Shown piece by piece: positions 1-64,000 of a DNA stretch of 64,000 bases. How positions within the stretch are numbered: position 1 is the stretch's first letter; every line of letters begins with the position of its first letter. The notes beneath the pieces were generated by a model that ran no database searches, was not told where the DNA came from, and saw only the letters and a program-made list of their open reading frames with translations. The position numbers and the translations under genes are program-made. The stretch lies in NCBI RefSeq assembly GCF_030519355.1, contig NZ_JAUMKC010000010.1, forward strand, positions 1 through 64,000, in the 5' to 3' direction. Source of the stretch: Mucilaginibacter sp. L3T2-6 (GTDB lineage: Bacteria; Bacteroidota; Bacteroidia; Sphingobacteriales; Sphingobacteriaceae).

Positions 1-77
1 ACCGCCGTATACGGAACCGTACGTACGGTGGTGTGAGAGAGCGGTGAAACGAATAAAAGTTTCGCCCTCTACTCGAT
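1..77 (+). mobile_element. 3' end of a group II intron (domains V and VI)
   Basis: Positions 1-9 pair perfectly with 24-32 (one G-U), then comes a two-base CG bulge (22-23) and a short upper stem (10-13 with 18-21), which is the shape of domain V. Positions 36-39 pair with 67-70 and 43-50 with 59-66, leaving an A-containing bulge at 40-42 that fits the branch-point A of domain VI. The segment ends CTCGAT, as many bacterial group II introns do, so the 3' splice junction is probably near 77. The intron body and any reverse transcriptase lie upstream of the window. Its position directly before cobB means it separates that gene from its original upstream DNA. Confidence 0.75.
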
Positions 78-96
78 GGTCTTTATGAGAAAAATT

Positions 97-786
97 ATGA
101 AAAAGATCGTAGTGCTAACCGGTGCCGGTATCAGTGCCGAGAGCGGATTAAAGACCTTTAGAGACAGCGATGGACTGTGGGAGGGATTTAATATAGAGGA
201 TGTGGCCACGCCCGAAGCGTGGCGCCGGAATCCGGAGCTGGTACAGAATTTCTATAATGAGCGCCGCAAATCAGTGCTTGAGGCGCAACCCAACGCAGCA
301 CACATCGCGTTGGCAAAACTTGAAGAGAAATACGAGGTAACGGTCATTACCCAAAACATCGACGACCTGCATGAGCGCGGCGGCTCTACCAATGTGGTGC
401 ACCTGCATGGCATTATTACCCGTTCGCAATCCAGCAAAAATCCCAGCCTAACCTATCCGATTGACGGATGGGAAATAAAGATGGGAGAGAAGTGCGAGCT
501 CGGTTCACAATTGCGTGCCCACGTAGTATGGTTTGGCGAGGCTGTGCCAATGATCGGGAAGGCGGCAAGGATCTGCACCGGAGCGGATATTTTTATCCTG
601 GTGGGATCATCACTGGCTGTTTACCCGGCGGCCGGATTGGTAGACTATGTCCCCCGTGATACACCAAAATATATTGTCGACCCGAAAATTCCTTATATGA
701 ACAGAGACAGTTCTTATATCAAAATTGAGGAGAAAGCCAGCATAGGCGTTGTGACACTGGTTACGCGGTTGTTGAACGAAGAATAA
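97..786 (+). CDS. cobB: NAD-dependent protein deacylase, Sir2/CobB family
   Basis: A 229-residue class III sirtuin, expected to remove acetyl or succinyl groups from lysines using NAD+. Visible are the NAD-binding GAGISAESG motif (residues 9-17), TQNIDDLHERGG (85-96) and the catalytic His in VHLHG (His104). Tyr53 and Arg56 form the Y-x-x-R pair that in CobB/SIRT5 reads acidic acyl groups, so desuccinylase activity is plausible. No zinc-binding Cys tetrad is seen. In-frame ATGs exist at 76, 85 and 97; 76 overlaps the intron end, and 97 places the conserved KIVVLTGAG strand at the N-terminus. The gene stands directly behind a group II intron tail, so its promoter may now be supplied by intron sequence. 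Confidence 0.9.
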   Translation: MKKIVVLTGAGISAESGLKTFRDSDGLWEGFNIEDVATPEAWRRNPELVQNFYNERRKSVLEAQPNAAHIALAKLEEKYEVTVITQNIDDLHERGGSTNVVHLHGIITRSQSSKNPSLTYPIDGWEIKMGEKCELGSQLRAHVVWFGEAVPMIGKAARICTGADIFILVGSSLAVYPAAGLVDYVPRDTPKYIVDPKIPYMNRDSSYIKIEEKASIGVVTLVTRLLNEE

Positions 787-900
787 TTCGGAGATACTGC
801 TGATTACGCTAATTCAAATTGGTAAACGGCATACTATCTTGAGCACTTAAAAAGTCAACCAATCGCGAAACATGATTTTCAAGCCGGTGAAATCAGAAAA

Positions 901-1623
901 ATGAAATCAAAAAAAGCAATAATGAACTGGAGCGGCGGCAAGGACAGCAGCCTGGCCCTGTACCATTGTCTTCAAGATCCTGAAATTGATGTCAGGTATC
1001 TGGTTACTACTATTAATGATGCCGCTGACAGAATATCGATGCACGGTGTCAGGGTTGAACTTTTAATCCGTCAGGCAGAAAGTATCGGTATTCCTCTATA
1101 CCAGGTTCGCCTGCCCGAAATGCCCGATATGGAAACTTACGATAACGCCATGCGGCATCACGTGGAGTTTTTTAAATCAGAAGGAATTACGCATTCCATC
1201 TTTGGCGACATCTTTTTGGAAGATTTAAAAAGTTACCGTGATCGGCGTTTAACAGAGGCCGGTCTGACAGGCATTTATCCTTTATGGAAACGTGACACCC
1301 GTGAATTGATAAAAGAATTTTTTGATTTGGGTTTCGGTACCGTGATAGCCTGTACGCAGGAAAAATTAGGCAGGATAGCAGGGCAGGAGCTAAGTCCCGG
1401 GTTAATCAAAACACTGCCGCCGGACATTGATGTATGTGGCGAAAACGGCGAGTTTCACACTTTTGCTTTTAGCGGCCCCATCTTTAAAAGTGAAATAAAA
1501 TACAGGCTGGGTGAGAAGGTGTTTAAGGTTTACACCGCTCCCAAAACGGATAGAGATAACAGCGATTCTCCGGGTGACGATAAGCTTTCAGGTTTTTGGT
1601 ACCAAGACCTGATTTTGGCCTGA
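901..1623 (+). CDS. PP-loop ATP pyrophosphatase, diphthine-ammonia ligase (Dph6)-like family
   Basis: A 240-residue protein of the DUF71/adenine nucleotide alpha hydrolase-like group. The PP-loop signature SGGKDSS at residues 11-17 binds the ATP phosphates for adenylation. A GENGEFHTF segment near residue 180 is typical of the family. The eukaryotic relative amidates diphthine on EF2, but bacteria lack diphthamide, so the true substrate here is unknown. It is a single gene with no obvious partner next to it. Confidence 0.85.
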   Translation: MKSKKAIMNWSGGKDSSLALYHCLQDPEIDVRYLVTTINDAADRISMHGVRVELLIRQAESIGIPLYQVRLPEMPDMETYDNAMRHHVEFFKSEGITHSIFGDIFLEDLKSYRDRRLTEAGLTGIYPLWKRDTRELIKEFFDLGFGTVIACTQEKLGRIAGQELSPGLIKTLPPDIDVCGENGEFHTFAFSGPIFKSEIKYRLGEKVFKVYTAPKTDRDNSDSPGDDKLSGFWYQDLILA

Positions 1624-1844
1624 CTTTCCATTTATTTGGTTTAAATAGGCCCCAAATTTTATTTGGCGAAGATTTTTATTTCATCATAATAATTTGATAG
1701 TCAATTTTTTATTTCATAAAAAGAAAAATTCCGATTTAAATAGCTGATCAATTGACCTTTAAAGAAGTGTTATTTGGCCAAATTTTATTTTGTTTAAAGG
1801 TTATTTAATGTATAATACGCTATAATACAATTAATTATATATAT

Positions 1845-2090
1845 TTAGTTGTAGCGATCATACGCCTGTCCGAAGTCTCCGCGCATTTCCTCGAAGCGGC
1901 TTGAAACCGTTTTCAAAAATGCCTCGTCCAGCAATTCAAAAACGCTGTTTACACCGTCCATCAGGTCGGCTTCTGCAACTTTGTAAGTTTGCTCAAAAGC
2001 CCCCTGCTCGATCTTTACGATAAACTTGCGGTTCATATTCAGGATGGATATTTTGAAATCGGGATGGGGGAGTTCTGCGATGATTCTCAT
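1845..2090 (-). CDS. Conserved hypothetical protein, 81 aa
   Basis: A small soluble acidic protein with no signal peptide or membrane segment. Its N-terminal half (MRIIAELPHPDFKISILNMN) looks like beta strands and its C-terminal half is helical. The start at 2090 is preferred over an upstream start at 2123 because the extra residues are hydrophobic and unlike the rest. It lies divergent to the methionine sulfoxide reductase gene. No family is recognised and no function is assigned. Confidence 0.6.
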   Translation of the reverse strand: MRIIAELPHPDFKISILNMNRKFIVKIEQGAFEQTYKVAEADLMDGVNSVFELLDEAFLKTVSSRFEEMRGDFGQAYDRYN

Positions 2091-2165
2091 GCTGGTAATT
2101 ATTAATCCTGCTAAATAAAACATTAAATATGAGATTGGCCTTATTAACTATTTAAAGCGCTTACC

Positions 2166-2173
2166 TATTTTTG
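2166..2173 (+). promoter_or_regulatory. Bacteroidota -7 box TATTTTTG
   Basis: This is an exact match to TAnnTTTG, ending four bases before the ATG at 2178. Because the box is centred near -7, transcription would start at or beside the A of the ATG, giving a leaderless or nearly leaderless mRNA. No clear -33 TTTG is seen. Confidence 0.55.
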
Positions 2174-2177
2174 TACT

Positions 2178-2660
2178 ATGGCAGAAGATTTAAATATCAT
2201 AACCTCAACCAACAAGGCGGAACAATATCAGTCGCTGATTCCGCAAATAGAAGCCCTGCTGATGGGCGAACCCGATTTAGTAGCAAACCTGGCTAATATT
2301 TGCGCTGCTCTTAAAGAGCAATTCAAATGGTTTTGGGTTGGTTTTTATCTTGTAAAGGGTAACGAACTGGTGCTTGGCCCGTTCCAAGGGCCGGTGGCAT
2401 GTACCCGAATTGGCTTAGGTAAGGGCGTTTGCGGAGCTGCATGGCAACAGCAAGAAACATTGATCGTTCCGGATGTGGATGCATTCCCGGGGCATATCGC
2501 CTGCAGCTCGCTGTCCAAATCAGAAATAGTGCTGCCGATTTTTAAGGGCGGTAAAGTGGCAGGTGTACTTGATGTGGATGCTGACAAATTGAACCAATTT
2601 GACGACACCGATGCTAAATATCTGCAGCAGATTATAGAACTCATTGACTTTAATGAGTAA
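2178..2660 (+). CDS. msrC: Free methionine-(R)-sulfoxide reductase, GAF domain
   Basis: A 160-residue single-GAF-domain protein that reduces free methionine-R-sulfoxide in the cytoplasm with thioredoxin-type electrons. Cys75, Cys85 and Cys109 have exactly the 10- and 24-residue spacing of the three redox cysteines of E. coli fRMsr (84, 94, 118). GVLDVDAD near residue 130 is the usual GAF C-terminal strand. The gene starts a three-gene run with the hydrolase (ATGAGTAA overlap) and the glycosylase. The role fits repair of oxidative damage. Confidence 0.92.
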   Translation: MAEDLNIITSTNKAEQYQSLIPQIEALLMGEPDLVANLANICAALKEQFKWFWVGFYLVKGNELVLGPFQGPVACTRIGLGKGVCGAAWQQQETLIVPDVDAFPGHIACSSLSKSEIVLPIFKGGKVAGVLDVDADKLNQFDDTDAKYLQQIIELIDFNE

Positions 2661-3300
2661 GGCGTATCTGATACCGGGTCTTGGCGCAGACAGCCGGGCA
2701 TATAGCAACATTGTCATAGAAGACCACGAGGTGATCAAACTCGACTGGATAGAACCGGATGAAACAGATACTTTAAAAACATACGCACAAAAGCTTATCT
2801 TACATTATGATATGTCTCCGCTGTCAATTGTAATTGGCAATTCGCTGGGCGGAATGCTGGCAATGGAAATATCTAAAATCCTGCCACTGAAGAAGACGAT
2901 CCTCATATCCAGTATTAAAACTATTGATGAAGCGCCCGGGTATTTTTCGTTTTTCAAATACACTGGTATTTACAAACTCGTGCCGGGCAAATTGATAACT
3001 AAGTTCGGTTTCCTAATCCGGTATATATTTGGCAAGATGAAAAAGGAGCAGGAAGAATTGTTTATAGACATGCTCCAAAGATCATCCCCAACATTTATTA
3101 AGTGGGCAATGCGGGCGGTATTGTATTTCGATAACAAAATCGTGCTTCCGGATACGTACACCATAACAGGCGACAGGGACAGGGTCTTCAATTATAAAAG
3201 GATCAAAAACGCTATAGTAATTCCCGGCGGTACGCACCTCATGATATTCGACCGGGCGGATGAGGTCAATGCTATTCTTAAAAATATCCTCGCTGAATGA
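2653..3300 (+). CDS. Alpha/beta hydrolase
   Basis: A 215-residue small alpha/beta hydrolase. GNSLGG (about residue 64) is the nucleophile elbow with Ser, and GGTHLMIF near the C-terminus supplies the catalytic His. The start ATG at 2653 overlaps the stop of the previous gene (ATGAGTAA), whereas the ATG at 2644 would add three residues inside it. The stop overlaps the next ATG by four bases, so translation is likely coupled through the whole run. Substrate unknown. Confidence 0.85.
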   Translation: MSKAYLIPGLGADSRAYSNIVIEDHEVIKLDWIEPDETDTLKTYAQKLILHYDMSPLSIVIGNSLGGMLAMEISKILPLKKTILISSIKTIDEAPGYFSFFKYTGIYKLVPGKLITKFGFLIRYIFGKMKKEQEELFIDMLQRSSPTFIKWAMRAVLYFDNKIVLPDTYTITGDRDRVFNYKRIKNAIVIPGGTHLMIFDRADEVNAILKNILAE

Positions 3301-3899
3301 AATTACCCTCGTCATATTACCATAGCACAGACGTAGTTACACTAAGCCGCGACCTGATCGGCAAATATCTGTTCACCTGTATAGATGGTATACTTACCGG
3401 GGGATACATCGTTGAAACAGAAGCTTATAATGGCGCTATTGACAAAGCATCACATGCCTATGGTAACAGGCTTACCCCTCGTACCAAAACCATGTTTATG
3501 CAAGGTGGGGTAGCCTATGTCTATCTCTGTTATGGCATTCATGAAATGTTCAATATTGTAGTGGCGGAAGAAGGTACTCCACACGCAATTCTTGTAAGAG
3601 CTGTGCATCCGACTGAAGGATTGGAGACAATGCAGAGCCGTCGTAACATGCCGGTATTAAAACCGACGATCACGATGGGGCCGGGTTCGGTTGCAAAAGC
3701 CCTGGGAGTTTCCCGAGCCATTAATGCCTTTGACTTAACCGGAGACACGATCTGGATCGAAGACCGCGGGCTTTCTTTTCCTGACGAAGAAATTGCCGTG
3801 GTTCCACGAGTAGGTGTTGATTATGCAGGGGAAGACGCGTTGCTGCCGTACCGGTTTTATTTAAAAGGAAATCAGTACGTAAGTAAGCCTAATAAATAA
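3297..3899 (+). CDS. DNA-3-methyladenine glycosylase, Mpg/AAG type
   Basis: A 200-residue homologue of the human alkyladenine DNA glycosylase, which flips out and removes alkylated purines in base-excision repair. VETEAY at residues 39-44 carries the catalytic Glu42 and the stacking Tyr44 (equivalent to human Glu125 and Tyr127). The LTPRTKTMFMQGG and YVYLCYGIH segments that follow are diagnostic. Its ATG overlaps the upstream hydrolase stop as ATGA, so it is the last gene of an apparent damage-repair operon. Confidence 0.92.
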   Translation: MKLPSSYYHSTDVVTLSRDLIGKYLFTCIDGILTGGYIVETEAYNGAIDKASHAYGNRLTPRTKTMFMQGGVAYVYLCYGIHEMFNIVVAEEGTPHAILVRAVHPTEGLETMQSRRNMPVLKPTITMGPGSVAKALGVSRAINAFDLTGDTIWIEDRGLSFPDEEIAVVPRVGVDYAGEDALLPYRFYLKGNQYVSKPNK

Positions 3900-4475
3900 A
3901 CTCATGTATGACAGGCCGGGCTTAAAGTCAAGGCATAAATTAACGGTTAAACTGTCTGTTTATCTCCCTGGGCTCTCCATGTGATGAACCTCTTAGCCGC
4001 CCTGCCTAAAAAAGCGATTGCGCGGTAGTGACAAACTTATGTCAGCGATATCCGCGTTAAAAGTAGTATTTTAGATGGCGATAAACCTTAGACAATCTAC
4101 TCATCATCGGGTTGGGGCGGCTGCTTTGTCAAAATAGTCTTTTCACAGGATTTTCAGGCCTTTAAAACGACAAAATGTTAACAAATGAGTTAAGTTTTAG
4201 TCATAATAATAGCTAAAACACTGTTTTTATACCGAACGGGCATAATGGTTCTGAGGCGTTCAAGGTAAACATTTGTAGATAGGCAAAACGTCGTTTGCCC
4301 GTTTTTTACCACTTTTTTGTTACAGGCAAAACGAATTATGCCCGTTTATTGGGGTATTTTAGTTACGGGCTAAGTGGCTTTTGCCCATCTACCCGGTTAC
4401 ATTTAGCCCTTCGCCGTGCCCTGGAGCATCGTGATAGGTTGAAGTTTATCGGTAAATATTTCCAATATTTGTTGC
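3900..4475. other. Intergenic region of 576 bp without a supported gene
   Basis: No ORF here has family character. The right half holds one copy of the 168-bp dispersed repeat (4223-4390). The left part (3900-4220) shows nothing recognisable. An AATATTTG sequence at 4464-4471, one mismatch from a -7 box, ends four bases before the kynureninase ATG. Confidence 0.6.
4223..4390 (+). repeat. Dispersed intergenic repeat, copy 1 (168 bp)
   Basis: It aligns end to end with the reverse complement of 22537-22704, at roughly 70-75% identity by eye. It opens with GTTTTTATACCGAACG and a shared CATAATGGTTCT. It then contains three imperfect palindromes of the form GGCAAAACG..TTTGCC, spaced about 43 bp apart, and ends GCCCATCT. 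Flanks of the two copies are unrelated. It lies 85 bp upstream of kynU. Confidence 0.8.
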
Positions 4476-5759
4476 ATGAACTACCAGAACACGCCTGAAT
4501 TTGCTCATCAGATGGATGACCAGGACCCTTTGAAAAACTTCCGCAATAAATTTTTAGTGCCAAAACACAAAGGGAAAGACGTAATCTATTTTTGCGGTAA
4601 TTCACTGGGACTTCAGCCTGTAACTTCACGGGATTATGCCGGCCAAAAGTTCGACAACTGGAAAGACCTGGCTATCGAAGGATTCTTCGTCGGCAACGAT
4701 CCATGGCTGGGGTATCATAAAAAACTAACACAGACGCTTGCTGACATTGTTGGCGCTAAAAGCGAGGAGGTTTCTGTGATGAACTCGCTTACAGTTAATC
4801 TTCATTTGCTGCTTGTAAGTTTCTATAAACCAACAAACAAAAGATTTAAAATTATAATGGAAGGCGGCGCTTTTCCTTCAGACCAGTACGCTTTAGCCAG
4901 CCAGGCCAGGTTTCATGGGTATGACCCGAAAGAAGCGATCATCGAAATCTTTCCACGCGAGGGCGAAGAAATCTTACGTACCGAAGATATACTTGAAACC
5001 ATCGAAAAAAATAAAGACGAACTGGCATTGGTACTTTTCGGCGGTATAAACTATTACACCGGGCAGTTTTTCGATATAGAAGCGATTACGAAAGGGGCGC
5101 ATGCTGCAGGCGCCTATGCAGGTTTTGATTTGGCTCATGCAGCCGGCAACGTAGTGCTGAAGCTGCACGATTGGGATGTCGACTTTGCCTGCTGGTGCTC
5201 CTACAAATACATGAACTCGGGCCCCGGCGGCATCAGCGGCATTTTTGTAAACGAAAAATATTTCAACGATGACAGTTTGCACCGCTTTGCGGGCTGGTGG
5301 GGACACAGGGAGGACAAGCGTTTTTTGATGCCGCACGACTTTGAAGCTGACAAAGGTGCGGCAGGCTGGCAGGTAAGTACCAGTCCGGTTATGCTCCTGG
5401 CCTTGCATAAGGCCGCTCTGGACATTTTTGAAGAGGCAGGCGGTATCCAACCCTTGCGAAAGAAAAGCGAAGCGCTGACGGGCTATTTGGAGTTTATTAT
5501 CGGCGAAGTTAACGCCGCCAATGGCGACGACCTTTTCAAAATTATCACGCCGGGGGACAAACAAGCCCGCGGCTGCCAGCTTTCCATAGTTTGCAAGCAA
5601 AATGCAAAGGCAACTTTCAATTACCTGACTGATCACGGGGTTATCGGCGATTGGCGCGAACCGAATGTAATTCGTATCAGTCCCGTTCCGCTTTACAACA
5701 GTTTTTCCCAGGTGTATGCGTTCGGGCAAATATTGGCGGGAGCAGTGGCGGTAGATTAG
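4476..5759 (+). CDS. kynU: Kynureninase
   Basis: A 427-residue PLP enzyme that cleaves kynurenine or 3-hydroxykynurenine to (hydroxy)anthranilate and alanine. The PLP lysine is Lys244 in CSYKYMNSGPGG. The N-terminal YFCGNSLGLQP and the Asp pair around GFDLAHAAGN (residues 216-225) bind substrate and cofactor. Length is normal. No tryptophan dioxygenase, kynurenine monooxygenase or arylformamidase gene is in the window, so the rest of the pathway must be elsewhere. A histone-deacetylase-family gene follows 71 bp downstream, on the same strand. Confidence 0.95.
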   Translation: MNYQNTPEFAHQMDDQDPLKNFRNKFLVPKHKGKDVIYFCGNSLGLQPVTSRDYAGQKFDNWKDLAIEGFFVGNDPWLGYHKKLTQTLADIVGAKSEEVSVMNSLTVNLHLLLVSFYKPTNKRFKIIMEGGAFPSDQYALASQARFHGYDPKEAIIEIFPREGEEILRTEDILETIEKNKDELALVLFGGINYYTGQFFDIEAITKGAHAAGAYAGFDLAHAAGNVVLKLHDWDVDFACWCSYKYMNSGPGGISGIFVNEKYFNDDSLHRFAGWWGHREDKRFLMPHDFEADKGAAGWQVSTSPVMLLALHKAALDIFEEAGGIQPLRKKSEALTGYLEFIIGEVNAANGDDLFKIITPGDKQARGCQLSIVCKQNAKATFNYLTDHGVIGDWREPNVIRISPVPLYNSFSQVYAFGQILAGAVAVD

Positions 5760-5828
5760 AGGCCAGAGATTAGGAAAAAGCCGGTTTTACAATAATTTAC
5801 CTCTAATCAGCTAATCACTAACCGCTAA
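5754..5828. repeat. Short word-reiteration repeat with inverted arms
   Basis: GATTAGAGG (5754-5762) is the exact inverse of CCTCTAATC (5800-5808). Between and beyond them, related words recur (GAGATTAGG; CTAATCAG then CTAATCAC then TAACCG). It fills almost the whole gap between kynU and the next gene. Confidence 0.5.
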
Positions 5829-5830
5829 AC

Positions 5831-6739
5831 ATGACCAATCTCAAAATAGCCTACGACCCCATCTATGCTCATCCTTTGCCTGAGGGGCATCGCTTCCCGA
5901 TGCTGAAGTATGAGCTGATACCGGAGCAGCTATTACATGAGGGCGTAATAAAACCAGAAAACCTGTTCTCGCCGGGGATGCTGGATGTGGGAACTATCCT
6001 GCTGACACATGACAAAAGTTACTGGCATCAGCTGCGTGATTTAACGCTCCCGCCGAAAGAGCAACGACGCACTGGCTTCCCCTTGTCTGCAAAGTTGGTG
6101 GAGCGCGAAATACGTATCGCAAGAGGAACTATTGAAGGTTGTCATTACGCAAAAGAGTCGGGTATAGCATTTAATGTAGCCGGGGGCACGCATCATGCCG
6201 GCACTAATTGGGGAGAGGGTTTCTGCCTGTTAAACGACCAAGCGATTGCAGCTAATTATCTGTTAAATAATAAATTAGCTCACTCTATTTTAATAATAGA
6301 TTTAGATGTGCATCAGGGCAATGGCACTGCCCAAATTTTTGAAAACAACCCGGTGGTGTTTACTTTCTCGATGCATGGCGCTAATAATTTTCCATTCAGA
6401 AAGGAAAGGTCTGATTTGGATTTAGCGCTGGCCGATGGTACCGGCGATGCCGCGTACCTGGCTTTACTTAAAGAAACTTTGCCGCGCCTGATAAGTCAGC
6501 GAAAACCGGATTTTATATTTTATCTTGCAGGCGTTGATATACTCGCGTCTGATAAGCTTGGCAAGATGGCACTGACTAAAAACGGATGTAAAGAACGTGA
6601 CCGCATAGTTTTTGAACAATGCCTAATGCACAAAATCCCGGTGCAGGTAAGTATGGGCGGCGGATATTCGCCGGATATAAAAGATATCGTTGAAGCGCAT
6701 TGCAATACGTTCCGGCTGGCTGATGAGTTGTTCTTTTGA
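5831..6739 (+). CDS. Histone deacetylase-family hydrolase
   Basis: A 302-residue Zn-dependent arginase-fold deacetylase. His121-His122 form the catalytic dyad, Asp157 and His159-region DLDVHQGNG supply the metal ligands, and Asp236 in LAGVD is the third ligand. Bacterial members act on acetyl-lysine, acetylpolyamines or other amides, and the substrate cannot be read from sequence. It is the second protein-deacylase-type gene in 6 kb, after the unrelated sirtuin. Possible operon with kynU. Confidence 0.88.
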   Translation: MTNLKIAYDPIYAHPLPEGHRFPMLKYELIPEQLLHEGVIKPENLFSPGMLDVGTILLTHDKSYWHQLRDLTLPPKEQRRTGFPLSAKLVEREIRIARGTIEGCHYAKESGIAFNVAGGTHHAGTNWGEGFCLLNDQAIAANYLLNNKLAHSILIIDLDVHQGNGTAQIFENNPVVFTFSMHGANNFPFRKERSDLDLALADGTGDAAYLALLKETLPRLISQRKPDFIFYLAGVDILASDKLGKMALTKNGCKERDRIVFEQCLMHKIPVQVSMGGGYSPDIKDIVEAHCNTFRLADELFF

Positions 6740-6824
6740 TTTTTGAGATCCTACCCGTTGAAGGATGATTTCGCAGATCAGCGGTCAAATATATTGTAAT
6801 GATAACTAGAAGATTTACAGTTTG

Positions 6825-9122
6825 ATGCAAAGATTTATTCAATTAACATTTCTGTTCTTTTTTGCCTTGCAAGGCACAATTGGCTTTGCGCAATCACAAT
6901 CTCACAATTTGCAATTCGACACTTTGGCTACCCGCTGGGACGAGGCAATTCCCCTTGGCAACGGCACGATTGGTGCTTTGATCTGGCAAAAGCAGGATCA
7001 TCTCCGCTTCTCCCTCGACCGGGCTGACCTTTGGGATGAACGCCCGATGAAGGGTTTGCACCGAAAGGAATTCAGTTACCAATGGGTTTATGAGCAGGTT
7101 CAAAAGAAAACGAACTACAGCCAGGTGCAAAAGTACTTTGATGAACCTTATGATGCAGAACCAGCCCCGTCGAAAATACCGGGCGCCGGTTTGGAGTTTG
7201 ATACTAAAGGATGGGGAAAGGTTAAATCTGTTCACCTGGATATAAACACCGCCCAGTGCGAGGTTAGGTGGATAAACGGAACATTATTAAAAACATATAT
7301 TCATGCTACGAAACCTTTTGGTTGGTTCAGATTTGAAAATGTTGCCGGAAATTTCACACCTGAATTGATCCCGCCATTATACCAGGCGCCGCCAACAAAG
7401 GGTGAAGTAAACTCGTTGGTCGGGGATGATCTGTCCAAATTAGGCTATAAGCAAGGCTCTGTAAGGCGACGCGGGAATAGTATAACTTACAGGCAGGAGG
7501 GATGGGGCGGTTTCAGCTATGAAGTGAATGTACGATGGAAAAGAACCGGTAACGTAATTGATGGAGCCTGGAGTATCAGTTCGCACCAGGAAAATAGCGC
7601 AGCAGCACCCGCAGCTGGTTCTGTTACATCTGCTGCGCTGCAACAAAATTCTGATGCAAATTTCATGTCACACCAATTATGGTGGAAAACATTTTGGAGC
7701 AAGTCATCGCTGCATGTGCCGGATCGCCTGATCGAAAAGCAATGGTACCTTGAGCAATACAAATTTGGCTCTGTGGCCAGGAGGGGGGCACCGCCAATTT
7801 CTCTCCAAGCCGTGTGGACCGCCGACAACGGCCGTATACCGCCCTGGAAGGGAGATTACCATCATGACCTGAATACCCAGTTAAGCTATTGGCCATCTTA
7901 CAGCGGCAATCACCTTGAAGAAGGTATGGGGTATTTAGACCACCTGGATGCTAATAAGGCAAATTACCTGCGTTACACCAAAATGTACTTTAATGAGCCG
8001 GGCCTTGCTGTGCCTGGCGTAACCACACTGCACGGCGCCGAAATGGGCGGATGGATTCAATATTCATTATCACCAACAGTGTCTTCATGGTTGGGGCAAC
8101 ACTACTATCTGCAATGGCGGTATAGCATGGATAAAGATTTTCTTAAAAAGAGGGCGTATCCCTGGATAAAGGACGTCGCGACGTTTCTTGAAAATATTAC
8201 CGTTATTGATAGCAATGGGAAAAGAAAACTGCCCATGAGTTCGAGTCCTGAGATTAACGATAACAGCCTAAGCGCCTGGTTTCCTGACAATACCAATTAT
8301 GACCTCTCTTTGATGAAATTTACTTTTCATGCCGCTGCTGAATTAGCTAAGGAACTTGGTTTGTCACATGCGGCCGATCATTGGAGTAAAATCTACGCTC
8401 AGTTTGGCGATTTTGCGCTCACAAAAAACAATGAGCTGATGTTTGCGCCCACAATGGCTTATAATCAATCTCACAGGCATTTTTCTAACGCAATGGCAAT
8501 CTATCCGCTCGGTTTAATAAAATGGGAGGATGGTGCTGGATCAAGGTCAATCATAAAAAACACGATCCATTTGCTGGATAGCGTTGGCCCTGCTTATTGG
8601 TGCGGATACTCGTACTCGTGGCTGGCAAGTTTAAAAGCACGCGCCAAGGATGGCGAAGGAGCGGCAAAAGATCTGGAGATATTCTCTAAAGCGTTTTGCT
8701 CGATAAATAGCTTTCATTTAAATGGCGACCAGACCAAATCCGGATATTCAAAATTTACCTACCGTCCGTTTACCCTTGAAGGGAACTTTGCATTTGCGTC
8801 TGGCCTGCAGGAAATGCTGCTGCAGAGTTACGCCGGCTTTATAGAAGTTTTTCCTGCGGTACCGGCATCGTGGACCGATATTTCCTTTCATACACTCAGA
8901 GCCGAAGGTGCATTCCTTGTAAGCGCAAAAAAAGAAAACGGGCAGGTATCAGAAATAAAAATAACCTCTGAAAAAGGCGGGTTAGCAAAGCTTAAGCTAC
9001 CATTTAAGACATGGGCAACCGCTTCAAAAAACAAAGCTAAGATAATTGATAATCAAGATCATATTTTATCGATACATTTCGAACCAGGTGGCGCCATCCT
9101 GTTAAAAAACGGTTATGAATAA
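6825..9122 (+). CDS. Secreted GH95-like glycoside hydrolase (putative alpha-L-fucosidase family)
   Basis: A 765-residue exported enzyme with a signal peptide (MQRFIQLTFLFFFALQGTIGFAQ). The N-terminal WDEAIPLGNGTIGALIW block is the GH95 N-terminal domain signature. The (alpha/alpha)6 catalytic domain carries SSSPEIND with Glu476 as probable general acid, and NTQLSYW replaces the usual NTEMNYW. Where typical GH95 enzymes have an Asn-x-Asn pair I read Asp-Leu-Asn, so specificity may differ from alpha-L-fucosidase. ATG 6825 is chosen over a TTG at 6822. There is no SusC/SusD pair nearby. It abuts the convergent MATE gene with no spacer. Confidence 0.8.
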   Translation: MQRFIQLTFLFFFALQGTIGFAQSQSHNLQFDTLATRWDEAIPLGNGTIGALIWQKQDHLRFSLDRADLWDERPMKGLHRKEFSYQWVYEQVQKKTNYSQVQKYFDEPYDAEPAPSKIPGAGLEFDTKGWGKVKSVHLDINTAQCEVRWINGTLLKTYIHATKPFGWFRFENVAGNFTPELIPPLYQAPPTKGEVNSLVGDDLSKLGYKQGSVRRRGNSITYRQEGWGGFSYEVNVRWKRTGNVIDGAWSISSHQENSAAAPAAGSVTSAALQQNSDANFMSHQLWWKTFWSKSSLHVPDRLIEKQWYLEQYKFGSVARRGAPPISLQAVWTADNGRIPPWKGDYHHDLNTQLSYWPSYSGNHLEEGMGYLDHLDANKANYLRYTKMYFNEPGLAVPGVTTLHGAEMGGWIQYSLSPTVSSWLGQHYYLQWRYSMDKDFLKKRAYPWIKDVATFLENITVIDSNGKRKLPMSSSPEINDNSLSAWFPDNTNYDLSLMKFTFHAAAELAKELGLSHAADHWSKIYAQFGDFALTKNNELMFAPTMAYNQSHRHFSNAMAIYPLGLIKWEDGAGSRSIIKNTIHLLDSVGPAYWCGYSYSWLASLKARAKDGEGAAKDLEIFSKAFCSINSFHLNGDQTKSGYSKFTYRPFTLEGNFAFASGLQEMLLQSYAGFIEVFPAVPASWTDISFHTLRAEGAFLVSAKKENGQVSEIKITSEKGGLAKLKLPFKTWATASKNKAKIIDNQDHILSIHFEPGGAILLKNGYE

Positions 9123-10490
9123 TCAAAGCCGGCTTATGGTTGCCGACCGGTGTTTTTTGCTGATAAACTGGAAGCGAACAAACAGAAGGATTGCAGATGC
9201 CATCAGTCCGAGCACCAGCCCATACCATATACCTGTGGCGCCGAATCCCAGCTTCATGCCCAACAGGTAGCCAATTGGCAGGCCGATCACCCAATAGGCG
9301 ATAAACGTTATCCCGGTAGGAATATTTACATCACCCATGCCGCGTAATATACCGAGGCCTACAACCTGGGCGCCGTCAAACAGCTGAAACAACGCTGCGA
9401 TGATAAGCAGCTGCCCTGCAATATCGATAACAATTTTATCTGTTGTATACATTAAGGGCAGCAAATGATTGCCAAGGGTAAAAATACAGGCTGTGATAAA
9501 CATAAAAGCCAAAACAATATGATAGCTTGATATAGCCGAATGCCTCAAGCCTGCATGGTCATTAGCGCCGAAATAATTCCCTGTTTTGATGGCCGCCGCA
9601 GCTGAAAGCCCGCTTGCCATCATATAAGTCATGGAGGCCAGGTTGATAGCCACCTGGTGCGCGGCTTGCTCATGATAGCCAATAGTACCGATCAGGATTG
9701 CTGCCCCGGTAAAGGCGCTTATCTCAAATGTGTATTGCAGGGCCACCGGTGCGCCGATGCGTAATATCTGCACCGCCCTTGAACGACTGATCCGACGCAG
9801 AACAAAGCTCTTCAGGTATTTTTTAAATCGCGCTGATTTAAATATATAAAATCCCATCGCTAACGCCATTATTGTTCGGTCAATAAGGGTACTGTAGCCT
9901 ACACCTTTAACACCCATAGGAGGGATTCCGAATAATCCTTTTACAAATGTTACCCCTAAAATAATATTGATGATGTTACCCCATATTGAAATCAGCATAG
10001 CCTGTTTAGTGAAACCAAGCCCCTCGGCAAATTGCTTGAAGGTGTTGAATATCATCATAGGTATAACGGATAAGCCCAGCAACATTAAAAATGGCTCGGC
10101 CTGCCGCACTACTTCCGGGGTTTGATGCAGATCAGGCAACAAGAAAAACGCCACGGTTAATGTAATGCCAAACAGCAGGAGCCCGCAGATAATATTAATA
10201 AACAGGCTATTGGAAAGCAACTTGCCGCATTCATTGTAGTCGCTACGGCCATTCAACTGGGCTATCAAGGGCGTTGAACCGTAGGAAATACCCAGGCCGA
10301 TCACAATCACCACGCTAAATATGTTGGTGGCAAGCGCGACCGCAGCAAGACTTATAGTACCAGCAAAATGACCTACTATAACGCTATCTGCAAACTGCAC
10401 AAGTGTGTGCCCCACCTGCGATATTACCACAGGTATGGCCAGTTTCAGGTTGTCCCGGTAGTGCGGCTTGTATTTATGATAAAGGGGCAT
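9123..10490 (-). CDS. MATE family efflux transporter
   Basis: A 455-residue polytopic membrane protein, about 12 transmembrane helices. PVVISQVGHTLVQFADSVIVGHF is split over helix 1 and its loop and is typical of NorM-like MATE pumps, which export cationic drugs against Na+ or H+. The second half repeats the pattern (APVALQYTFEISAFTGAAIL). A TTG at 10532 would add 14 residues but overlaps a plausible -7 box (TTAATTTG, near 10530-10537), so ATG 10490 is preferred. Confidence 0.9.
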   Translation of the reverse strand: MPLYHKYKPHYRDNLKLAIPVVISQVGHTLVQFADSVIVGHFAGTISLAAVALATNIFSVVIVIGLGISYGSTPLIAQLNGRSDYNECGKLLSNSLFINIICGLLLFGITLTVAFFLLPDLHQTPEVVRQAEPFLMLLGLSVIPMMIFNTFKQFAEGLGFTKQAMLISIWGNIINIILGVTFVKGLFGIPPMGVKGVGYSTLIDRTIMALAMGFYIFKSARFKKYLKSFVLRRISRSRAVQILRIGAPVALQYTFEISAFTGAAILIGTIGYHEQAAHQVAINLASMTYMMASGLSAAAAIKTGNYFGANDHAGLRHSAISSYHIVLAFMFITACIFTLGNHLLPLMYTTDKIVIDIAGQLLIIAALFQLFDGAQVVGLGILRGMGDVNIPTGITFIAYWVIGLPIGYLLGMKLGFGATGIWYGLVLGLMASAILLFVRFQFISKKHRSATISRL

Positions 10491-10598
10491 ATTAAGTGAG
10501 CAGAGATCGGTTTTTTTGATTAAGAACCGCAAATTAACTGTTAGCGGTTTTATAAAGATAGGGAAGCTTCCAGAGCAGCAGCAAAAATGAGACGATAA

Positions 10599-11222
10599 CT
10601 ACGCCGCGGTATAGAATTCTTCTTTTTCAGTGGTATTTATCCGGACTACACCTGATAATATCAGATCAACCAAAAGCTTTTGCGCTTTTTTGCGCCCGAT
10701 ATTCAATAACTGGCAACATTCTTTTATTGTAATACGGTCTGTTTTGTCAAGATGTTCGAGCAGTGTTTTTTCGTTAGTCGAGTAAGTTATCAGTACGCCT
10801 TCATTATCTGACGAGCGTTTAAGTACATCAACCACGATTTTGCTCGCCAGTACACTTTTGTCTTTAACTCTCACATACACCCACCACTTGCCATCTTCTG
10901 CCAGCGCATAATGCGGTTTCATATTGCTTTGCTCAATCTCAGCAATCAGCACCAATTTATCATCGACATACACTTCTTCAAAAATCGGTTCAAGGGCCGG
11001 ACGTGCAAAAAAAAGAGCCGCCTTTGTAATCATATAACGCTCTTCATCTTCTGATTTTACACCTTTGATCGTACCATCGTCGGCCACGCCGATTAACAGC
11101 TTCCCGCCTTTATTATTAGCAAACGAGACCATGGTGCGGGCTATTTTCTCGCAACTCGTTATGGTTTTTTTAAAGTCGAGTGAAACGCCTTCACCTTCAA
11201 AAATCAATCTTTTCAAATTCAT
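10599..11222 (-). CDS. AlbA_2 (Schlafen-type) domain protein with C-terminal winged helix
   Basis: A 207-residue protein. EGEGVSLDFKKTI followed by FANNKGGKLLIGVADDGTIKG (split here) is the AlbA_2/Schlafen core domain, often annotated as putative DNA-binding or ATP-binding. The C-terminal part (ITIKECCQLLNIGRKKAQKLLVDL) looks like a helix-turn-helix. The start ATG at 11222 overlaps the GNAT stop (ATGA), so the two are probably co-translated. A start at 11276 would run inside the GNAT gene. Biological role unknown. Confidence 0.8.
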   Translation of the reverse strand: MNLKRLIFEGEGVSLDFKKTITSCEKIARTMVSFANNKGGKLLIGVADDGTIKGVKSEDEERYMITKAALFFARPALEPIFEEVYVDDKLVLIAEIEQSNMKPHYALAEDGKWWVYVRVKDKSVLASKIVVDVLKRSSDNEGVLITYSTNEKTLLEHLDKTDRITIKECCQLLNIGRKKAQKLLVDLILSGVVRINTTEKEEFYTAA

Positions 11223-11695
11223 GTTCCATCTCCCTCTTTTTTTGCAGGCCGGTATGGATGATGAATTTCCATCCAAGCTGCCGGCTTTGATAATTCAGTA
11301 AATCCGAACTGCTTATATAATCCGTGTGCGTCTGCTGTAGCTAATGACCAGCGTCTCAGGCCTTGTAGTTCAGGGTGTCGCACAATTGTTTGTATCAGCC
11401 ATTTTGATAATCCTAAACGCCTGTATTTGGTAAGCACAAAAACATCACAAAGATACACAAACGTAGCCTTATCGGTTATCACCCGGGCAAATCCGGCCTG
11501 TTCCTGACCGTGAAAAATGCCGAAACAAAGCGAATTTTCAATAGATATTTCCACACGTTCCCGCGGGATGCCCTGTGCCCAATATGACTCTTTATCAAGG
11601 TAGTTATAAATTAGCTCCCGGTCGAGTAATTTCTTATCAGTTGATATTTGAAAGCCTTGTTTTTCAAAGGCTTCATCGTTGATTACAGTGTACAT
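11219..11695 (-). CDS. GNAT family N-acetyltransferase
   Basis: A 158-residue acetyltransferase. The acetyl-CoA loop is YRRLGLSKWLIQ (about residues 109-120), preceded by the VYLCDVFVL beta strand, and YKQFGF near residue 138 is the usual C-terminal motif. Acceptor unknown. It overlaps the AlbA_2 gene by four bases. Confidence 0.88.
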   Translation of the reverse strand: MYTVINDEAFEKQGFQISTDKKLLDRELIYNYLDKESYWAQGIPRERVEISIENSLCFGIFHGQEQAGFARVITDKATFVYLCDVFVLTKYRRLGLSKWLIQTIVRHPELQGLRRWSLATADAHGLYKQFGFTELSKPAAWMEIHHPYRPAKKEGDGT

Positions 11696-11966
11696 TTTTA
11701 TGATCTTAACAAAATAGGGGAGTACAAGCTCCCAAAACCATCGCCTTTAAATATCGAAAAATTTTGCTGACTAAGGCCGACTGATATGTTGGGCAGGGGT
11801 AATTTTTTGATTAGCCGTCACGAAAATCATTGGTTTTGAGCTAAATCTTTCTAAAATAAGTTCTGTGCTATTTAACGCAATTTTTCGAATACCGAAAATT
11901 TCACAAACAACGAAGAAAGTTTTAGTGTTATCCATAAACACTTAAATGAAAATGAGATACGGACCT

Positions 11967-12170
11967 ATGAAAAAACAAATTTTAACGTTTGCGCTAATTG
12001 CAGGGATGATTGGCGCGATAACTACCGGCTGTAGTTCATCGAAAAACACCAGCGGGAGCGATACTACCAAAAAAGACAGCGCAACTGTAAGGCCGATGAC
12101 AACTGATACCATGAAAAAGGATACCGGTATGAAAAAAGACACAATGATGAAGGATACCACACATCATTAA
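11967..12170 (+). CDS. Small lipoprotein with MKKD/TMKKDT repeats
   Basis: A 67-residue exported lipoprotein. The signal MKKQILTFALIAGMIGAI ends in the lipobox TTGC, with the acylated Cys followed by SSSKN. The mature part is a short polar tail with repeated (T)MKKDT units ending HH, and no globular domain is likely. An upstream in-frame ATG at 11946 would add seven residues. It is a single gene closed by a strong hairpin. Function unknown. Confidence 0.65.
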   Translation: MKKQILTFALIAGMIGAITTGCSSSKNTSGSDTTKKDSATVRPMTTDTMKKDTGMKKDTMMKDTTHH

Positions 12171-12191
12171 TTTCCGGTAAACTTCTAAACA

Positions 12192-12225
12192 AGACTTACG
12201 AAATTTATAAAAATTTCGTAAGTCT
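12192..12225. terminator. Bidirectional hairpin terminator
   Basis: A perfect 15-bp stem (12192-12206 with 12211-12225) with an ATAA loop and A/T runs within both arms lies between the convergent lipoprotein and SDR genes. Confidence 0.75.
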
Positions 12226-12234
12226 CTTATAAAC

Positions 12235-13029
12235 TCAGAACGGACTTTTCACTAAGCCACCGTCTGCTCTGATGGCAGCACCATTAGTAGCTATTGATAA
12301 ATCACTGGCTACATAAGCAACCATATTTGCAATTTCTTCAGGGGTTATAAATCGCTGAAGGATTGACGTAGGTCTTGCAGTTTTGAAGAATTCTTTTTCC
12401 ATCGCATCTACAGTAATATTTTTTTGAGCAGCCATATCTTTAACAAATGTTCCTGCGCCTTCAGAAAAAGTAGGACCCGGCAGTACGGCATTGACGGTAA
12501 CATTTGTACCTTTTGTGAGCTCAGCAAGACCGCGCGCGACAGCAATCTGGGCTGTTTTAGTCATACCATAATGAATCATTTCTTCAGGTATTTGTAATGC
12601 GGACTCACTTGAAACGAAGATTATACGGCCCCAATTTTTTTTCAGCATCTTATCAAAATAAGCTTTTGAAAGACGGACGCCACTCAAAACATTTACTTCA
12701 TAAAATTTAAACCAGTCCTCATCCGGGATTGCGGTAAACTCCCTGGGTTCAAAAATTCCCACATTATTTACCAGTATATCAACCTCTGGTAGTTGTCCAA
12801 TCAATTGGTTAATCTGGCTCACATTGGCAAAATCCGCTGCCAGACCTTTGATATTTTTATTGCCGGTTTTCTTGATCAGGTTTTCCACCGCCTGGTTAAC
12901 ACGCTCACTCGTGCGGCCATTTACAAAAACTTCAGCGCCTTCATTTGCCAATGTTTCCGCAATTGCGTAACCGATGCCTGCTGTCGAACCCGTTACCAGC
13001 GCAATTTTGTTTTTAATTTTTAAATCCAT
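12235..13029 (-). CDS. SDR family oxidoreductase
   Basis: A 264-residue Rossmann-fold dehydrogenase. TGSTAGIG (residues 12-19) binds NAD(P), NNVGIF follows, and Ser/YGMTK supplies the catalytic Tyr-x-x-x-Lys. The ATG at 13029 gives the normal MDLKIKNKIALVTG start, while a start at 13116 would add 29 atypical residues. Substrate unknown. It is probably monocistronic. Confidence 0.9.
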   Translation of the reverse strand: MDLKIKNKIALVTGSTAGIGYAIAETLANEGAEVFVNGRTSERVNQAVENLIKKTGNKNIKGLAADFANVSQINQLIGQLPEVDILVNNVGIFEPREFTAIPDEDWFKFYEVNVLSGVRLSKAYFDKMLKKNWGRIIFVSSESALQIPEEMIHYGMTKTAQIAVARGLAELTKGTNVTVNAVLPGPTFSEGAGTFVKDMAAQKNITVDAMEKEFFKTARPTSILQRFITPEEIANMVAYVASDLSIATNGAAIRADGGLVKSPF

Positions 13030-13189
13030 TTTCCAAAGTATTAGATATTTAAACAAGTTTAAGGATGTTTTTTTATTAAATGGACCTGCCTGGAAAAGAT
13101 GAGCCCGCGCCGACAAATCAAGATATAAACTGAATAAGTTAAAAACATTTATTATTCACATAATTAACATTATGTTAAGTAATATTTTA

Positions 13190-13215
13190 AAAAGAAAGAG
13201 GATATTAAAATCCTC
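13190..13215 (-). terminator. Rho-independent terminator of the gyrA operon
   Basis: On the minus strand GAGGAT and ATCCTC (13198-13203, 13210-13215) form a 6-bp stem followed by TTTCTTT, 25 bp beyond the last TPR gene. Confidence 0.5.
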
Positions 13216-13240
13216 CTCCATATTTTATTAAAGATGGCCC

Positions 13241-14542
13241 CTATTGTAAGGCATCAATCTTTTGTTTTAATTCATTTGCTTTTGCTTTATACTCTGCTGC
13301 ATGAGCAGGATCGGACTTTGCCCTGTAGTAGCTTCTAAGGTTTGTCAAAGCGTCGCGGTCATTTGGTTTTAAATCAACAGCCTTTTGCAGATATGGCTTT
13401 GCCACGTCAAGCATGGTGTTTGATTTAGTCATTGCCGCATCGTATTCCTTTTGCTTGCTTGCAGGCAGCGATTGCGCTTCGTTATAAATGTCGAGCGCAG
13501 GACGCATTAAAACATAACCGAGGTTCATGTTAGCCTCAAAATAGTCCGGATCTATTTCGAGGGCCTTTTTATATGAATCAGCAGCTTTATTGTACCCTTC
13601 TAATGCAGCATTATGGTCAGCGGTTTTAGCGGCTGCGTCTTTGTCTTTTGCAGCTTTTGCGTTTTGAGCGTCAGCCACCTGTACGTAGGTTAAACCCTGG
13701 TAGTAATAAAGGTCCTTGTTTTTAGGATCGGCGGCTATAGCGGTTTGTATTTTACTCAAAACGTCATTCGCTTTACCCGACTGCAGAGCAATTTCAATTT
13801 CTCTTTTGCGTAACGGCGAACTCGAAGGGTATTTGGCGATACCTTCCCCTGTTACCTTCAACGCATTGCTTGTGTCCTTCATTAACAGGTATATCGACGA
13901 CATATCCAGATATACTTTCGAATTGCCTGAATATTTGGTGTTGACCAGTTTACCATAATTGTTAAGGGCCAGTTGATAATATTTATTATCCTTTGTGGCT
14001 TCTGCTGCATTGCTGGCCGCCAGTGCTGTGTAATACATTGCGTTTGTGTCATCAGGCAGCGCAGTACGGTAATAATCAAATTCTTTGTAGGCATCTTCGA
14101 ATTTCTTATTCTGATAGTCTTTCACCCCGGCGTTAAGTTTATATTGCGCCAGGTTCAGGTTTGCATCGTCAATAAGTTTCTTATTTTCCCCTTTGGTATC
14201 CAGTTCTTTTGCCTTTTTGATAGCTTCATCTGCTGTAGCAAATAATGGCGCAGACGTAGTTGCTACGGTATCTTCAGTTGCTAAGGAAGCGTAAATCGCC
14301 GCTTTTAAAGCAAAAGTCTGAGGCAAATTTGCCGTTTTTTCGTTCGCAGATGCTTTATCTATCGACGTTTTAGCATCATTGAGGCTCGCCTTAGCTTTAG
14401 TTTGTATTGCTGCTACTTTCTGTCCGCGCAGGCCGGAATATGTGTCGTAATTGCTTTGGGCATCTTTCAGCTCCCCTTTTTGTGCGAAAGCAGCAACAGA
14501 AGCCATCCCCAAAAGACACGTCATCAAAAGTTTGATTTTCAT
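13241..14542 (-). CDS. Secreted tetratricopeptide repeat protein
   Basis: A 433-residue exported protein with signal MKIKLLMTCLLGMASVAAFA, then a series of TPR helices. The clearest repeat is AADSYKKALEIDPDYFEANMN, split around residue 320, with another at PYLQKAVDLKPNDRDALTNL. It is probably a periplasmic scaffold. It is the third gene after gyrA and lies six bases from the previous TPR gene, an arrangement commonly seen in Bacteroidota. Specific partner unknown. Confidence 0.88.
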   Translation of the reverse strand: MKIKLLMTCLLGMASVAAFAQKGELKDAQSNYDTYSGLRGQKVAAIQTKAKASLNDAKTSIDKASANEKTANLPQTFALKAAIYASLATEDTVATTSAPLFATADEAIKKAKELDTKGENKKLIDDANLNLAQYKLNAGVKDYQNKKFEDAYKEFDYYRTALPDDTNAMYYTALAASNAAEATKDNKYYQLALNNYGKLVNTKYSGNSKVYLDMSSIYLLMKDTSNALKVTGEGIAKYPSSSPLRKREIEIALQSGKANDVLSKIQTAIAADPKNKDLYYYQGLTYVQVADAQNAKAAKDKDAAAKTADHNAALEGYNKAADSYKKALEIDPDYFEANMNLGYVLMRPALDIYNEAQSLPASKQKEYDAAMTKSNTMLDVAKPYLQKAVDLKPNDRDALTNLRSYYRAKSDPAHAAEYKAKANELKQKIDALQ

Positions 14543-14548
14543 AGTTTG

Positions 14549-15667
14549 CTATTGATTGGTTATTTGTTTTAATTTATTGGTTACCCTATCAGTTTCCTCC
14601 GAATCCCCCGCCTGTGCATAGGCTAATTGTAACATTTGCAGGCAGTTGGTGTTATTCGGCGATATCTCATTAGCCTTTTCCAACCATTGAGCTGCACGTT
14701 TATTATCGGGAGTATTACCCCTCTCCTGCTTTTTCGCCGCTTCTTTCAAGTACAATAGTCCAAGGTTAAATATCGGGTCATACGCCGAGTTATTTAACTC
14801 AATGGAATGCAGGTATAATGACTCTGCTTTGTCGTATTGGTTTAAATGGTCGTAACAAACAGCTGCAACAAATGCAATATCGGCGTTATTCGGATTATTA
14901 TCAAGTAATGCAGGTAACAATGGCGCTAAGGAGTGGTAGTCTTTTCGGTTCGCGTAGATATTAGCCTCATCCAGCAAAAGTGTTTTATCAGCAGGTAACA
15001 GCTTGCGCCCTTTTTTAATAACGGCTAACGCTGCCGACGTATCGCCCAACAATTTGTAATTGTTTGATGCCTCCTGTACATATTCCAACTTGGTAGTATC
15101 GCTGTTTACCAAATTCGTGTAATACTTTGCAGCCTCGCGCATATTGCCAAGCTTATTATTGGAATAAGCTATGTAAGCATTTAATGGTTTAAAGCCCGGC
15201 GCATATTTTTTAGCGGTCAAAAACAGCTGTAATGCATTATTGAAGTCCGTTTTGTTTACATAGCCAAATGCATTGCGGATGTAAACGTTAGCCAAACATC
15301 TTTTTGCATAACCAATCTCCGACTGGTATTTGAAAGCTTTTCTGTTGGCCGACAACTGATCAATAAGATTCGTAGTCTGCGATAAGAAATTCGCCGGCTG
15401 ATTCAATTTATTGAGCGAATCAATATATAATATGCTTGAATTTACTACTGCCCTGTACACTCCCTTTTGTACATCAGCAGAATCCGATTTTGTAGTGATC
15501 AGGCTGTCGACTGACTTTTTTGCAGCTGCCAGGTACTTCAAATCCTTCTTTTGCTTGTAAAATGCCAGGCTATTCACCACGCCCTTAAGCACTTCAGACT
15601 GGCAAAAAGCCGAAGAAGCGCTAAAAGAGACAATTATAACAGGTAATATGAATTTACGGTAATTCAT
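14549..15667 (-). CDS. Secreted tetratricopeptide repeat protein
   Basis: A 372-residue exported TPR protein with signal MNYRKFILPVIIVSFSASSAFC. Repeats include AESLYLHSIELNNSAYDPIF and AAQWLEKANEISPNNTNCLQ. It sits three bases after gyrA and just before a second TPR gene, so all three are likely transcribed together. Function unknown; the operon link to gyrase may reflect growth-rate-linked expression only. Confidence 0.88.
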   Translation of the reverse strand: MNYRKFILPVIIVSFSASSAFCQSEVLKGVVNSLAFYKQKKDLKYLAAAKKSVDSLITTKSDSADVQKGVYRAVVNSSILYIDSLNKLNQPANFLSQTTNLIDQLSANRKAFKYQSEIGYAKRCLANVYIRNAFGYVNKTDFNNALQLFLTAKKYAPGFKPLNAYIAYSNNKLGNMREAAKYYTNLVNSDTTKLEYVQEASNNYKLLGDTSAALAVIKKGRKLLPADKTLLLDEANIYANRKDYHSLAPLLPALLDNNPNNADIAFVAAVCYDHLNQYDKAESLYLHSIELNNSAYDPIFNLGLLYLKEAAKKQERGNTPDNKRAAQWLEKANEISPNNTNCLQMLQLAYAQAGDSEETDRVTNKLKQITNQ

Positions 15668-15670
15668 TCA

Positions 15671-18307
15671 TTATTCTTTTGGTTCATCACTTAACGAATC
15701 TTCGTCAGTATCCGCACCCGTATTGTCTGTATCTTTCAACGGGTCAAGGCTGATTTCTTCGTCGGTTGATTCAGGTGCACTCTGAGCGGATGCTTCCAAT
15801 TCATTCTCTGATATCGCTTCCGCAATTTCCTCATCCTCGTCATGCTCAATTTTTGCAACTGATGCTATTTCATCATCTCCCTTAAGTGTAATCAGCCTCA
15901 CGCCCTGCGTAGCCCGTCCCATGGTACGCAATTCGCTTACAGCAATCCGGATAATGATACCCGATTTGTTGATAATCATCAGGTCTTCCTTATCAGTAAC
16001 ACCTTTTATGGCAACAAGTTTTCCGGTTTTTTCGGTAATATTTAATGTTTTAACACCTTTACCGCCACGGTTAGTTACACGATAATCATCGATATCGGTA
16101 CGTTTGCCGTAGCCCTTCTCAGATACAACCAGAACTGTTGTCTCCGGGTTGTCAACGCTTATTAAGCCTACAACTTCATCATCTTCGCTGTCAAGCGTAA
16201 TGCCGCGAACGCCGGTGGCTGTACGTCCCATCGGCCTTACAGTCGACTCATTAAATCTGATTGCACGTCCTGATTTCAGCGCCATAACAATCTCGCTGCT
16301 GCCAGTGGTGATCGTCGCTTCCAGCAGGGAATCGCCTTCATTGATGTTGATAGCGTTGATGCCATTTGCACGCGGACGCGAATATGCTTCGAGAGAGGTT
16401 TTCTTAATGGTACCTTTTTTGGTACACATAATAATAAAGTTATTCTCCAGGTATTCTTTATCCTTAAGGCTGATCAGCTTCAGGTAGGCTTTAATATTTT
16501 CTTCTTTTGGTATATTGATGATATTCTGAATAGCCCTTCCTTTCGAGGTACGTGTTCCTTCCGGAATTTCGAACACCCTTAGCCAGAAACACTGGCCAGA
16601 CTCCGTAAAGAACAACATATAGTTATGGTTGGATGCTATTAACAGGTGTTCTATAAAGTCCGCATCGCGGCTGTTGCTGCCTATGGCGCCTTTGCCGCCC
16701 CTGCCCTGCCTGCGGTACTCGGTAAGGGGAGTACGCTTGATGTAGCCTTCGCGCGAAATGGTGATCACAACGTCTTCATCCTCAATAAAATCCTCGGTGT
16801 TCATTTCGGCCGATGAATGCACCATCTCGGTTTTGCGTTCATCGCCGTACTTATCTTTTATCTCGGTAAGCTCATCTTTAATGATCTGCATTCGCATGCC
16901 TTCGTCACCAAGTATGGCTTTTAAATGCTCTATCAGCTTCATTAAGCTTTCATACTCGTCCTTTATCTTATCGCGCTCCAGTCCGGTTAACCGGCGCAAG
17001 GTCATATCAAGTATCGCACGGGCCTGTATATCGGTCAAACCGAATTGAGTTATTAAGCCTTCGCGGGCGTCATCCGGCGTATTCGAAGCTCTTATCAGCC
17101 TGATCACTTCGTCAAGATGATCAAGCGCGATCAGTAAGCCCTCCAGTATGTGGGCACGCTTTTCAGCTTCTGCAAGTTCAAACTTCGTACGGCGGATAAC
17201 TACTTCATGGCGGTGTTCAACAAAGTGGTGTATCAGGTCTTTCAGGTTCAGCAGCATCGGCCTGCCGTGTACAAGCGCAATGTTATTAATGCTGAAAGAT
17301 GTTTGAAGCGCGGTGTATTTATATAAGTTATTCAGAACGATGGCTGCGTTTGCATCGCGTTTTATCTCGTAAACAACACGAATACCCTCCCGGTTCGATT
17401 CATCTCTTATGGCCGAAATACCTTCTATTTTTTTATCATTGATCAGCTCGGCGGTGCGCTCAATCATCAGCGCCTTGTTGATCTGGTAAGGAATCTCTGA
17501 CACAATGATACGTTCGCGGTCATTGTTATATACCTCAATTTCAGCGCGTGAGCGGATTACAATTCTGCCCCGCCCTGTTTCAAATGCCTGGCGTGCGCCG
17601 TCAAAGCCATATATGATCGCCCCGGTTGGGAAGTCAGGACCTTTAATGTGCTGCATCAGACCGTCAATAGTAATATCACGGTCATCGATGTAAGCCAGCG
17701 TAGCGTTAACAACCTCAGTAAGGTTGTGCGGCGCCATGTTCGTAGCCATACCTACCGCGATACCTGATGCACCATTAACTAAAAGATTAGGGAATTTTGC
17801 AGGCAGAACGGTCGGCTCTTCAAGCGAGTCGTCAAAATTCAGCTGGAAGTCAATGGTGTCTTTGTTGATATCGGCCAGCATCTCTTCAGCGATCTTCTCC
17901 AGCCTTGCCTCTGTATAACGCATTGCCGCAGGTTCATCGCCGTCGATGGACCCGTAGTTTCCCTGTCCTTCAACAAAAGGGTAGCGAAGACTCCATTCCT
18001 GGGCCATACGCACCATCGCATCGTAGACAGACGTATCGCCGTGGGGGTGATATTTACCTAACACCTCTCCTACTATACGGGCTGATTTTTTATAGGGTTT
18101 GTTGTTGCTAAGGCCAAGGTCGAGCATGCCATATAGTACGCGCCTGTGTACCGGTTTTAAACCATCGCGCACATCCGGCAAAGCCCTTGATACGATAACC
18201 GACATTGAATAGTCAATGTAGGCTGACCGCATTTCTTCATCAATATTTATCGAAATTATTCTGTCTTCTGGTGTTTGTGGGGTTCCGTTTCCTGTTTCTT
18301 CGGCCAT
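15671..18307 (-). CDS. gyrA: DNA gyrase subunit A
   Basis: An 878-residue type II topoisomerase subunit that breaks and rejoins DNA during negative supercoiling. The catalytic Tyr131 is in [10 protein letters not shown]. The quinolone-pocket residues are Thr92 and Asp96 (E. coli Ser83 and Asp87). Six beta-propeller blades of the C-terminal domain are visible as repeats such as GRGGKGA, GRAIRF and [10 protein letters not shown]. An acidic tail of about 60 residues, rich in Glu and Asp, ends the protein. It heads an operon with two TPR genes. A TAACTTCG box lies at 18370-18377 on the coding strand. Confidence 0.97.
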
Positions 18308-18531
18308 TGTTTTTTCCTGTAGATTCTTCTCAGTTCGGTATGTTTAAAAATGTAGTTTTAAACAACGGGCGAAGTTAAGAAAATTTATGGCTTTTTCCCC
18401 GAATGTTGGTAACAAATCTGCTGTGGAGAAGTGGAAAGAAGTCAGTAAAGCCGGGATAGTCAGTGAAGTCCGAAAATGGGCAAAATGGATGTATCCGGAA
18501 CGATAAATTGCCTCTGCGCCTTCAAGTTAAA

Positions 18532-18939
18532 TCACTTCTTTTTCCAAAACTCGGTCACCTTGTTACCATTCGGCAGCGTAGTGCTAAGGGTGAGCGTATC
18601 GTTTACGATCGTGTATTTGTATTTTATCCGGATATTCAGCAACTGTGAGTCCTGTGCGCTGAATGTCTGCGTTTGGTAACACGTGTCAGCCTCTAACGAA
18701 TACTCACCCGCTTCATATTTTTGCGGTTTTTCTCCCTTTTCAAGTAAGAAGGACTCAAATTTATCTTTAGTGAACCGCCGCTCAAGGGTATATTCCGTTG
18801 GCGCGCCTTCGGCTTTGCCGTTGAAGATATCCCCCGCATACTCCCATTTGCCTTTAAGTGTTTTAACATCATCGAACGATGATACAATTATGCTTAATAT
18901 CAGCAGGCCGCCCAGTTTATAAATTACTTTCGTCTTCAT
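18532..18939 (-). CDS. Exported lipocalin-like hypothetical protein
   Basis: A 135-residue protein with N-terminal signal (KLGGLLILSIIVSS). The start of the mature part, KTLKGKWEYAGDIFNGKA, and alternating beta strands ending in EFWKKK, resemble the small lipocalin-like families common in Bacteroidota. It follows hemF by 15 bases on the same strand and may share its transcript. No ligand or function can be named. Confidence 0.65.
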   Translation of the reverse strand: MKTKVIYKLGGLLILSIIVSSFDDVKTLKGKWEYAGDIFNGKAEGAPTEYTLERRFTKDKFESFLLEKGEKPQKYEAGEYSLEADTCYQTQTFSAQDSQLLNIRIKYKYTIVNDTLTLSTTLPNGNKVTEFWKKK

Positions 18940-18954
18940 TTTTTAATAGAAATC

Positions 18955-19878
18955 TTAATGACCTGCGTCAACCCAATTGATTCCCTTTTTCAGCAGCGTT
19001 AATGTCTTTTCCTCGGCGCTGCCAGGGTCAGGCTGATAGTTATAAATCCACTTCGCAGTCGGCGGTAAGCTCATTAATATCGATTCTATACGCCCATTTG
19101 TTTCGAGCCCGAACTTTGTTCCTGCATCATAAACCAGGTTAAATTCGGCATAACGGCTCCGGCGGATATATTGCCAGTTTTGCTGCTCTTCTGTAAACGG
19201 TGTGTCGCGATTTCGATTAACCAGTTCTGTATAGATTGGTGCGAACGAGCGGCCGAGTGTTTTTGAGAATTCAAATATGGTTTCCCATGTGATACCTTCC
19301 TTGGCAGTTAACCGGTCATAAAAGATACCTCCTACCCCCCTCGTTTCGTTGCGATGCTTAATAAAAAAGTAGTCATCAGCCCACGTTTTAAAACGGCTGT
19401 AAAAGTCAGCATTATACTTATCGCAAACCGATTTTAGATAGGCATGAAAATATTGCGCATCGCCGTCGACTACATAGTGAGGTGTAAGGTCTATCCCGCC
19501 GCCAAACCAGCGTAACGGTTCCTCCGGGTGCTGTGCCGACGGCATTTCGAAATACCGGATATTCATGTGAATAATCGGCACCATGGGGTGATTAGGATGG
19601 ATGACTATCGAAACCCCTGTAGCAAAAAACTCGTCGTGCTCCACATTCAGCGCCTTTTTCATGGTCTGCGGAAGCTGTCCGTACACCGCCGAGAAATTAA
19701 CGCCACCTTTTTCCAATACGTTACCGTTTTGAATAACACGTGTGCGACCGCCGCCGCCGCCCTCGCGTTCCCATACTTCTTCTTCAAACTTTGCTATACC
19801 ATCGCATTGCTCCAGCGCAGCACAAATCTCTTCCTGTATGGTCTGGTAATCGGCAGCTATTTGCTCTTTTGTAATCAT
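18955..19878 (-). CDS. hemF: Oxygen-dependent coproporphyrinogen III oxidase
   Basis: A 307-residue enzyme that decarboxylates coproporphyrinogen III to protoporphyrinogen IX with O2 in haem synthesis. WFGGGIDLTPHY (about residue 143) and HRNETRGVGGIFYDRL are family signatures, and FNLVYDAGTKFGLETNGRIE (near residue 248) is the C-terminal one. Its presence indicates aerobic haem synthesis. The ATG lies five bases after a TAACTTCG box (19884-19891), so the mRNA may lack a leader. Confidence 0.96.
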   Translation of the reverse strand: MITKEQIAADYQTIQEEICAALEQCDGIAKFEEEVWEREGGGGGRTRVIQNGNVLEKGGVNFSAVYGQLPQTMKKALNVEHDEFFATGVSIVIHPNHPMVPIIHMNIRYFEMPSAQHPEEPLRWFGGGIDLTPHYVVDGDAQYFHAYLKSVCDKYNADFYSRFKTWADDYFFIKHRNETRGVGGIFYDRLTAKEGITWETIFEFSKTLGRSFAPIYTELVNRNRDTPFTEEQQNWQYIRRSRYAEFNLVYDAGTKFGLETNGRIESILMSLPPTAKWIYNYQPDPGSAEEKTLTLLKKGINWVDAGH

Positions 19879-19883
19879 CGGGG

Positions 19884-19891
19884 CGAAGTTA
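19884..19891 (-). promoter_or_regulatory. -7-type box TAACTTCG before hemF
   Basis: The box matches TAnnTTyG on the minus strand and ends five bases before the hemF ATG. This predicts transcription starting at about the first coding base. Confidence 0.45.
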
Positions 19892-19892
19892 G

Positions 19893-20000
19893 TTGTAATA
19901 GTTGTAAGTGTTGTAATGGTTGGTTTTTAATGGTTATTAAGTTTGACTGAAGTTAGAGAATTCCTGCGAGGTTAGCTGGCTCCTATGTCTACAACTATTA
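19893..20000. repeat. Word-reiteration repeat with inverted arms upstream of hemF
   Basis: TTGTAATAG, TTGTAAGTG and TTGTAATGG occur in tandem (19893-19919, 9-bp period). TAATAGTTGTA (19896-19906) is the exact inverse of TACAACTATTA (19990-20000). Confidence 0.5.
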
Positions 20001-20025
20001 AAGACTCTGCAATCACACAACAGCA

Positions 20026-21261
20026 TTAACTTATTTCAACATAATTCAAATCTTTGCCAAAGGTTTCCTTTAACTGACTGAGTGACAGCAAGGAAATTAA
20101 GGTTAAAATACCCATCATAATGTAGCCGCTCGCCAGTATGCCATAGCTTTTTTCGAACAGGTTAAAAACGGCAATAATGGGAATGAGAGATCCGCGTACA
20201 AAGTTAGGTACTGTAGTGGTGACTGTAGCACGTATATTGGTGCCAAATTGTTCAGAAGCAATAGTTACAAAGGTAGCCCAATAGCCCACTGTGCAGCCCA
20301 TGAAAAATGCCAGCCATCTGAATTGTTGCTGGGTTATGCCTTCTGAGCGCAGGTAAAGCACCACACTCAACATCGAAATTATGAGGAAAACTACCATTGT
20401 CAGCTTCCGTGATTTGGTAACCTGCGCCAGCAAACCAGCAAATATATCGCCAATAGCTATGCCGATATATGAGTAAAACACACCATCGGCTGGGCTAATC
20501 GGAACCTTTGCTCCCAATGCTGCACCAAATCTGTCCGAAAAGCTTATAAGCACACCTACAACGTACCATAACGGCGCGCCTATCAGTATGCAGAATATGT
20601 ATTTCTTAAACCTTTCCCAATTGTTAAACAGCAGTAATATATTACCCCGCGATACAGTACTTCTCTCCACATTTTTAAACATTCCCGATTCGAATGTACC
20701 GATACGCAGCAGCAGCAGTGCGATGCCCAGGCCCCCGCCAACAAAGTATGCGTTCCGCCAGCCTTCTTTTGCAACAAAAAATGCCGCTGTTGCACCGAAC
20801 AAACCAATAACGGCAACTATCATCGTACCGTAACCCCTGTTTTCTTTGCTCAATGTCTCGCTTACCAGCGTTATACCTGCCCCTAATTCGCCTGCAAGCC
20901 CCAAACCTGCAATAAAGCGAATAATGGCATAAGTATTAACATCATGCACTAATCCGTTAGCAAAGTTTGCCAGGGAATATAGGAGTATCGACCCAAATAA
21001 AACCTTTATACGGCCAAGCTTATCGCCCAAAATGCCCCAAAGCAATCCACCCAGCAGCAGCCCGAACATCTGTATGCTTAATATAAATTCCCCTTTTTCT
21101 TTTAGCATTTCAGCGCTGGTTACGCCTATTTCTTTCAGGCTGCTTATCCGTACGATAGAAAATATAAGCAAATCATAGATGTCAACAAAGTAACCCAAAG
21201 ATGCTACAACTACCAGAAAGATTGCATTTCGTTGGGCTTTGGCAGGGGAAATATCAGTCAT
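20026..21261 (-). CDS. MFS transporter
   Basis: A 411-residue major facilitator with 12 predicted helices. GDKLGRIKVLFGS in the loop between helices 2 and 3 is the MFS signature, and RFIAGLGLAGELGAG resembles metabolite:H+ symporters of the sugar/carboxylate type. Two insertions of small hydrophilic loops are unremarkable. Substrate unknown. Confidence 0.88.
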   Translation of the reverse strand: MTDISPAKAQRNAIFLVVVASLGYFVDIYDLLIFSIVRISSLKEIGVTSAEMLKEKGEFILSIQMFGLLLGGLLWGILGDKLGRIKVLFGSILLYSLANFANGLVHDVNTYAIIRFIAGLGLAGELGAGITLVSETLSKENRGYGTMIVAVIGLFGATAAFFVAKEGWRNAYFVGGGLGIALLLLRIGTFESGMFKNVERSTVSRGNILLLFNNWERFKKYIFCILIGAPLWYVVGVLISFSDRFGAALGAKVPISPADGVFYSYIGIAIGDIFAGLLAQVTKSRKLTMVVFLIISMLSVVLYLRSEGITQQQFRWLAFFMGCTVGYWATFVTIASEQFGTNIRATVTTTVPNFVRGSLIPIIAVFNLFEKSYGILASGYIMMGILTLISLLSLSQLKETFGKDLNYVEIS

Positions 21262-21326
21262 AGTTTAATTAATTGGCAGGGCTAAATTAACAGAAATATT
21301 AAATAATCAATCTAAAAATAAGCGCA

Positions 21327-21352
21327 TAAAAAAACCTCTGTATAGCAGAGGC
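21327..21352 (-). terminator. Rho-independent terminator of cspA
   Basis: On the minus strand CCTCTG (21351-21346) pairs with CAGAGG (21340-21335) and is followed by seven T. It sits 29 bp downstream of the cold-shock gene. Confidence 0.8.
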
Positions 21353-21380
21353 TTTTGAATTTGAAACGCCGGTTTCTTCG

Positions 21381-21578
21381 TTATGCTTTTCTTACATTTA
21401 CTGCCTGCAGGCCCTTTCTGCCTTCTTCCACATCGTAAGTCACGTTGTCATTATCCTTAATGGCATTTACGCCGCCTTGTACATCTTTAAAGTGCACAAA
21501 AAGATCTTTACCATCTTCGGTAATAATAAAACCGTAGCCTTTTTGTGTGTTAAACCATTTTACTTTTCCAGTTTTCAT
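21381..21578 (-). CDS. cspA: Cold shock domain protein
   Basis: A 65-residue single CSD that binds single-stranded RNA/DNA. KGYGFI and DLFVHF are the RNP1 and RNP2 motifs. It has its own terminator and a long AT-rich upstream region (about 140 bp to the peroxiredoxin gene), which would fit a structured 5' UTR of the cspA type, although no thermosensor can be demonstrated here. Confidence 0.95.
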   Translation of the reverse strand: MKTGKVKWFNTQKGYGFIITEDGKDLFVHFKDVQGGVNAIKDNDNVTYDVEEGRKGLQAVNVRKA

Positions 21579-21718
21579 AAATAAATATAATTGTCGTAAT
21601 AAAAATTGTGTTTAGATTAAAAAACCAGGCCTAAACTGAAAAATGGTATTTATTATCAGAAGGTCGTAGGAAAACCAATCTTTTCAAATATAATAAATAA
21701 TTACAAAACCAAATAAAA

Positions 21719-22354
21719 TTATTTATTTGGCTGCGGCGTCGTCCTTAAATAGGGTTTAATCTGCTTATAACCTTTCGGAAATTTGGCCGGGATGTCTTCC
21801 GTCTTAACAGCCGGAACTATAATTACGTCTTCGCCGTCTTTCCAGTCGGCAGGTGTAGCCACGCTGTATTTTGCGGTCAGCTGCAGTGAATCTATCACCC
21901 TTAGTATTTCCTGAAAATTTCTGCCGGTAGATGCGGGATAGGTAATCATCAGCTTAATCGTCTTATCCGGAGCGATAATAAATAGTGAGCGCACGGTAGC
22001 GGTCATTGAAGCGTTTGGATGGATCATATCGTATGCCTCAGCAATTTTACGGTCCTCATCCCCTATTATCGGGAAATTTATCTCAACGTTCTGTGTCTCG
22101 TTAATGTCGTTTATCCAGCCCTTGTGCGATTCAACAGAATCCACGCTAAGCGCAGCTACCTTTACATTCCGTTTCGCAAATTCTTCCTTAAGAGAAGCAG
22201 TTTTGCCCAGTTCAGTAGTACAAACCGGCGTATAATCTGCGGGGTGTGAAAAAAGCACGCCCCAGCTGTCGCCAAGAAATTCGTAAAAATCAATTTCGCC
22301 CTGCGATGTTTTTGCTTTAAAGTTTGGAGCGGTATCTCCCAGTCGTAAGCCCAT
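21719..22354 (-). CDS. 1-Cys peroxiredoxin, Prdx6 type
   Basis: A 211-residue AhpC/TSA family peroxidase. The peroxidatic Cys45 is in HPADYTPVCTTELGK. No other cysteine is present, so it needs an external reductant. The long C-terminal extension (ADWKDGEDVIIVPAV) is typical of the Prdx6 group. It reduces peroxides in the cytoplasm. Monocistronic. Confidence 0.95.
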   Translation of the reverse strand: MGLRLGDTAPNFKAKTSQGEIDFYEFLGDSWGVLFSHPADYTPVCTTELGKTASLKEEFAKRNVKVAALSVDSVESHKGWINDINETQNVEINFPIIGDEDRKIAEAYDMIHPNASMTATVRSLFIIAPDKTIKLMITYPASTGRNFQEILRVIDSLQLTAKYSVATPADWKDGEDVIIVPAVKTEDIPAKFPKGYKQIKPYLRTTPQPNK

Positions 22355-23006
22355 AGTAGTAGTATTTATCTGATTAATAATATTGCTAAGTTAAACGGAT
22401 TGATTTATTTATCATAGTGTCTTCAAAATTAATTCTACTGATTTGGTAGAATTTGTTTTTCCATTGACAAAAGTGACGGATGAAGATTTCAGGCTGGTCG
22501 CGTTAAATTGAAATACACGGCCAAGCTCCGTTTTGCAGATGGGCAAAATGCGTTTAGCCCGTAACGAAAATTAGCCTGAAAACGCGCAAAATGCGTTTAG
22601 CCCATAACGAAAAAAGAGGTAAAAACGGGCAAAAGCGTTTTTGCCTGTTTACAAGAACGTTCCCTGAACGGGCTAGAACCATTATGGTCGTTCGGTATAA
22701 AAACCGCCATTACGGTATCTGGAGAGGTAAAATTAACCTTATTAGCAAGGTTTTTAGTGCTTAATTAGTCGAAAATAAATGTAAAAGAACTTTTTAATAG
22801 GCGTTACTGGTGAATTTTTGGGTTGTTCGCTAAAATAAACACACAAGATACTAAGTTTGACTGGAATAAATGCTGACACGAGTTTGTCAGTAAGGGAATA
22901 GCGCAGGAAAGAGCTGATGCCATCAACCTGATCAACTCAATCTAACTGCCCTCCTCTTAAACCAAAATCCGCAAATGTTGTTACAACAATGCACAACAAC
23001 TTAATT
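22355..23006. other. Intergenic region between divergent genes
   Basis: About 650 bp with no supported gene. It holds the second copy of the dispersed repeat (22537-22704). The rest is AT-rich and featureless, except for an odd palindrome GTTGT-T-ACAAC just before the GH15 start. Confidence 0.6.
22537..22704 (-). repeat. Dispersed intergenic repeat, copy 2 (168 bp, inverted)
   Basis: The reverse complement aligns along its full length to 4223-4390, starting GTTTTTATACCGAACG and ending GCCCATCT. Internally, GGGCTAAACGCATTTTGC occurs twice, with a third diverged module CAGGCAAAAACG..TTTTGCCCG, all about 43 bp apart. It lies between the divergent peroxiredoxin and GH15 genes. Confidence 0.8.
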
Positions 23007-24791
23007 ATGGATAGACATACCTATGATACCGGTATAATCGGCAACTGCGCTTACCTGGCGCATGTAAATAAAAATACGAATATCGACTGGCTGTGCTGGC
23101 CGCGTTTTGACAGCACTTTTATTTTCGGCGGCTTACTGGATAAAAAGAAAGGCGGCGAATTTTCAATTCTGCCTACTGACGATTTCACTTCACACCAATA
23201 CTATCTTGAAAACACCAATGTCCTTATCACTGAAATTACTACAGACAAGGGCTCCAAATATCGCATCACCGATTTTGCCCCGCGATTTCGTGAGCATGAG
23301 CGCTATTATAAACCATTGATGCTTGTACGTAAAATTGAAGCGATTGAGGGCACTTCGCAGATTGTGGTAAAGTGCGAGCCCGTGTCTGACTACGGGGCTA
23401 CAAAACTCCATGTTAACCGCGGCAGTAACCATATCCAGTTCCTGGGAGGCGAAGAAAACATCAGGCTTACCACCAATATACCTATCAGCTATGTGTTTGA
23501 TGAGCAACCCTTTGTAATCAATGAATGCAAATACCTGGTGCTCACCTATGGCGAACCGCTCGAAGCCCCGCTGATCAGTACCACGGAACGATTTTTACGG
23601 GAAACCACGCAATACTGGCGTACCTGGATTAAGCACTCATCTATTGCTACTTATTTTCAGCCCTATGTAATACGCTCGGCACTGGCTTTAAAAATTCACC
23701 AGTATGAAGATACCGGGGCCATCATTGCCGCAAGTACAACCAGTTTGCCGGAATCGCCCGGCAGCGGCCGTAACTGGGATTACCGGTATTGCTGGCTGCG
23801 TGATACCTATTACGTACTAACGTCGCTTAACCACATTGGCCATTTCGAAGAAATGGAAAAGTATTTCAGCTATGTCACTGATATATCGTTTAATGAAACC
23901 GACCGTTACCAGCCACTATATGGCATTACCGGCAAGAAACACCTTGAAGAAGAAATATTGAGCGGTCTGGACGGTTATATGGGCAATAAGCCGGTGCGTA
24001 TAGGTAACCAGGCGTCTGAACATATACAGAATGACATATACGGACAGGTAATGATTTCGCTGCTACCGCTGTATATCGACCACAGATTTGTATTTTCAGA
24101 GCGTAAAGATTCTGTGCGGTGGATAGAATTTTTGCTGAATAAGATAGAACGCACCATCGATGAGAAAGATGCGGGAATCTGGGAATTCCGTAACATGGCC
24201 AATGTACATTGCTATAGTAACCTGTTCCAGTGGGCTGGCGCTTCTGCCGCGGAAAAAATGGCGCGGACGATCGAGAACAAGGAACTTACAGAAAAGGCAA
24301 TCGGGCTTAAGAATCGTGCGGCCGCCCATATAGAAAGCTGTTACGACCCTGAGCGAAAAGTCTACACCAACTCGGCCGGAAACCCTAACCTGGATGCCAG
24401 CACCCTGCAACTGATCATGATGAATTACCTCGACCCGGCGTCAGAGCGCGCCAGAGATCACCTCGCTGCCCTGGAAAAAGAGTTAAAAGGTAACAATGGG
24501 TTGTTTTACAGATACTTATACAAGGATGACTTCGGGAAACCTAAAACTACTTTCCTGATTTGCGCTTTCTGGTATGTAGAAGCCCTTGCTTGTGTTGGCC
24601 GTATGGACGACGCGATGCGTGAGTTTGAAGGCATCCTGAAATACTCAAACCATCTCCTGCTGTTTAGCGAGGACGTTGATGAAAACGACGGCAGCCAATG
24701 GGGCAATTTCCCGCAGGCATACAGCCACGTGGGTTTAATGAATGCCGCTTATCGCATTGCAATGAAGCTGGACAGGCCGATATTTTTGTAA
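23007..24791 (+). CDS. Glycoside hydrolase family 15 protein (glucoamylase/trehalase-like)
   Basis: A 594-residue cytoplasmic enzyme (no signal). The N-terminal YDTGIIGNCAYLAHVN and IDWLCWPRFDS blocks are the bacterial GH15 beta-domain. GRNWDYRYCWLRD starts the (alpha/alpha)6 barrel. Glu393 in GIWEFR is the probable general acid and Glu555 in LFSED the general base, just before GNFPQAYSHVGLMNAA. Bacterial relatives hydrolyse alpha-glucosides, including trehalose. ATG 23007 is preferred; 22989 would add six residues. Confidence 0.9.
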   Translation: MDRHTYDTGIIGNCAYLAHVNKNTNIDWLCWPRFDSTFIFGGLLDKKKGGEFSILPTDDFTSHQYYLENTNVLITEITTDKGSKYRITDFAPRFREHERYYKPLMLVRKIEAIEGTSQIVVKCEPVSDYGATKLHVNRGSNHIQFLGGEENIRLTTNIPISYVFDEQPFVINECKYLVLTYGEPLEAPLISTTERFLRETTQYWRTWIKHSSIATYFQPYVIRSALALKIHQYEDTGAIIAASTTSLPESPGSGRNWDYRYCWLRDTYYVLTSLNHIGHFEEMEKYFSYVTDISFNETDRYQPLYGITGKKHLEEEILSGLDGYMGNKPVRIGNQASEHIQNDIYGQVMISLLPLYIDHRFVFSERKDSVRWIEFLLNKIERTIDEKDAGIWEFRNMANVHCYSNLFQWAGASAAEKMARTIENKELTEKAIGLKNRAAAHIESCYDPERKVYTNSAGNPNLDASTLQLIMMNYLDPASERARDHLAALEKELKGNNGLFYRYLYKDDFGKPKTTFLICAFWYVEALACVGRMDDAMREFEGILKYSNHLLLFSEDVDENDGSQWGNFPQAYSHVGLMNAAYRIAMKLDRPIFL

Positions 24792-24845
24792 AGAGGCGAA
24801 AGATAAAGGGCAAAAAGAAATTTTCAATAATCGGGCTTAAATCAT

Positions 24846-24876
24846 AGAAATCGAAGTTTCAAAAACTTCGATTTCT
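24846..24876. terminator. Bidirectional hairpin terminator
   Basis: A perfect 13-bp stem (24846-24858 with 24864-24876) with a five-base loop lies between the convergent GH15 and bioB genes. Confidence 0.7.
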
Positions 24877-24896
24877 TAACCAAATTTATTTCGGGG

Positions 24897-25904
24897 CTAT
24901 CCTGCAACAACTTCAGCAGGGTCTTCCACTCGCCCTGGCCTGCCATTTTTAAAGGCTTTTCTTGGTGTTAATCCCAGCAATTCAAACATCGCCATATCTT
25001 CATCAAATGCTGGATTTGGCGTGGTTAATAATTTCTCACCCGCGAATATGGAGTTTGCGCCAGCCATGAAACAAAAGGCTTGCTCTACTATGCTCATTTC
25101 TGTACGGCCGGCTGACAAACGTACCACGGTCCTCGGCATGATGATGCGGGTAGTGGCAATCATACGCACCATATCCCATATCGATACACGGGGCTGCTCG
25201 GCAAGCGGTGTGCCTTGTACCGGCACTAATGCATTTATCGGAACTGATTCCGGGTGTTTAGGCAGATTAGATAGTGTGTTTAGCATCGATATCCTGTCCT
25301 CCACGGTTTCACCCAAGCCAATAATGCCACCGCTGCAAACAGTGAGTTTTGCTTTGCGCACATGTTCCAAAGTTTTCAGGCGGTCATCATAAGTGCGGGT
25401 GGTGATGATACGCTTATAGTCATCTTCTGATGTATCCAGGTTATGATTGTAGGCATATAATCCGGCGTCAGCCAACCGTTGTGCCTGCGATTCGGTAAGC
25501 ATGCCCAGCGTGCAGCAAACTTCCATATCCAAATCGTTCACGGCCTTCACCATGTCAATTACTTTATCAAAATCACGGTTATCGCGTACCTCGCGCCAGG
25601 CTGCACCCATGCACAAACGCGATGCGCCGCCATCTTTTGCTTTCTGGGCGGCCAATATTACCTCGTTTAGCGGCATAATGGCGTGTACATCAACGCCGGT
25701 ATTGTATCGCGCCGCCTGCGGACAATAAGCACAATCCTCGGGGCAACCGCCGGTTTTAATAGATATCAGCGAACTTATCTGCACCTCTGAATAGTCCTTA
25801 TTTTCGCGGTGCACAGTTGCGGCCTCATAAACCAGGTCTAACAATGGGCGGTGGTATATTTCAGCAATTTCTTCTTTAGTCCAGTTATGTCTTACTTCAG
25901 TCAT
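24897..25904 (-). CDS. bioB: Biotin synthase
   Basis: A 335-residue radical SAM enzyme that inserts sulfur into dethiobiotin. [10 protein letters not shown] holds the CxxxCxxC ligands of the [4Fe-4S] cluster. LSAGRTEMS near the C-terminus has the conserved Arg that binds the [2Fe-2S] cluster. No other bio gene is adjacent. It follows the hepT-like gene by 18 bp on the same strand. Confidence 0.97.
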
Positions 25905-25922
25905 GTGTCTGTTTAATATAGG

Positions 25923-26258
25923 CTAATTATTTAACAAAGTTTCCACTTCGTTTTTAAGAATATGTAAATGATTAATAATAATATTCCAAATTTGTTCAGG
26001 TTGTATTTCATCGTAACCGTGAATGATTTTATTTCTTGTATCCACCATCCTGCGGGCACTTGTGATCTTAATTTCCGGGTCAATTTGGAGCAAACTATTT
26101 ACAGCTTCTCCAATTATTTCAAGATTGCGTTCAACAGCCTGTTGAAGCATCAGATTTCCTTTAAAAGTTTCAAACAGCTTGGGCTGTCCTACATAGGCTT
26201 CAATATTATCTAACGCTGTTTGGATATCAAAAAGATATTTATTGATCTCACGCTGCAT
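25923..26258 (-). CDS. hepT: HepT-like HEPN ribonuclease toxin (DUF86)
   Basis: A 111-residue HEPN-fold protein. Arg75, His80 and Tyr82 form the Rx4HxY RNase/target motif in TRNKIIHGYDE. In characterised pairs the nucleotidyltransferase partner adds AMP groups to this Tyr and silences the RNase. Its start overlaps the mntA-like gene by 11 bases. The pair lies between mgtE and bioB on one strand. DNA here looks more AT-rich than its neighbours, which suggests transfer. Confidence 0.88.
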   Translation of the reverse strand: MQREINKYLFDIQTALDNIEAYVGQPKLFETFKGNLMLQQAVERNLEIIGEAVNSLLQIDPEIKITSARRMVDTRNKIIHGYDEIQPEQIWNIIINHLHILKNEVETLLNN

Positions 26259-26559
26259 AAATCAACTGCTTTTTCTCATTGAGTTCCTCGATAAAATAAG
26301 GATTTTTTAATCCCTCTTCAATCACTAAATCGATATCCCGGTTAAAAATATCACGAAGTTTATCGTATAAATCCCACCACATTTCTCCTTTCTCCAGTGG
26401 CTCTATACCATCTTCGAAATTAATCAACAAGTCAACATCACTTTTTTCATCAAATTTTTCGCTGACCACAGAACCAAAGGCAAAGGCATTTTTTACCTTG
26501 TAATCTTTGAAAAGTTTTATCACTTGCGGTAAATGTGATTGAAATATTGGATGTACCAT
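26248..26559 (-). CDS. mntA: MntA-like minimal nucleotidyltransferase antitoxin
   Basis: A 103-residue minimal nucleotidyltransferase. Gly29-Ser30 and Asp41-Val-Asp43 form the GSx10DxD catalytic motif. The expected activity is (oligo)AMPylation of the HepT partner encoded next to it, with which it overlaps by 11 bases. It begins 36 bp after mgtE ends. Confidence 0.88.
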   Translation of the reverse strand: MVHPIFQSHLPQVIKLFKDYKVKNAFAFGSVVSEKFDEKSDVDLLINFEDGIEPLEKGEMWWDLYDKLRDIFNRDIDLVIEEGLKNPYFIEELNEKKQLIYAA

Positions 26560-26595
26560 GTCTCTAATCTTTCGTGTTCAAATTCAGCTAACCTT

Positions 26596-27954
26596 TTATT
26601 TATGATGCAACAGCAACTGAGTTGCAAACCACAGCGGCAATAAAAAACCCGCACAGTCGGTAAAAGTAGTGATAATTATGGATGATGCCACAGCAGGATC
26701 AATTCCCACACGTTTTAATACGAGCGGAATGGATGCGCCAGTCAGACCTGCTACCACCAGGTTACCCGTCATGGCCAGGAAAAGTACCAAACCAAGCATT
26801 GGGTCAGCGTCATAAAACAGTGCTACGCCGAGTACAATTAAACCGTTGGCAGCACCATTCAATAAGCCTACTAAAAATTCCTTTAATACAGCGTTATAGG
26901 CTTGTTTATCGCTCAGGTCATTTAATGAAATACGCCTCACCGTCACCGCCAGCGCCTGCGTTGCGGCGTTTCCTCCCATTCCTGCAATAATTGTCATATA
27001 GGCTGCAATGGATGGTATTTTTGAAACGGTACTGTCAAAGTGCCGAATGATCGAGGCTGCCAGGTATGCCGTCCCCAGATTTATCACCAGCCAGGGTAAA
27101 CGGCTTTTAACGGCCTCTTTCCAGTTACCGCTCAGTTCCTCATCTTCTGATACCCCGGAGATCTTCAATATATCCTCGGTACTTTCCTCCTCCATTACGT
27201 CGATGATGTCATCAACAGTGATACGGCCAAGCAGCTTCATATCATCGTCTACCACCGGGATATTGGTGAGGTTATATTGCGAAATCAGGCCGGCCACATC
27301 TTCCTGGTCCAGGTCAGCTTTAACATAAACAAAATCCCTGTTCACCAGGTCTTTCAGCTTCGCATCGGCGCGCGCTTTAAGAATAGACTTTACCGATACG
27401 ATACCCTGCATCACATTATCATCATTCACCACATAAATGGTGTAGAAGTCCTCCATTTCTTCCGACTGGCGAATGATTTCATCAAGTGCATGTTTTTTAT
27501 CCAGCTTGATGTTCACCTTAATCAGGTCGGAGTTCATGATACCGCCGGCCGTGTCTTCGTCGTACTTTAAAAGCTCACGGATACTGGCGGCATCTTCCGC
27601 ATTAATATCCTCCAGAATTTCCTGCTGGTCTTCCTCATCCAGTTGGGAGATAATGTCGGTGGCGTCGTCATAATCCAGCTCAGCAATAATCTCCGTCCGC
27701 TTTTCTGGGTCAAGGCCGATAAGCAGTTCCCCCGCATCCTGCTCCTCGTGCATTTCAGCAATTACTTCCGAAGCAATGTCAGTCGGGAGGACATTGATTA
27801 TCCTTTCTTTCGCCTCCTGCGGTAACTGCCCGAAGAGCATAGCAATCTCCGACGCATGATATTCAAGCAGAACCTGCTCTAATTCAGCATCGTTTCCTTC
27901 GAGCGCAGTTTCAATGCGCTGCAAGTCCGACTTATCGATTTCGAAAGATTGCAT
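26596..27954 (-). CDS. mgtE: Magnesium transporter MgtE
   Basis: A 452-residue Mg2+ channel. Order: MgtE N domain of acidic helical repeats (LDEEDQQEILEDINAEDAA), two CBS domains that sense cytoplasmic Mg2+ (about residues 130-255), and five membrane helices (from about residue 285). The helices include the conserved GMGGNAATQALAVTVRR pore segment and the acidic FTDCAGF in the last one. Length is normal. Confidence 0.95.
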   Translation of the reverse strand: MQSFEIDKSDLQRIETALEGNDAELEQVLLEYHASEIAMLFGQLPQEAKERIINVLPTDIASEVIAEMHEEQDAGELLIGLDPEKRTEIIAELDYDDATDIISQLDEEDQQEILEDINAEDAASIRELLKYDEDTAGGIMNSDLIKVNIKLDKKHALDEIIRQSEEMEDFYTIYVVNDDNVMQGIVSVKSILKARADAKLKDLVNRDFVYVKADLDQEDVAGLISQYNLTNIPVVDDDMKLLGRITVDDIIDVMEEESTEDILKISGVSEDEELSGNWKEAVKSRLPWLVINLGTAYLAASIIRHFDSTVSKIPSIAAYMTIIAGMGGNAATQALAVTVRRISLNDLSDKQAYNAVLKEFLVGLLNGAANGLIVLGVALFYDADPMLGLVLFLAMTGNLVVAGLTGASIPLVLKRVGIDPAVASSIIITTFTDCAGFLLPLWFATQLLLHHK

Positions 27955-28026
27955 ATGCGACTAAAGTAAGCATTTATGCCGCAAAAAAGGAATAAAAATG
28001 GCCTGTTTTTACCTTCCTTTTACAAC

Positions 28027-28641
28027 TTACAGGCTATATTTATAAGTGGTTTTAACACCCTCTATCTTGCTTAGTTTGGCAAGACTTTGGTTTACCTGTA
28101 TCTGCCGGATAGTAACCGTTATACTACAGTTATTATCGAAAGCTTGTTCTGCTATGTGTAGCCCGTCATCCTTTACAATTCGCATTACATCGTTCATTTG
28201 CAGGTAATCAAACGCTATAGCATACACGTCATTTACAGTTTTCTCGATAACAGTGGCTGATTTCAGGGCCTCTTCAGCAGCGGTTTTGTAGGCATTGATC
28301 AAACCGGGGACACCCAACAGCGTCCCGCCGAAATACCGGACGACAACAATAGCTATATTGGTAAGATTATGAGATAGCAAGGTATTCAGGATGGGCCTTC
28401 CCGCGGTTCCCGAAGGTTCACCATCGTCGTTCAACCGAAATACCGAACGATCAGGTGTCAGCCGCATCGCCCAGCAATGGTGATTGGCTTTTGGGTGTTC
28501 GTTTTTTAATATCGCCAGGCGGGCCTTCAGCTCAGTTTCGTTAATCACCGGAAAAGCAAAGGCCAGAAACTTACTGCCCCTGTCGCGAAATATGCTCTCA
28601 GCCGGCTTTTCGATAGTGCGGTAGGTATCGTCAAAAAGCAT
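28027..28641 (-). CDS. YigZ/IMPACT family protein
   Basis: A 204-residue protein with an N-terminal UPF0029/IMPACT domain (KFLAFAFPV, HHCWAMRL, NDDGEPSGTAGRPIL) and a C-terminal EF-G domain V-like DUF1949 region. The eukaryotic relative regulates GCN2; the bacterial role is unproven. Its ATG overlaps the stop of the EamA gene (TGATG). Confidence 0.9.
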   Translation of the reverse strand: MLFDDTYRTIEKPAESIFRDRGSKFLAFAFPVINETELKARLAILKNEHPKANHHCWAMRLTPDRSVFRLNDDGEPSGTAGRPILNTLLSHNLTNIAIVVVRYFGGTLLGVPGLINAYKTAAEEALKSATVIEKTVNDVYAIAFDYLQMNDVMRIVKDDGLHIAEQAFDNNCSITVTIRQIQVNQSLAKLSKIEGVKTTYKYSL

Positions 28642-29525
28642 CAGCGGCCAAGTATATTTGTGAATGTCTCAGGATAGTAAATAACCACAATAGCCAATAT
28701 AGCAAGTGCAAGGCCTATCTTATTGAACAATGTCAGTTTTTCTTTAAAGATGATCACCCCTACCAGCGTACCGAATATTATAACACCGATATTCATTGAT
28801 GAAAATACAATCGACGGATTTTTTGCCAGAGACTGGTGCGCCTTAATATAAAAAAGGATATTGCCGAAATTGGCTATGCCCAGCGCCCATCCGATGAAAA
28901 TATGCGGCCATGAAAAGCGCATGGTTTTAGTAAATACCTGGTAAAACAAGCCAACTAGCGCTACAGCGAAGGCCAGGGAATAAACAATAAACAGTGATGT
29001 CCCGGTTGAAATTTGCTTAACCAGGGCAACCTGCTTAAACAGCACATCGATAACCCCCATGCCGGTAAACACCACCAGGAGGTAAATCCATGAACTGTTG
29101 CCGGCCTTTTTATTGCGCTCTTTCTTTTGCCAGGGAATTAGGCAAACAACCGCGGTAATACCGATGGCCAGTCCTGTAAGCCGGACAGCATCCGGCGACT
29201 CATTGAAAAGCAGGAAAGCGGCGGCTATTGGGATGAATAATGATAATCGCTGTGCAGCGTCCGTACGCACAATCCCGGCCGATCTTACTGATGCAGCCAG
29301 TATCACAAATAATACAGGCAGCAGCAAGCCAAGCAACACAAACAGGTTGAAAGGTGCGCCGTCAAGATTTTGTAACTGCGGCTTTAGAAACAGCCAGGTA
29401 AGTACAATGGCAATAGAATAATTCCATGTTATGGCCTGGTAAACGTCGATATGGTAACGTTTGGCCAGCTTTAACATTATAGAAACAAGTACGCTGCAAC
29501 AAATGCTTAGTAAAACGTAGAGCAT
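28641..29525 (-). CDS. EamA/DMT family transporter
   Basis: A 294-residue membrane protein with 10 predicted helices in two EamA repeats. It is expected to export or import small metabolites; the substrate is not readable. ATG 29525 begins directly at the first helix (MLYVLLSICCSVLVS); a start at 29600 would translate an intergenic repeat. One-base overlap with yigZ. Confidence 0.85.
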   Translation of the reverse strand: MLYVLLSICCSVLVSIMLKLAKRYHIDVYQAITWNYSIAIVLTWLFLKPQLQNLDGAPFNLFVLLGLLLPVLFVILAASVRSAGIVRTDAAQRLSLFIPIAAAFLLFNESPDAVRLTGLAIGITAVVCLIPWQKKERNKKAGNSSWIYLLVVFTGMGVIDVLFKQVALVKQISTGTSLFIVYSLAFAVALVGLFYQVFTKTMRFSWPHIFIGWALGIANFGNILFYIKAHQSLAKNPSIVFSSMNIGVIIFGTLVGVIIFKEKLTLFNKIGLALAILAIVVIYYPETFTNILGR

Positions 29526-29530
29526 GGTTT

Positions 29531-29586
29531 GGTTGATTGGGTGACCGGTTGATTGGTGAGCGGTTAAACGGTCTCTCCACTTAACC
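29531..29586. repeat. Intergenic word-reiteration repeat
   Basis: GGTTGATTGG occurs twice 16 bp apart (29531, 29547), with a related GGTTAA at 29562 that is inverse to TTAACC at 29581. It occupies the gap between ribD and the EamA gene. Confidence 0.4.
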
Positions 29587-29596
29587 ACTAACTTAA

Positions 29597-30643
29597 TCAA
29601 CTATTCACCAAAATTTTTAATTTATCTTGCCCTGACGAATATTCGCCAATTATATGGCCTCTTATTTCAGGGGATTTTATTCCTTTTTTTAATTCTGTTT
29701 CACCGGTAAAGATACGGGCCTCGTCCCATAAACCAGCCTCAATAAAACTGTTTAATGTGTGTGCGCCGCCTTCAATAATCACCGATTGTATATCCTGAAG
29801 ATAGAGTTGAAACAAAATGTACTGGGGTACGTACCTTTCAAAATCTTCGAGGGCAATATACTTGTTTTTACCGTCAACATCCGTCTTTACCTCGTTGAAA
29901 ATAATGGTTTCAACGCTTTGATCAAAAATATTCAGCGCCGGGTTAAGTTTTAGTTTACGGTCAATCACCACCCGTTTGGGCGATTTGCCATGCGCAAGCC
30001 GCACATCTAGCAAGGGATTATCAATAGCTGCTGTGTTTTTACCAATCAAAATAGCATCTTCTTCGGTGCGCCATTGGTGTACCAGCTTTCGCGATTCCTG
30101 ACCTGTTATCCATAGCTGGCTATTATCATCGGGCGCAAAAAAATCATCCGGGGTTTGCGCCCATTTCAATATCACGTATGGCCGGTGTTTTTGTATACGC
30201 GTAAAGAAACGCCGGTTAAGCCATTGGCATTCTTTTTCCAAAACACCGGCGGTAACGTTAATGCCCGCATCTTTAAGCTTTTCAATTCCCTTGCCATCCA
30301 CCTGCGCAAACGGATCACGGCAACCGACAACCACGTTAGGAAGATGATGCCTGATAATTAAATCAGCACAGGGCGGTGTTTTGCCATAATGCGCACAGGG
30401 TTCCAGGGAAACATAAATAGTTGACTGCCTGAGTAATTCGCTGGCATTGTCAAAGCGTTCAATTACGTGGTTAATGGCATTTACTTCGGCATGTGCTTCG
30501 CCATATTTGCGATGATAGCCTTCGCCTATTATCCTATCCTGGTGCACAACCACGGCGCCCACCATCGGGTTGGGGCTAACACTGCCTGTGCCTAATTGAG
30601 CCAGCTCCAGGCAGCGCTGTATATATTTTTCATGTTGCACCAT
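29597..30643 (-). CDS. ribD: Bifunctional riboflavin biosynthesis deaminase/reductase
   Basis: A 348-residue enzyme for two steps of riboflavin synthesis. The N-terminal deaminase domain has the zinc motifs HAEVNAI and PCAHYGKTPPC. The C-terminal RibD_C reductase domain begins near residue 150 (RPYVILKWAQT). The ATG is four bases after a perfect TACTTTTG box. Divergent from prmC across 33 bp. Confidence 0.95.
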   Translation of the reverse strand: MVQHEKYIQRCLELAQLGTGSVSPNPMVGAVVVHQDRIIGEGYHRKYGEAHAEVNAINHVIERFDNASELLRQSTIYVSLEPCAHYGKTPPCADLIIRHHLPNVVVGCRDPFAQVDGKGIEKLKDAGINVTAGVLEKECQWLNRRFFTRIQKHRPYVILKWAQTPDDFFAPDDNSQLWITGQESRKLVHQWRTEEDAILIGKNTAAIDNPLLDVRLAHGKSPKRVVIDRKLKLNPALNIFDQSVETIIFNEVKTDVDGKNKYIALEDFERYVPQYILFQLYLQDIQSVIIEGGAHTLNSFIEAGLWDEARIFTGETELKKGIKSPEIRGHIIGEYSSGQDKLKILVNS

Positions 30644-30647
30644 ACTG

Positions 30648-30655
30648 CAAAAGTA
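30648..30655 (-). promoter_or_regulatory. -7 box TACTTTTG before ribD
   Basis: An exact TAnnTTTG on the minus strand ends four bases before the ribD ATG. A one-mismatch box (TTACTTTG, 30665-30672, +) lies four bases before the prmC ATG in the same 33-bp spacer, so two short-leader promoters are packed back to back. Confidence 0.6.
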
Positions 30656-30676
30656 GCTTTTATGTTACTTTGTTGC

Positions 30677-31537
30677 ATGAAAACTATAAAGGATGTTTTT
30701 ACCGCTTACCGGCAGGAATTATCAGCAATATATGATGTAAATGAAATAAGCGCCACTACCCTTTTGGTTATCAGCGATATATGCGGCATAAGCAACGCGA
30801 AAGTCAAAGCTTTTCCGGAGCTTGAACTAACAGAAGAACAATCAGTAAAAATGGCCGCTGTTCTTACAGAACTCAAAACAGGCCGCCCGGTGCAATATAT
30901 TTTAGGTCACACGGAATTTTATGGTTTGCCGTTTAACGTAAATCCATCCGTCCTTATCCCCCGTCCGGAGACCGAAGAATTGGTAGCATGGGTGTTGGAG
31001 TCAGTGAACAGTGAGCAGTTGGCAGCGGGCAGTATTTTGGATATCGGCACAGGCAGTGGCTGTATCGCCCTCACCCTGAAGAAAAACCTGCCTCCGTTTG
31101 AGGTCCGGGCTTTGGATATTTCTGTTAACGCATTAGAAACTGCCGCATCAAATGCCCGGTTGAATAATGTTGATATACAGTTTATTAACGCCGATATATT
31201 AAACCTAAATTCCGAAATAAAAATTACGAAATCCGGAATCATAGTTAGTAATCCCCCTTATGTTACCATGCAGGATAAAACCCGCATGCACGCCAACGTG
31301 ACCGACTTTGAACCCCATACAGCCCTGTTTGTACCTGAGGATGATCCGCTGATGTTCTACCGCGCGATAGCCGATTTCGCTTTAATCAATCTGGCCGATG
31401 AAGGCCTGTTATTTTTCGAGATCAACGAAAGCCTTGGCGCAGAGACTATGGAGCTTTTACGTGATAAAGGCTTTAAAAGCATTAAGTTAAGAAAAGATAT
31501 GAGTGGCCGGGACAGGATGATAAAAGCTATGCATTAA
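30677..31537 (+). CDS. prmC: Peptide chain release factor N5-glutamine methyltransferase
   Basis: A 286-residue SAM-dependent enzyme that methylates the GGQ glutamine of release factors. The N-terminal helical domain ends near QYILGHTEFYG. ILDIGTGSGCIAL binds SAM and SNPPYV is the catalytic NPPY motif. ATG 30677 is used; an earlier start would run through the ribD promoter. Between the domains, residues of about 109-119 (SVNSEQLAAGS) are encoded by a 7-bp tandem repeat. Confidence 0.94.
   Translation: MKTIKDVFTAYRQELSAIYDVNEISATTLLVISDICGISNAKVKAFPELELTEEQSVKMAAVLTELKTGRPVQYILGHTEFYGLPFNVNPSVLIPRPETEELVAWVLESVNSEQLAAGSILDIGTGSGCIALTLKKNLPPFEVRALDISVNALETAASNARLNNVDIQFINADILNLNSEIKITKSGIIVSNPPYVTMQDKTRMHANVTDFEPHTALFVPEDDPLMFYRAIADFALINLADEGLLFFEINESLGAETMELLRDKGFKSIKLRKDMSGRDRMIKAMH
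31002..31033 (+). repeat. Heptanucleotide tandem repeat inside prmC
   Basis: Four seven-base units, CAGTGAA, CAGTGAG, CAGTTGG and CAGCGGG, are followed by CAGT. The run is in frame and encodes a loop just before the SAM-binding motif. The same words (GCAGTTGGCAG) occur in the intergenic repeat at 48928-48971. Confidence 0.6.
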
Positions 31538-31571
31538 ACGAAAGAGCGTGCGCCAACCTTTCCGCAATATA

Positions 31572-34500
31572 TCAGCTCTTCTTCAAAAACTCCCCGTCCA
31601 TATACACATGGTCTTTATCCAGACTCAATTCAATGGCATGCAGAATATCATCTTTCAAATCTTCCGTAACCCTGCCAAAGCCCAGCATTTTAGCAACAAA
31701 TGGTACCGCCGCCTCAGGTTGTATACCGATAGCATCCTCCACTACTTTCTGAATCGCCAAATCTATTTCCTCCGGGGCGATGTACTGCAGTTTTTTTGAT
31801 GATGGCGGGAAGTCGCTCCTGTCCCTTATAACCGGTGTTTCCATATCAACCGGCCAAAGAAAATCGCCTTTTGCGTTGATCATTTTGTTATCCTTAGCAA
31901 ATTGTGTAGCCTGGGTTATGGTATATTTCACCCTTGAAGTCATTTTACTAACGTCGCCGGCTTCGGCAAGGCGATGTGCCATTTCATCTTCATGAATCGG
32001 GCCCTCCGTGTTAACGATTTCAGTTATCCAGCCGGCCAGTTTGGCAAACGAATGCAAGTGTAATTCTTGTTTAGCCACTTCACGCGGCAGTTGGGTTAGC
32101 TTATAAGCGGCAGCGCCATTCTTGACTTCTTCACTTTTTTCACGATTTACAATCACAGCATCATTAACCGGTTGTTCATCGGTATCAGCATCGTTGTCGG
32201 CAACGTTTTGGTTAGCCTTTTCAATGGCATTTACCAGCCTGTCGAGTTCTTGTTTTGGATTACGGAACCAATCGGTGCTCCAGATACGGAATATTTTCCA
32301 GCCCATCGTTTCCATCACCTGTTTGCGCAAGCGGTCGCGGTCACGGGCGGACTTTGCTGAGGCATAAGCGTCGCCATCGCACTCGATACCGATGATGTAA
32401 CGTCCCGGGTTCTGCGGGTCAACTATAGCTAAATCAATATAAAATGCGTCGGAGCCTACTTTCTTCCTTACGATATAGCCTTTGGCAGTCAGTTCATCAG
32501 CAACCTGGTCTTCAAACGGGCGTTTTTGCGTTACAATAACATCGCCGCCTTCATCAAACCGGCCATGCTGTGCAAAATACAGGAAGCTTTTCAGTGCGCG
32601 GATGCCAAATTTGGTACTTTCTGTTGGTTTGATGTCTTCTGAAGTGATATTGGTAAACACCTCGCAGCGCAGTTTGGCGCGGGTTATCAATACGTTCAAC
32701 CGGCGTTCGCCGCCCTCATTATTCAGGGGGCCGAAGCTCATGGGGACTTTGCCCTCTTCAGTTTTACCATAGCCGATACTGATGTAAATTACATCGCGCT
32801 CATCGCCCTGCACATTTTCAAGATTCTTTACAAAAAATGGCTCATGTATGTGGCTGCGGAAGAAATTCTCGACCTCAGGATGCTTGCGGCGGCGGCTTTC
32901 AAGTGCATTCTGGATGGCCTGCATTTGCGAAGTGCTGAATGCCACCACGCCCAGGCTTTGTTTAGGGTTATTAACGGCATGCTGTATCACGGCATCCGCA
33001 ACAGCCTCGGCCTCAATCGGATTGGTACGTGTTTTGCCACGGTCGTATACCGCATTTTCAAGATAGTGAAACACTAAACCAAGTCTTGTTTTTGACCCGG
33101 GACTTGGAAATATCACCAGTTTGTCTTCATAAAACTCTTTGTTCGACAAGTTGATAAGGGATTCATGGCGGCTGCGGTAGTGCCACCTTAACATCCGCTG
33201 CGGCGCACCTTGCGCATCGCACATGCCCAGAATGCTTTGCAGGTCGGCGGTTACGTTGTCTTCATCTTCCAGGTCAGTGTTCATTTTGTCGAAGAAGCTG
33301 GTTGGGGGCAATTGTTTGGAATCGCCCACCACAACCAATTGCTTAGCCCGCGCTATTGCGCCAAGCGCTTCAACCGGGCGAACCTGGCTGGCTTCGTCAA
33401 AAATTACAAGGTCAAATTCTATGCTTCCCGGCGCAAAAAAGTTCGCGATAGACATCGGACTCATCATTATCACCGGCTTAATAGCCTGTATGGCCGCCCC
33501 TGCCTCCGATATCAGTTTACGGATGGGCATCAGCCTCGATTTTTTGTTGAATTCACTGCGCAGTATGTTTACCTGTCCGCCTGCCTGCTGCCTCGGCACC
33601 CCTTCCCAATGCTTAAGGGCTACACGCGCACGGTTATAATGCAGGTTCAGTAAGTCTAGCTTTTTAAACTTTTCAATAACTTCTTCGTGGCTGGCGCGCT
33701 CAAATTTTATCAGGGCCGGATTATAGTTAAATGCCTGCTCTATCAAGTATTCGTACCAGGTTTTTTGCAAAGCAGTTTTCAAATGCTCAACTGCACCCTC
33801 CCAGTTTAACGAAGCGCTGATTAAACTCGAAAACCCTTCTTCCGCCGCCATTTTCGTCAAATTATTCCATGCAATGGTTTTTTGTAATTCAGGGAAGCGG
33901 CTTATCCAGCTTTCTATAGTTTGTTGCTGCGCATGATAATAGAGGCGTTCCAGTGTTGTTTCCGGCATTCTCACCGCTAAATCAACCTGCAGTTTATCCA
34001 GCACTGTCTGCAGGCTCTGCTGCTGCTCATTTATTTGAGAGGAAAGCTTATCAAGGCTGGCCTTAGCGCTGTCCCCGTTTTCATTTTTAGTAAGGTAATC
34101 CAAAATCGCTTGTGGAATCGACGAATCGGCAATGGTAAATTGCAGCTCTGCCATGTAAGCAGCTATTTTTGACAAAGCGTCCCAGTCCGACCGCTGTTTC
34201 ATCCACCTGCTTCCGAATAGTTTCCCGGCTAGCGGCTCAAGTTCATTCAGCGTCTGCTCCAGCCGGCGCGATTCGGATATGGCGTCAACCATGGCAACCT
34301 TTTCAGCGGTGCCCGGTGGCAGCGGTATTTTGCTCATTGCCGCCAGCTGCTTTTTAGTCCGCCCGTACGCGCCAATCATAAATTTATACCATTTGTCGCC
34401 GTAAGCTATCAGGTTCTGGCGAATCTCCAGTACATTTTGTGTCCAGGCCTCGGGAATTAATATATGGTCGTATTCGCGGCGTAAGGCGGCGAAGCGTTTA

Positions 34501-36236
34501 CCGGTATCAATCAGCTCACTAATATCATGCTGATTATGCAGCCATGCATCGGTTTTTATGGTGATGCCTTTCAGATCAGGAGCCTGTGCTGCCCGTTTGC
34601 AAAGCTCCAGCAAGTCTGTAGTGCCAATCCGGTTCTTGGGCGATGATACGCCAAATTCCGCCGCAACATTTTCCAGTTCCTGCTGTAAAGCGATCAAATT
34701 CTGCAATGCTTTCGAAAGCATTTGCTGAACAGGCTGCTCTTCATGAGGCAATAACACAGTTAACTTACTGCCCCAGAATAATAGCTTTGAGGGCGTTCCG
34801 GTGTCATTTAACCGCGCCTGTATCCTGTCGGCCATAGCTTCGGCTTTACTCATTCTCGCAGCGTCCCATTGCTCTATTTGTTCGAGCGGTATTTTGGGCA
34901 AATGTATCTGCGACGCCGTTTTGCCAATCGATAATAAAAAGCCGATTATTTTTTGTGCCGACAGACCGCTGCCAATAATTGCATTATTAATGGCGGCACA
35001 ATATTCGTTCAGCTCGCTACGGTAAGCTTGCAATAAGGCAAGTTCCTGTTGCAAAGCATTAAAAGTAGGCTTACCCAATTCCAGCACGCGTTTTAGTTCT
35101 TCGTGCAATTCTTTTTTGTTGGCTTTGTGGCTGTGCAGCTCCAGGCAGGCCTCGCCCAGGTTAATAGCGTCCAGCCGGCGTTTTACCACGTCAAGCGCTG
35201 CCATTTTCTCCGCCACGAATAATACCTTTTTCCCCTGGCCAATAGCATTAGCAATCATGTTAGTGATGGTCTGAGATTTGCCTGTTCCCGGCGGCCCCTG
35301 TATCACCATATTGCGGCCTTCATGTACGGCAAGCATCGCCAGAACCTGCGAGCTATCGGCATCAACCACCTGAAAAAGATCATTGGCCGGTGTGTCGGTA
35401 TCTAAATAATCTTCTTCGGTAGCGGTTGGCTCTTTGTCTTTAAATCCGTCCGTAAAAAGCGCATTGATATTAGGATGATTGGCCGGCTGCTCATCCTTAG
35501 GCCACTTGCTGCTATCCAGGTCGTGGTAGATCATAAATTTGCCAAACGAGAAAAAGCCCAGCTCTATAGCATCTTCATCCACTTTCCAGTTAGGTTGCCG
35601 GCCAATTCGGCTGCTGATATCCTCAAAATATGCCTTAATATCAAATTCCTCCGCATCAGGCATGTCTGGTATCGAAATATTGAAATCACTCAGCATTTTA
35701 GCCTGCAACGACAGATTGCCGCCAATTTCTACACCCGAATACCTTAGCCTGAATCTTTCATTAGCACTTGAACGTTCCAGGGAAACCGGGATCAGCAGCA
35801 ATGGCGCCAGCCGGACGTCGTCATCGTTACCGTTTTCGTACCAATTCAGCATTCCTAATGATAGATAGAGTGTATTTACCCCCTGTTCCTCAATGCTGGT
35901 TCTCGCAAAATAATACGTGTTTAACAGCTTCGACTGAAGTTTCAGATCAATTTCATCGGTTTGCAGTTTAGTATCCCGGTAAGTTTCCTGCAACTCCGGC
36001 TGTGATAATTCAGGAAACAGACCCTCTTGCCCCGCCCCTGTTTTTTCGGGCATCCCCAAAAAGGTCATTGATTTATTCTGTTTCACCAGGATGTCATAAA
36101 TATAAACCGATTTCTCCTGTATGACGTGTAATCCCCTGGCCTTTGATGCTTTGTAATTAAGTAAAGGATTGCGCAAACCCAGATCTAAAAGTTCCTTACG
36201 CGATGCCTCGAGGCGGGACAAAATAGTTTCCTGCAT
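31572..36236 (-). CDS. DUF4011-SF1 helicase-Vsr-like nuclease-DUF3320 protein
   Basis: A 1554-residue protein. Order: DUF4011 N-terminus (ASRKELLDLGLRNPLLNYK), Walker A GPPGTGKSQ at 314-322, Walker B region VIFDEASQVRPVEAL, motif III GDSKQLPPTSFF, motif VI LNVLITRAKLR. Then comes a Vsr/very-short-patch-repair-like endonuclease domain (IECDGDAYASAKSARDRDRLR, then GWKIFRIWSTDWF) and a C-terminal DUF3320 domain. This domain order matches a family reported as a solitary anti-phage system (named Hhe, from memory), but many Bacteroidota carry it among core genes, as here. It may serve genome surveillance or defence. Flanks are housekeeping. Confidence 0.85.
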   Translation of the reverse strand: MQETILSRLEASRKELLDLGLRNPLLNYKASKARGLHVIQEKSVYIYDILVKQNKSMTFLGMPEKTGAGQEGLFPELSQPELQETYRDTKLQTDEIDLKLQSKLLNTYYFARTSIEEQGVNTLYLSLGMLNWYENGNDDDVRLAPLLLIPVSLERSSANERFRLRYSGVEIGGNLSLQAKMLSDFNISIPDMPDAEEFDIKAYFEDISSRIGRQPNWKVDEDAIELGFFSFGKFMIYHDLDSSKWPKDEQPANHPNINALFTDGFKDKEPTATEEDYLDTDTPANDLFQVVDADSSQVLAMLAVHEGRNMVIQGPPGTGKSQTITNMIANAIGQGKKVLFVAEKMAALDVVKRRLDAINLGEACLELHSHKANKKELHEELKRVLELGKPTFNALQQELALLQAYRSELNEYCAAINNAIIGSGLSAQKIIGFLLSIGKTASQIHLPKIPLEQIEQWDAARMSKAEAMADRIQARLNDTGTPSKLLFWGSKLTVLLPHEEQPVQQMLSKALQNLIALQQELENVAAEFGVSSPKNRIGTTDLLELCKRAAQAPDLKGITIKTDAWLHNQHDISELIDTGKRFAALRREYDHILIPEAWTQNVLEIRQNLIAYGDKWYKFMIGAYGRTKKQLAAMSKIPLPPGTAEKVAMVDAISESRRLEQTLNELEPLAGKLFGSRWMKQRSDWDALSKIAAYMAELQFTIADSSIPQAILDYLTKNENGDSAKASLDKLSSQINEQQQSLQTVLDKLQVDLAVRMPETTLERLYYHAQQQTIESWISRFPELQKTIAWNNLTKMAAEEGFSSLISASLNWEGAVEHLKTALQKTWYEYLIEQAFNYNPALIKFERASHEEVIEKFKKLDLLNLHYNRARVALKHWEGVPRQQAGGQVNILRSEFNKKSRLMPIRKLISEAGAAIQAIKPVIMMSPMSIANFFAPGSIEFDLVIFDEASQVRPVEALGAIARAKQLVVVGDSKQLPPTSFFDKMNTDLEDEDNVTADLQSILGMCDAQGAPQRMLRWHYRSRHESLINLSNKEFYEDKLVIFPSPGSKTRLGLVFHYLENAVYDRGKTRTNPIEAEAVADAVIQHAVNNPKQSLGVVAFSTSQMQAIQNALESRRRKHPEVENFFRSHIHEPFFVKNLENVQGDERDVIYISIGYGKTEEGKVPMSFGPLNNEGGERRLNVLITRAKLRCEVFTNITSEDIKPTESTKFGIRALKSFLYFAQHGRFDEGGDVIVTQKRPFEDQVADELTAKGYIVRKKVGSDAFYIDLAIVDPQNPGRYIIGIECDGDAYASAKSARDRDRLRKQVMETMGWKIFRIWSTDWFRNPKQELDRLVNAIEKANQNVADNDADTDEQPVNDAVIVNREKSEEVKNGAAAYKLTQLPREVAKQELHLHSFAKLAGWITEIVNTEGPIHEDEMAHRLAEAGDVSKMTSRVKYTITQATQFAKDNKMINAKGDFLWPVDMETPVIRDRSDFPPSSKKLQYIAPEEIDLAIQKVVEDAIGIQPEAAVPFVAKMLGFGRVTEDLKDDILHAIELSLDKDHVYMDGEFLKKS

Positions 36237-36336
36237 AATAGTTTTTAAAACGAGATAAACATAAAAAAATTTGATGAGTGGTGAGGTGTGAGCAATGAAT
36301 TGTTACGTAACGCCATCCCACTGTCCGCCCATAACC

Positions 36337-37230
36337 TTATTTCACCGGCTCGATAAATATTTGTTTTATCCGCGGGAAGTCCGTTTGTATCGCCTTGGTT
36401 ATCCTTTCAATAGCATCAGTAATTTGCCGGGTGGTGAGGTTATCTTTAAAAACAGTATTCAGCTGTAAAAGAACCTCTTCCGGCGACATATAGGTGCTGA
36501 AGTGTTTTTTTACTTTAATAACAGCGTCGTCCGCCTGGGCAAGCAATATTATTTTTTTCAATGTTGTTCTGCTGGTTGACTCGCCCAGCAGCAGGCTTTT
36601 GCTTTCGCGAACCAGCAAGGCGCTGATCGCTATCATTATAACGCCAATTACGATAGAGGCAGCGACATCATAATACGGATTTCGGTACAAGTGCCCGAGA
36701 AATACGCCGGCAAAGGCAATGATCAGCCCCAGCATATCTCCAACGTCGCCTAGCAGAACAATTATTGTCGATGGATTTTTGGTCTGGATAATTGCTTTCC
36801 AGAAATATATTTTACCCCGTTCCCGGTTAAACTCTTTTTTTGCGGCATTCAATGATATGGCCGTAAATATAAAAGCTATGCCTAGTACGGCGTAATCCCA
36901 GCCTTGATTGCTATCGGGGTTTGGGCTGTTTATATGTATAATGCCCTGGTAAACAGACACGCAGCCGCCCATCACAAATATCAGCAGGGATACAATGAAC
37001 GACCAGAAGTAAAGTTCTTTGCCATAACCGAACGGCCTGGTCAGATCGGGTTTTCGTGCGCTGGTTTTTATGCCCCAGATCAGCAGCAATTGGCTTATCG
37101 CATCTATTATAGAGTGAATGCCCTCTGAAACCATGGACGAACTACCCGTAAAAGCGGCAGCTGTAAACTTGGACGCCGCAATTATCAAATCGACCGCTAA
37201 AGAAATGTAAATAAACGCCTTCGACTTCAT
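36337..37230 (-). CDS. Cation diffusion facilitator family transporter
   Basis: A 297-residue CDF exporter of divalent metals (Zn, Co, Mn or Fe). Six helices are expected. SEGIHSIIDA in helix 2 and the GDVGDMLG segment in helix 5 provide the paired His/Asp metal site. The C-terminal cytoplasmic domain (ISALLVRESKSLLLGES onwards) is present. The metal is not assignable. Confidence 0.88.
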   Translation of the reverse strand: MKSKAFIYISLAVDLIIAASKFTAAAFTGSSSMVSEGIHSIIDAISQLLLIWGIKTSARKPDLTRPFGYGKELYFWSFIVSLLIFVMGGCVSVYQGIIHINSPNPDSNQGWDYAVLGIAFIFTAISLNAAKKEFNRERGKIYFWKAIIQTKNPSTIIVLLGDVGDMLGLIIAFAGVFLGHLYRNPYYDVAASIVIGVIMIAISALLVRESKSLLLGESTSRTTLKKIILLAQADDAVIKVKKHFSTYMSPEEVLLQLNTVFKDNLTTRQITDAIERITKAIQTDFPRIKQIFIEPVK

Positions 37231-37322
37231 TGCTACGGTTTATAACAACCCCATTGCAAATTGGTTGTCACAATCGTAATAATTAAGTATTAATCAAACC
37301 ACTAAGCTAACATATTCAGCAG

Positions 37323-38744
37323 CTATTCATCGTCTTCGCCTTTTACAAAGAATTGTTTGTTAAAATTAACGAGGTACAACTCGCTGATAGCCCGGGTACA
37401 GGCAGTATAAAACCAGCGAAGAAAATCTGTATTTACCATTTCGTCGGTAAGATACCCCTGGTCTATAAAAACCGCACCCCATTGGCCGCCCTGGGCTTTG
37501 TGGCAGGTAATGGCGTAGGCAAATTTTATCTGTAAAGCATTATAATAGGGATTTTGCTTCAACTCTTTCCATTTATCGCGCCTGGCAGGGATATGCTCAT
37601 AGTCTTTCATTACTTCTTCGTAAAAACGCTTTTGTTCATCCTGCGGCAAGGCCGGCGCGTCAGTATAAAGTGTATCGAGCATAACTTTACAGTCGATAAC
37701 AGGGTCTTCGGCATAGTCGGTAAACTCCATTTGAACGTCAGCAAAGCGAAAGCCATACATGTCCTCAAACCGGCGTACTTTTTTTATGCGTGCAATGTCG
37801 CCGTTAGCTATAAAATCGGTGCTGCTTTCCTCCTTTTCGGCCATCCAGAAATAGTTGTTTTTTACTATCATAATTTGGTCGCCGCCGGTTAGTTCTTCCT
37901 CACGGTATAAAATCCGGTTACGGATTTGCCGGTTGTAAGCGTTGGCATTTTTATTTGAGCGGCAAATCACCAGGGTATTATCGTTGCCATATTTATTGTA
38001 GGCGTAGTTAAGCCCTTCTTCCAGCATATCGCCGCGCATGTGATAAACATCCTTGTAACCCTTGGTGATGATCTGGGGCATCTTTTCTTTACCCAGGCGA
38101 ATGATATTACGTACTTTAGTAACATTATACAAAATGCCTGAATCTTTCTGCTGGCGCAATACATCGGTTAACTCATAAGTATAAATATCAAGGCCGAACC
38201 GGTCTTTCATCAGCTTTGGATTTAGTGCCGGACTATCATCCGAACCCACCGGCGGCAGCTGCGCCGTGTCGCCAACTAACATTAGCTTGCAGTTTTTGGT
38301 GTTATAGGTATAATTCACCAGATCATACAATAAGGATGCTTTATGCCCTATGCCTATATCATCCGAAATCATAGAAGCCTCGTCAACAATAAATAATGTA
38401 TTTTCTGCAAGGTTCTCCCCTATCGAAAACCCTTCGTCGATATTAAATGCCGCCTTCTTGCGATAGATTTTTTTATGGATGGTAAACGCCTTGCGGCCGG
38501 AATAAGCTGTAATCACTTTAGCTGCTCTGCCAGTTGGAGCAAGCAGCACATATTTAAAATTATAAACCCGGAGGGCCTTGGTTAATGCGCCAAGTATAGT
38601 GGTTTTGCCCGTGCCGGCATAACCTTTCAATATAAAGCATTCATCACCGTCGTTACTGGTCAGGAAACCATGCAGTTTCTCAAACAGCTCTAACTGCTGT
38701 GCGGTAGGCTCATGGGGAAATGCTCTGATAATGGGTTCGGACAC
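37323..38744 (-). CDS. RecD-like/Pif1-type ATP-dependent DNA helicase
   Basis: A 473-residue SF1B helicase. GYAGTGKTT (residues 41-49) is Walker A, DEASMISD Walker B, GDTAQLPPVGSDD motif III, and AYAITCHKAQGGQW with FYTACTRA are motifs V-VI (UvrD_C_2). It is much shorter than RecD2. It starts with GTG at 38744; no in-frame ATG fits. Likely role in DNA replication or repair. Confidence 0.88.
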   Translation of the reverse strand: MSEPIIRAFPHEPTAQQLELFEKLHGFLTSNDGDECFILKGYAGTGKTTILGALTKALRVYNFKYVLLAPTGRAAKVITAYSGRKAFTIHKKIYRKKAAFNIDEGFSIGENLAENTLFIVDEASMISDDIGIGHKASLLYDLVNYTYNTKNCKLMLVGDTAQLPPVGSDDSPALNPKLMKDRFGLDIYTYELTDVLRQQKDSGILYNVTKVRNIIRLGKEKMPQIITKGYKDVYHMRGDMLEEGLNYAYNKYGNDNTLVICRSNKNANAYNRQIRNRILYREEELTGGDQIMIVKNNYFWMAEKEESSTDFIANGDIARIKKVRRFEDMYGFRFADVQMEFTDYAEDPVIDCKVMLDTLYTDAPALPQDEQKRFYEEVMKDYEHIPARRDKWKELKQNPYYNALQIKFAYAITCHKAQGGQWGAVFIDQGYLTDEMVNTDFLRWFYTACTRAISELYLVNFNKQFFVKGEDDE

Positions 38745-38946
38745 CTCGTTTTTCGTTAATTGATTGAGTAAGCTTAATTAACGATAAAATTATGAATAAG
38801 TTAATCCGTTTGGCTAATTTATAAAAAACTGTTACTATTAATTTAACCGCCCGGTTGAAAAAGGTTCGTAACATTCAGTTCTGTTTATTCGTAAAGAGAA
38901 TAAAAGAGCAGTATGCAGAATATTAAAGCTACCTAAACCTTAAGCG

Positions 38947-40170
38947 ATGAAAAAAATTTATCTCGAATTTTTCAGAGGAGCGGCAACTATCTTCATTATC
39001 GGCTGGCATATGGCATTCCTGGCGCCAACCGGACATCCGACACATCTTACTGCTTACTGGGGAACAGACGCCCTCATTATCTTTTTTATGCTTTCGGGAC
39101 TGGTAATCAACCTGTCAGAATCACGCAGGCCAAAAACATTTACAGCATTTATCAGTAACAGGTTCGGGCGAATTTATCCGCAATTTGTCATTGGGCTGTT
39201 GCTGGCGATCGCGGCATTATATATTACACACGCTGCGCTCCCTCCTGTCAAAGATATTATAGGTAACTTTCTGATGGTTAGCACCATGAAAGATTATATG
39301 GGCTATGTGTCAACCAGTATCCAAAGTAACCTTCCGGTATGGTCGCTCTCGTTTGAGATGGCCTTTTATATTTTGTTTGCTTTTACCATAGGCCGCCATC
39401 AGCAAAAAAAGATGTTCGCCTGGCTATTGCTGTCGCTTGCCGCAATCCCGCTATTCTTCATTCATACGCAGCGCGACGCTCTTACCCACATCATAGCCAT
39501 ATTTGCATTTTCGGCAACCTGGATAACTGGTTATTATGTCTATCAATATTATAATCGTTTTTATATCGAAAAATACGCAGTTCTTTTTAGCCTTGGCATA
39601 TTACCGCTTATTTCGAGAATGCAGTTTTCTCCCAATTTCTACGACCCGCTCAAGTATTTTATTTTTGCCATTTTTGCTGCACCGTTTTTACGCTATTGCC
39701 TGCAGTTACCCCCTTCAGGCAAAAAAATAAAGCTGAGTTACCTGGTTATACCGCACACACTGTTGGTGATTGGCGCGCTTACCATCCGGTACATGCCTCT
39801 TAAAAATACAATCGTATACAGCACATTGCCATACGTTTATATGGGTATATTTTATGTGATTGAGAAGCTTAATTTAAAAGAGGGACTAAAATCTTTTATG
39901 CACAATACTGGTACTGTTACCGGGAAGTATTCCTACTCGCTTTACATAAGTCATTATACGGTTGTATTCGTGCTTTCAAAATTGATACACCAGGTATGGT
40001 TATATGCTTTGCTGTGCCTGCCTTTTATTGCCATCATTGCCTACGGTCTCGAGAATTGGGTACAGCCTGCGGTAAACAGGCTGTTGAAGCCAGAAGTGAG
40101 GCCCGACGCCTCGTTAAAAGACAAAACTGTCCGTGCAGATTTTATTACTCACCCTTCGCTTGGACGTTAA
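38947..40170 (+). CDS. Acyltransferase family 3 membrane protein (OafA/YrhL type)
   Basis: A 407-residue membrane protein with about 10 helices. The first helix carries FRGAATIFIIGWHMAF with the conserved His of acyltransferase 3 enzymes, which O-acylate sugars in surface polysaccharides or exported glycans. SNLPVWSLSFEMAFYI is the second signature. It stands alone; acceptor unknown. Confidence 0.88.
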   Translation: MKKIYLEFFRGAATIFIIGWHMAFLAPTGHPTHLTAYWGTDALIIFFMLSGLVINLSESRRPKTFTAFISNRFGRIYPQFVIGLLLAIAALYITHAALPPVKDIIGNFLMVSTMKDYMGYVSTSIQSNLPVWSLSFEMAFYILFAFTIGRHQQKKMFAWLLLSLAAIPLFFIHTQRDALTHIIAIFAFSATWITGYYVYQYYNRFYIEKYAVLFSLGILPLISRMQFSPNFYDPLKYFIFAIFAAPFLRYCLQLPPSGKKIKLSYLVIPHTLLVIGALTIRYMPLKNTIVYSTLPYVYMGIFYVIEKLNLKEGLKSFMHNTGTVTGKYSYSLYISHYTVVFVLSKLIHQVWLYALLCLPFIAIIAYGLENWVQPAVNRLLKPEVRPDASLKDKTVRADFITHPSLGR

Positions 40171-40300
40171 ACTGTTGAGTGCCACTGTCTTTTTGTTTGA
40201 CGAGAAGGAACACGTTTGGTTAATTTAATTACCCTGCTAAAATTTGGCGTTTATATTGCGAATGGCAAATAACAAAAATTAATTACTTTTGCTCATCTGC

Positions 40301-41098
40301 ATGAGCGACAATAACAATTATACCGACAGTAGCTTCAGCCTGCACCAGGCTTATAACTACACTTTATTACTCCAGGTTGAGGCGGCTTCCTTTAATTACG
40401 CCGTTGTAAACGATAGGCAGTTATTAGTTACGGCGCAAAACTGCGATTTGCAGGAACTTTCGCAGCCACGTACGCTTAATGACTTGCTGTCAGCTACTTA
40501 TAAAAAACTTGTTATTGGCATGCCTGCATCGGCGTTAACGCTTATCCCTAATTCGCTTTTTCAGGAAGAAAGGGTCTCAGGTTTTGCCCGTTTCCTCGAT
40601 GTCAGGGACAACGAAAAAGTTTTTGCGCAGTCCCTGGACGATATCAACGCTATCATTTATAAAACAGGTGATGATTTAATATCCCCAGTTCAAAAATTTG
40701 GTTTGCAACATACGGTGTATACTGCTAAAGGTTGGATAAAAGCGATTGCCAGGACAAATCCGCCAAACTCGAATCTGTATATCGAGGTCGCAAATGATAA
40801 GGCGCATTTTCTATATTTTTCGTTAAATACATTACGTTTTTATAATGTTTTCGAGTTTAAAGCGGAAGACGAGCTGGCTTATTTCACCACATTCGTTGCC
40901 GAAGAACTGAATTTAAAGCCACAAAGCATCACGCTTGTCATCAGCGGTGATGTTGCTGCCGGCGATAAAAACCTAACCAGGCTCGCTTATTTCTTCCCCA
41001 AAATTGAACTCAATCCGCTAAAAGTGTTGGAACTGCCTGGACAGGTACAGTCTCACAAGCTATTGTCGCTTTCTGCTCTGTCACTATGCGCATCATAG
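40301..41098 (+). CDS. DUF3822 family protein
   Basis: A 265-residue soluble protein of a family largely restricted to Bacteroidota and normally found just before rsmD, as here (13-base overlap). It has an actin/FtsA-like look (alternating strands, LVISGDVAAGD), but function is unknown. ATG 40301 is used rather than a TTG at 40289. A TACTTTTG box lies at 40284-40291. Confidence 0.85.
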   Translation: MSDNNNYTDSSFSLHQAYNYTLLLQVEAASFNYAVVNDRQLLVTAQNCDLQELSQPRTLNDLLSATYKKLVIGMPASALTLIPNSLFQEERVSGFARFLDVRDNEKVFAQSLDDINAIIYKTGDDLISPVQKFGLQHTVYTAKGWIKAIARTNPPNSNLYIEVANDKAHFLYFSLNTLRFYNVFEFKAEDELAYFTTFVAEELNLKPQSITLVISGDVAAGDKNLTRLAYFFPKIELNPLKVLELPGQVQSHKLLSLSALSLCAS

Positions 41099-41619
41099 GC
41101 GGCTGTTTGAGAGGGTTAAGACTTAATCCGCCTAAAAACTTACCGGTTCGCCCTACCACTGATTTAGCAAAAGAGGCACTTTTCAATATCCTGCAAAATA
41201 AAATTGAGTTTGAAGGCATCCGCGTGCTCGACTTGTTTAGCGGTACTGGCAATATTTCCATGGAATTTGCTTCACGCGGTGCAGCCCAGGTTGTTTCTGT
41301 CGACCGCAGCATTCATTGTGTTAATTACCTGAAGGACGCGGCGCGCCAGCATGAATTAAATAACATCAAAGTTTACAAGGATGACGTTTTTAAGTACCTG
41401 CTGCTGGAGAGTGATAAATTCGACCTGATTTTTGCAGACCCGCCGTATGACCTTAACCGCATTCCTGAATTGCCTAAACTAATATTTGACCGTGAATTGC
41501 TTTTGCCAGGTGGCTTATTGATAGTTGAACACCAGTCTATGCAAAATCTATCTGGTCACCCTGCCTTTGTCGAACAGCGTAAATACGGACATTCATCATT
41601 CTCATTTTTCGGCAATTAA
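41086..41619 (+). CDS. rsmD: 16S rRNA (guanine966-N2)-methyltransferase
   Basis: A 177-residue methyltransferase acting on the 30S subunit. N-terminal RIIGGCLRGLRL and RPTTDLAKEALFNIL are RsmD signatures. DLFSGTGNISMEF binds SAM and ADPPYDL is the catalytic motif. Overlaps the DUF3822 gene by 13 bases. Confidence 0.95.
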   Translation: MRIIGGCLRGLRLNPPKNLPVRPTTDLAKEALFNILQNKIEFEGIRVLDLFSGTGNISMEFASRGAAQVVSVDRSIHCVNYLKDAARQHELNNIKVYKDDVFKYLLLESDKFDLIFADPPYDLNRIPELPKLIFDRELLLPGGLLIVEHQSMQNLSGHPAFVEQRKYGHSSFSFFGN

Positions 41620-41684
41620 ATGTAACTAAAAAGCAAAATTAGTAGTATAAAGCGTATTATTAATTCCCGTAATCATATCCCCTG

Positions 41685-43430
41685 ATGATTAAAATTAAAG
41701 CCGAAACGCAAAACATGCGGTTAAAAGACAACACCAAATATTGGGTAGCTTGCATTGTGATGATACTTGCTGCCATGGTGCAATGTTACAGAACTATACA
41801 CGATTTACACTGGGGCGGAGAGCCCGACTTCGACCGTGATATAGCTTATATCCGCACAACCTTAAGCGGGCATTATGGGCAGGACGCAAACTATGCCGGC
41901 GAGTATATGTGGTATAATCCGCTTCTTTTCTTATCAGAAACATTAATTGTAAAACTAACAGGCCTTCCAATTAACATCGCAGTGATACGTGCGGGTGCAT
42001 TTTTAAATGTCCTCGGGCCTGTTTTCTTTTTCCTGATGGTAGCGAAGCTCTTTGACTATAAGGCCGCGCTGGCCGCTTTGCTTTCATTTCTTTTCCTGGC
42101 AGCCGGGAACTTGCCGTGTTGGGGTGGTGCAACCTATTCCCCCTGGCTTATATCCGATTCATTTGTGCAGTTCCTGTTTTATATAAATATAATACTTTGT
42201 TACCAGGCCTGCTCAACGCAGCAAATGCGGTGGTTTATCCTGCTTGGCGCGTCTATAGGCATAACTTTTTTGGGACATTCTGCCCCTGCCATATTGATCA
42301 TTCTGATAATGGTTGTGCTCCAATTGCAAAATGTTTTTTCAGCAATCAGGCAAAAAGAATATAAGGCCATTACCCGCTATGTGTTGCAAGGAGTTGTTAC
42401 CGTAATACCGTTTATACTATGTGCATTTCCGTTTCTCTATTTTGTTTGGGGTAAATACGGTTTTCATTTTGTCAACCGCGCCATCCTGGAATGTGCGCCC
42501 GGGATTTTTGCACGAAAAGAATGGGCCAGGCTCGTTGAAGCCAATATTTCTTTTAGCCTGCTGATTGCGCTTATTGGCCTCATCTGGTTCTATTTAAAGT
42601 ACGATAATAAACTTATCCGCAGAATAGTATTCAGTTGGCTGGTTATTACGGCTTTTATGTATGTATATGAATCGTTGGTTCCGACGCTCGACCGCCTTGG
42701 TAATATACATCTGCCTGATACCATCCCTGCTTTCCACTACTTTTTTTATCTAAAGGTCCTGCAGTCTGTCTTCTTTGCGTTCGGCTTTATCTTTATCCTG
42801 CAACAAGCTTCGGTATGGCTGACTAAGGTTACTAAAAAGGAGATCTATTTTACTCACTCAGCCGGGCTTTTTGTCGGGGCAGTGCTATTGTATGCAGCAT
42901 GCTATTATCCCATTTATGTACACAGAGCTGATTTTATGGAAGCCAGAAAAGATGCAATAGCCAAAGGAAGCGAAACCGATAAAATAGAAATCTACAATTT
43001 TATCAGCAAAAATGTGCCCTTAAATAAGGTATTGCTTTGCGAACATGACTTATCACTCTTTCCGGTAATGCCAACAGCCATAAAGATGGTATCCGTGGAG
43101 ACTTTTTTCTCCAACCCATACGTCAGCTATGATAAACGCGAAGCCGACCGTAATACGATGTTGAATTACCTCACCACAAATCAGCCCGGGGACGCGGCCA
43201 AACTCTTTAATGATTATGGGGTGAGCCTGGTATTGCTTACAAAAAAGGATTACGCTAAATACAAAACTCCTCGCTTTGCCACTGATAAGCTGCTGTTTAA
43301 AAACGACTCATTTACACTAATATCGCTTGAACTTAAAAAGGATAGTTTGATGAGGAATAAGCGTATGGCATTTACGCCAGGTAAGCCCCGCAATAACGAC
43401 TATTTTTACTTTTTTCTGAATGGCTTATAA
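41685..43430 (+). CDS. Polytopic membrane protein, GT-C glycosyltransferase-like
   Basis: A 581-residue protein with about 10-12 hydrophobic helices. The first outer loop carries an acidic motif PDFDRD (residues 47-52) of the kind used by GT-C enzymes that take sugar from polyprenyl-phosphate donors. A soluble C-terminal domain of about 150 residues begins near DKIEIYNFISKNVPLNKVLL. No exact family is recognised. Its 3' end overlaps the convergent HAD phosphatase gene by 25 bases, which places it beside a polyprenyl-phospho-arabinose operon. I infer it could use that donor. Confidence 0.55.
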   Translation: MIKIKAETQNMRLKDNTKYWVACIVMILAAMVQCYRTIHDLHWGGEPDFDRDIAYIRTTLSGHYGQDANYAGEYMWYNPLLFLSETLIVKLTGLPINIAVIRAGAFLNVLGPVFFFLMVAKLFDYKAALAALLSFLFLAAGNLPCWGGATYSPWLISDSFVQFLFYINIILCYQACSTQQMRWFILLGASIGITFLGHSAPAILIILIMVVLQLQNVFSAIRQKEYKAITRYVLQGVVTVIPFILCAFPFLYFVWGKYGFHFVNRAILECAPGIFARKEWARLVEANISFSLLIALIGLIWFYLKYDNKLIRRIVFSWLVITAFMYVYESLVPTLDRLGNIHLPDTIPAFHYFFYLKVLQSVFFAFGFIFILQQASVWLTKVTKKEIYFTHSAGLFVGAVLLYAACYYPIYVHRADFMEARKDAIAKGSETDKIEIYNFISKNVPLNKVLLCEHDLSLFPVMPTAIKMVSVETFFSNPYVSYDKREADRNTMLNYLTTNQPGDAAKLFNDYGVSLVLLTKKDYAKYKTPRFATDKLLFKNDSFTLISLELKKDSLMRNKRMAFTPGKPRNNDYFYFFLNGL

Positions 43431-44002
43431 AATGCTTTGGTGCCCAGAGCAAGCATCGGCTTATCCCCGGATGAATCGCCGTAGCAATAGATCTCGTCGT
43501 ATTCAGCCAGGTTGTAAACTGCTTTAATGCGGGCTACCTTTTCTTCGGCGTTGTTGTTCACGCCATCGATGTAACCGCTAAGGGTCTTGTCGATGTACTG
43601 CAGATTTGTGGCAATAAGTCCCAGGCCATTTGCGTCGGTCCATTTCTGTATCCAGTTTGTTGGCGAAGCGGATACAACAACCACTTCAAAACCCTCTGCT
43701 TTTAACTTTTGTATTTCTTCTATTGCATCCATGCGAATCATCGCCGGCAACACTTCGTCGACAAACTTATTGCAGGCTTGCTGAAATGCCGCGATATTCA
43801 TTCCGCTAAAGAAATAACGGAGCATCCGTTCCTTCGCCTTTTGGTTTGATACCATTTTCAGCTTCAAACCAATCAGGGTGGGCGCATTTAACAGAAAGCC
43901 GGTGTAAAACAATATCTTGCCCTTTTGGTGCTTTATAACCTCCAGCAAAGTGTCTTTCGTAGTTATGGTTCCGTCGAAATCAAAAAAGGCTATCTTTTTC
44001 AC
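43406..44002 (-). CDS. HAD-IB family phosphatase
   Basis: A 198-residue SerB-like HAD phosphatase. DFDGT (Asp8, Asp10) is motif I and YGDSSGDKPML motif IV. Its ATG overlaps the DprE2-like stop (ATGA). In mycobacteria the decaprenylphosphoryl-5-phosphoribose step needs a phosphatase (a PAP2-type protein is proposed there). This HAD enzyme could fill that place, which is inference from position. Confidence 0.85.
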   Translation of the reverse strand: MKKIAFFDFDGTITTKDTLLEVIKHQKGKILFYTGFLLNAPTLIGLKLKMVSNQKAKERMLRYFFSGMNIAAFQQACNKFVDEVLPAMIRMDAIEEIQKLKAEGFEVVVVSASPTNWIQKWTDANGLGLIATNLQYIDKTLSGYIDGVNNNAEEKVARIKAVYNLAEYDEIYCYGDSSGDKPMLALGTKAFYKPFRKK

Positions 44003-44724
44003 AGCTTCATCTTTTTAAATTGAAACTCAGGAATATTTTTTATGATAAGCATAATATATCTCCAAAACCATTTTACATAGATCGTGTTTTTGCCTGCCTT
44101 AAATCCGTTATAAACAATTGTGGCAACTTCATCCGGTGTAGATGTAAGCGGAGCAGGCAGTTTAAGGTTTTCTGTCATGCGGGTGTATACGAAGCCCGGT
44201 TTTACGGTCATCACGTGCACATTATCCTTAAAGCATTTATTGCGAAGCCCGGCCAAATAGGCACTGAAAGCGGCCTTCGAGCTACCATAGACCAGTTTAC
44301 TGGCTCTGCCCCTATCTCCGGCAACAGAACTGATACCGATAATAGTTCCTCTTTGTTGCGTCGTATAATGTCTTGCGGCTATATTGAGGATCGAAACGGC
44401 GCCGGTGTAATTGGTGTTGATCATTGTTTCGGCGAGCGACCAGTCATTAAAAGCATCCTCTTCCTCGTACATCGTACCAAAAACAGCAATAGTAATATCG
44501 GGCTTTATCCCATTGAAAAAGGCAGCATGGCTGTCATATTTCACGGCGTCGAACGCATGCGTGCTGCAGCTTACCCCGCTCCGGATTTCAATATCCGATT
44601 TAACTGCATCCAATTGCTCAGGTTTGCGGGCAGCCAATTGTATATTATAACCAGCGGCGGCAAACTTTCTCGCTATCGCGATGCCGATGTCAGATGTTGC
44701 GCCAAGTACCAATACCGTCTCCAT
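43999..44724 (-). CDS. SDR family oxidoreductase, DprE2-like
   Basis: A 241-residue short-chain dehydrogenase. LGATSDIGIAIARKF is the NAD(P) loop and YGSSKAAF the catalytic motif. The C-terminus (IYVKWFWRYIMLIIKNIPEFQF) is hydrophobic like that of DprE2. With the FAD enzyme just upstream (five bases) it would complete epimerisation of polyprenylphosphoryl-ribose to arabinose: DprE1 oxidises C2, DprE2 reduces the ketone. Confidence 0.82.
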   Translation of the reverse strand: METVLVLGATSDIGIAIARKFAAAGYNIQLAARKPEQLDAVKSDIEIRSGVSCSTHAFDAVKYDSHAAFFNGIKPDITIAVFGTMYEEEDAFNDWSLAETMINTNYTGAVSILNIAARHYTTQQRGTIIGISSVAGDRGRASKLVYGSSKAAFSAYLAGLRNKCFKDNVHVMTVKPGFVYTRMTENLKLPAPLTSTPDEVATIVYNGFKAGKNTIYVKWFWRYIMLIIKNIPEFQFKKMKL

Positions 44725-44729
44725 GTGTA

Positions 44730-46064
44730 TTATTTAGGTTCTGTTAATAATAAGCGGTCAGATTGTGCCGACCTGATTTTTCCATCCGGGTTATATTTCT
44801 TTACGATATCCTTAAACTTATCCAGCTCGGGGTAGTTTTTCAGCATATCCGGTTTCATGCGGGCATCTTTAGTAATGTAAATCCGTCCGCCGTATTTAAG
44901 TACTATTTCATCCAGTTCATCCAGGAACTCCAATACGCCCTTGCGCAATGGAAAATCAAGCGCCAAGGTATAACCTTCCCGGCAAAAGGAGATCATGCTC
45001 TCCTGCTTTCCTAACACTTTCAATACGGTAAGGAAAGAGCCCATGCCTTTTTCGCCTATCCGGTTTAAAATCTCCACCAACCCTTGCCTGGATTCCAATG
45101 GCATTACAAACTGGTATTGTACAAAACCGGCTTTGCCGTACATACGGTTCCAGTTGTTTATAGCATCCAGCGTATAAAACACAGGGTCATACAAAACCAC
45201 CGAATCCATTTCTTTTTTATAGTTCTTCAGGTAATATAAAAAGTTAAAGGCTTTAACCGTAAAGGTATTTAGTACCCATGCAGGCAGCGTGAATGGAAAG
45301 TTCAGCTTTTTATTTGATGGAAGTTTTAAAGGTTCTTTCTTTTGCTCTTCAATAAGCTCGCTGAAAGCCGCATGTTCGCCCACTGTTAAAATGCCCCGGC
45401 CAGAATTTTTACCTTTCGTAAGGCAGTCAATCCAGGCCACCGTATAGCTATAATGCTGATATTTATCAAACAGCGACAGCAGCTCATCCAGATTTTGAGC
45501 CTTAATTTGTTTTTGACGAATGTAAGATGTCTCAATTTTCTTTAGCCTGAACTTTACCCGGGTAACCATACCCGTAAGACCCATTCCTCCGCATGTAGCC
45601 TCAAATAAATCTGTATTCTGAGTTGGCGAACAAGTTATCTCCTCGTTCGATGCCAGCCTTACATCCATATCGATGATATGCCTGGAGAATGAACCTTCCG
45701 TACGGTGGTTTTTGCCGTGCACATTACTGCCAACGGCCCCGCCCACGGTAATCAGCTTGGTGCCGGGCGTAACCCTAAGAAACCAGCCCTGCGGCACAAT
45801 CACCTGCAGCACATCGCTTAAGGTAATGCCTGGCTGGCACTCAAACACACCTTTAGCCGTATCGAATGATAGTATCTTGTCGAACTTTAGCGTCGTTAAA
45901 GCCCGTTTGCCTAAAGCTGAATCACCATAGCTGCGACCATTTCCACGCGGAATGAAGTCCTCGCTCCTGTCTGCCAGCTTTTCAAGTTGTTCTGTAAAAA
46001 CAAAACTCTCCTGGTTGCATTCAACAACCGGGTAACGGCCCCAGCTAGTAAGCGGCTTTTCCAT
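44730..46064 (-). CDS. FAD-linked oxidoreductase, DprE1-like
   Basis: A 444-residue PCMH-type FAD enzyme. RGNGRSYGDSAL (40-51) and VHGKNHRTEGSF (115-126) are the FAD-binding signatures also present in mycobacterial DprE1. Lys399 in YITKD matches catalytic Lys418 of the M. tuberculosis enzyme, with a constant offset of 19. At the position of Cys387 (the benzothiazinone target) this protein has Ala368 (GYTLALDF). ATG 46064 is used; it lies 20 bases inside the end of the UbiA-type gene, indicating coupling. Confidence 0.85.
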   Translation of the reverse strand: MEKPLTSWGRYPVVECNQESFVFTEQLEKLADRSEDFIPRGNGRSYGDSALGKRALTTLKFDKILSFDTAKGVFECQPGITLSDVLQVIVPQGWFLRVTPGTKLITVGGAVGSNVHGKNHRTEGSFSRHIIDMDVRLASNEEITCSPTQNTDLFEATCGGMGLTGMVTRVKFRLKKIETSYIRQKQIKAQNLDELLSLFDKYQHYSYTVAWIDCLTKGKNSGRGILTVGEHAAFSELIEEQKKEPLKLPSNKKLNFPFTLPAWVLNTFTVKAFNFLYYLKNYKKEMDSVVLYDPVFYTLDAINNWNRMYGKAGFVQYQFVMPLESRQGLVEILNRIGEKGMGSFLTVLKVLGKQESMISFCREGYTLALDFPLRKGVLEFLDELDEIVLKYGGRIYITKDARMKPDMLKNYPELDKFKDIVKKYNPDGKIRSAQSDRLLLTEPK

Positions 46065-46962
46065 CGGGTAAAAAAATTGGGGTATGCGGCAACATATATA
46101 AAATAACATAAATGCTCGCTATCCATAACAAAATGGTTATTTGTATAAAGCGGTCGCGGTACAATACTTCCGTTGGTGAACCGGCGTTTTTGTTTACAAA
46201 CACTATCTGCATATATCGCATAATCCCGGCAATAACAAACACGCTTGAATAATAAAGGCGATAAGTGCCCAGCCTGTTAATGGTTTTGGGCGATTGCGTG
46301 TAACTGATGTATGCAACAATAATTATCGCGCTGAACAGGCCGAGCATCAGGTTTAAATATTCCATGGTATAGCCGTTCACCGATTTACGCATTTCAGTAC
46401 CCGAGGTTTCTTTCAATAACAAATCATCACGGCGTTTACCAAGCGCCATAAACATCGCAAGCAGATAGGTCATAATGATCATCCATTCGGTAGTGTCGGT
46501 ATGGGTGATGATCCCCCCGCCTTTAACCCTGAACACAAAACCTGCGGAAAGGATCAGCATGTCCAGTATTGCTATATTTTTTAAACCGAACGAGTACGCC
46601 AGATTTAATAAGAAATATACGCCCAGCACCAGCAAAAATCCCAAACCCGGATTCGCAGCGTAGCCAAAGCCTGTACCGAGGATGATCAGTACTACTAACA
46701 TTACAATAGCATGTGATGGCTTAACTTTGCCGGAGGCCAGCGGGCGTTTTGATTTGGTGGGGTGTTTGCGGTCGTCCTCGATATCCCGGTAATCATTGAT
46801 GATATAAATGCTGCTGGCAATACAGCAAAAAGCAATAAACCCGGCCACCAGCAAAATTGTATTCGAGGCGGTAAATATATGCTTCGCAAAAAAAGACGGG
46901 ACAAAAAGAAAAAGGTTTTTAGCCCAGTCTTTTGGCCGCAGCAGCTTGATGTGATATTTCAT
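46045..46962 (-). CDS. UbiA-type prenyltransferase, polyprenyl-phosphate phosphoribosyltransferase-like
   Basis: A 305-residue membrane enzyme with about nine helices. INDYRDIEDDRKHPTKSKRP is the first Asp-rich motif, and its HPTK..RP ending is characteristic of DPPR synthase (Rv3806c type) rather than quinone prenyltransferases. It would join PRPP to polyprenyl phosphate. It is the first gene of a four-gene minus-strand operon with DprE1-like, DprE2-like and HAD phosphatase genes. Confidence 0.85.
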   Translation of the reverse strand: MKYHIKLLRPKDWAKNLFLFVPSFFAKHIFTASNTILLVAGFIAFCCIASSIYIINDYRDIEDDRKHPTKSKRPLASGKVKPSHAIVMLVVLIILGTGFGYAANPGLGFLLVLGVYFLLNLAYSFGLKNIAILDMLILSAGFVFRVKGGGIITHTDTTEWMIIMTYLLAMFMALGKRRDDLLLKETSGTEMRKSVNGYTMEYLNLMLGLFSAIIIVAYISYTQSPKTINRLGTYRLYYSSVFVIAGIMRYMQIVFVNKNAGSPTEVLYRDRFIQITILLWIASIYVILYMLPHTPIFLPDGKAAY

Positions 46963-47096
46963 AGCTTTTGAATATGCCTATTACGGGCAAGTATGGCCTA
47001 TTGTTGCGAATGTGCCGATTTACGCGATGCATTTTACCGAAATATTGTGCAGGCTTGATTTTGATTTATAACTTTACCCGTATATAAGGCTCAGCT

Positions 47097-47558
47097 ATGA
47101 AAATTGCCCTTTTTCCCGGCTCGTTCGACCCGGTTACCAAAGCCCACGTTGACATTGTAAAACGTTCAGTCGGCTTATTCGATAAGCTTTACATTGGCAT
47201 CGGCGTAAACAGCACCAAGGCCGGCCTGTTAAGTGTTGAAAAGAGGGAAGAGCTTTTGCGGGCTGTATTTGGCCATGACGACCGCATCCATATCATAGCC
47301 TATGAGGGGTTAACCGTAAACTTTTGTAAAAGCATAGGCGCTGCTTATATGATCCGCGGCATACGTACCGTATCGGATTTTGAGTATGAGAAAGCCATCG
47401 CCCAAATGAACCACTCACTTGATCCTGAAATCGAAAGCATCTTTATTGTAAGCAAGCCGGGGTATTCATCAATCAGCTCAAGTATCGTACGCGAAGTTAT
47501 GCGCTATAATGGTGATGTCAGCCAGTTTATTCCAAAGGAGGCGCTGCCGTTTTTATAG
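47097..47558 (+). CDS. coaD: Pantetheine-phosphate adenylyltransferase
   Basis: A 153-residue nucleotidyltransferase for the fourth step of CoA synthesis. FPGSFDPVTKAHVDI contains the (T/H)xxH nucleotide motif, RGIRTVSDFEYE binds phosphopantetheine, and ISSSIVRE is the KMSKS-like motif. Hexamer in known cases. A near -7 sequence TAACTTTA lies at 47069-47076. Confidence 0.96.
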   Translation: MKIALFPGSFDPVTKAHVDIVKRSVGLFDKLYIGIGVNSTKAGLLSVEKREELLRAVFGHDDRIHIIAYEGLTVNFCKSIGAAYMIRGIRTVSDFEYEKAIAQMNHSLDPEIESIFIVSKPGYSSISSSIVREVMRYNGDVSQFIPKEALPFL

Positions 47559-47560
47559 TC

Positions 47561-47652
47561 GGTTCATAATTCATAGTTCATTGGCGAAACATACAGACAA
47601 TAACCAAAACTCGCCAGTATGTGAAATTACGACTGCCATGAACTATCAGCAA
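47561..47652. repeat. Intergenic heptamer-like repeat with inverted arms
   Basis: TTCATAA, TTCATAG and TTCATTG run in tandem (about 47564-47583), and ATAGTTCATTGGC (47573-47585) is inverse to GCCATGAACTAT (47635-47646) apart from one base. It fills the gap between convergent coaD and the NUDIX gene and could act as a terminator hairpin. Confidence 0.5.
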
Positions 47653-47656
47653 TGAA

Positions 47657-48280
47657 CTACCGCACCCTTTCTACTAATTTCTCCTTCACCAGTACATCCA
47701 TAATCGATGGAAAGGTATTTTCAATTATCGGGCTGATGTGATCTTTATTGAACCAGCGCACATCGGTTATTCCCTCTTCCGTTTGCGGTTTCAAATCTTT
47801 TTGGCCACGGGTACGCATATTGTACCAGTAGGTTTTCTTAAGTACTACTTCGCCCTTATTGATATAGGAGTGGTAAGTTTTGCAGATAAGTTCATCCAGC
47901 CGGGTCACCTTGATGCCGCATTCTTCTTCCACTTCGCGTACAGCAGCTTCCTTTACGCCCTCCTGTTTTTCAATCTTTCCTTTGGGCAGGTCCCACTTAT
48001 TATTGCGGAAGATGAAAAGATAGTGGCCTGTTTCGTTCTTTACCAATCCGCCTGCCGCCTCGATAAGGATAACACTTTTCTTAACAGTTTTAAAAAAGGC
48101 TTTTACATCGTCACACAGCACGTAAAAAAGCTTACTTGGGTGATTAAGAACCCATGAATAAGCCATCTTAAGATCAAATGCCTCTGTATCAATTCGTTTG
48201 TAATCAGCAACCCTTTTTGGTTCCTTTCCTGTTAGTAGAATAACTTTTTCGTTAATATAAATTCTGTATTTTTGGGCCAT
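47657..48280 (-). CDS. NUDIX hydrolase
   Basis: A 207-residue protein with a 75-residue N-terminal extension and a perfect Nudix box (GKIEKQEGVKEAAVREVEEE, then CGI; G-x5-E-x7-REUxEExGU). It hydrolyses an unknown nucleoside-diphosphate derivative. Its ATG (48280-48278) overlaps by two bases the ATG of divergent pyrE at 48279. A longer start at 48394 would lie deep in pyrE and is unlikely. Its promoter would then have to lie inside pyrE coding DNA. Confidence 0.88.
   Translation of the reverse strand: MAQKYRIYINEKVILLTGKEPKRVADYKRIDTEAFDLKMAYSWVLNHPSKLFYVLCDDVKAFFKTVKKSVILIEAAGGLVKNETGHYLFIFRNNKWDLPKGKIEKQEGVKEAAVREVEEECGIKVTRLDELICKTYHSYINKGEVVLKKTYWYNMRTRGQKDLKPQTEEGITDVRWFNKDHISPIIENTFPSIMDVLVKEKLVERVR
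48267..48274 (+). promoter_or_regulatory. -7 box TATTTTTG before pyrE
   Basis: An exact TAnnTTTG ends four bases before the pyrE ATG and lies inside the first codons of the opposite-strand NUDIX gene. It predicts a leaderless pyrE mRNA. Confidence 0.6.
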
Positions 48281-48923
48281 GTTTGATAATACCGAGATAG
48301 CGCAGCAAGTTGCTGAATTTTTGCTGCAAATTAAAGCAATAAAATTACAACCTAATAATCCTTTTACCTGGGCCAGTGGGTGGAAATCGCCCATTTATTG
48401 CGATAATCGCATCACGCTTTCCCATCCTACTATACGCACCTATATAAGGCAACAGCTAACCCGTTTAATCCAGGAAGAATTCGGTTCGGTTGGCGTTATA
48501 GCCGGCGTCGCTACTGCCGGTATACCCCAGGGGGCGCTTGTAGCACAGGAATTAGGCCTGCCTTTTATATACGTCCGTTCAAAACCCAAAGAACATGGTA
48601 CGGGCAGTCTCATTGAGGGTGATTCCTCATTATCAGGCAAAAGAGCCGTTGTTATTGAAGATTTGATATCAACGGGCAAAAGCAGTCTGCAAGCTGTAAA
48701 TGCTTTGCGTGATGCCGGATACGACGTTGCTGGCCTGGCTGCAATTTTTAGCTATGGTTTTGACGTCGCAACCGAAAATTTCAAAAATGCAAATTGCCCT
48801 TTCTTTACGCTTTCAAATTATAGCGCGCTGATAAAATATGCCGCAGAAAATCAATACATCAGTGAAGCGGATGTCGAGCTATTAACAAAATGGCGCGAAG
48901 ATCCGTCTAACTGGGGTCGCTAA
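48279..48923 (+). CDS. pyrE: Orotate phosphoribosyltransferase
   Basis: A 214-residue enzyme that makes OMP from orotate and PRPP in pyrimidine synthesis. VVIEDLISTGKSS is the PRPP-binding motif and YVRSKPKEHGTG the flexible catalytic loop with Lys. Start codon shared as CATG with the divergent NUDIX gene. Confidence 0.96.
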   Translation: MFDNTEIAQQVAEFLLQIKAIKLQPNNPFTWASGWKSPIYCDNRITLSHPTIRTYIRQQLTRLIQEEFGSVGVIAGVATAGIPQGALVAQELGLPFIYVRSKPKEHGTGSLIEGDSSLSGKRAVVIEDLISTGKSSLQAVNALRDAGYDVAGLAAIFSYGFDVATENFKNANCPFFTLSNYSALIKYAAENQYISEADVELLTKWREDPSNWGR

Positions 48924-48927
48924 ATTT

Positions 48928-48971
48928 AGCTGACAGTTGATAAGTGCAGTTGGCAGTTTTATCTGTCAGCT
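48928..48971. repeat. Intergenic inverted repeat with CAGTTGG words
   Basis: AGCTGACAG (48928-48936) is the exact inverse of CTGTCAGCT (48963-48971). Between them CAGTTGA, CAGTTGG and CAGTTTT recur, the same word family as the repeat inside prmC. It starts five bases after pyrE. Confidence 0.5.
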
Positions 48972-49008
48972 GATATTGATCTGCAAAGTGCTTACCGCAA
49001 ACTACACC

Positions 49009-49407
49009 ATGAACACCTTTCAAAATAAAGTAACTGTACACCAGCCAGCGACCAAGGTATTTGACTTTCTGGCCGATATGAACAATCATCAGAAATTAAT
49101 GCCCGCAGAAGATATTGGCGATTGGAAATCAACTTACAACGAAGCCAGTTTTAATATTAGGGGCATGATCAGTCTTAGCCTTAAGGTTGACAGCAGGACA
49201 GTAAACGAACAAATAAAGATTGTGCCGGCTGAGAAACCGCCTTTCGAAATGGAACTGATGTGGGAATTGAAGCCATCCGGACAGGACACGGAAGTAACCT
49301 TTACAATAAACGCGGAGTTAAATTTGATGATGAAAATGGCCGTGTCCGGTCAGTTGAAAAAACTCACCGAACACGAAGCCAATAGCTTGATTTTTCTTTT
49401 GGGTTAA
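49009..49407 (+). CDS. SRPBCC family protein
   Basis: A 132-residue START-like helix-grip protein (FQNKVTVHQPATKVFDFLAD, then EVTFTINAEL), a fold that binds hydrophobic ligands or forms part of coenzyme-Q-type helpers. ATG 49009 starts directly at the first strand; 48937 would translate the repeat. Ligand unknown. Confidence 0.82.
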   Translation: MNTFQNKVTVHQPATKVFDFLADMNNHQKLMPAEDIGDWKSTYNEASFNIRGMISLSLKVDSRTVNEQIKIVPAEKPPFEMELMWELKPSGQDTEVTFTINAELNLMMKMAVSGQLKKLTEHEANSLIFLLG

Positions 49408-49445
49408 GTACTGCGGGGCGACTCAGTTAAAAGCAAGCAAGTAAA

Positions 49446-49526
49446 TTAATATTCGCTTTTTGCCCTTAAATGAACCATTACCGCAAGTACATTAATAACA
49501 AATAATAATGTTACTACGATTACCAT
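49446..49526 (-). CDS. Possible 26-aa single-helix membrane peptide
   Basis: ATG at 49526 opens MVIVVTLLFVINVLAVMVHL followed by a basic tail RAKSEY, the composition of a one-pass small membrane protein. No promoter is clear. The only support is composition and location in an otherwise empty region, so it may be chance. Confidence 0.3.
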   Translation of the reverse strand: MVIVVTLLFVINVLAVMVHLRAKSEY

Positions 49527-49682
49527 CTTTCGTTTATTAATTAGGGATTAAAAACATTACAAGGTAATTACGTGTTACTTAATTTCAAAGTATTTGTTAA
49601 GAATAAAGCGGGTAATTTATTAACATTTGTTCCAACTCATATTTTTCATAGCCAAAACAGCGATTTATAGGTATAAAACGAG

Positions 49683-49704
49683 GTTGTAACATGTTTGTTA
49701 CAAC
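49683..49704. promoter_or_regulatory. Inverted repeat upstream of the ABC-F gene
   Basis: GTTGTAACA (49683-49691) pairs with TGTTACAAC (49696-49704) across a TGTT loop, about 75 bp before the start codon. It could be an operator. A shorter GTTGT-T-ACAAC palindrome precedes the GH15 gene near 22980. Confidence 0.35.
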
Positions 49705-49749
49705 AGTTAAGGGCAACTTAAAAACTATTATTCGGGCGAATGTTAATAA

Positions 49750-51408
<1,659 letters not shown>

Positions 51409-51514
51409 TCGTTAAGATAGCTGAAGACGGAGGTTAGTTTTCCCCTAATCTCTTTTCTCTTATCTCTGTTCGAAAAAAAATTCGTTTATTTGCAGCCCCA
51501 GCAAAAAAACACCA

Positions 51515-51587
51515 GACTCCGTAGCTCAGCTGGTAGAGCAAATGACTCTTAATCATTGGGTCGAGAGTTCGAATCTCTCCGGGGTCA
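51515..51587 (+). tRNA. tRNA-Lys (anticodon CTT)
   Basis: A 73-nt cloverleaf: acceptor GACTCCG with CGGGGTC (one T-G), D arm GCTCAGCTGGTAGAGC, anticodon stem AATGA/TCATT with loop CTCTTAA giving anticodon CTT, T stem GAGAG/CTCTC with loop TTCGAAT, discriminator A. CCA is not encoded. A near -7 box TTTATTTG lies at 51485-51492. Confidence 0.96.
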
Positions 51588-51591
51588 CTAG

Positions 51592-51632
51592 GCGGGATAT
51601 AGCGCTGTTTTCAGCGTCATATCCCGCTTTTT
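51592..51632 (+). terminator. Rho-independent terminator after tRNA-Lys
   Basis: GCGGGATAT with ATATCCCGC encloses a second stem CGCTG/CAGCG with TTTT loop, followed by TTTTT. Confidence 0.85.
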
Positions 51633-51883
51633 GTTAGTAAGATTTTCTTCGTTGAATAAATTCAACAGGCCCTGCCTTAAGGAACCATTCTTGAATACCT
51701 GGCATAACTCCGCAGGCTGAACTGTGCCCTATTCATCAGCGCAGATCCGTTTTAGCAAAAATATCTTAATCGGCAGCGTGAATGTCCGTTTCATGGGTTG
51801 ATGTGTCCGCTTCGGCCATTATCTGCTCCCGGCGCTGTTTGTTTTACGCCAATTTTGTGTCAGCAATCAAAACAAACAACGTC

Positions 51884-52306
51884 ATGAACTTAAAAACATT
51901 AAAAACAATTTACTGGTCTGGTGCTATTTTTATTTCTCTTTGGTTTGGCGCCAGCGGCTTTTTCGAACTTACCAAAAATCCCCTCGTTTGGGATATTACC
52001 GTAAAACTGGGTTATCCGGCACACTTTATTTATATCCTTGGTGTGGCTAAATTATCAGGAGTAATCGTGCTGCTCACTCCCAACCGTTTCCTTCGTCTGA
52101 AAGAGTGGGTATTTGCGGGAATCTTTTTCGACATCATTTTCGCATTCTTCTCCAAGCTTATGGTCTTGGGTTTTGCGCCGACAATCGATGCAATTATCGC
52201 TTTCGCCGCAATCACTATAACATACGCAATGTTCAGAAAGCTTTACCCGGCTGCTTATAGCACAGGGGTCTCAGAAAAAGCAAATTATAACATTGTTCAG
52301 GCTTAA
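51884..52306 (+). CDS. DoxX family membrane protein
   Basis: A 140-residue protein with four helices. YWSGAIFISLWFGASGFFEL and YILGVAKLSGVIVLL are the usual DoxX features. ATG 51884 precedes the first helix directly, whereas a start at 51782 adds 34 unrelated residues. It forms a same-strand cluster with a secreted alpha/beta hydrolase and an Ohr protein, suggesting a role in oxidant or quinone stress (inference). Confidence 0.82.
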   Translation: MNLKTLKTIYWSGAIFISLWFGASGFFELTKNPLVWDITVKLGYPAHFIYILGVAKLSGVIVLLTPNRFLRLKEWVFAGIFFDIIFAFFSKLMVLGFAPTIDAIIAFAAITITYAMFRKLYPAAYSTGVSEKANYNIVQA

Positions 52307-52334
52307 AAACTCTCATCAAACAAAACGCTGAATC

Positions 52335-53384
52335 ATGAAAAATACTTTAACCGCGGGCCGCAACATGATAATTGCTGCCGCCGCCATCCTCATCGCACTG
52401 CTGCCAGGCAGTTCACACGCGACGCATGCACAAAACATCAATAATCAACAGGCGCCGTTGGACATAAGCCGCTTCGATGCTTCATTCGGAAAAATTAAAC
52501 AGATAAAGGCAGGAGTGCTGGATATTGGCTACGCAGATATCGGCCCTGCAAATGGCAAACCGGTAATACTGCTGCATGGCTGGCCATACGACATTCACAG
52601 TTATTCAAAAGTAGCGCCGCTGCTGGCAGCAAGGGGATACCGCGTAATTTTGCCTTACCTGAGGGGATACGGCACTACCCGCTTCCTTTCGGCAAAGACC
52701 CCGCGCAATGGACAACAAGCAGCGCTGGCCGAAGATGTAATAGCTTTAATGGATGCGCTTAAAATACAAAAAGCCATTATCGGTGGTTTTGACTGGGGCG
52801 CCCGTACCGCAGACATAGTAGCGGTACTATGGCCCCAACGGGTTGAGGCGCTGGTATCTGTAAGCGGCTATCTGATCGGCAGTCAGCAGGCTAATAAAGC
52901 ACCTCTCCCGCCAAAGGCCGAATTTTCCTGGTGGTATCAATTCTATTTTGCAACTGCCCGGGGCCAGGCTGGTTATCAGGCCAACCGTGCCGCGTTTGCC
53001 AAACTTATATGGCAAACCGCTTCGCCCGAATGGAAATTCAGTGATTCGGTCTTTAAACAATCGGCTGCCGCCTTTAATAACCCCGACCACGTCGCGATAG
53101 TGATCCATAACTACCGCTGGCGGCTTGGGCTTGCCAAAGGGGAGCCGAAATACGATGAACTGGAGGCAAAACTGGCTCTATCGCCCGCAATAACAGTTCC
53201 GGCGGTAACCCTTGAGGGTGATGCCAATGGCGCGCCGCATCCGTCGCCAGCCGATTATGCAAATCGCTTTAAAGGGAAATACGCTCATCATACGATTAAA
53301 GGAGGAATCGGGCACAACCTGCCCCAGGAAGCACCGGAAGCCTTTGTTGACGCGATTGTTGAGGCCGGCAGTTTTACGAAATAA
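52335..53384 (+). CDS. Secreted alpha/beta hydrolase, epoxide hydrolase-like
   Basis: A 349-residue exported hydrolase with signal (NMIIAAAAILIALLPGSSHA). LLHGWPYDIHSY holds the oxyanion HGWP motif, Asp153 in GGFDWGART is the nucleophile and His327 in GGIGHNLP the base, the pattern of epoxide hydrolases and dehalogenases. It is exported, which is less common. It follows the DoxX gene by 28 bp. Confidence 0.85.
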   Translation: MKNTLTAGRNMIIAAAAILIALLPGSSHATHAQNINNQQAPLDISRFDASFGKIKQIKAGVLDIGYADIGPANGKPVILLHGWPYDIHSYSKVAPLLAARGYRVILPYLRGYGTTRFLSAKTPRNGQQAALAEDVIALMDALKIQKAIIGGFDWGARTADIVAVLWPQRVEALVSVSGYLIGSQQANKAPLPPKAEFSWWYQFYFATARGQAGYQANRAAFAKLIWQTASPEWKFSDSVFKQSAAAFNNPDHVAIVIHNYRWRLGLAKGEPKYDELEAKLALSPAITVPAVTLEGDANGAPHPSPADYANRFKGKYAHHTIKGGIGHNLPQEAPEAFVDAIVEAGSFTK

Positions 53385-53423
53385 TAAATCAACTTAATCG
53401 ATAGGATCAATCTTTAAATAAAA

Positions 53424-53882
53424 ATGGAAAATCAAAATGTGATCAGCAGCAGAAATGCTGCAAACGCCGGGATAAGCAAAGTGCTATATACCGGGAAATT
53501 ACATGTAACAGGCGGCCGCGAAGGTAACGCGAGCAGCAGCGACGGCCGGTTAAACATCACGCTCTCGACTCCGGGCGGGCCCGGTGCAGGCACAAACCCT
53601 GAACAGTTGTTTGCCGCAGGATGGTCGGCCTGTTTTATAGGAGCGATGAAGCATAACGCATCAGGCCTGAAAATTGCGTTGCCTGCCAACCTTGCTGTCG
53701 ATACAGAGGTAGATCTTGGCACCGGCGATGGCGGGTTTTACCTGCAGGCACGTCTTAACGTAAGTTTACCGGGTTTAACGCCGGATGAGGCCAGGGCCGT
53801 GGTAAGCGCAGCGCATGAAACCTGCCCCTACTCAAAAGCTACACGCGGCAATATCAATGTTGACATTAATGTAACAGTTTAA
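53424..53882 (+). CDS. ohr: Organic hydroperoxide resistance protein, Ohr/OsmC family
   Basis: A 152-residue thiol peroxidase. Cys70 (SACFIGAMKH) and Cys134 (ETCPYSK) are the redox pair; NPEQLFAAGW precedes the first. It reduces organic hydroperoxides with lipoylated proteins as donors in characterised members. Last gene of the DoxX-hydrolase-Ohr cluster, followed by a terminator. Confidence 0.93.
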   Translation: MENQNVISSRNAANAGISKVLYTGKLHVTGGREGNASSSDGRLNITLSTPGGPGAGTNPEQLFAAGWSACFIGAMKHNASGLKIALPANLAVDTEVDLGTGDGGFYLQARLNVSLPGLTPDEARAVVSAAHETCPYSKATRGNINVDINVTV

Positions 53883-53900
53883 CATCTGCGTTTTTTGATG

Positions 53901-53934
53901 AAAGCGGGAGTACGGCAAATGTGCTTCCGCTTTT
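53901..53934 (+). terminator. Rho-independent terminator after ohr
   Basis: AAAGCGGGAG pairs with CTTCCGCTTT (one G-T) and is followed by TTTT. Confidence 0.75.
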
Positions 53935-54017
53935 ATATAAACCATAATTAATCACGATTTACGTATCTGCTGCTATTACTATACATTATAATTACCTTTA
54001 AAGCCCGTATTATATAA

Positions 54018-55037
54018 ATGAAGAATCCGGAGTTCAAAGTATCGCATACCACTATATGGGTAAGTTCTGTTATCCTCGGCTTGCTGTCGTCGGCGCCGCA
54101 ATTGGCAGCACATCAATTTAACGCTGCCGAGGCTGCCGTAAATGCGGTGCTTACCGGTTCTTTTGCAATACTGATGTGGTATTTCAATATCTTCATGCTC
54201 AAACGCGAGCCCGTGAGAAAGCGCGCACAAGGCATCTCTTATACCAGGTTGTTTAAATCACTGTTGTTCGGGCTTGTAGTGATGTTTGGTTTGGCCTGGC
54301 TGCAACAACTTATTCTCTCGCAAATTAATTTTGGGCCAACCATGCTAATGGTCGAAGTACGTGGCATACTCATCAATCTCGTATTTTATATGTTTTTAAA
54401 TCTGCTTCAGCATAATTACGAAAACCAGTATGTTGGCATGGAACTGGAACGTATAAAAAGCGACAACCTTGCTGCCCAGTATGAATTATTAAAACAGCAG
54501 GTCAATCCGCACTTTTTGTTCAACAGTTTAAATACCTTAAAAGCCATGGTTGAAGCCGGCGATGCGGAAGCCGTAGATTTCATTCTCAAACTATCTGATT
54601 TTTATCGCTTCACCCTCGAAAGCCGCAGGCTCGACCTTATACATGTTCAAGAGGAAATGGAAATTGTAAATGCTTATCTTTTTCTGCAGAAAGCACGCTT
54701 CGATAGCGGCTTTACATTTACCAGCAAGTTGACTCCCGATACTTTTAAAACGCTGGTTCCGCCTTTTACACTTCAGTTGTTAGTTGAGAATTGCATTAAG
54801 CACAACGTAGTATCACCACAAAGACCGCTGGACATTACTATCTATGAAGACCATGAGCATATTGTTATAGAGAACGTTTTACAGCCAAAAAAGGGCGGTG
54901 TAAAATCAACAGGTATTGGCTTAAAAAACATAGGTTTGCGCTACAATCACTTTTTGAAAAAAAATATTGAGATCGTACAAGATGACAAAACCTTCAAGGT
55001 AATACTTCCCTTTATTTATGAACATAATCATTATTGA
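54018..55037 (+). CDS. LytS-type sensor histidine kinase
   Basis: A 339-residue membrane kinase with about four N-terminal helices and a His_kinase domain. QQVNPHFLFNSLNTLKAM carries phospho-acceptor His165. VENCIKHNV (N box) and GIGLKNIGLRY (G box) form the ATPase part. Overlaps the LytTR regulator by 20 bases, so they are a two-component pair. Signal unknown. Confidence 0.92.
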   Translation: MKNPEFKVSHTTIWVSSVILGLLSSAPQLAAHQFNAAEAAVNAVLTGSFAILMWYFNIFMLKREPVRKRAQGISYTRLFKSLLFGLVVMFGLAWLQQLILSQINFGPTMLMVEVRGILINLVFYMFLNLLQHNYENQYVGMELERIKSDNLAAQYELLKQQVNPHFLFNSLNTLKAMVEAGDAEAVDFILKLSDFYRFTLESRRLDLIHVQEEMEIVNAYLFLQKARFDSGFTFTSKLTPDTFKTLVPPFTLQLLVENCIKHNVVSPQRPLDITIYEDHEHIVIENVLQPKKGGVKSTGIGLKNIGLRYNHFLKKNIEIVQDDKTFKVILPFIYEHNHY

Positions 55038-55779
55038 AGACGAGTTTAGGACGGCCAAATCGCTCGAAAACATTATTAAAGAGCTTAAACCAAATGCACA
55101 GATAATCGGGCAGTACCAAAGCGTAGATCAATCAGTAGAAATGCTCAGCAACGGTCCTCTGCCTGATCTTATTTTTATGGACATCCAGCTCGCTGATGGC
55201 TTATCGTTCGAAATATTTAAATCGGTGAAGATTACTTGTCCGGTGGTTTTTTGTACCGCTTTCGATGAATATTCGCTGGAGGCATTTAAAAGCAATGGTG
55301 TTGATTATATTTTGAAACCTTTCTCTAAAGATGATATTGCGGATGCATTGAGAAAAGTGGATGAATTAAAGAACTTTTTTCAACAAAAATCTGCGCATAC
55401 GCTGGAGAGCCTTTTGTCGCGCCTTAGTCAGCCTGCTGAAAAAACTAGTTTTCTGGTGTTTAAAAACCAGAAATATACTACTGTACACACCCATAACATT
55501 GCATTCTTTTACATTCGCAATGACGCTGCCTCACTTATGTGTTTTGATGGTCAGGAGTATACACTTAATCAATCGCTCGATACAATTGCCTCGTCGGTTT
55601 CAGCTAAGCAATTTTTTAGGATTAATCGGCAGTACCTGGTTAATTTTAAGGCGATTAAAGAGGTTGAGCATTATTTTCTGCGCAAGCTGTATGTAAAGCT
55701 GATTATTGAGACACCGGAGAAGTTGCTGATTAATAAGGAAAAATCACATAGCTTTTTGAACTGGATGGAGGAGCGCTGA
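55018..55779 (+). CDS. LytTR family response regulator
   Basis: A 253-residue regulator. Receiver domain with acidic IIEDE at the start, phospho-acceptor Asp55 in FMDIQLADG and Lys in ILKPFSK. The C-terminal LytTR DNA-binding domain begins near residue 145 (SFLVFKNQKYTTV) and ends FRINRQYLVNF. Targets unknown; the acyltransferase and efflux genes downstream are candidates. Confidence 0.93.
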   Translation: MNIIIIEDEFRTAKSLENIIKELKPNAQIIGQYQSVDQSVEMLSNGPLPDLIFMDIQLADGLSFEIFKSVKITCPVVFCTAFDEYSLEAFKSNGVDYILKPFSKDDIADALRKVDELKNFFQQKSAHTLESLLSRLSQPAEKTSFLVFKNQKYTTVHTHNIAFFYIRNDAASLMCFDGQEYTLNQSLDTIASSVSAKQFFRINRQYLVNFKAIKEVEHYFLRKLYVKLIIETPEKLLINKEKSHSFLNWMEER

Positions 55780-55871
55780 CAATATTTTCCGGCCTTTTAA
55801 ATCTACCCTGGGACTCTTTTTTATCATCTTGTTTTCTAAATTTAAAGCTTTGAACCATTAGACCAACCTAA

Positions 55872-56948
55872 ATGACCACCCAAAACATCGCCAAACGCCA
55901 TTACGGCTTTGATATCCTTAGAGTGCTCGCTTGTTATATGGTAATGCAGATACATACCGGCGAATTTTACTATATCGGAGATGGCGGTACGGTAATAAAT
56001 TCTCCCGACGCGCATATTGTAGGCTGGTGTAACTCCTTTCTGAGGACTTGTGTGCCATTGTTCGTGATGCTGTCAGGCTATTTTCTGTTTCCAATTACTG
56101 ATACGCGTGCCTTCTTTAAAAAGCGCATGAGCCGGGTGGCTATTCCGTTTGTTTTATGGTGCATTATATATGCGTTCTATTACTATTTTAAGGGACAGGC
56201 AGACCTACAGACAACGTTTATCAATATAGCTAAAATAGCTGTGAACTATGGCGTGGATGTTGGGCACTTATGGTTTGTTTACATGCTGCTGGGTATATAT
56301 TTGTTCGCGCCTTTAATTTCTAACTGGGTGCAAACCTGCAGCCGCAGGAATATGGAGTTTTACCTGTTACTTTGGGCAATCTCATTTTCGCTGCCTTATA
56401 TACACCTGGCTTTCCCTGCGGTTTGGGGGGAATGTTACTGGAACAAAACGCCGATGCTCTATTATTTTTCCGGATTCCTGGGCTATGTTATACTCGCCAA
56501 CTACATTAAGCGTTTTTGCCTGGAGGCCCGGTCATGGAACTATTATGTGGGCGCGTTGTTAATAATTATAGGATACACGATAACAGCCTGGTGTTTTTTG
56601 CACCTGCTGCCGGTGGAAAAATACACCAGCGCAGCAGAACTTAGCTGGAGTTTCGAGACCATTAACGTCGCAATGATGACTGCGGGGATATTCCTGATTC
56701 TAAAAAACGTCTCTATAAAAAATACCGATTCGCTCATTGTAAAAATCCTTACCGATATTTCCGCGAAGAGTTATGGCGTTTATCTGGCCCACATTATTGT
56801 TTTAAACGCTGTCTATGCCTTGCTTAACCCACATTTTGAAAGCGCTGCCATCAAGCTACCGCTGATAGCGCTTACAACGTTTGTGATAACAAACGTAATT
56901 ATTAAGGTGCTTTCGTATTTGCCGAAGAGCAAGTGGTTGGTAGGATAA
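55872..56948 (+). CDS. Acyltransferase family 3 membrane protein
   Basis: A 358-residue membrane protein with about 10 helices. FDILRVLACYMVMQIHTGEF has the family's conserved Arg and His. VDVGHLWFVYMLLGIYLFAP is the second signature. Similar enzymes O-acetylate or O-succinylate exported glycans. Acceptor unknown. Confidence 0.88.
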   Translation: MTTQNIAKRHYGFDILRVLACYMVMQIHTGEFYYIGDGGTVINSPDAHIVGWCNSFLRTCVPLFVMLSGYFLFPITDTRAFFKKRMSRVAIPFVLWCIIYAFYYYFKGQADLQTTFINIAKIAVNYGVDVGHLWFVYMLLGIYLFAPLISNWVQTCSRRNMEFYLLLWAISFSLPYIHLAFPAVWGECYWNKTPMLYYFSGFLGYVILANYIKRFCLEARSWNYYVGALLIIIGYTITAWCFLHLLPVEKYTSAAELSWSFETINVAMMTAGIFLILKNVSIKNTDSLIVKILTDISAKSYGVYLAHIIVLNAVYALLNPHFESAAIKLPLIALTTFVITNVIIKVLSYLPKSKWLVG

Positions 56949-56966
56949 AGAATATTACCCCTTTCC

Positions 56967-57353
56967 TTATAAATTCGGCAAAAGATAATACAGTAACAAC
57001 AAGCTGCCAACTACAACACCAATTGTCAGCAGCATCAACAATCGGGACGAAGGATAAAAAGCTTGCGATAGCAATTGCCGCTCTATTCGCTTATAGCGCG
57101 TATAGCCAATGAGTGCGGTTAACGCTCCGATAGCCACCAGGCACATACCGATAACGCCGGAGAACCCTTTTGGCGGGCTTACCTCGTGGCCGCTAACTAC
57201 CAGTGACAACTGGCGGATGAAAAGCGAAAACTTAACTACCACGAACCCAAAGCCCATCAGGGCTATACTGGTACGTATCCACGCAAGAAAAGTGCGTTCA
57301 TTGGCAAGGTGATCACTTGCGCTAATCTTTATTTTTTCTCCGGATGTTATCAT
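56967..57353 (-). CDS. DUF202 (YidH) family membrane protein
   Basis: A 128-residue protein with three helices. ANERTFLAWIRTSIALMGFG is the DUF202 signature. Role unknown. It converges on the acyltransferase gene. Confidence 0.88.
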   Translation of the reverse strand: MITSGEKIKISASDHLANERTFLAWIRTSIALMGFGFVVVKFSLFIRQLSLVVSGHEVSPPKGFSGVIGMCLVAIGALTALIGYTRYKRIERQLLSQAFYPSSRLLMLLTIGVVVGSLLLLYYLLPNL

Positions 57354-57481
57354 ATTAACCTAACACTTAAAGCCCATTCAGGTTTAAATTATGATATAAA
57401 CCTGATGGCGCGTAACTGGGTAGGTCCGTCTCTTCTCACCCGGCAATTCAATTAAATATTGCTCCTGTGCGCAAAATTTCT

Positions 57482-57489
57482 TATCTTTG
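57482..57489 (+). promoter_or_regulatory. -7 box TATCTTTG before the efflux operon
   Basis: An exact TAnnTTTG ends four bases before a GTG codon at 57494, setting both promoter and start codon for the operon's first gene. Confidence 0.55.
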
Positions 57490-57493
57490 CAGC

Positions 57494-57883
57494 GTGCTGA
57501 AGCGATCTCTTCATATCGTACTGGCAGCATGGCTAATCAACGCGCTGGTCTGCTTTCACCCGGTCTTCTCCGAGGTTCCCAATGCGTATACAAGTTCCTG
57601 CGAGACGACAATTTCGCATCCGGATAACACCCTGCTCGAAATAATTTATAATCACGTATTTGATGCTAAGCCGCAAAAAGGTCACGGCTCACATCATGCG
57701 GCCCCTAAATATCGTTATGTAGTTTCGCGAAACCTCGGGTTGGATGTTTGTGGTGAACAAGTACCTGGTTTTTCTCTTTACACTCCGGAAACGGTTTTAC
57801 CCCCGTTTGTACACAAAATATGGGAAAACCGGATTTTCCTGCCTCCCCATCATCATTTTCTTTTCCGGCTAAGTCCCTTCTGA
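57494..57883 (+). CDS. Small exported His-rich protein preceding an RND operon
   Basis: A 129-residue protein. MLKRSLHIVLAAWLINALVC is a signal or anchor; the rest has KGHGSHHAAPKY and a terminal LPPHHHFLFRL, histidine clusters that could bind metal. Two cysteines are in the mature part. GTG 57494 is preferred to GTG 57467 because a promoter box lies between them. Probably co-transcribed with the efflux genes; function unknown. Confidence 0.6.
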   Translation: MLKRSLHIVLAAWLINALVCFHPVFSEVPNAYTSSCETTISHPDNTLLEIIYNHVFDAKPQKGHGSHHAAPKYRYVVSRNLGLDVCGEQVPGFSLYTPETVLPPFVHKIWENRIFLPPHHHFLFRLSPF

Positions 57884-57964
57884 TTTTTTTACTGTAGCCA
57901 GCGCATAACCGCGCATAGTATTATTGCGGCTTTCGCCGCCTTATTGTCAACAGTAATAAAACAA

Positions 57965-59095
57965 ATGAAAATTTTAAAATCGAACATCCTATGGATGCTG
58001 GGCTTGCTACCGCTGTTTATATGCGGCTGTACGGCAGCCAGCCAAAATACAACCACCGTGCAAGATGTGCCGGAACTGCCTGTAATTACTTTACAGGCTA
58101 AAGATACCACCATACAAACCCCCTATGTGGCAGATATACAGGCGATGCGTAATATTGAGATTCGCACCCGTGTGAAGGGTTTTTTAGAGAAAATTTATGT
58201 AGATGAAGGTCAATCCGTAAAAAAAGGCCAGTTGCTGTTTAAAATTAATGATGAGGAATATCGTGTGGCGCTAAGTAAAGCCAAAGCCGCGCTTGACAAT
58301 GCCATTGCCGCGGCCAAAGCCACCGAGCTGGAAGCAGACCGTATAAAACTGCTGGTCGACAAAAAGGTAGTGGCAAAATCTGAACTGGAAGTGGCCATGA
58401 CCAGGCTAAAGGCCGACCGGGCAACTGTTGAGGAAGCACGGACATCGGTACAGGCCGCCGAAAACCACGTAGCTTACACCAGTATACGGGCGCCCTTTGA
58501 TGGCATCCTGGACCGGATACCGCTTAAAGCCGGCAGTTTGCTGGAAGAAGGTGCTTTGTTAACCGATTTGTCGGACATCAGTTCCATGTATGCCTATTTC
58601 AGTTTTCCTGAGAATGAGTACCTGCAGTACGAGCGGTCAAAAACTTCAAAAAAAGAAAACCAGCAGGTGCAGCTGGTATTGTCAGATGGCAGCTCCTATC
58701 CTTACAAGGGCCACATTGAAACGGTTGAAGGCCAAATAGAACAAAATACCGGCTCGATTGATTTTCGGGCTACTTTTCCGAACCCGCAAAAGCTACTGCG
58801 GCATGGCGCCACAGCCAAATTATATCTGTCATCGGCAGTAAATAATGCAGTACTGGTACCGCAGCAGGCTGTATTTGATATTCAGGATAAAAACTATGTG
58901 TATACACTAGACGCGCAAAACAAACTCCATATGAAAAGCTTTACTCCGCGCACCCGGCTGGAGCATTGCTTTATTGTACAGGACGGCTTAAAGGCCGGAG
59001 AAAAAATCCTTTTCGAAGGCGCACAAAAGGTGCGCGACGGAATGGTTATTAAGCCTGTGCCTGCCAAGACACACGTTCTGGCAATGAGCAATTAG
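57965..59095 (+). CDS. RND efflux periplasmic adaptor subunit (membrane fusion lipoprotein)
   Basis: A 376-residue lipoprotein: signal MKILKSNILWMLGLLPLFI then lipobox CGC with Cys22 acylated. The biotin-lipoyl hairpin (KGFLEKIYVDEGQSVKKGQL and YTSIRAPFDGILDRI), a long alpha-helical hairpin between them, and a beta barrel are in the usual AcrA order. It links the inner pump and the outer channel. ATG 57965 is used instead of TTG 57944. Confidence 0.93.
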   Translation: MKILKSNILWMLGLLPLFICGCTAASQNTTTVQDVPELPVITLQAKDTTIQTPYVADIQAMRNIEIRTRVKGFLEKIYVDEGQSVKKGQLLFKINDEEYRVALSKAKAALDNAIAAAKATELEADRIKLLVDKKVVAKSELEVAMTRLKADRATVEEARTSVQAAENHVAYTSIRAPFDGILDRIPLKAGSLLEEGALLTDLSDISSMYAYFSFPENEYLQYERSKTSKKENQQVQLVLSDGSSYPYKGHIETVEGQIEQNTGSIDFRATFPNPQKLLRHGATAKLYLSSAVNNAVLVPQQAVFDIQDKNYVYTLDAQNKLHMKSFTPRTRLEHCFIVQDGLKAGEKILFEGAQKVRDGMVIKPVPAKTHVLAMSN

Positions 59096-59142
59096 ATTGC
59101 TGGCAAGAGAGTTTTTTTGTTTTACCTGTTAAGCGTTTCCAC

Positions 59143-62100
59143 ATGTTTAATTTATTTATCAGGCGGCCTGTGCTGTCGCTGGTTATTTCTCTATTGATTG
59201 TATTATTGGGTGTTCTGGCGCTCGTCGGGCTGCCGGTTACCCAGTTTCCGGATATTGTGCCGCCGTCAGTAACCGTAACAGCCAATTATACCGGTGCAAA
59301 TGCCGATGTATGCGCGAAGGCGGTGGCAACGCCGTTAGAACGAGCTATTAACGGCGTGCCCGGCATGACGTATATGTCCACTGTATGCAGCAATGATGGC
59401 TTAACTGTTATCGAGGTGTTCTTCAACGTCGGCACCGATCCGGATAAAGCTGCTGTTAGTGTTCAGAACCGTGTGTCTACCATAATTGACGAATTACCTG
59501 AAGAGGTGATTAAAGCCGGTGTTACTACCGAAAAAGAGGTGAACAGTATGCTGATGTACCTCAACGTAATGAGCACGGACACCACGCTCGACGAAAAATT
59601 CATTTATAATTTTACCGATATTAATATTCTCCAGGAGCTTAAACGCATTGAAGGCGTTGGGCTGGCCGAGATCATGGGCGCAAAAGAATATGCCATGCGG
59701 GTTTGGTTGAAGCCCGACCGCATGACCGCCTACCACGTATCTACAGATGACGTTATCAAAGCAATCCGCGCGCAAAATGTTGAGGCCGCACCCGGAAAAA
59801 CAGGCCTAAGCTCAGATAAATCACCGCAACTGTTGCAATATGTGCTTCGCTACCCCGGAAAGTTCTTCGAGCCGGAGCAGTACCGTAATATCGTGGTGAG
59901 AGCCGACGATAACGGCTCGGTGCTGCGGTTGCGGGAGGTTGCTGATGTTGAATTCGGGGCGCTTACCTACGGCATGGTTTCAAAAACCGACGGCCGGCCC
60001 TCTGCATCTATCATGATCAAACAGCGTCCTGGCTCTAACGCCCGCGAAGTGATCACTAACATAAAAAAACGAATGGCGGAATTGCAAAAAGCAACCTTTC
60101 CGCCGGGGATGAGCTATAACGTAAACTACGATGTTTCAAGATTTTTAGATGCATCAATACACGAAGTTTTGCGGACGCTGGTGGAAGCTTTCATACTGGT
60201 ATTCATAGTTGTCTACCTGTTCCTCCAGGATTTTCGTTCGACGCTGATTTCGGCGCTGGCCGTACCGGTCGCACTGGTGGGCACCTTGTTTTTTATGCAG
60301 ATGCTGGGCTTTTCCATCAACCTGCTTACGCTTTTTGCACTGGTACTGGCAATTGGCATTGTAGTAGATAATGCCATAGTGGTAGTTGAGGCTGTTCACG
60401 TTAAAATGAGCGAGCAACATCTGCCGCCTATGGAAGCAACTATAGCGGCTATGAAAGAGATCAGCGGTGCGATCATCGCGATCACACTGGTAATGTCGGC
60501 TGTATTTGTTCCGGTAGCATTTATGTCCGGTCCTGTGGGGGTATTTTACAGGCAATTTTCCCTCACGCTGGCATTCGCTATTGTCATATCAGGTATCAAC
60601 GCGGTAACGCTGACACCCGCCCTTTGCGCTTTGATGCTGCGCCATCATGACCCCGCAAAACATAAAGGTATTTTAGCACGCTTTTTTAGGGGCTTTAATA
60701 ATCGTTATGATAAAGTATCAAACCGGTATGCTAGTCTCTTACGCAGAATTGCCGGACGCAGGCTGATTTCTATAGCTATGCTTGTTTTCTTTTTTGCCGC
60801 TACGTGGGGACTAAGCGCGCTGTTGCCATCCGGTTTTATTCCCACTGAAGACCAGGGACAGATTTATGTAAACGTTACCACCCCGCCTGGAGCCACCGTT
60901 GAGCGTACTGAACAGGTTGTGTCGGCGGTTTACCGCCAGGCAAAAAAGGTCGAAGGGGTGGAGTCAGTTTCTACACTGTCCGGCTACAGCCTGGTAAATG
61001 ATATCGCGGGCGCCTCTTATGGGATGGTGATGATAAACCTAAAGGACTGGGACGAACGCAAGCAGTCTGTCAACGAGGTTATAAAAGACCTCGAGCACCG
61101 CTGCCGCAATATCGCCGACGCTGATATACAGTTCTTTCCGCCACCAACAGTACCGGGCTTTGGTAATTCAAGCGGCTTCGAGATCAGGGTGCTCGATAAA
61201 ACCGGCCAGGCAGATTTTCAGCAGACAGCCGATGTCAATAACCGCTTTGTTAAAGCATTGAACGAAACGCCCCAAATATCCGGTGCATTCAGCACATTTG
61301 ATGCAAGCTTTCCGCAGTATATGATCTCCGTTGATCAGGCCGTTGCAGCCCAAAAAGGAATCACGATAGATGAAGCCATGTCTACCCTGCAAACGCTGAT
61401 GGGCAGCTTTTACGCTTCCAACTTCATTCGCTTCGGGCAGCTTTATAAGGTAATGGTGCAAGCCTCGCCGGAATTCCGCAGCAAGCCGGAGGATGTTTTG
61501 CGGTTGATGATCAAAAATAATAAAGGTGAAATGGTACCCTTTTCCACCTTTATTAGCATGAAACGGGTTTTCGGGCCGGAACAGCTCACACGTTATAACA
61601 TGTACACGTCCGCAATGGTTACAGGCGATGCAGAACCGGGCTATAGCAGTGGCGATGCCATTAAAACCATACAACAGGTAGCAGCGAAAACCTTACCCAA
61701 AGGATATACTTTCGAATGGTCGGGCATGACACGGGAAGAAGTTTTATCGGGCAGCCAGGTAGTATATATATTTATCATCTGCCTCGTTTTTGTTTACCTG
61801 CTGCTTGCTGCTCAGTATGAAAGTTTCCTTCTTCCGCTGCCTGTTATCCTTTCGTTGCCTGCCGGCATATTCGGCGCATTCTTTTTCCTGAAAGTGCTGG
61901 GGCTTGAGAATAATATCTACGCCCAGGTGGCACTGGTTATGCTTATCGGACTGCTTGGTAAAAATGCAATTTTAATTATAGAGTTTGCCGTTCAAAGGCA
62001 GCGTAATGGTATAACTCCCTTAAAGGCAGCCATTGAGGGTGCCGTTTCACGTCTACGCCCTATTCTGATGACATCGCTGGCATTTATAGCAGGGTTGATC

Positions 62101-62304
62101 CCGCTATGCATCGCCTCAGGCGCTGGCGCGATGGGTAACCGTTCTATCGGCACAGCGGCAGCCGGGGGCATGCTTTTCGGTACTATTTTCGGGGTCATCC
62201 TCGTACCGGGCCTGTATGTAGTCTTTACGTCATTGAAAAAGAGAAAATCTATAGCAGAACTACCTGTAACCGAGACAGTGGATGCAATTGAGGTAGAACA
62301 GTAA
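59143..62304 (+). CDS. RND multidrug efflux permease, AcrB/HAE1 type
   Basis: A 1053-residue proton-driven pump with 12 helices and two periplasmic loops. PVTQFPDIVPPSVTVTANY and the second-half repeat are typical. In helix 4 the proton-relay pair is Asp409-Asn410 (VVDNAIVVVEAV) where E. coli AcrB has Asp407-Asp408. The helix-10 Lys is present in LLGKNAILIIEFA. Asn at the second position recurs in Bacteroidota pumps as far as I recall. Confidence 0.95.
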   Translation: MFNLFIRRPVLSLVISLLIVLLGVLALVGLPVTQFPDIVPPSVTVTANYTGANADVCAKAVATPLERAINGVPGMTYMSTVCSNDGLTVIEVFFNVGTDPDKAAVSVQNRVSTIIDELPEEVIKAGVTTEKEVNSMLMYLNVMSTDTTLDEKFIYNFTDINILQELKRIEGVGLAEIMGAKEYAMRVWLKPDRMTAYHVSTDDVIKAIRAQNVEAAPGKTGLSSDKSPQLLQYVLRYPGKFFEPEQYRNIVVRADDNGSVLRLREVADVEFGALTYGMVSKTDGRPSASIMIKQRPGSNAREVITNIKKRMAELQKATFPPGMSYNVNYDVSRFLDASIHEVLRTLVEAFILVFIVVYLFLQDFRSTLISALAVPVALVGTLFFMQMLGFSINLLTLFALVLAIGIVVDNAIVVVEAVHVKMSEQHLPPMEATIAAMKEISGAIIAITLVMSAVFVPVAFMSGPVGVFYRQFSLTLAFAIVISGINAVTLTPALCALMLRHHDPAKHKGILARFFRGFNNRYDKVSNRYASLLRRIAGRRLISIAMLVFFFAATWGLSALLPSGFIPTEDQGQIYVNVTTPPGATVERTEQVVSAVYRQAKKVEGVESVSTLSGYSLVNDIAGASYGMVMINLKDWDERKQSVNEVIKDLEHRCRNIADADIQFFPPPTVPGFGNSSGFEIRVLDKTGQADFQQTADVNNRFVKALNETPQISGAFSTFDASFPQYMISVDQAVAAQKGITIDEAMSTLQTLMGSFYASNFIRFGQLYKVMVQASPEFRSKPEDVLRLMIKNNKGEMVPFSTFISMKRVFGPEQLTRYNMYTSAMVTGDAEPGYSSGDAIKTIQQVAAKTLPKGYTFEWSGMTREEVLSGSQVVYIFIICLVFVYLLLAAQYESFLLPLPVILSLPAGIFGAFFFLKVLGLENNIYAQVALVMLIGLLGKNAILIIEFAVQRQRNGITPLKAAIEGAVSRLRPILMTSLAFIAGLIPLCIASGAGAMGNRSIGTAAAGGMLFGTIFGVILVPGLYVVFTSLKKRKSIAELPVTETVDAIEVEQ

Positions 62305-62315
62305 ATAGAATCCGT

Positions 62316-63752
62316 ATGAAATTGAAAATAAAAACATTAAATATAATACTCTCCGGGTTGCTGCTGGCGGGATGCAGCAACTACAAGGCAGTTACTATTA
62401 AACCGACGGCCGCGGTGCCGGATACTTTTAAAACCCAAAGTGATACGCTAAGTAGTGCAGACATACCGGTACATACTTTTTTTAAAGACAGCTACCTGCT
62501 GCAACTTATCGACACCGCTATAGCAGACAATCCTGACGTACTTTCTGCTTTTCAGCGTATTCAACTGGCAGAATCGCAGCTAAATTTTAAGCGTTCGGCC
62601 CGGCTGCCGTCTGTAGACCTCAGCCTGAGCGCTGGTGTGGAACGCTATGGGGATTACACCATGAACGGTGTTGGCAACTACGATACTAACCTATCGCCGA
62701 ATATTAACAGCAAGCAGCACATACCAACGCCGGCAACCGACTATTTTGCTGGGTTTAGAAGCTCGTGGGAGGTGGATATATGGGGTAAATTAAAAAATGA
62801 GCAGAAAGCGGCCCTGGCACGTTTCCTGGCCAGCCAAAGCGGCTATAAATGGATAAAAACCGAATTAACCGCCGCGGTTGCTACACGTTATTATGAATTG
62901 CTTGCACTGGATATGGAAGCCGCTATAATCCGTAAAAATGTGAATTTGCAGGAAAAAGCCGTTGAAATAGTTAAGATACAGAAGCTTGGCGGCCGTGCAA
63001 CTGAACTGGCTGTACAGCAGTTTGAAGCGCAATTGGCAAATACGCGTGCTTTGGGCTACAGTAATGCCCAACAGGTTGCCGAAACTGAAAACGAACTAAA
63101 GTGGCTGACAGGTGGCTTTAACAGCGCCGTAAAACGCGACACTTCCATAATTGCGTTGCATTTGCCCGAGCCGCTTAAAACGGGTGTGCCGGCTCAAATG
63201 CTTCGTAACAGGCCGGATATACAGCAGGCAGAACAAGAACTTTTGGCGATGAACGCTGATATCCGGAGCGCGCGCGCTGCTTTTTTCCCGTCGCTGACGC
63301 TTACTCCTTACGTAGGCTATAATGCGTTCAAAGCGGCGCTGTTGTTCAACCCGGCTTCGGCCGTCTTCGGGATTATTGGAGGAATTACCGCACCGGTGCT
63401 TAACCGGAAAAAAATTAAATCTGACTACAATTATAAAATTGCGGAAGGAAAAACAGCTTTGTACAGCTATCAGAAAGCAGCGCTGACGGGCTACAGGGAG
63501 GTGCTGGACAACTTAAAGGGTATGGAAAATTACAGCAAATACTATGACATGAAGCAAGCCGAGGTCAACGCTTTGCGCAATGCAGTCTCAGTTGCCGACG
63601 ACCTTTACCTGGTGGGGAGGGCATCGTACCTGGAGGTTATTACCGCACAGGGCAATCTGCTAAAGGCTGAACTGGAAACGGCCATAGCAAAAAAGGATAT
63701 CTACCTCGCCAGTGTAGGCCTTTACAGGGCGCTCGGAGGCGGGTGGAAATGA
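62316..63752 (+). CDS. TolC-like outer membrane efflux lipoprotein (NodT/OprM family)
   Basis: A 478-residue lipoprotein with lipobox LLLAGC (Cys20). Two OEP repeats of helical hairpins and beta strands; RPDIQQAEQELLAMNADIRS and ARAAFFPSLTL are the second-repeat signature. Third component of the pump, 11 bases after the permease. Confidence 0.94.
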   Translation: MKLKIKTLNIILSGLLLAGCSNYKAVTIKPTAAVPDTFKTQSDTLSSADIPVHTFFKDSYLLQLIDTAIADNPDVLSAFQRIQLAESQLNFKRSARLPSVDLSLSAGVERYGDYTMNGVGNYDTNLSPNINSKQHIPTPATDYFAGFRSSWEVDIWGKLKNEQKAALARFLASQSGYKWIKTELTAAVATRYYELLALDMEAAIIRKNVNLQEKAVEIVKIQKLGGRATELAVQQFEAQLANTRALGYSNAQQVAETENELKWLTGGFNSAVKRDTSIIALHLPEPLKTGVPAQMLRNRPDIQQAEQELLAMNADIRSARAAFFPSLTLTPYVGYNAFKAALLFNPASAVFGIIGGITAPVLNRKKIKSDYNYKIAEGKTALYSYQKAALTGYREVLDNLKGMENYSKYYDMKQAEVNALRNAVSVADDLYLVGRASYLEVITAQGNLLKAELETAIAKKDIYLASVGLYRALGGGWK

Positions 63753-63776
63753 TTGTAATTACATTAGTAATATGTT

Positions 63777-63817
63777 AACACAAAAGCCTTAAGCGAAAAA
63801 CTTGGGGCTTTTGTGTT
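63777..63817. terminator. Bidirectional terminator after the efflux operon
   Basis: A perfect 12-bp stem (63777-63788 with 63806-63817) has A and T runs in opposite arms, between the convergent efflux operon and the partial minus-strand gene. Confidence 0.8.
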
Positions 63818-63835
63818 ACTGCTGATTCAAAACTT

Positions 63836-64000
63836 TTATTGCTGATTTTTGACAATCAGGTTGTCTACGGTCAGCGTGCCTACATGGAGGTCTTTAATTG
63901 CGGCGTTCTTGATAGCTAACCTCTTTACAGCGAGCGCACCAACCGCCATAGCCCCGATAGCTATCGAACCCAAAATCAGTGCGCCAAGTACTGAAGCTCC
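63836..64000 (-). CDS. Partial hypothetical membrane-anchored protein (C-terminal 54 aa)
   Basis: Reading 64000 to 63836 gives 54 codons and TAA: GASVLGALILGSIAIGAMAV then GALAVKRLAIKNAAIKDLHV, GTLTVDNLIV and KNQQ. It is a Gly/Ala-rich transmembrane helix running into a short beta-helix-like repeat (LAIKN, AAIKD, LHVGT, LTVDN). The N-terminus is outside the window. Similar small proteins occur in several phyla without known function. Confidence 0.65.
   Translation of the reverse strand, partial: GASVLGALILGSIAIGAMAVGALAVKRLAIKNAAIKDLHVGTLTVDNLIVKNQQ

What the first reader, a model, noticed from the sequence alone, without database searches (positions are those of the whole stretch)
31002..31033. 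The same heptamer repeat is inserted in frame within prmC
CAGTGAA, CAGTGAG, CAGTTGG and CAGCGGG units in tandem encode SVNSEQLAAGS just before the SAM-binding motif of PrmC, a loop that tolerates extra residues. The words match the intergenic repeat at 48928-48971 (shared GCAGTTGGCAG). It suggests that the repeat family can spread into coding DNA and supply protein sequence.
Basis: partly seen in the sequence, partly recalled or inferred. Interest (0 to 1): 0.5.

Follow-up and report, generated by a model that had tools for sequence, protein, structure and literature searches.

The report
Heptamer repeats inside PrmC surface loops
In soil bacteria of the genus Mucilaginibacter, two surface loops of the housekeeping enzyme PrmC (and loops of a few other core enzymes) are written in short 7-base repeats like those found between genes, with different repeat words in different species, so DNA repeats seem able to supply parts of conserved proteins again and again.

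Summary
Window 31001-31033 is a real 7-base array inside prmC (codon-shuffle p = 0.0002, the test's floor), and it is part of a genus-wide pattern. Of 118 distinct PrmC loops at this spot, 58 are 7-periodic at p<0.01, against 0-2 at four control lags. Species carry different words in the same loop (CAGTTGG, AAAGTCA, GAAAGGC, others), and sister species differ. A second PrmC loop also bears arrays: 45 of 75 in the Mucilaginibacter set, the window's included (31207-31240, p = 0.001). Loops of IspG (25 of 29) and PheS (17 of 30) do too; AlaRS only in this genome (1 of 29). Arrays cover 50% and 28% of the two PrmC loops, 0.9% of noncoding DNA and a chance-level 0.02% of coding DNA. 'Inserted' is not shown for this copy: its loop is ordinary in length and its array type looks inherited. 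How arrays enter, and why these loops hold so many, is unresolved. New variant of protein-coding repeats.

The parts
30677..31537 (+). prmC, release factor N5-glutamine methyltransferase, 286 aa
   Evidence: NCBIfam TIGR03534 246 bits, cut-off 199.1; 61 of 61 genus genomes have some match, 56 of them long enough to use
31001..31033 (+). loop 1 heptamer array CAGTGAA/CAGTGAG/CAGTTGG/CAGCGGG/CAGT, residues 109-119, end of helix 97-112 and turn before strand 119-123
   Evidence: (p=0.0002)
31207..31240 (+). loop 2 array, decayed: AAATTCC/GAAATAA/AAATTAC/GAAATCC/GGAATC, about residues 178-188, before SNPPY
   Evidence: codon shuffle on lags 7 and 14 p=0.001; only 13 of 21 at lag 7 alone; relatives carry clearer arrays here
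48928..48971 (.). intergenic inverted repeat with CAGTTGA/CAGTTGG words; a 214-aa ORF ends 22 bases before 48946

Best explanation
Two surface loops of PrmC are recurrent homes for heptamer-repeat words that also occur between genes in Mucilaginibacter. Shown: the arrays are real and in frame, carry different words in different species at the same site, sit in loops that vary between species while the flanks are conserved, and are far denser there than in intergenic or other coding DNA. Shown: within the CAGT class the DNA, not only the peptide, is kept. Inferred: an array or its words are written over the loop from the genome's pool of arrays (non-allelic exchange or patch repair, with or without a net change of length), only in-frame stop-free outcomes survive, and later rounds replace one word by another. 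Inferred: a 7-base unit helps survival, because a tandem array of it walks through all three frames and so gives the same 7-residue peptide, cyclically, in any frame, and three units keep the frame. The window's own array is more likely an inherited CAGT-type copy than a fresh insertion.
For: Lag profile over 118 loops peaks at 7 (0.452) and 14 (0.412); the other lags from 1 to 15 lie at 0.236-0.321. 58 of 118 loops p<0.01 at lag 7 with 1000 shuffles (59 with 5000), against 1, 0, 2, 1 at lags 4, 5, 8, 10. Loop 2: 48 of 115, against 0, 0, 2, 1, 0 at five control lags. Word switches between sisters: L082 (CAGT) with L017/L019 (AAAGT), SH-aLRT 99; L032 (AAAGG) with L062 (CAGT), 98; 28 label changes on the tree for 5 states, shuffled mean 44.5. 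At the L082 switch flanks are 81-85% identical and the loop 45-51%; L017 against L019, same word, 85% in the loop. The words are genome words: backward controls are 0 in every genome for CAGT (54 and 2 genomes) and AAAGG arrays (56), and six hits in five of 56 genomes for AAAGT. Genomes whose PrmC has a word have more of it elsewhere, own prmC hits removed: p=0.0015, 1.2e-5, 0.0017 by rank in 54 genomes (for presence alone the AAAGG test gives 0.09).
Against: No donor-recipient pair was found, so transfer is inferred. The word-genome link could not be confirmed with independent pairs (2 to 5 usable pairs, no significance). CAGT-type loops share a register in 25 of 27, as expected of inheritance. 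PheS loops keep 19 residues in 30 of 30 and AlaRS 23 in 29 of 29 with or without arrays, which does not look like insertion. A neutral landing site should not be 30-60 times denser in arrays than intergenic DNA. Of the 12 GCAGTTGGCAG sites of this genome only 3 lie outside ORFs of 60 aa or more, so this particular word is not mainly intergenic here.
Confidence: 0.5

Rival explanations
1. The arrays arise in place. Transient misalignment by 7 bases during replication copies a neighbouring heptamer over the next one, giving base changes without a length change; nothing is transferred between sites.
For: Length is constant in PheS (19 residues in 30 of 30) and AlaRS (23 in 29 of 29) while the DNA of some becomes 7-periodic. 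In this genome's AlaRS the patch differs from its nearest relative L267 with no gap (63-67% identity in the two patch windows, 73-93% in the eight around), a modest dip. Many unrelated words share only the unit length 7. [quoted passage not shown]
Against: The same few words recur across the genus and across sites; inverted pairs and palindromic stretches of another type occupy the IspG loop; sisters differ by whole-word replacement.
Confidence: 0.25
2. The arrays are selected: the DNA or mRNA carries a signal (protein binding, pausing between domains, structure) and the peptide is incidental.
For: Same-residue codon identity 80% against 42% in flanks; arrays cover 50% and 28% of the loops against 0.9% of noncoding DNA; PrmC and PheS both act in translation.
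Against: Words are exchanged between sisters and the encoded peptides are chemically unlike; 17 of 75 Mucilaginibacter-set PrmC genes have no array in either loop at p<0.01.
Confidence: 0.15
3. One old insertion in an ancestor was inherited and drifted; nothing is recurrent.
For: Register shared by 25 of 27 CAGT-type loops; labels cluster on the tree (28 changes against 44.5 shuffled).
Against: Three unrelated words plus others; AAAGT-type loops in three registers; other words in L125, L133 and L141, titled Mariniflexile, Flavobacterium and Flaviramulus; drift should lower codon identity to that of the flanks.
Confidence: 0.08
4. Chance or protein-level repetition.
For: None found; lag 7 is not a multiple of 3, so peptide repeats do not cause it directly.
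Against: 58 of 118 against 12 of 1000 random coding stretches.
Confidence: 0.02

Closest known systems
Rickettsia palindromic elements (RPE) and other protein-coding palindromes
   Same: Repeats that also occur between genes sit in frame in conserved proteins and are tolerated; 19 reading frames in Rickettsia, and an RPE-bearing guanylate kinase is active with changed substrate affinity (passages of PMC2229807).
   Different: RPEs are 105-146 bp elements with long stem-loops. Here the unit is a degenerate 7-mer, many words exist, the same loop carries different words in different species, and the window's PrmC array is a direct array, not a palindrome (IspG loops are partly inverted pairs).
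TAACTGA heptamer repeats of Beggiatoaceae, Cyanobacteria and five Bacteroidetes
   Same: Heptamer direct repeats dispersed in a genome; one set within a putative purC of Flexibacter litoralis (passages of PMC4679880).
   Different: One fixed word, in the Beggiatoaceae genome mostly just upstream of starts; the passages I saw do not describe recurrent use of protein loops. CAGTTGG shares five bases with its reverse complement TCAGTTA.
Heptameric G-rich repeats of Xanthomonas and Nostoc
   Same: Heptamer arrays, mostly intergenic, often within 50 bases of a gene end; 11% and 7% intragenic in two xanthomonads (passages of PMC4692102).
   Different: GGGAATC-type and quadruplex-forming; [quoted passage not shown]
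Heptanucleotide simple sequence repeats used for phase variation (recalled)
   Same: Unit of 7 bases in or near genes.
   Different: Those arrays are near perfect and switch genes on and off; these are degenerate, in frame and in core enzymes.

Membership tests
PrmC (TIGR03534) | Score above curated cut-off; NPPY and GxGxG motifs | tested here: met
   246 bits against 199.1; LDIGTGSG and SNPPY read in the translation
Protein-coding palindromic elements (RPE type) | In frame inside conserved protein genes | tested here: met
   PrmC, AlaRS, IspG (TIGR00612), PheS and a ligase-associated DEXH helicase, each above an NCBIfam cut-off
Protein-coding palindromic elements (RPE type) | Element of about 105-146 bp with terminal inverted repeats | tested here: not met
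   The window's array is one direct array of 33 bases; inverted pairs in IspG loops of 23-52 residues, array-bearing ones 23-38, are not one conserved element
Protein-coding palindromic elements (RPE type) | Empty site in relatives | tested here: inconclusive
   Array-free relatives exist for PrmC, PheS and AlaRS, but PheS and AlaRS show no length change and many PrmC loops little or none
Tandem heptanucleotide simple sequence repeats | Tandem units of 7 bases, nearly identical | tested here: inconclusive
   Period 7 is clear but units are degenerate; Tandem Repeats Finder at score 30 does not report 31001-31033
TAACTGA repeats | The word TAACTGA or its reverse complement | tested here: not met
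   Window words read directly: CAGTGAA, CAGTGAG, CAGTTGG, CAGCGGG

The most novel reading that the evidence does not exclude
A DNA-level process or selection keeps rewriting a small, fixed set of loops in core proteins with the lineage's current 7-base words, at a density well above that of intergenic DNA. These loops would then be preferred sites, even reservoirs, of the repeat system, and the amino-acid sequence of parts of conserved enzymes would be set by it rather than by protein function.
Probability: 0.3. Interest if true: 0.85.

Novelty: new variant of a known kind. Interest (0 to 1): 0.68.

Why it matters
In-frame repeats in conserved bacterial proteins are best known from Rickettsia and Wolbachia. 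Here a genus whose members are mostly free-living (recalled) shows the same loops occupied by alternating repeat words, which gives many natural replicates for asking how repeats spread, whether they are tolerated or used, and where new protein segments come from. The density excess over intergenic DNA makes 'selfish, tolerated' and 'maintained' separable by experiment.

Tried and rejected
Treating the loop as a simple insertion was dropped: loop length here is ordinary, and PheS and AlaRS show no length change. The 11-base match to 48946-48956 was judged weak alone. The correlation of PrmC word with genome-wide counts looked strong but could not be confirmed with independent pairs, so it is given as suggestive; the word classes come from a simple rule that left some weak arrays (such as L052) in 'none'. 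In 464 kb of this genome (window plus two 200 kb runs) the threshold 15 of 21 gives 7 coding and 17 noncoding arrays at lag 7, against 1-4 coding and 0-11 noncoding at eight control lags; of the seven coding ones I take only PrmC and PheS as genuine, by eye (three others lie at the starts of ORFs that are probably over-extended, two look like chance). In 20 kb from each of 20 relatives coding arrays are at chance level (2 at lag 7, 2-6 at control lags). Control stretches of prmC gave 6, 0 and 3 of 118 at p<0.01 and 25, 1 and 13 at p<0.05; they are conserved and not independent, and the upstream one has lag-14 and lag-15 peaks of its own. Two words from outside the genus were sought in their own genomes: the L133 word CACCCATCACCCA has 5 matches at three places, one of which is by its position probably prmC itself; the L142 word has 2 matches, one of them probably prmC. 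Ten literature searches showed no report of heptamer arrays in these loops; they cover open-licence PMC papers, the lists were capped, and I saw passages of three papers and otherwise listings.

Rows dropped: 5 of 61 genus genomes without a usable PrmC (G005, G012, G014, G055, G059); loci L059, L061, L127 not parsed; 15 duplicates between named and unnamed sets merged; L042, L124, L129 not parsed for loop 2; L265 for IspG, L288 for AlaRS. The named set is the best 80 of 360, so it leans to near relatives. The 'Mucilaginibacter set' is defined by locus number (L013-L068 and L075-L110; from then on with L117) and includes a few genomes titled only Bacteroidetes bacterium; L117 still counts among the 43 others and among their 6 positives. 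In the tree labels two weak AAAGT arrays (L051, p=0.016; L066, p=0.076) were added by hand.

Full report
What is there. The window belongs to a 5.7 Mb genome whose nearest named PrmC relatives are titled Mucilaginibacter. prmC runs from 30677 to 31537. Bases 31001-31033 are four degenerate heptamers and part of a fifth, coding SVNSEQLAAGS. An AlphaFold2 model of the window protein (mean pLDDT 90.1) places this at the end of helix 97-112 and the turn before strand 119-123, just before the SAM motif. Two solved HemK/PrmC proteins (2b3t and 1sg9; that they are from E. coli and Thermotoga is recalled) align here with three and two residues fewer. In relative L098, whose loop has 49 residues, residues 120-146 are modelled with pLDDT under 50, so the array there is probably disordered.

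Is it more than chance? I cut the loop between RPETEELVxW and LDIGTGSG from 133 of 136 PrmC loci and merged duplicates to 118. Base identity at lag k, pooled, is 0.452 at lag 7 and 0.412 at lag 14, and 0.236-0.321 at the other lags from 1 to 15; three other stretches of the gene have 0.266-0.279 at lag 7. A codon shuffle inside each loop, which keeps its amino acids, gives p<0.01 in 58 of 118 at lag 7 and in 1, 0, 2 and 1 at lags 4, 5, 8 and 10 (1000 shuffles); with 5000 shuffles 53 of 75 in the Mucilaginibacter set and 6 of 43 in the rest, one of those six being titled Mucilaginibacter. The three control stretches gave 6, 0 and 3 of 118. On random interior coding 45-mers of the genus the test gives 12 of 1000. 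The window scores p = 0.0002, the floor of 5000 shuffles.

Same place, different words. The loops are written in unlike words. Among 82 rows of a tree: CAGT type 27 including this genome, AAAGT type 13 (two added by hand), AAAGG type 6, other 7-periodic 10, none 26. Outside the genus, L133 (Flavobacterium) has CACCCAT units and L125 and L141 have other 7-periodic words. On this PrmC tree, built without the loop, five states need 28 changes (shuffled mean 44.5, least possible 4); supported sisters differ, L082 against L017/L019 and L032 against L062. At the first of these the flanks are 81-85% identical and the loop 45-51%, while L017 and L019, which share a word, agree in 85% of the loop. The tree is a quick one without bootstrap, and counts of changes do not tell gain from loss.

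DNA, not only peptide. To avoid circular choice I picked 20 loops by peptide alone. Where two loops share a residue the codon also agrees in 963 of 1208 comparisons (80%) in the repeat columns, 42% in both flanks, 25% in the first three loop residues, and 27% expected from codon usage. It also means that arrays which look inherited (25 of 27 CAGT-type loops share one register) have not drifted as silent sites in the same gene have.

A second loop. Scanning the whole gene showed arrays in the loop before SNPPY, again in many words: CGAAATC, CACTCAC, CCTTTCA, GAACTCA, AAATTCA, CGCAATA. By the codon-shuffle test 45 of 75 Mucilaginibacter-set genes are positive there and 3 of 40 others; 40 of 75 are positive in both loops and 58 of 75 in at least one. 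By eye the two loops of one gene usually carry different words. The window's second loop is a decayed CGAAATC-like array at 31207-31240 (p = 0.001; 13 of 21 at lag 7 alone).

Not only PrmC. In this genome arrays lie in frame in alanine-tRNA ligase, IspG, PheS and a ligase-associated DEXH helicase (names from NCBIfam). In 30 genomes of the genus the PheS loop is positive in 17 of 30, the IspG loop in 25 of 29 parsed, the AlaRS loop in 1 of 29 parsed; control lags gave 0-2 for each. Of the four IspG loops without p<0.01, three hold palindromic stretches by eye: L249 and L254 a similar GGGGGAGA-bearing one, L264 CCCGATAGCTATCGGGA, a stretch that also lies in PrmC loop 2 of L098. I did not count these palindromes in their genomes. 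IspG arrays often come as inverted pairs. AlaRS is a useful contrast: a variable loop of constant length, array-free in 28 of 29.

How dense. By one criterion (15 of 21 matches at lag 7, simple repeats excluded) 47 of 76 loop 1 and 29 of 75 loop 2 sequences hold an array. Arrays cover 0.50 of loop 1, 0.285 of loop 2, 0.0087 of noncoding and 0.00017 of coding bases in 20 kb from each of 20 relatives. The noncoding value is two to fifteen times that of control lags (0.0006-0.0042); the coding value is no higher than controls. In 464 kb of this genome 7 coding and 17 noncoding arrays pass, of which I take two coding ones, PrmC and PheS, as genuine. So these loops do not simply behave like neutral intergenic DNA; they hold 30 to 60 times more. 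This is the least explained part.

Genome words. CAGT-, AAAGT- and AAAGG-type arrays occur in 30 of 56 (28 of 54, 2 of 2), 25 of 56 and 38 of 56 genus genomes; backward controls are 0 in every genome for the first and third, and six hits in five genomes for the second. I looked at the surroundings of 40 array places: 22 CAGT-type in four relatives and 18 AAAGG-type in this genome; 30 lie outside any chosen ORF of 60 aa or more, several starting 2 to 9 bases after a stop codon. The shorter 11-mer GCAGTTGGCAG is different: of its 12 sites here only 3 lie outside such ORFs, two more lie at ORF starts that are probably over-extended, and at least three are chance-like coding sites. Genomes whose PrmC has a given word have more of that word elsewhere (p = 0.0015, 1.2e-5, 0.0017), but with 2 to 5 independent pairs this cannot be separated from common descent.

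Mechanism. I favour capture or overwriting from the genome's pool of arrays, filtered by reading frame and tolerance (0.5). Local 7-base misalignment (0.25) explains constant lengths in PheS and AlaRS better; selection on DNA or RNA (0.15) explains density and codon identity better. The three are not exclusive. No donor was identified and no function was tested.

Against known kinds. It works like the protein-coding palindromes of Rickettsia in that repeats also found between genes become parts of conserved proteins, but it fails their length and palindrome (passages of PMC2229807). Heptamer repeats as such are known from other phyla and a few Bacteroidetes (passages of PMC4679880 and PMC4692102). 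I found no report of alternating heptamer words in fixed loops of core enzymes in ten searches of open-licence PMC (listed under Tried and rejected); subscription papers were not searched.

Noticed in passing
L028 (G041 PrmC), loop 2: A palindrome CCCGATAGCCATCGGGA lies in frame inside a CGAAATC-like array, so two repeat types seem nested in one loop.
   Followed up: no
L004 (this genome, C5 near 114368): A ligase-associated DEXH helicase holds an inverted pair of CAGT words in frame, in a stretch of about 45-50 residues; not compared with relatives.
   Followed up: partly
L202, L203 (G049 C9), also L193, L195, L198: Intergenic arrays start 2 to 9 bases after stop codons; in G049 C9 three of them follow ORFs at 8 bases.
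   Followed up: no
464 kb of this genome: Noncoding DNA has 11 arrays at lag 8 against 0-5 at other control lags; 20 relatives show no such excess.
   Followed up: no
window 22543-22640: A 43-base unit repeated 2.3 times outside ORFs over 90 aa, with GCAAAATGCGTTTAGCCC words.
   Followed up: no
window 29531-29565: GGTTGATTGGGTGACC repeats fall in the first residues of the 319-aa ORF 28641-29600 on the minus strand; the true start is probably further in.
   Followed up: no
L111 and L142, PrmC loop 1: Loops outside Mucilaginibacter hold G- and C-rich palindrome-like stretches; the L142 word has one further copy in its genome besides the probable prmC one.
   Followed up: partly
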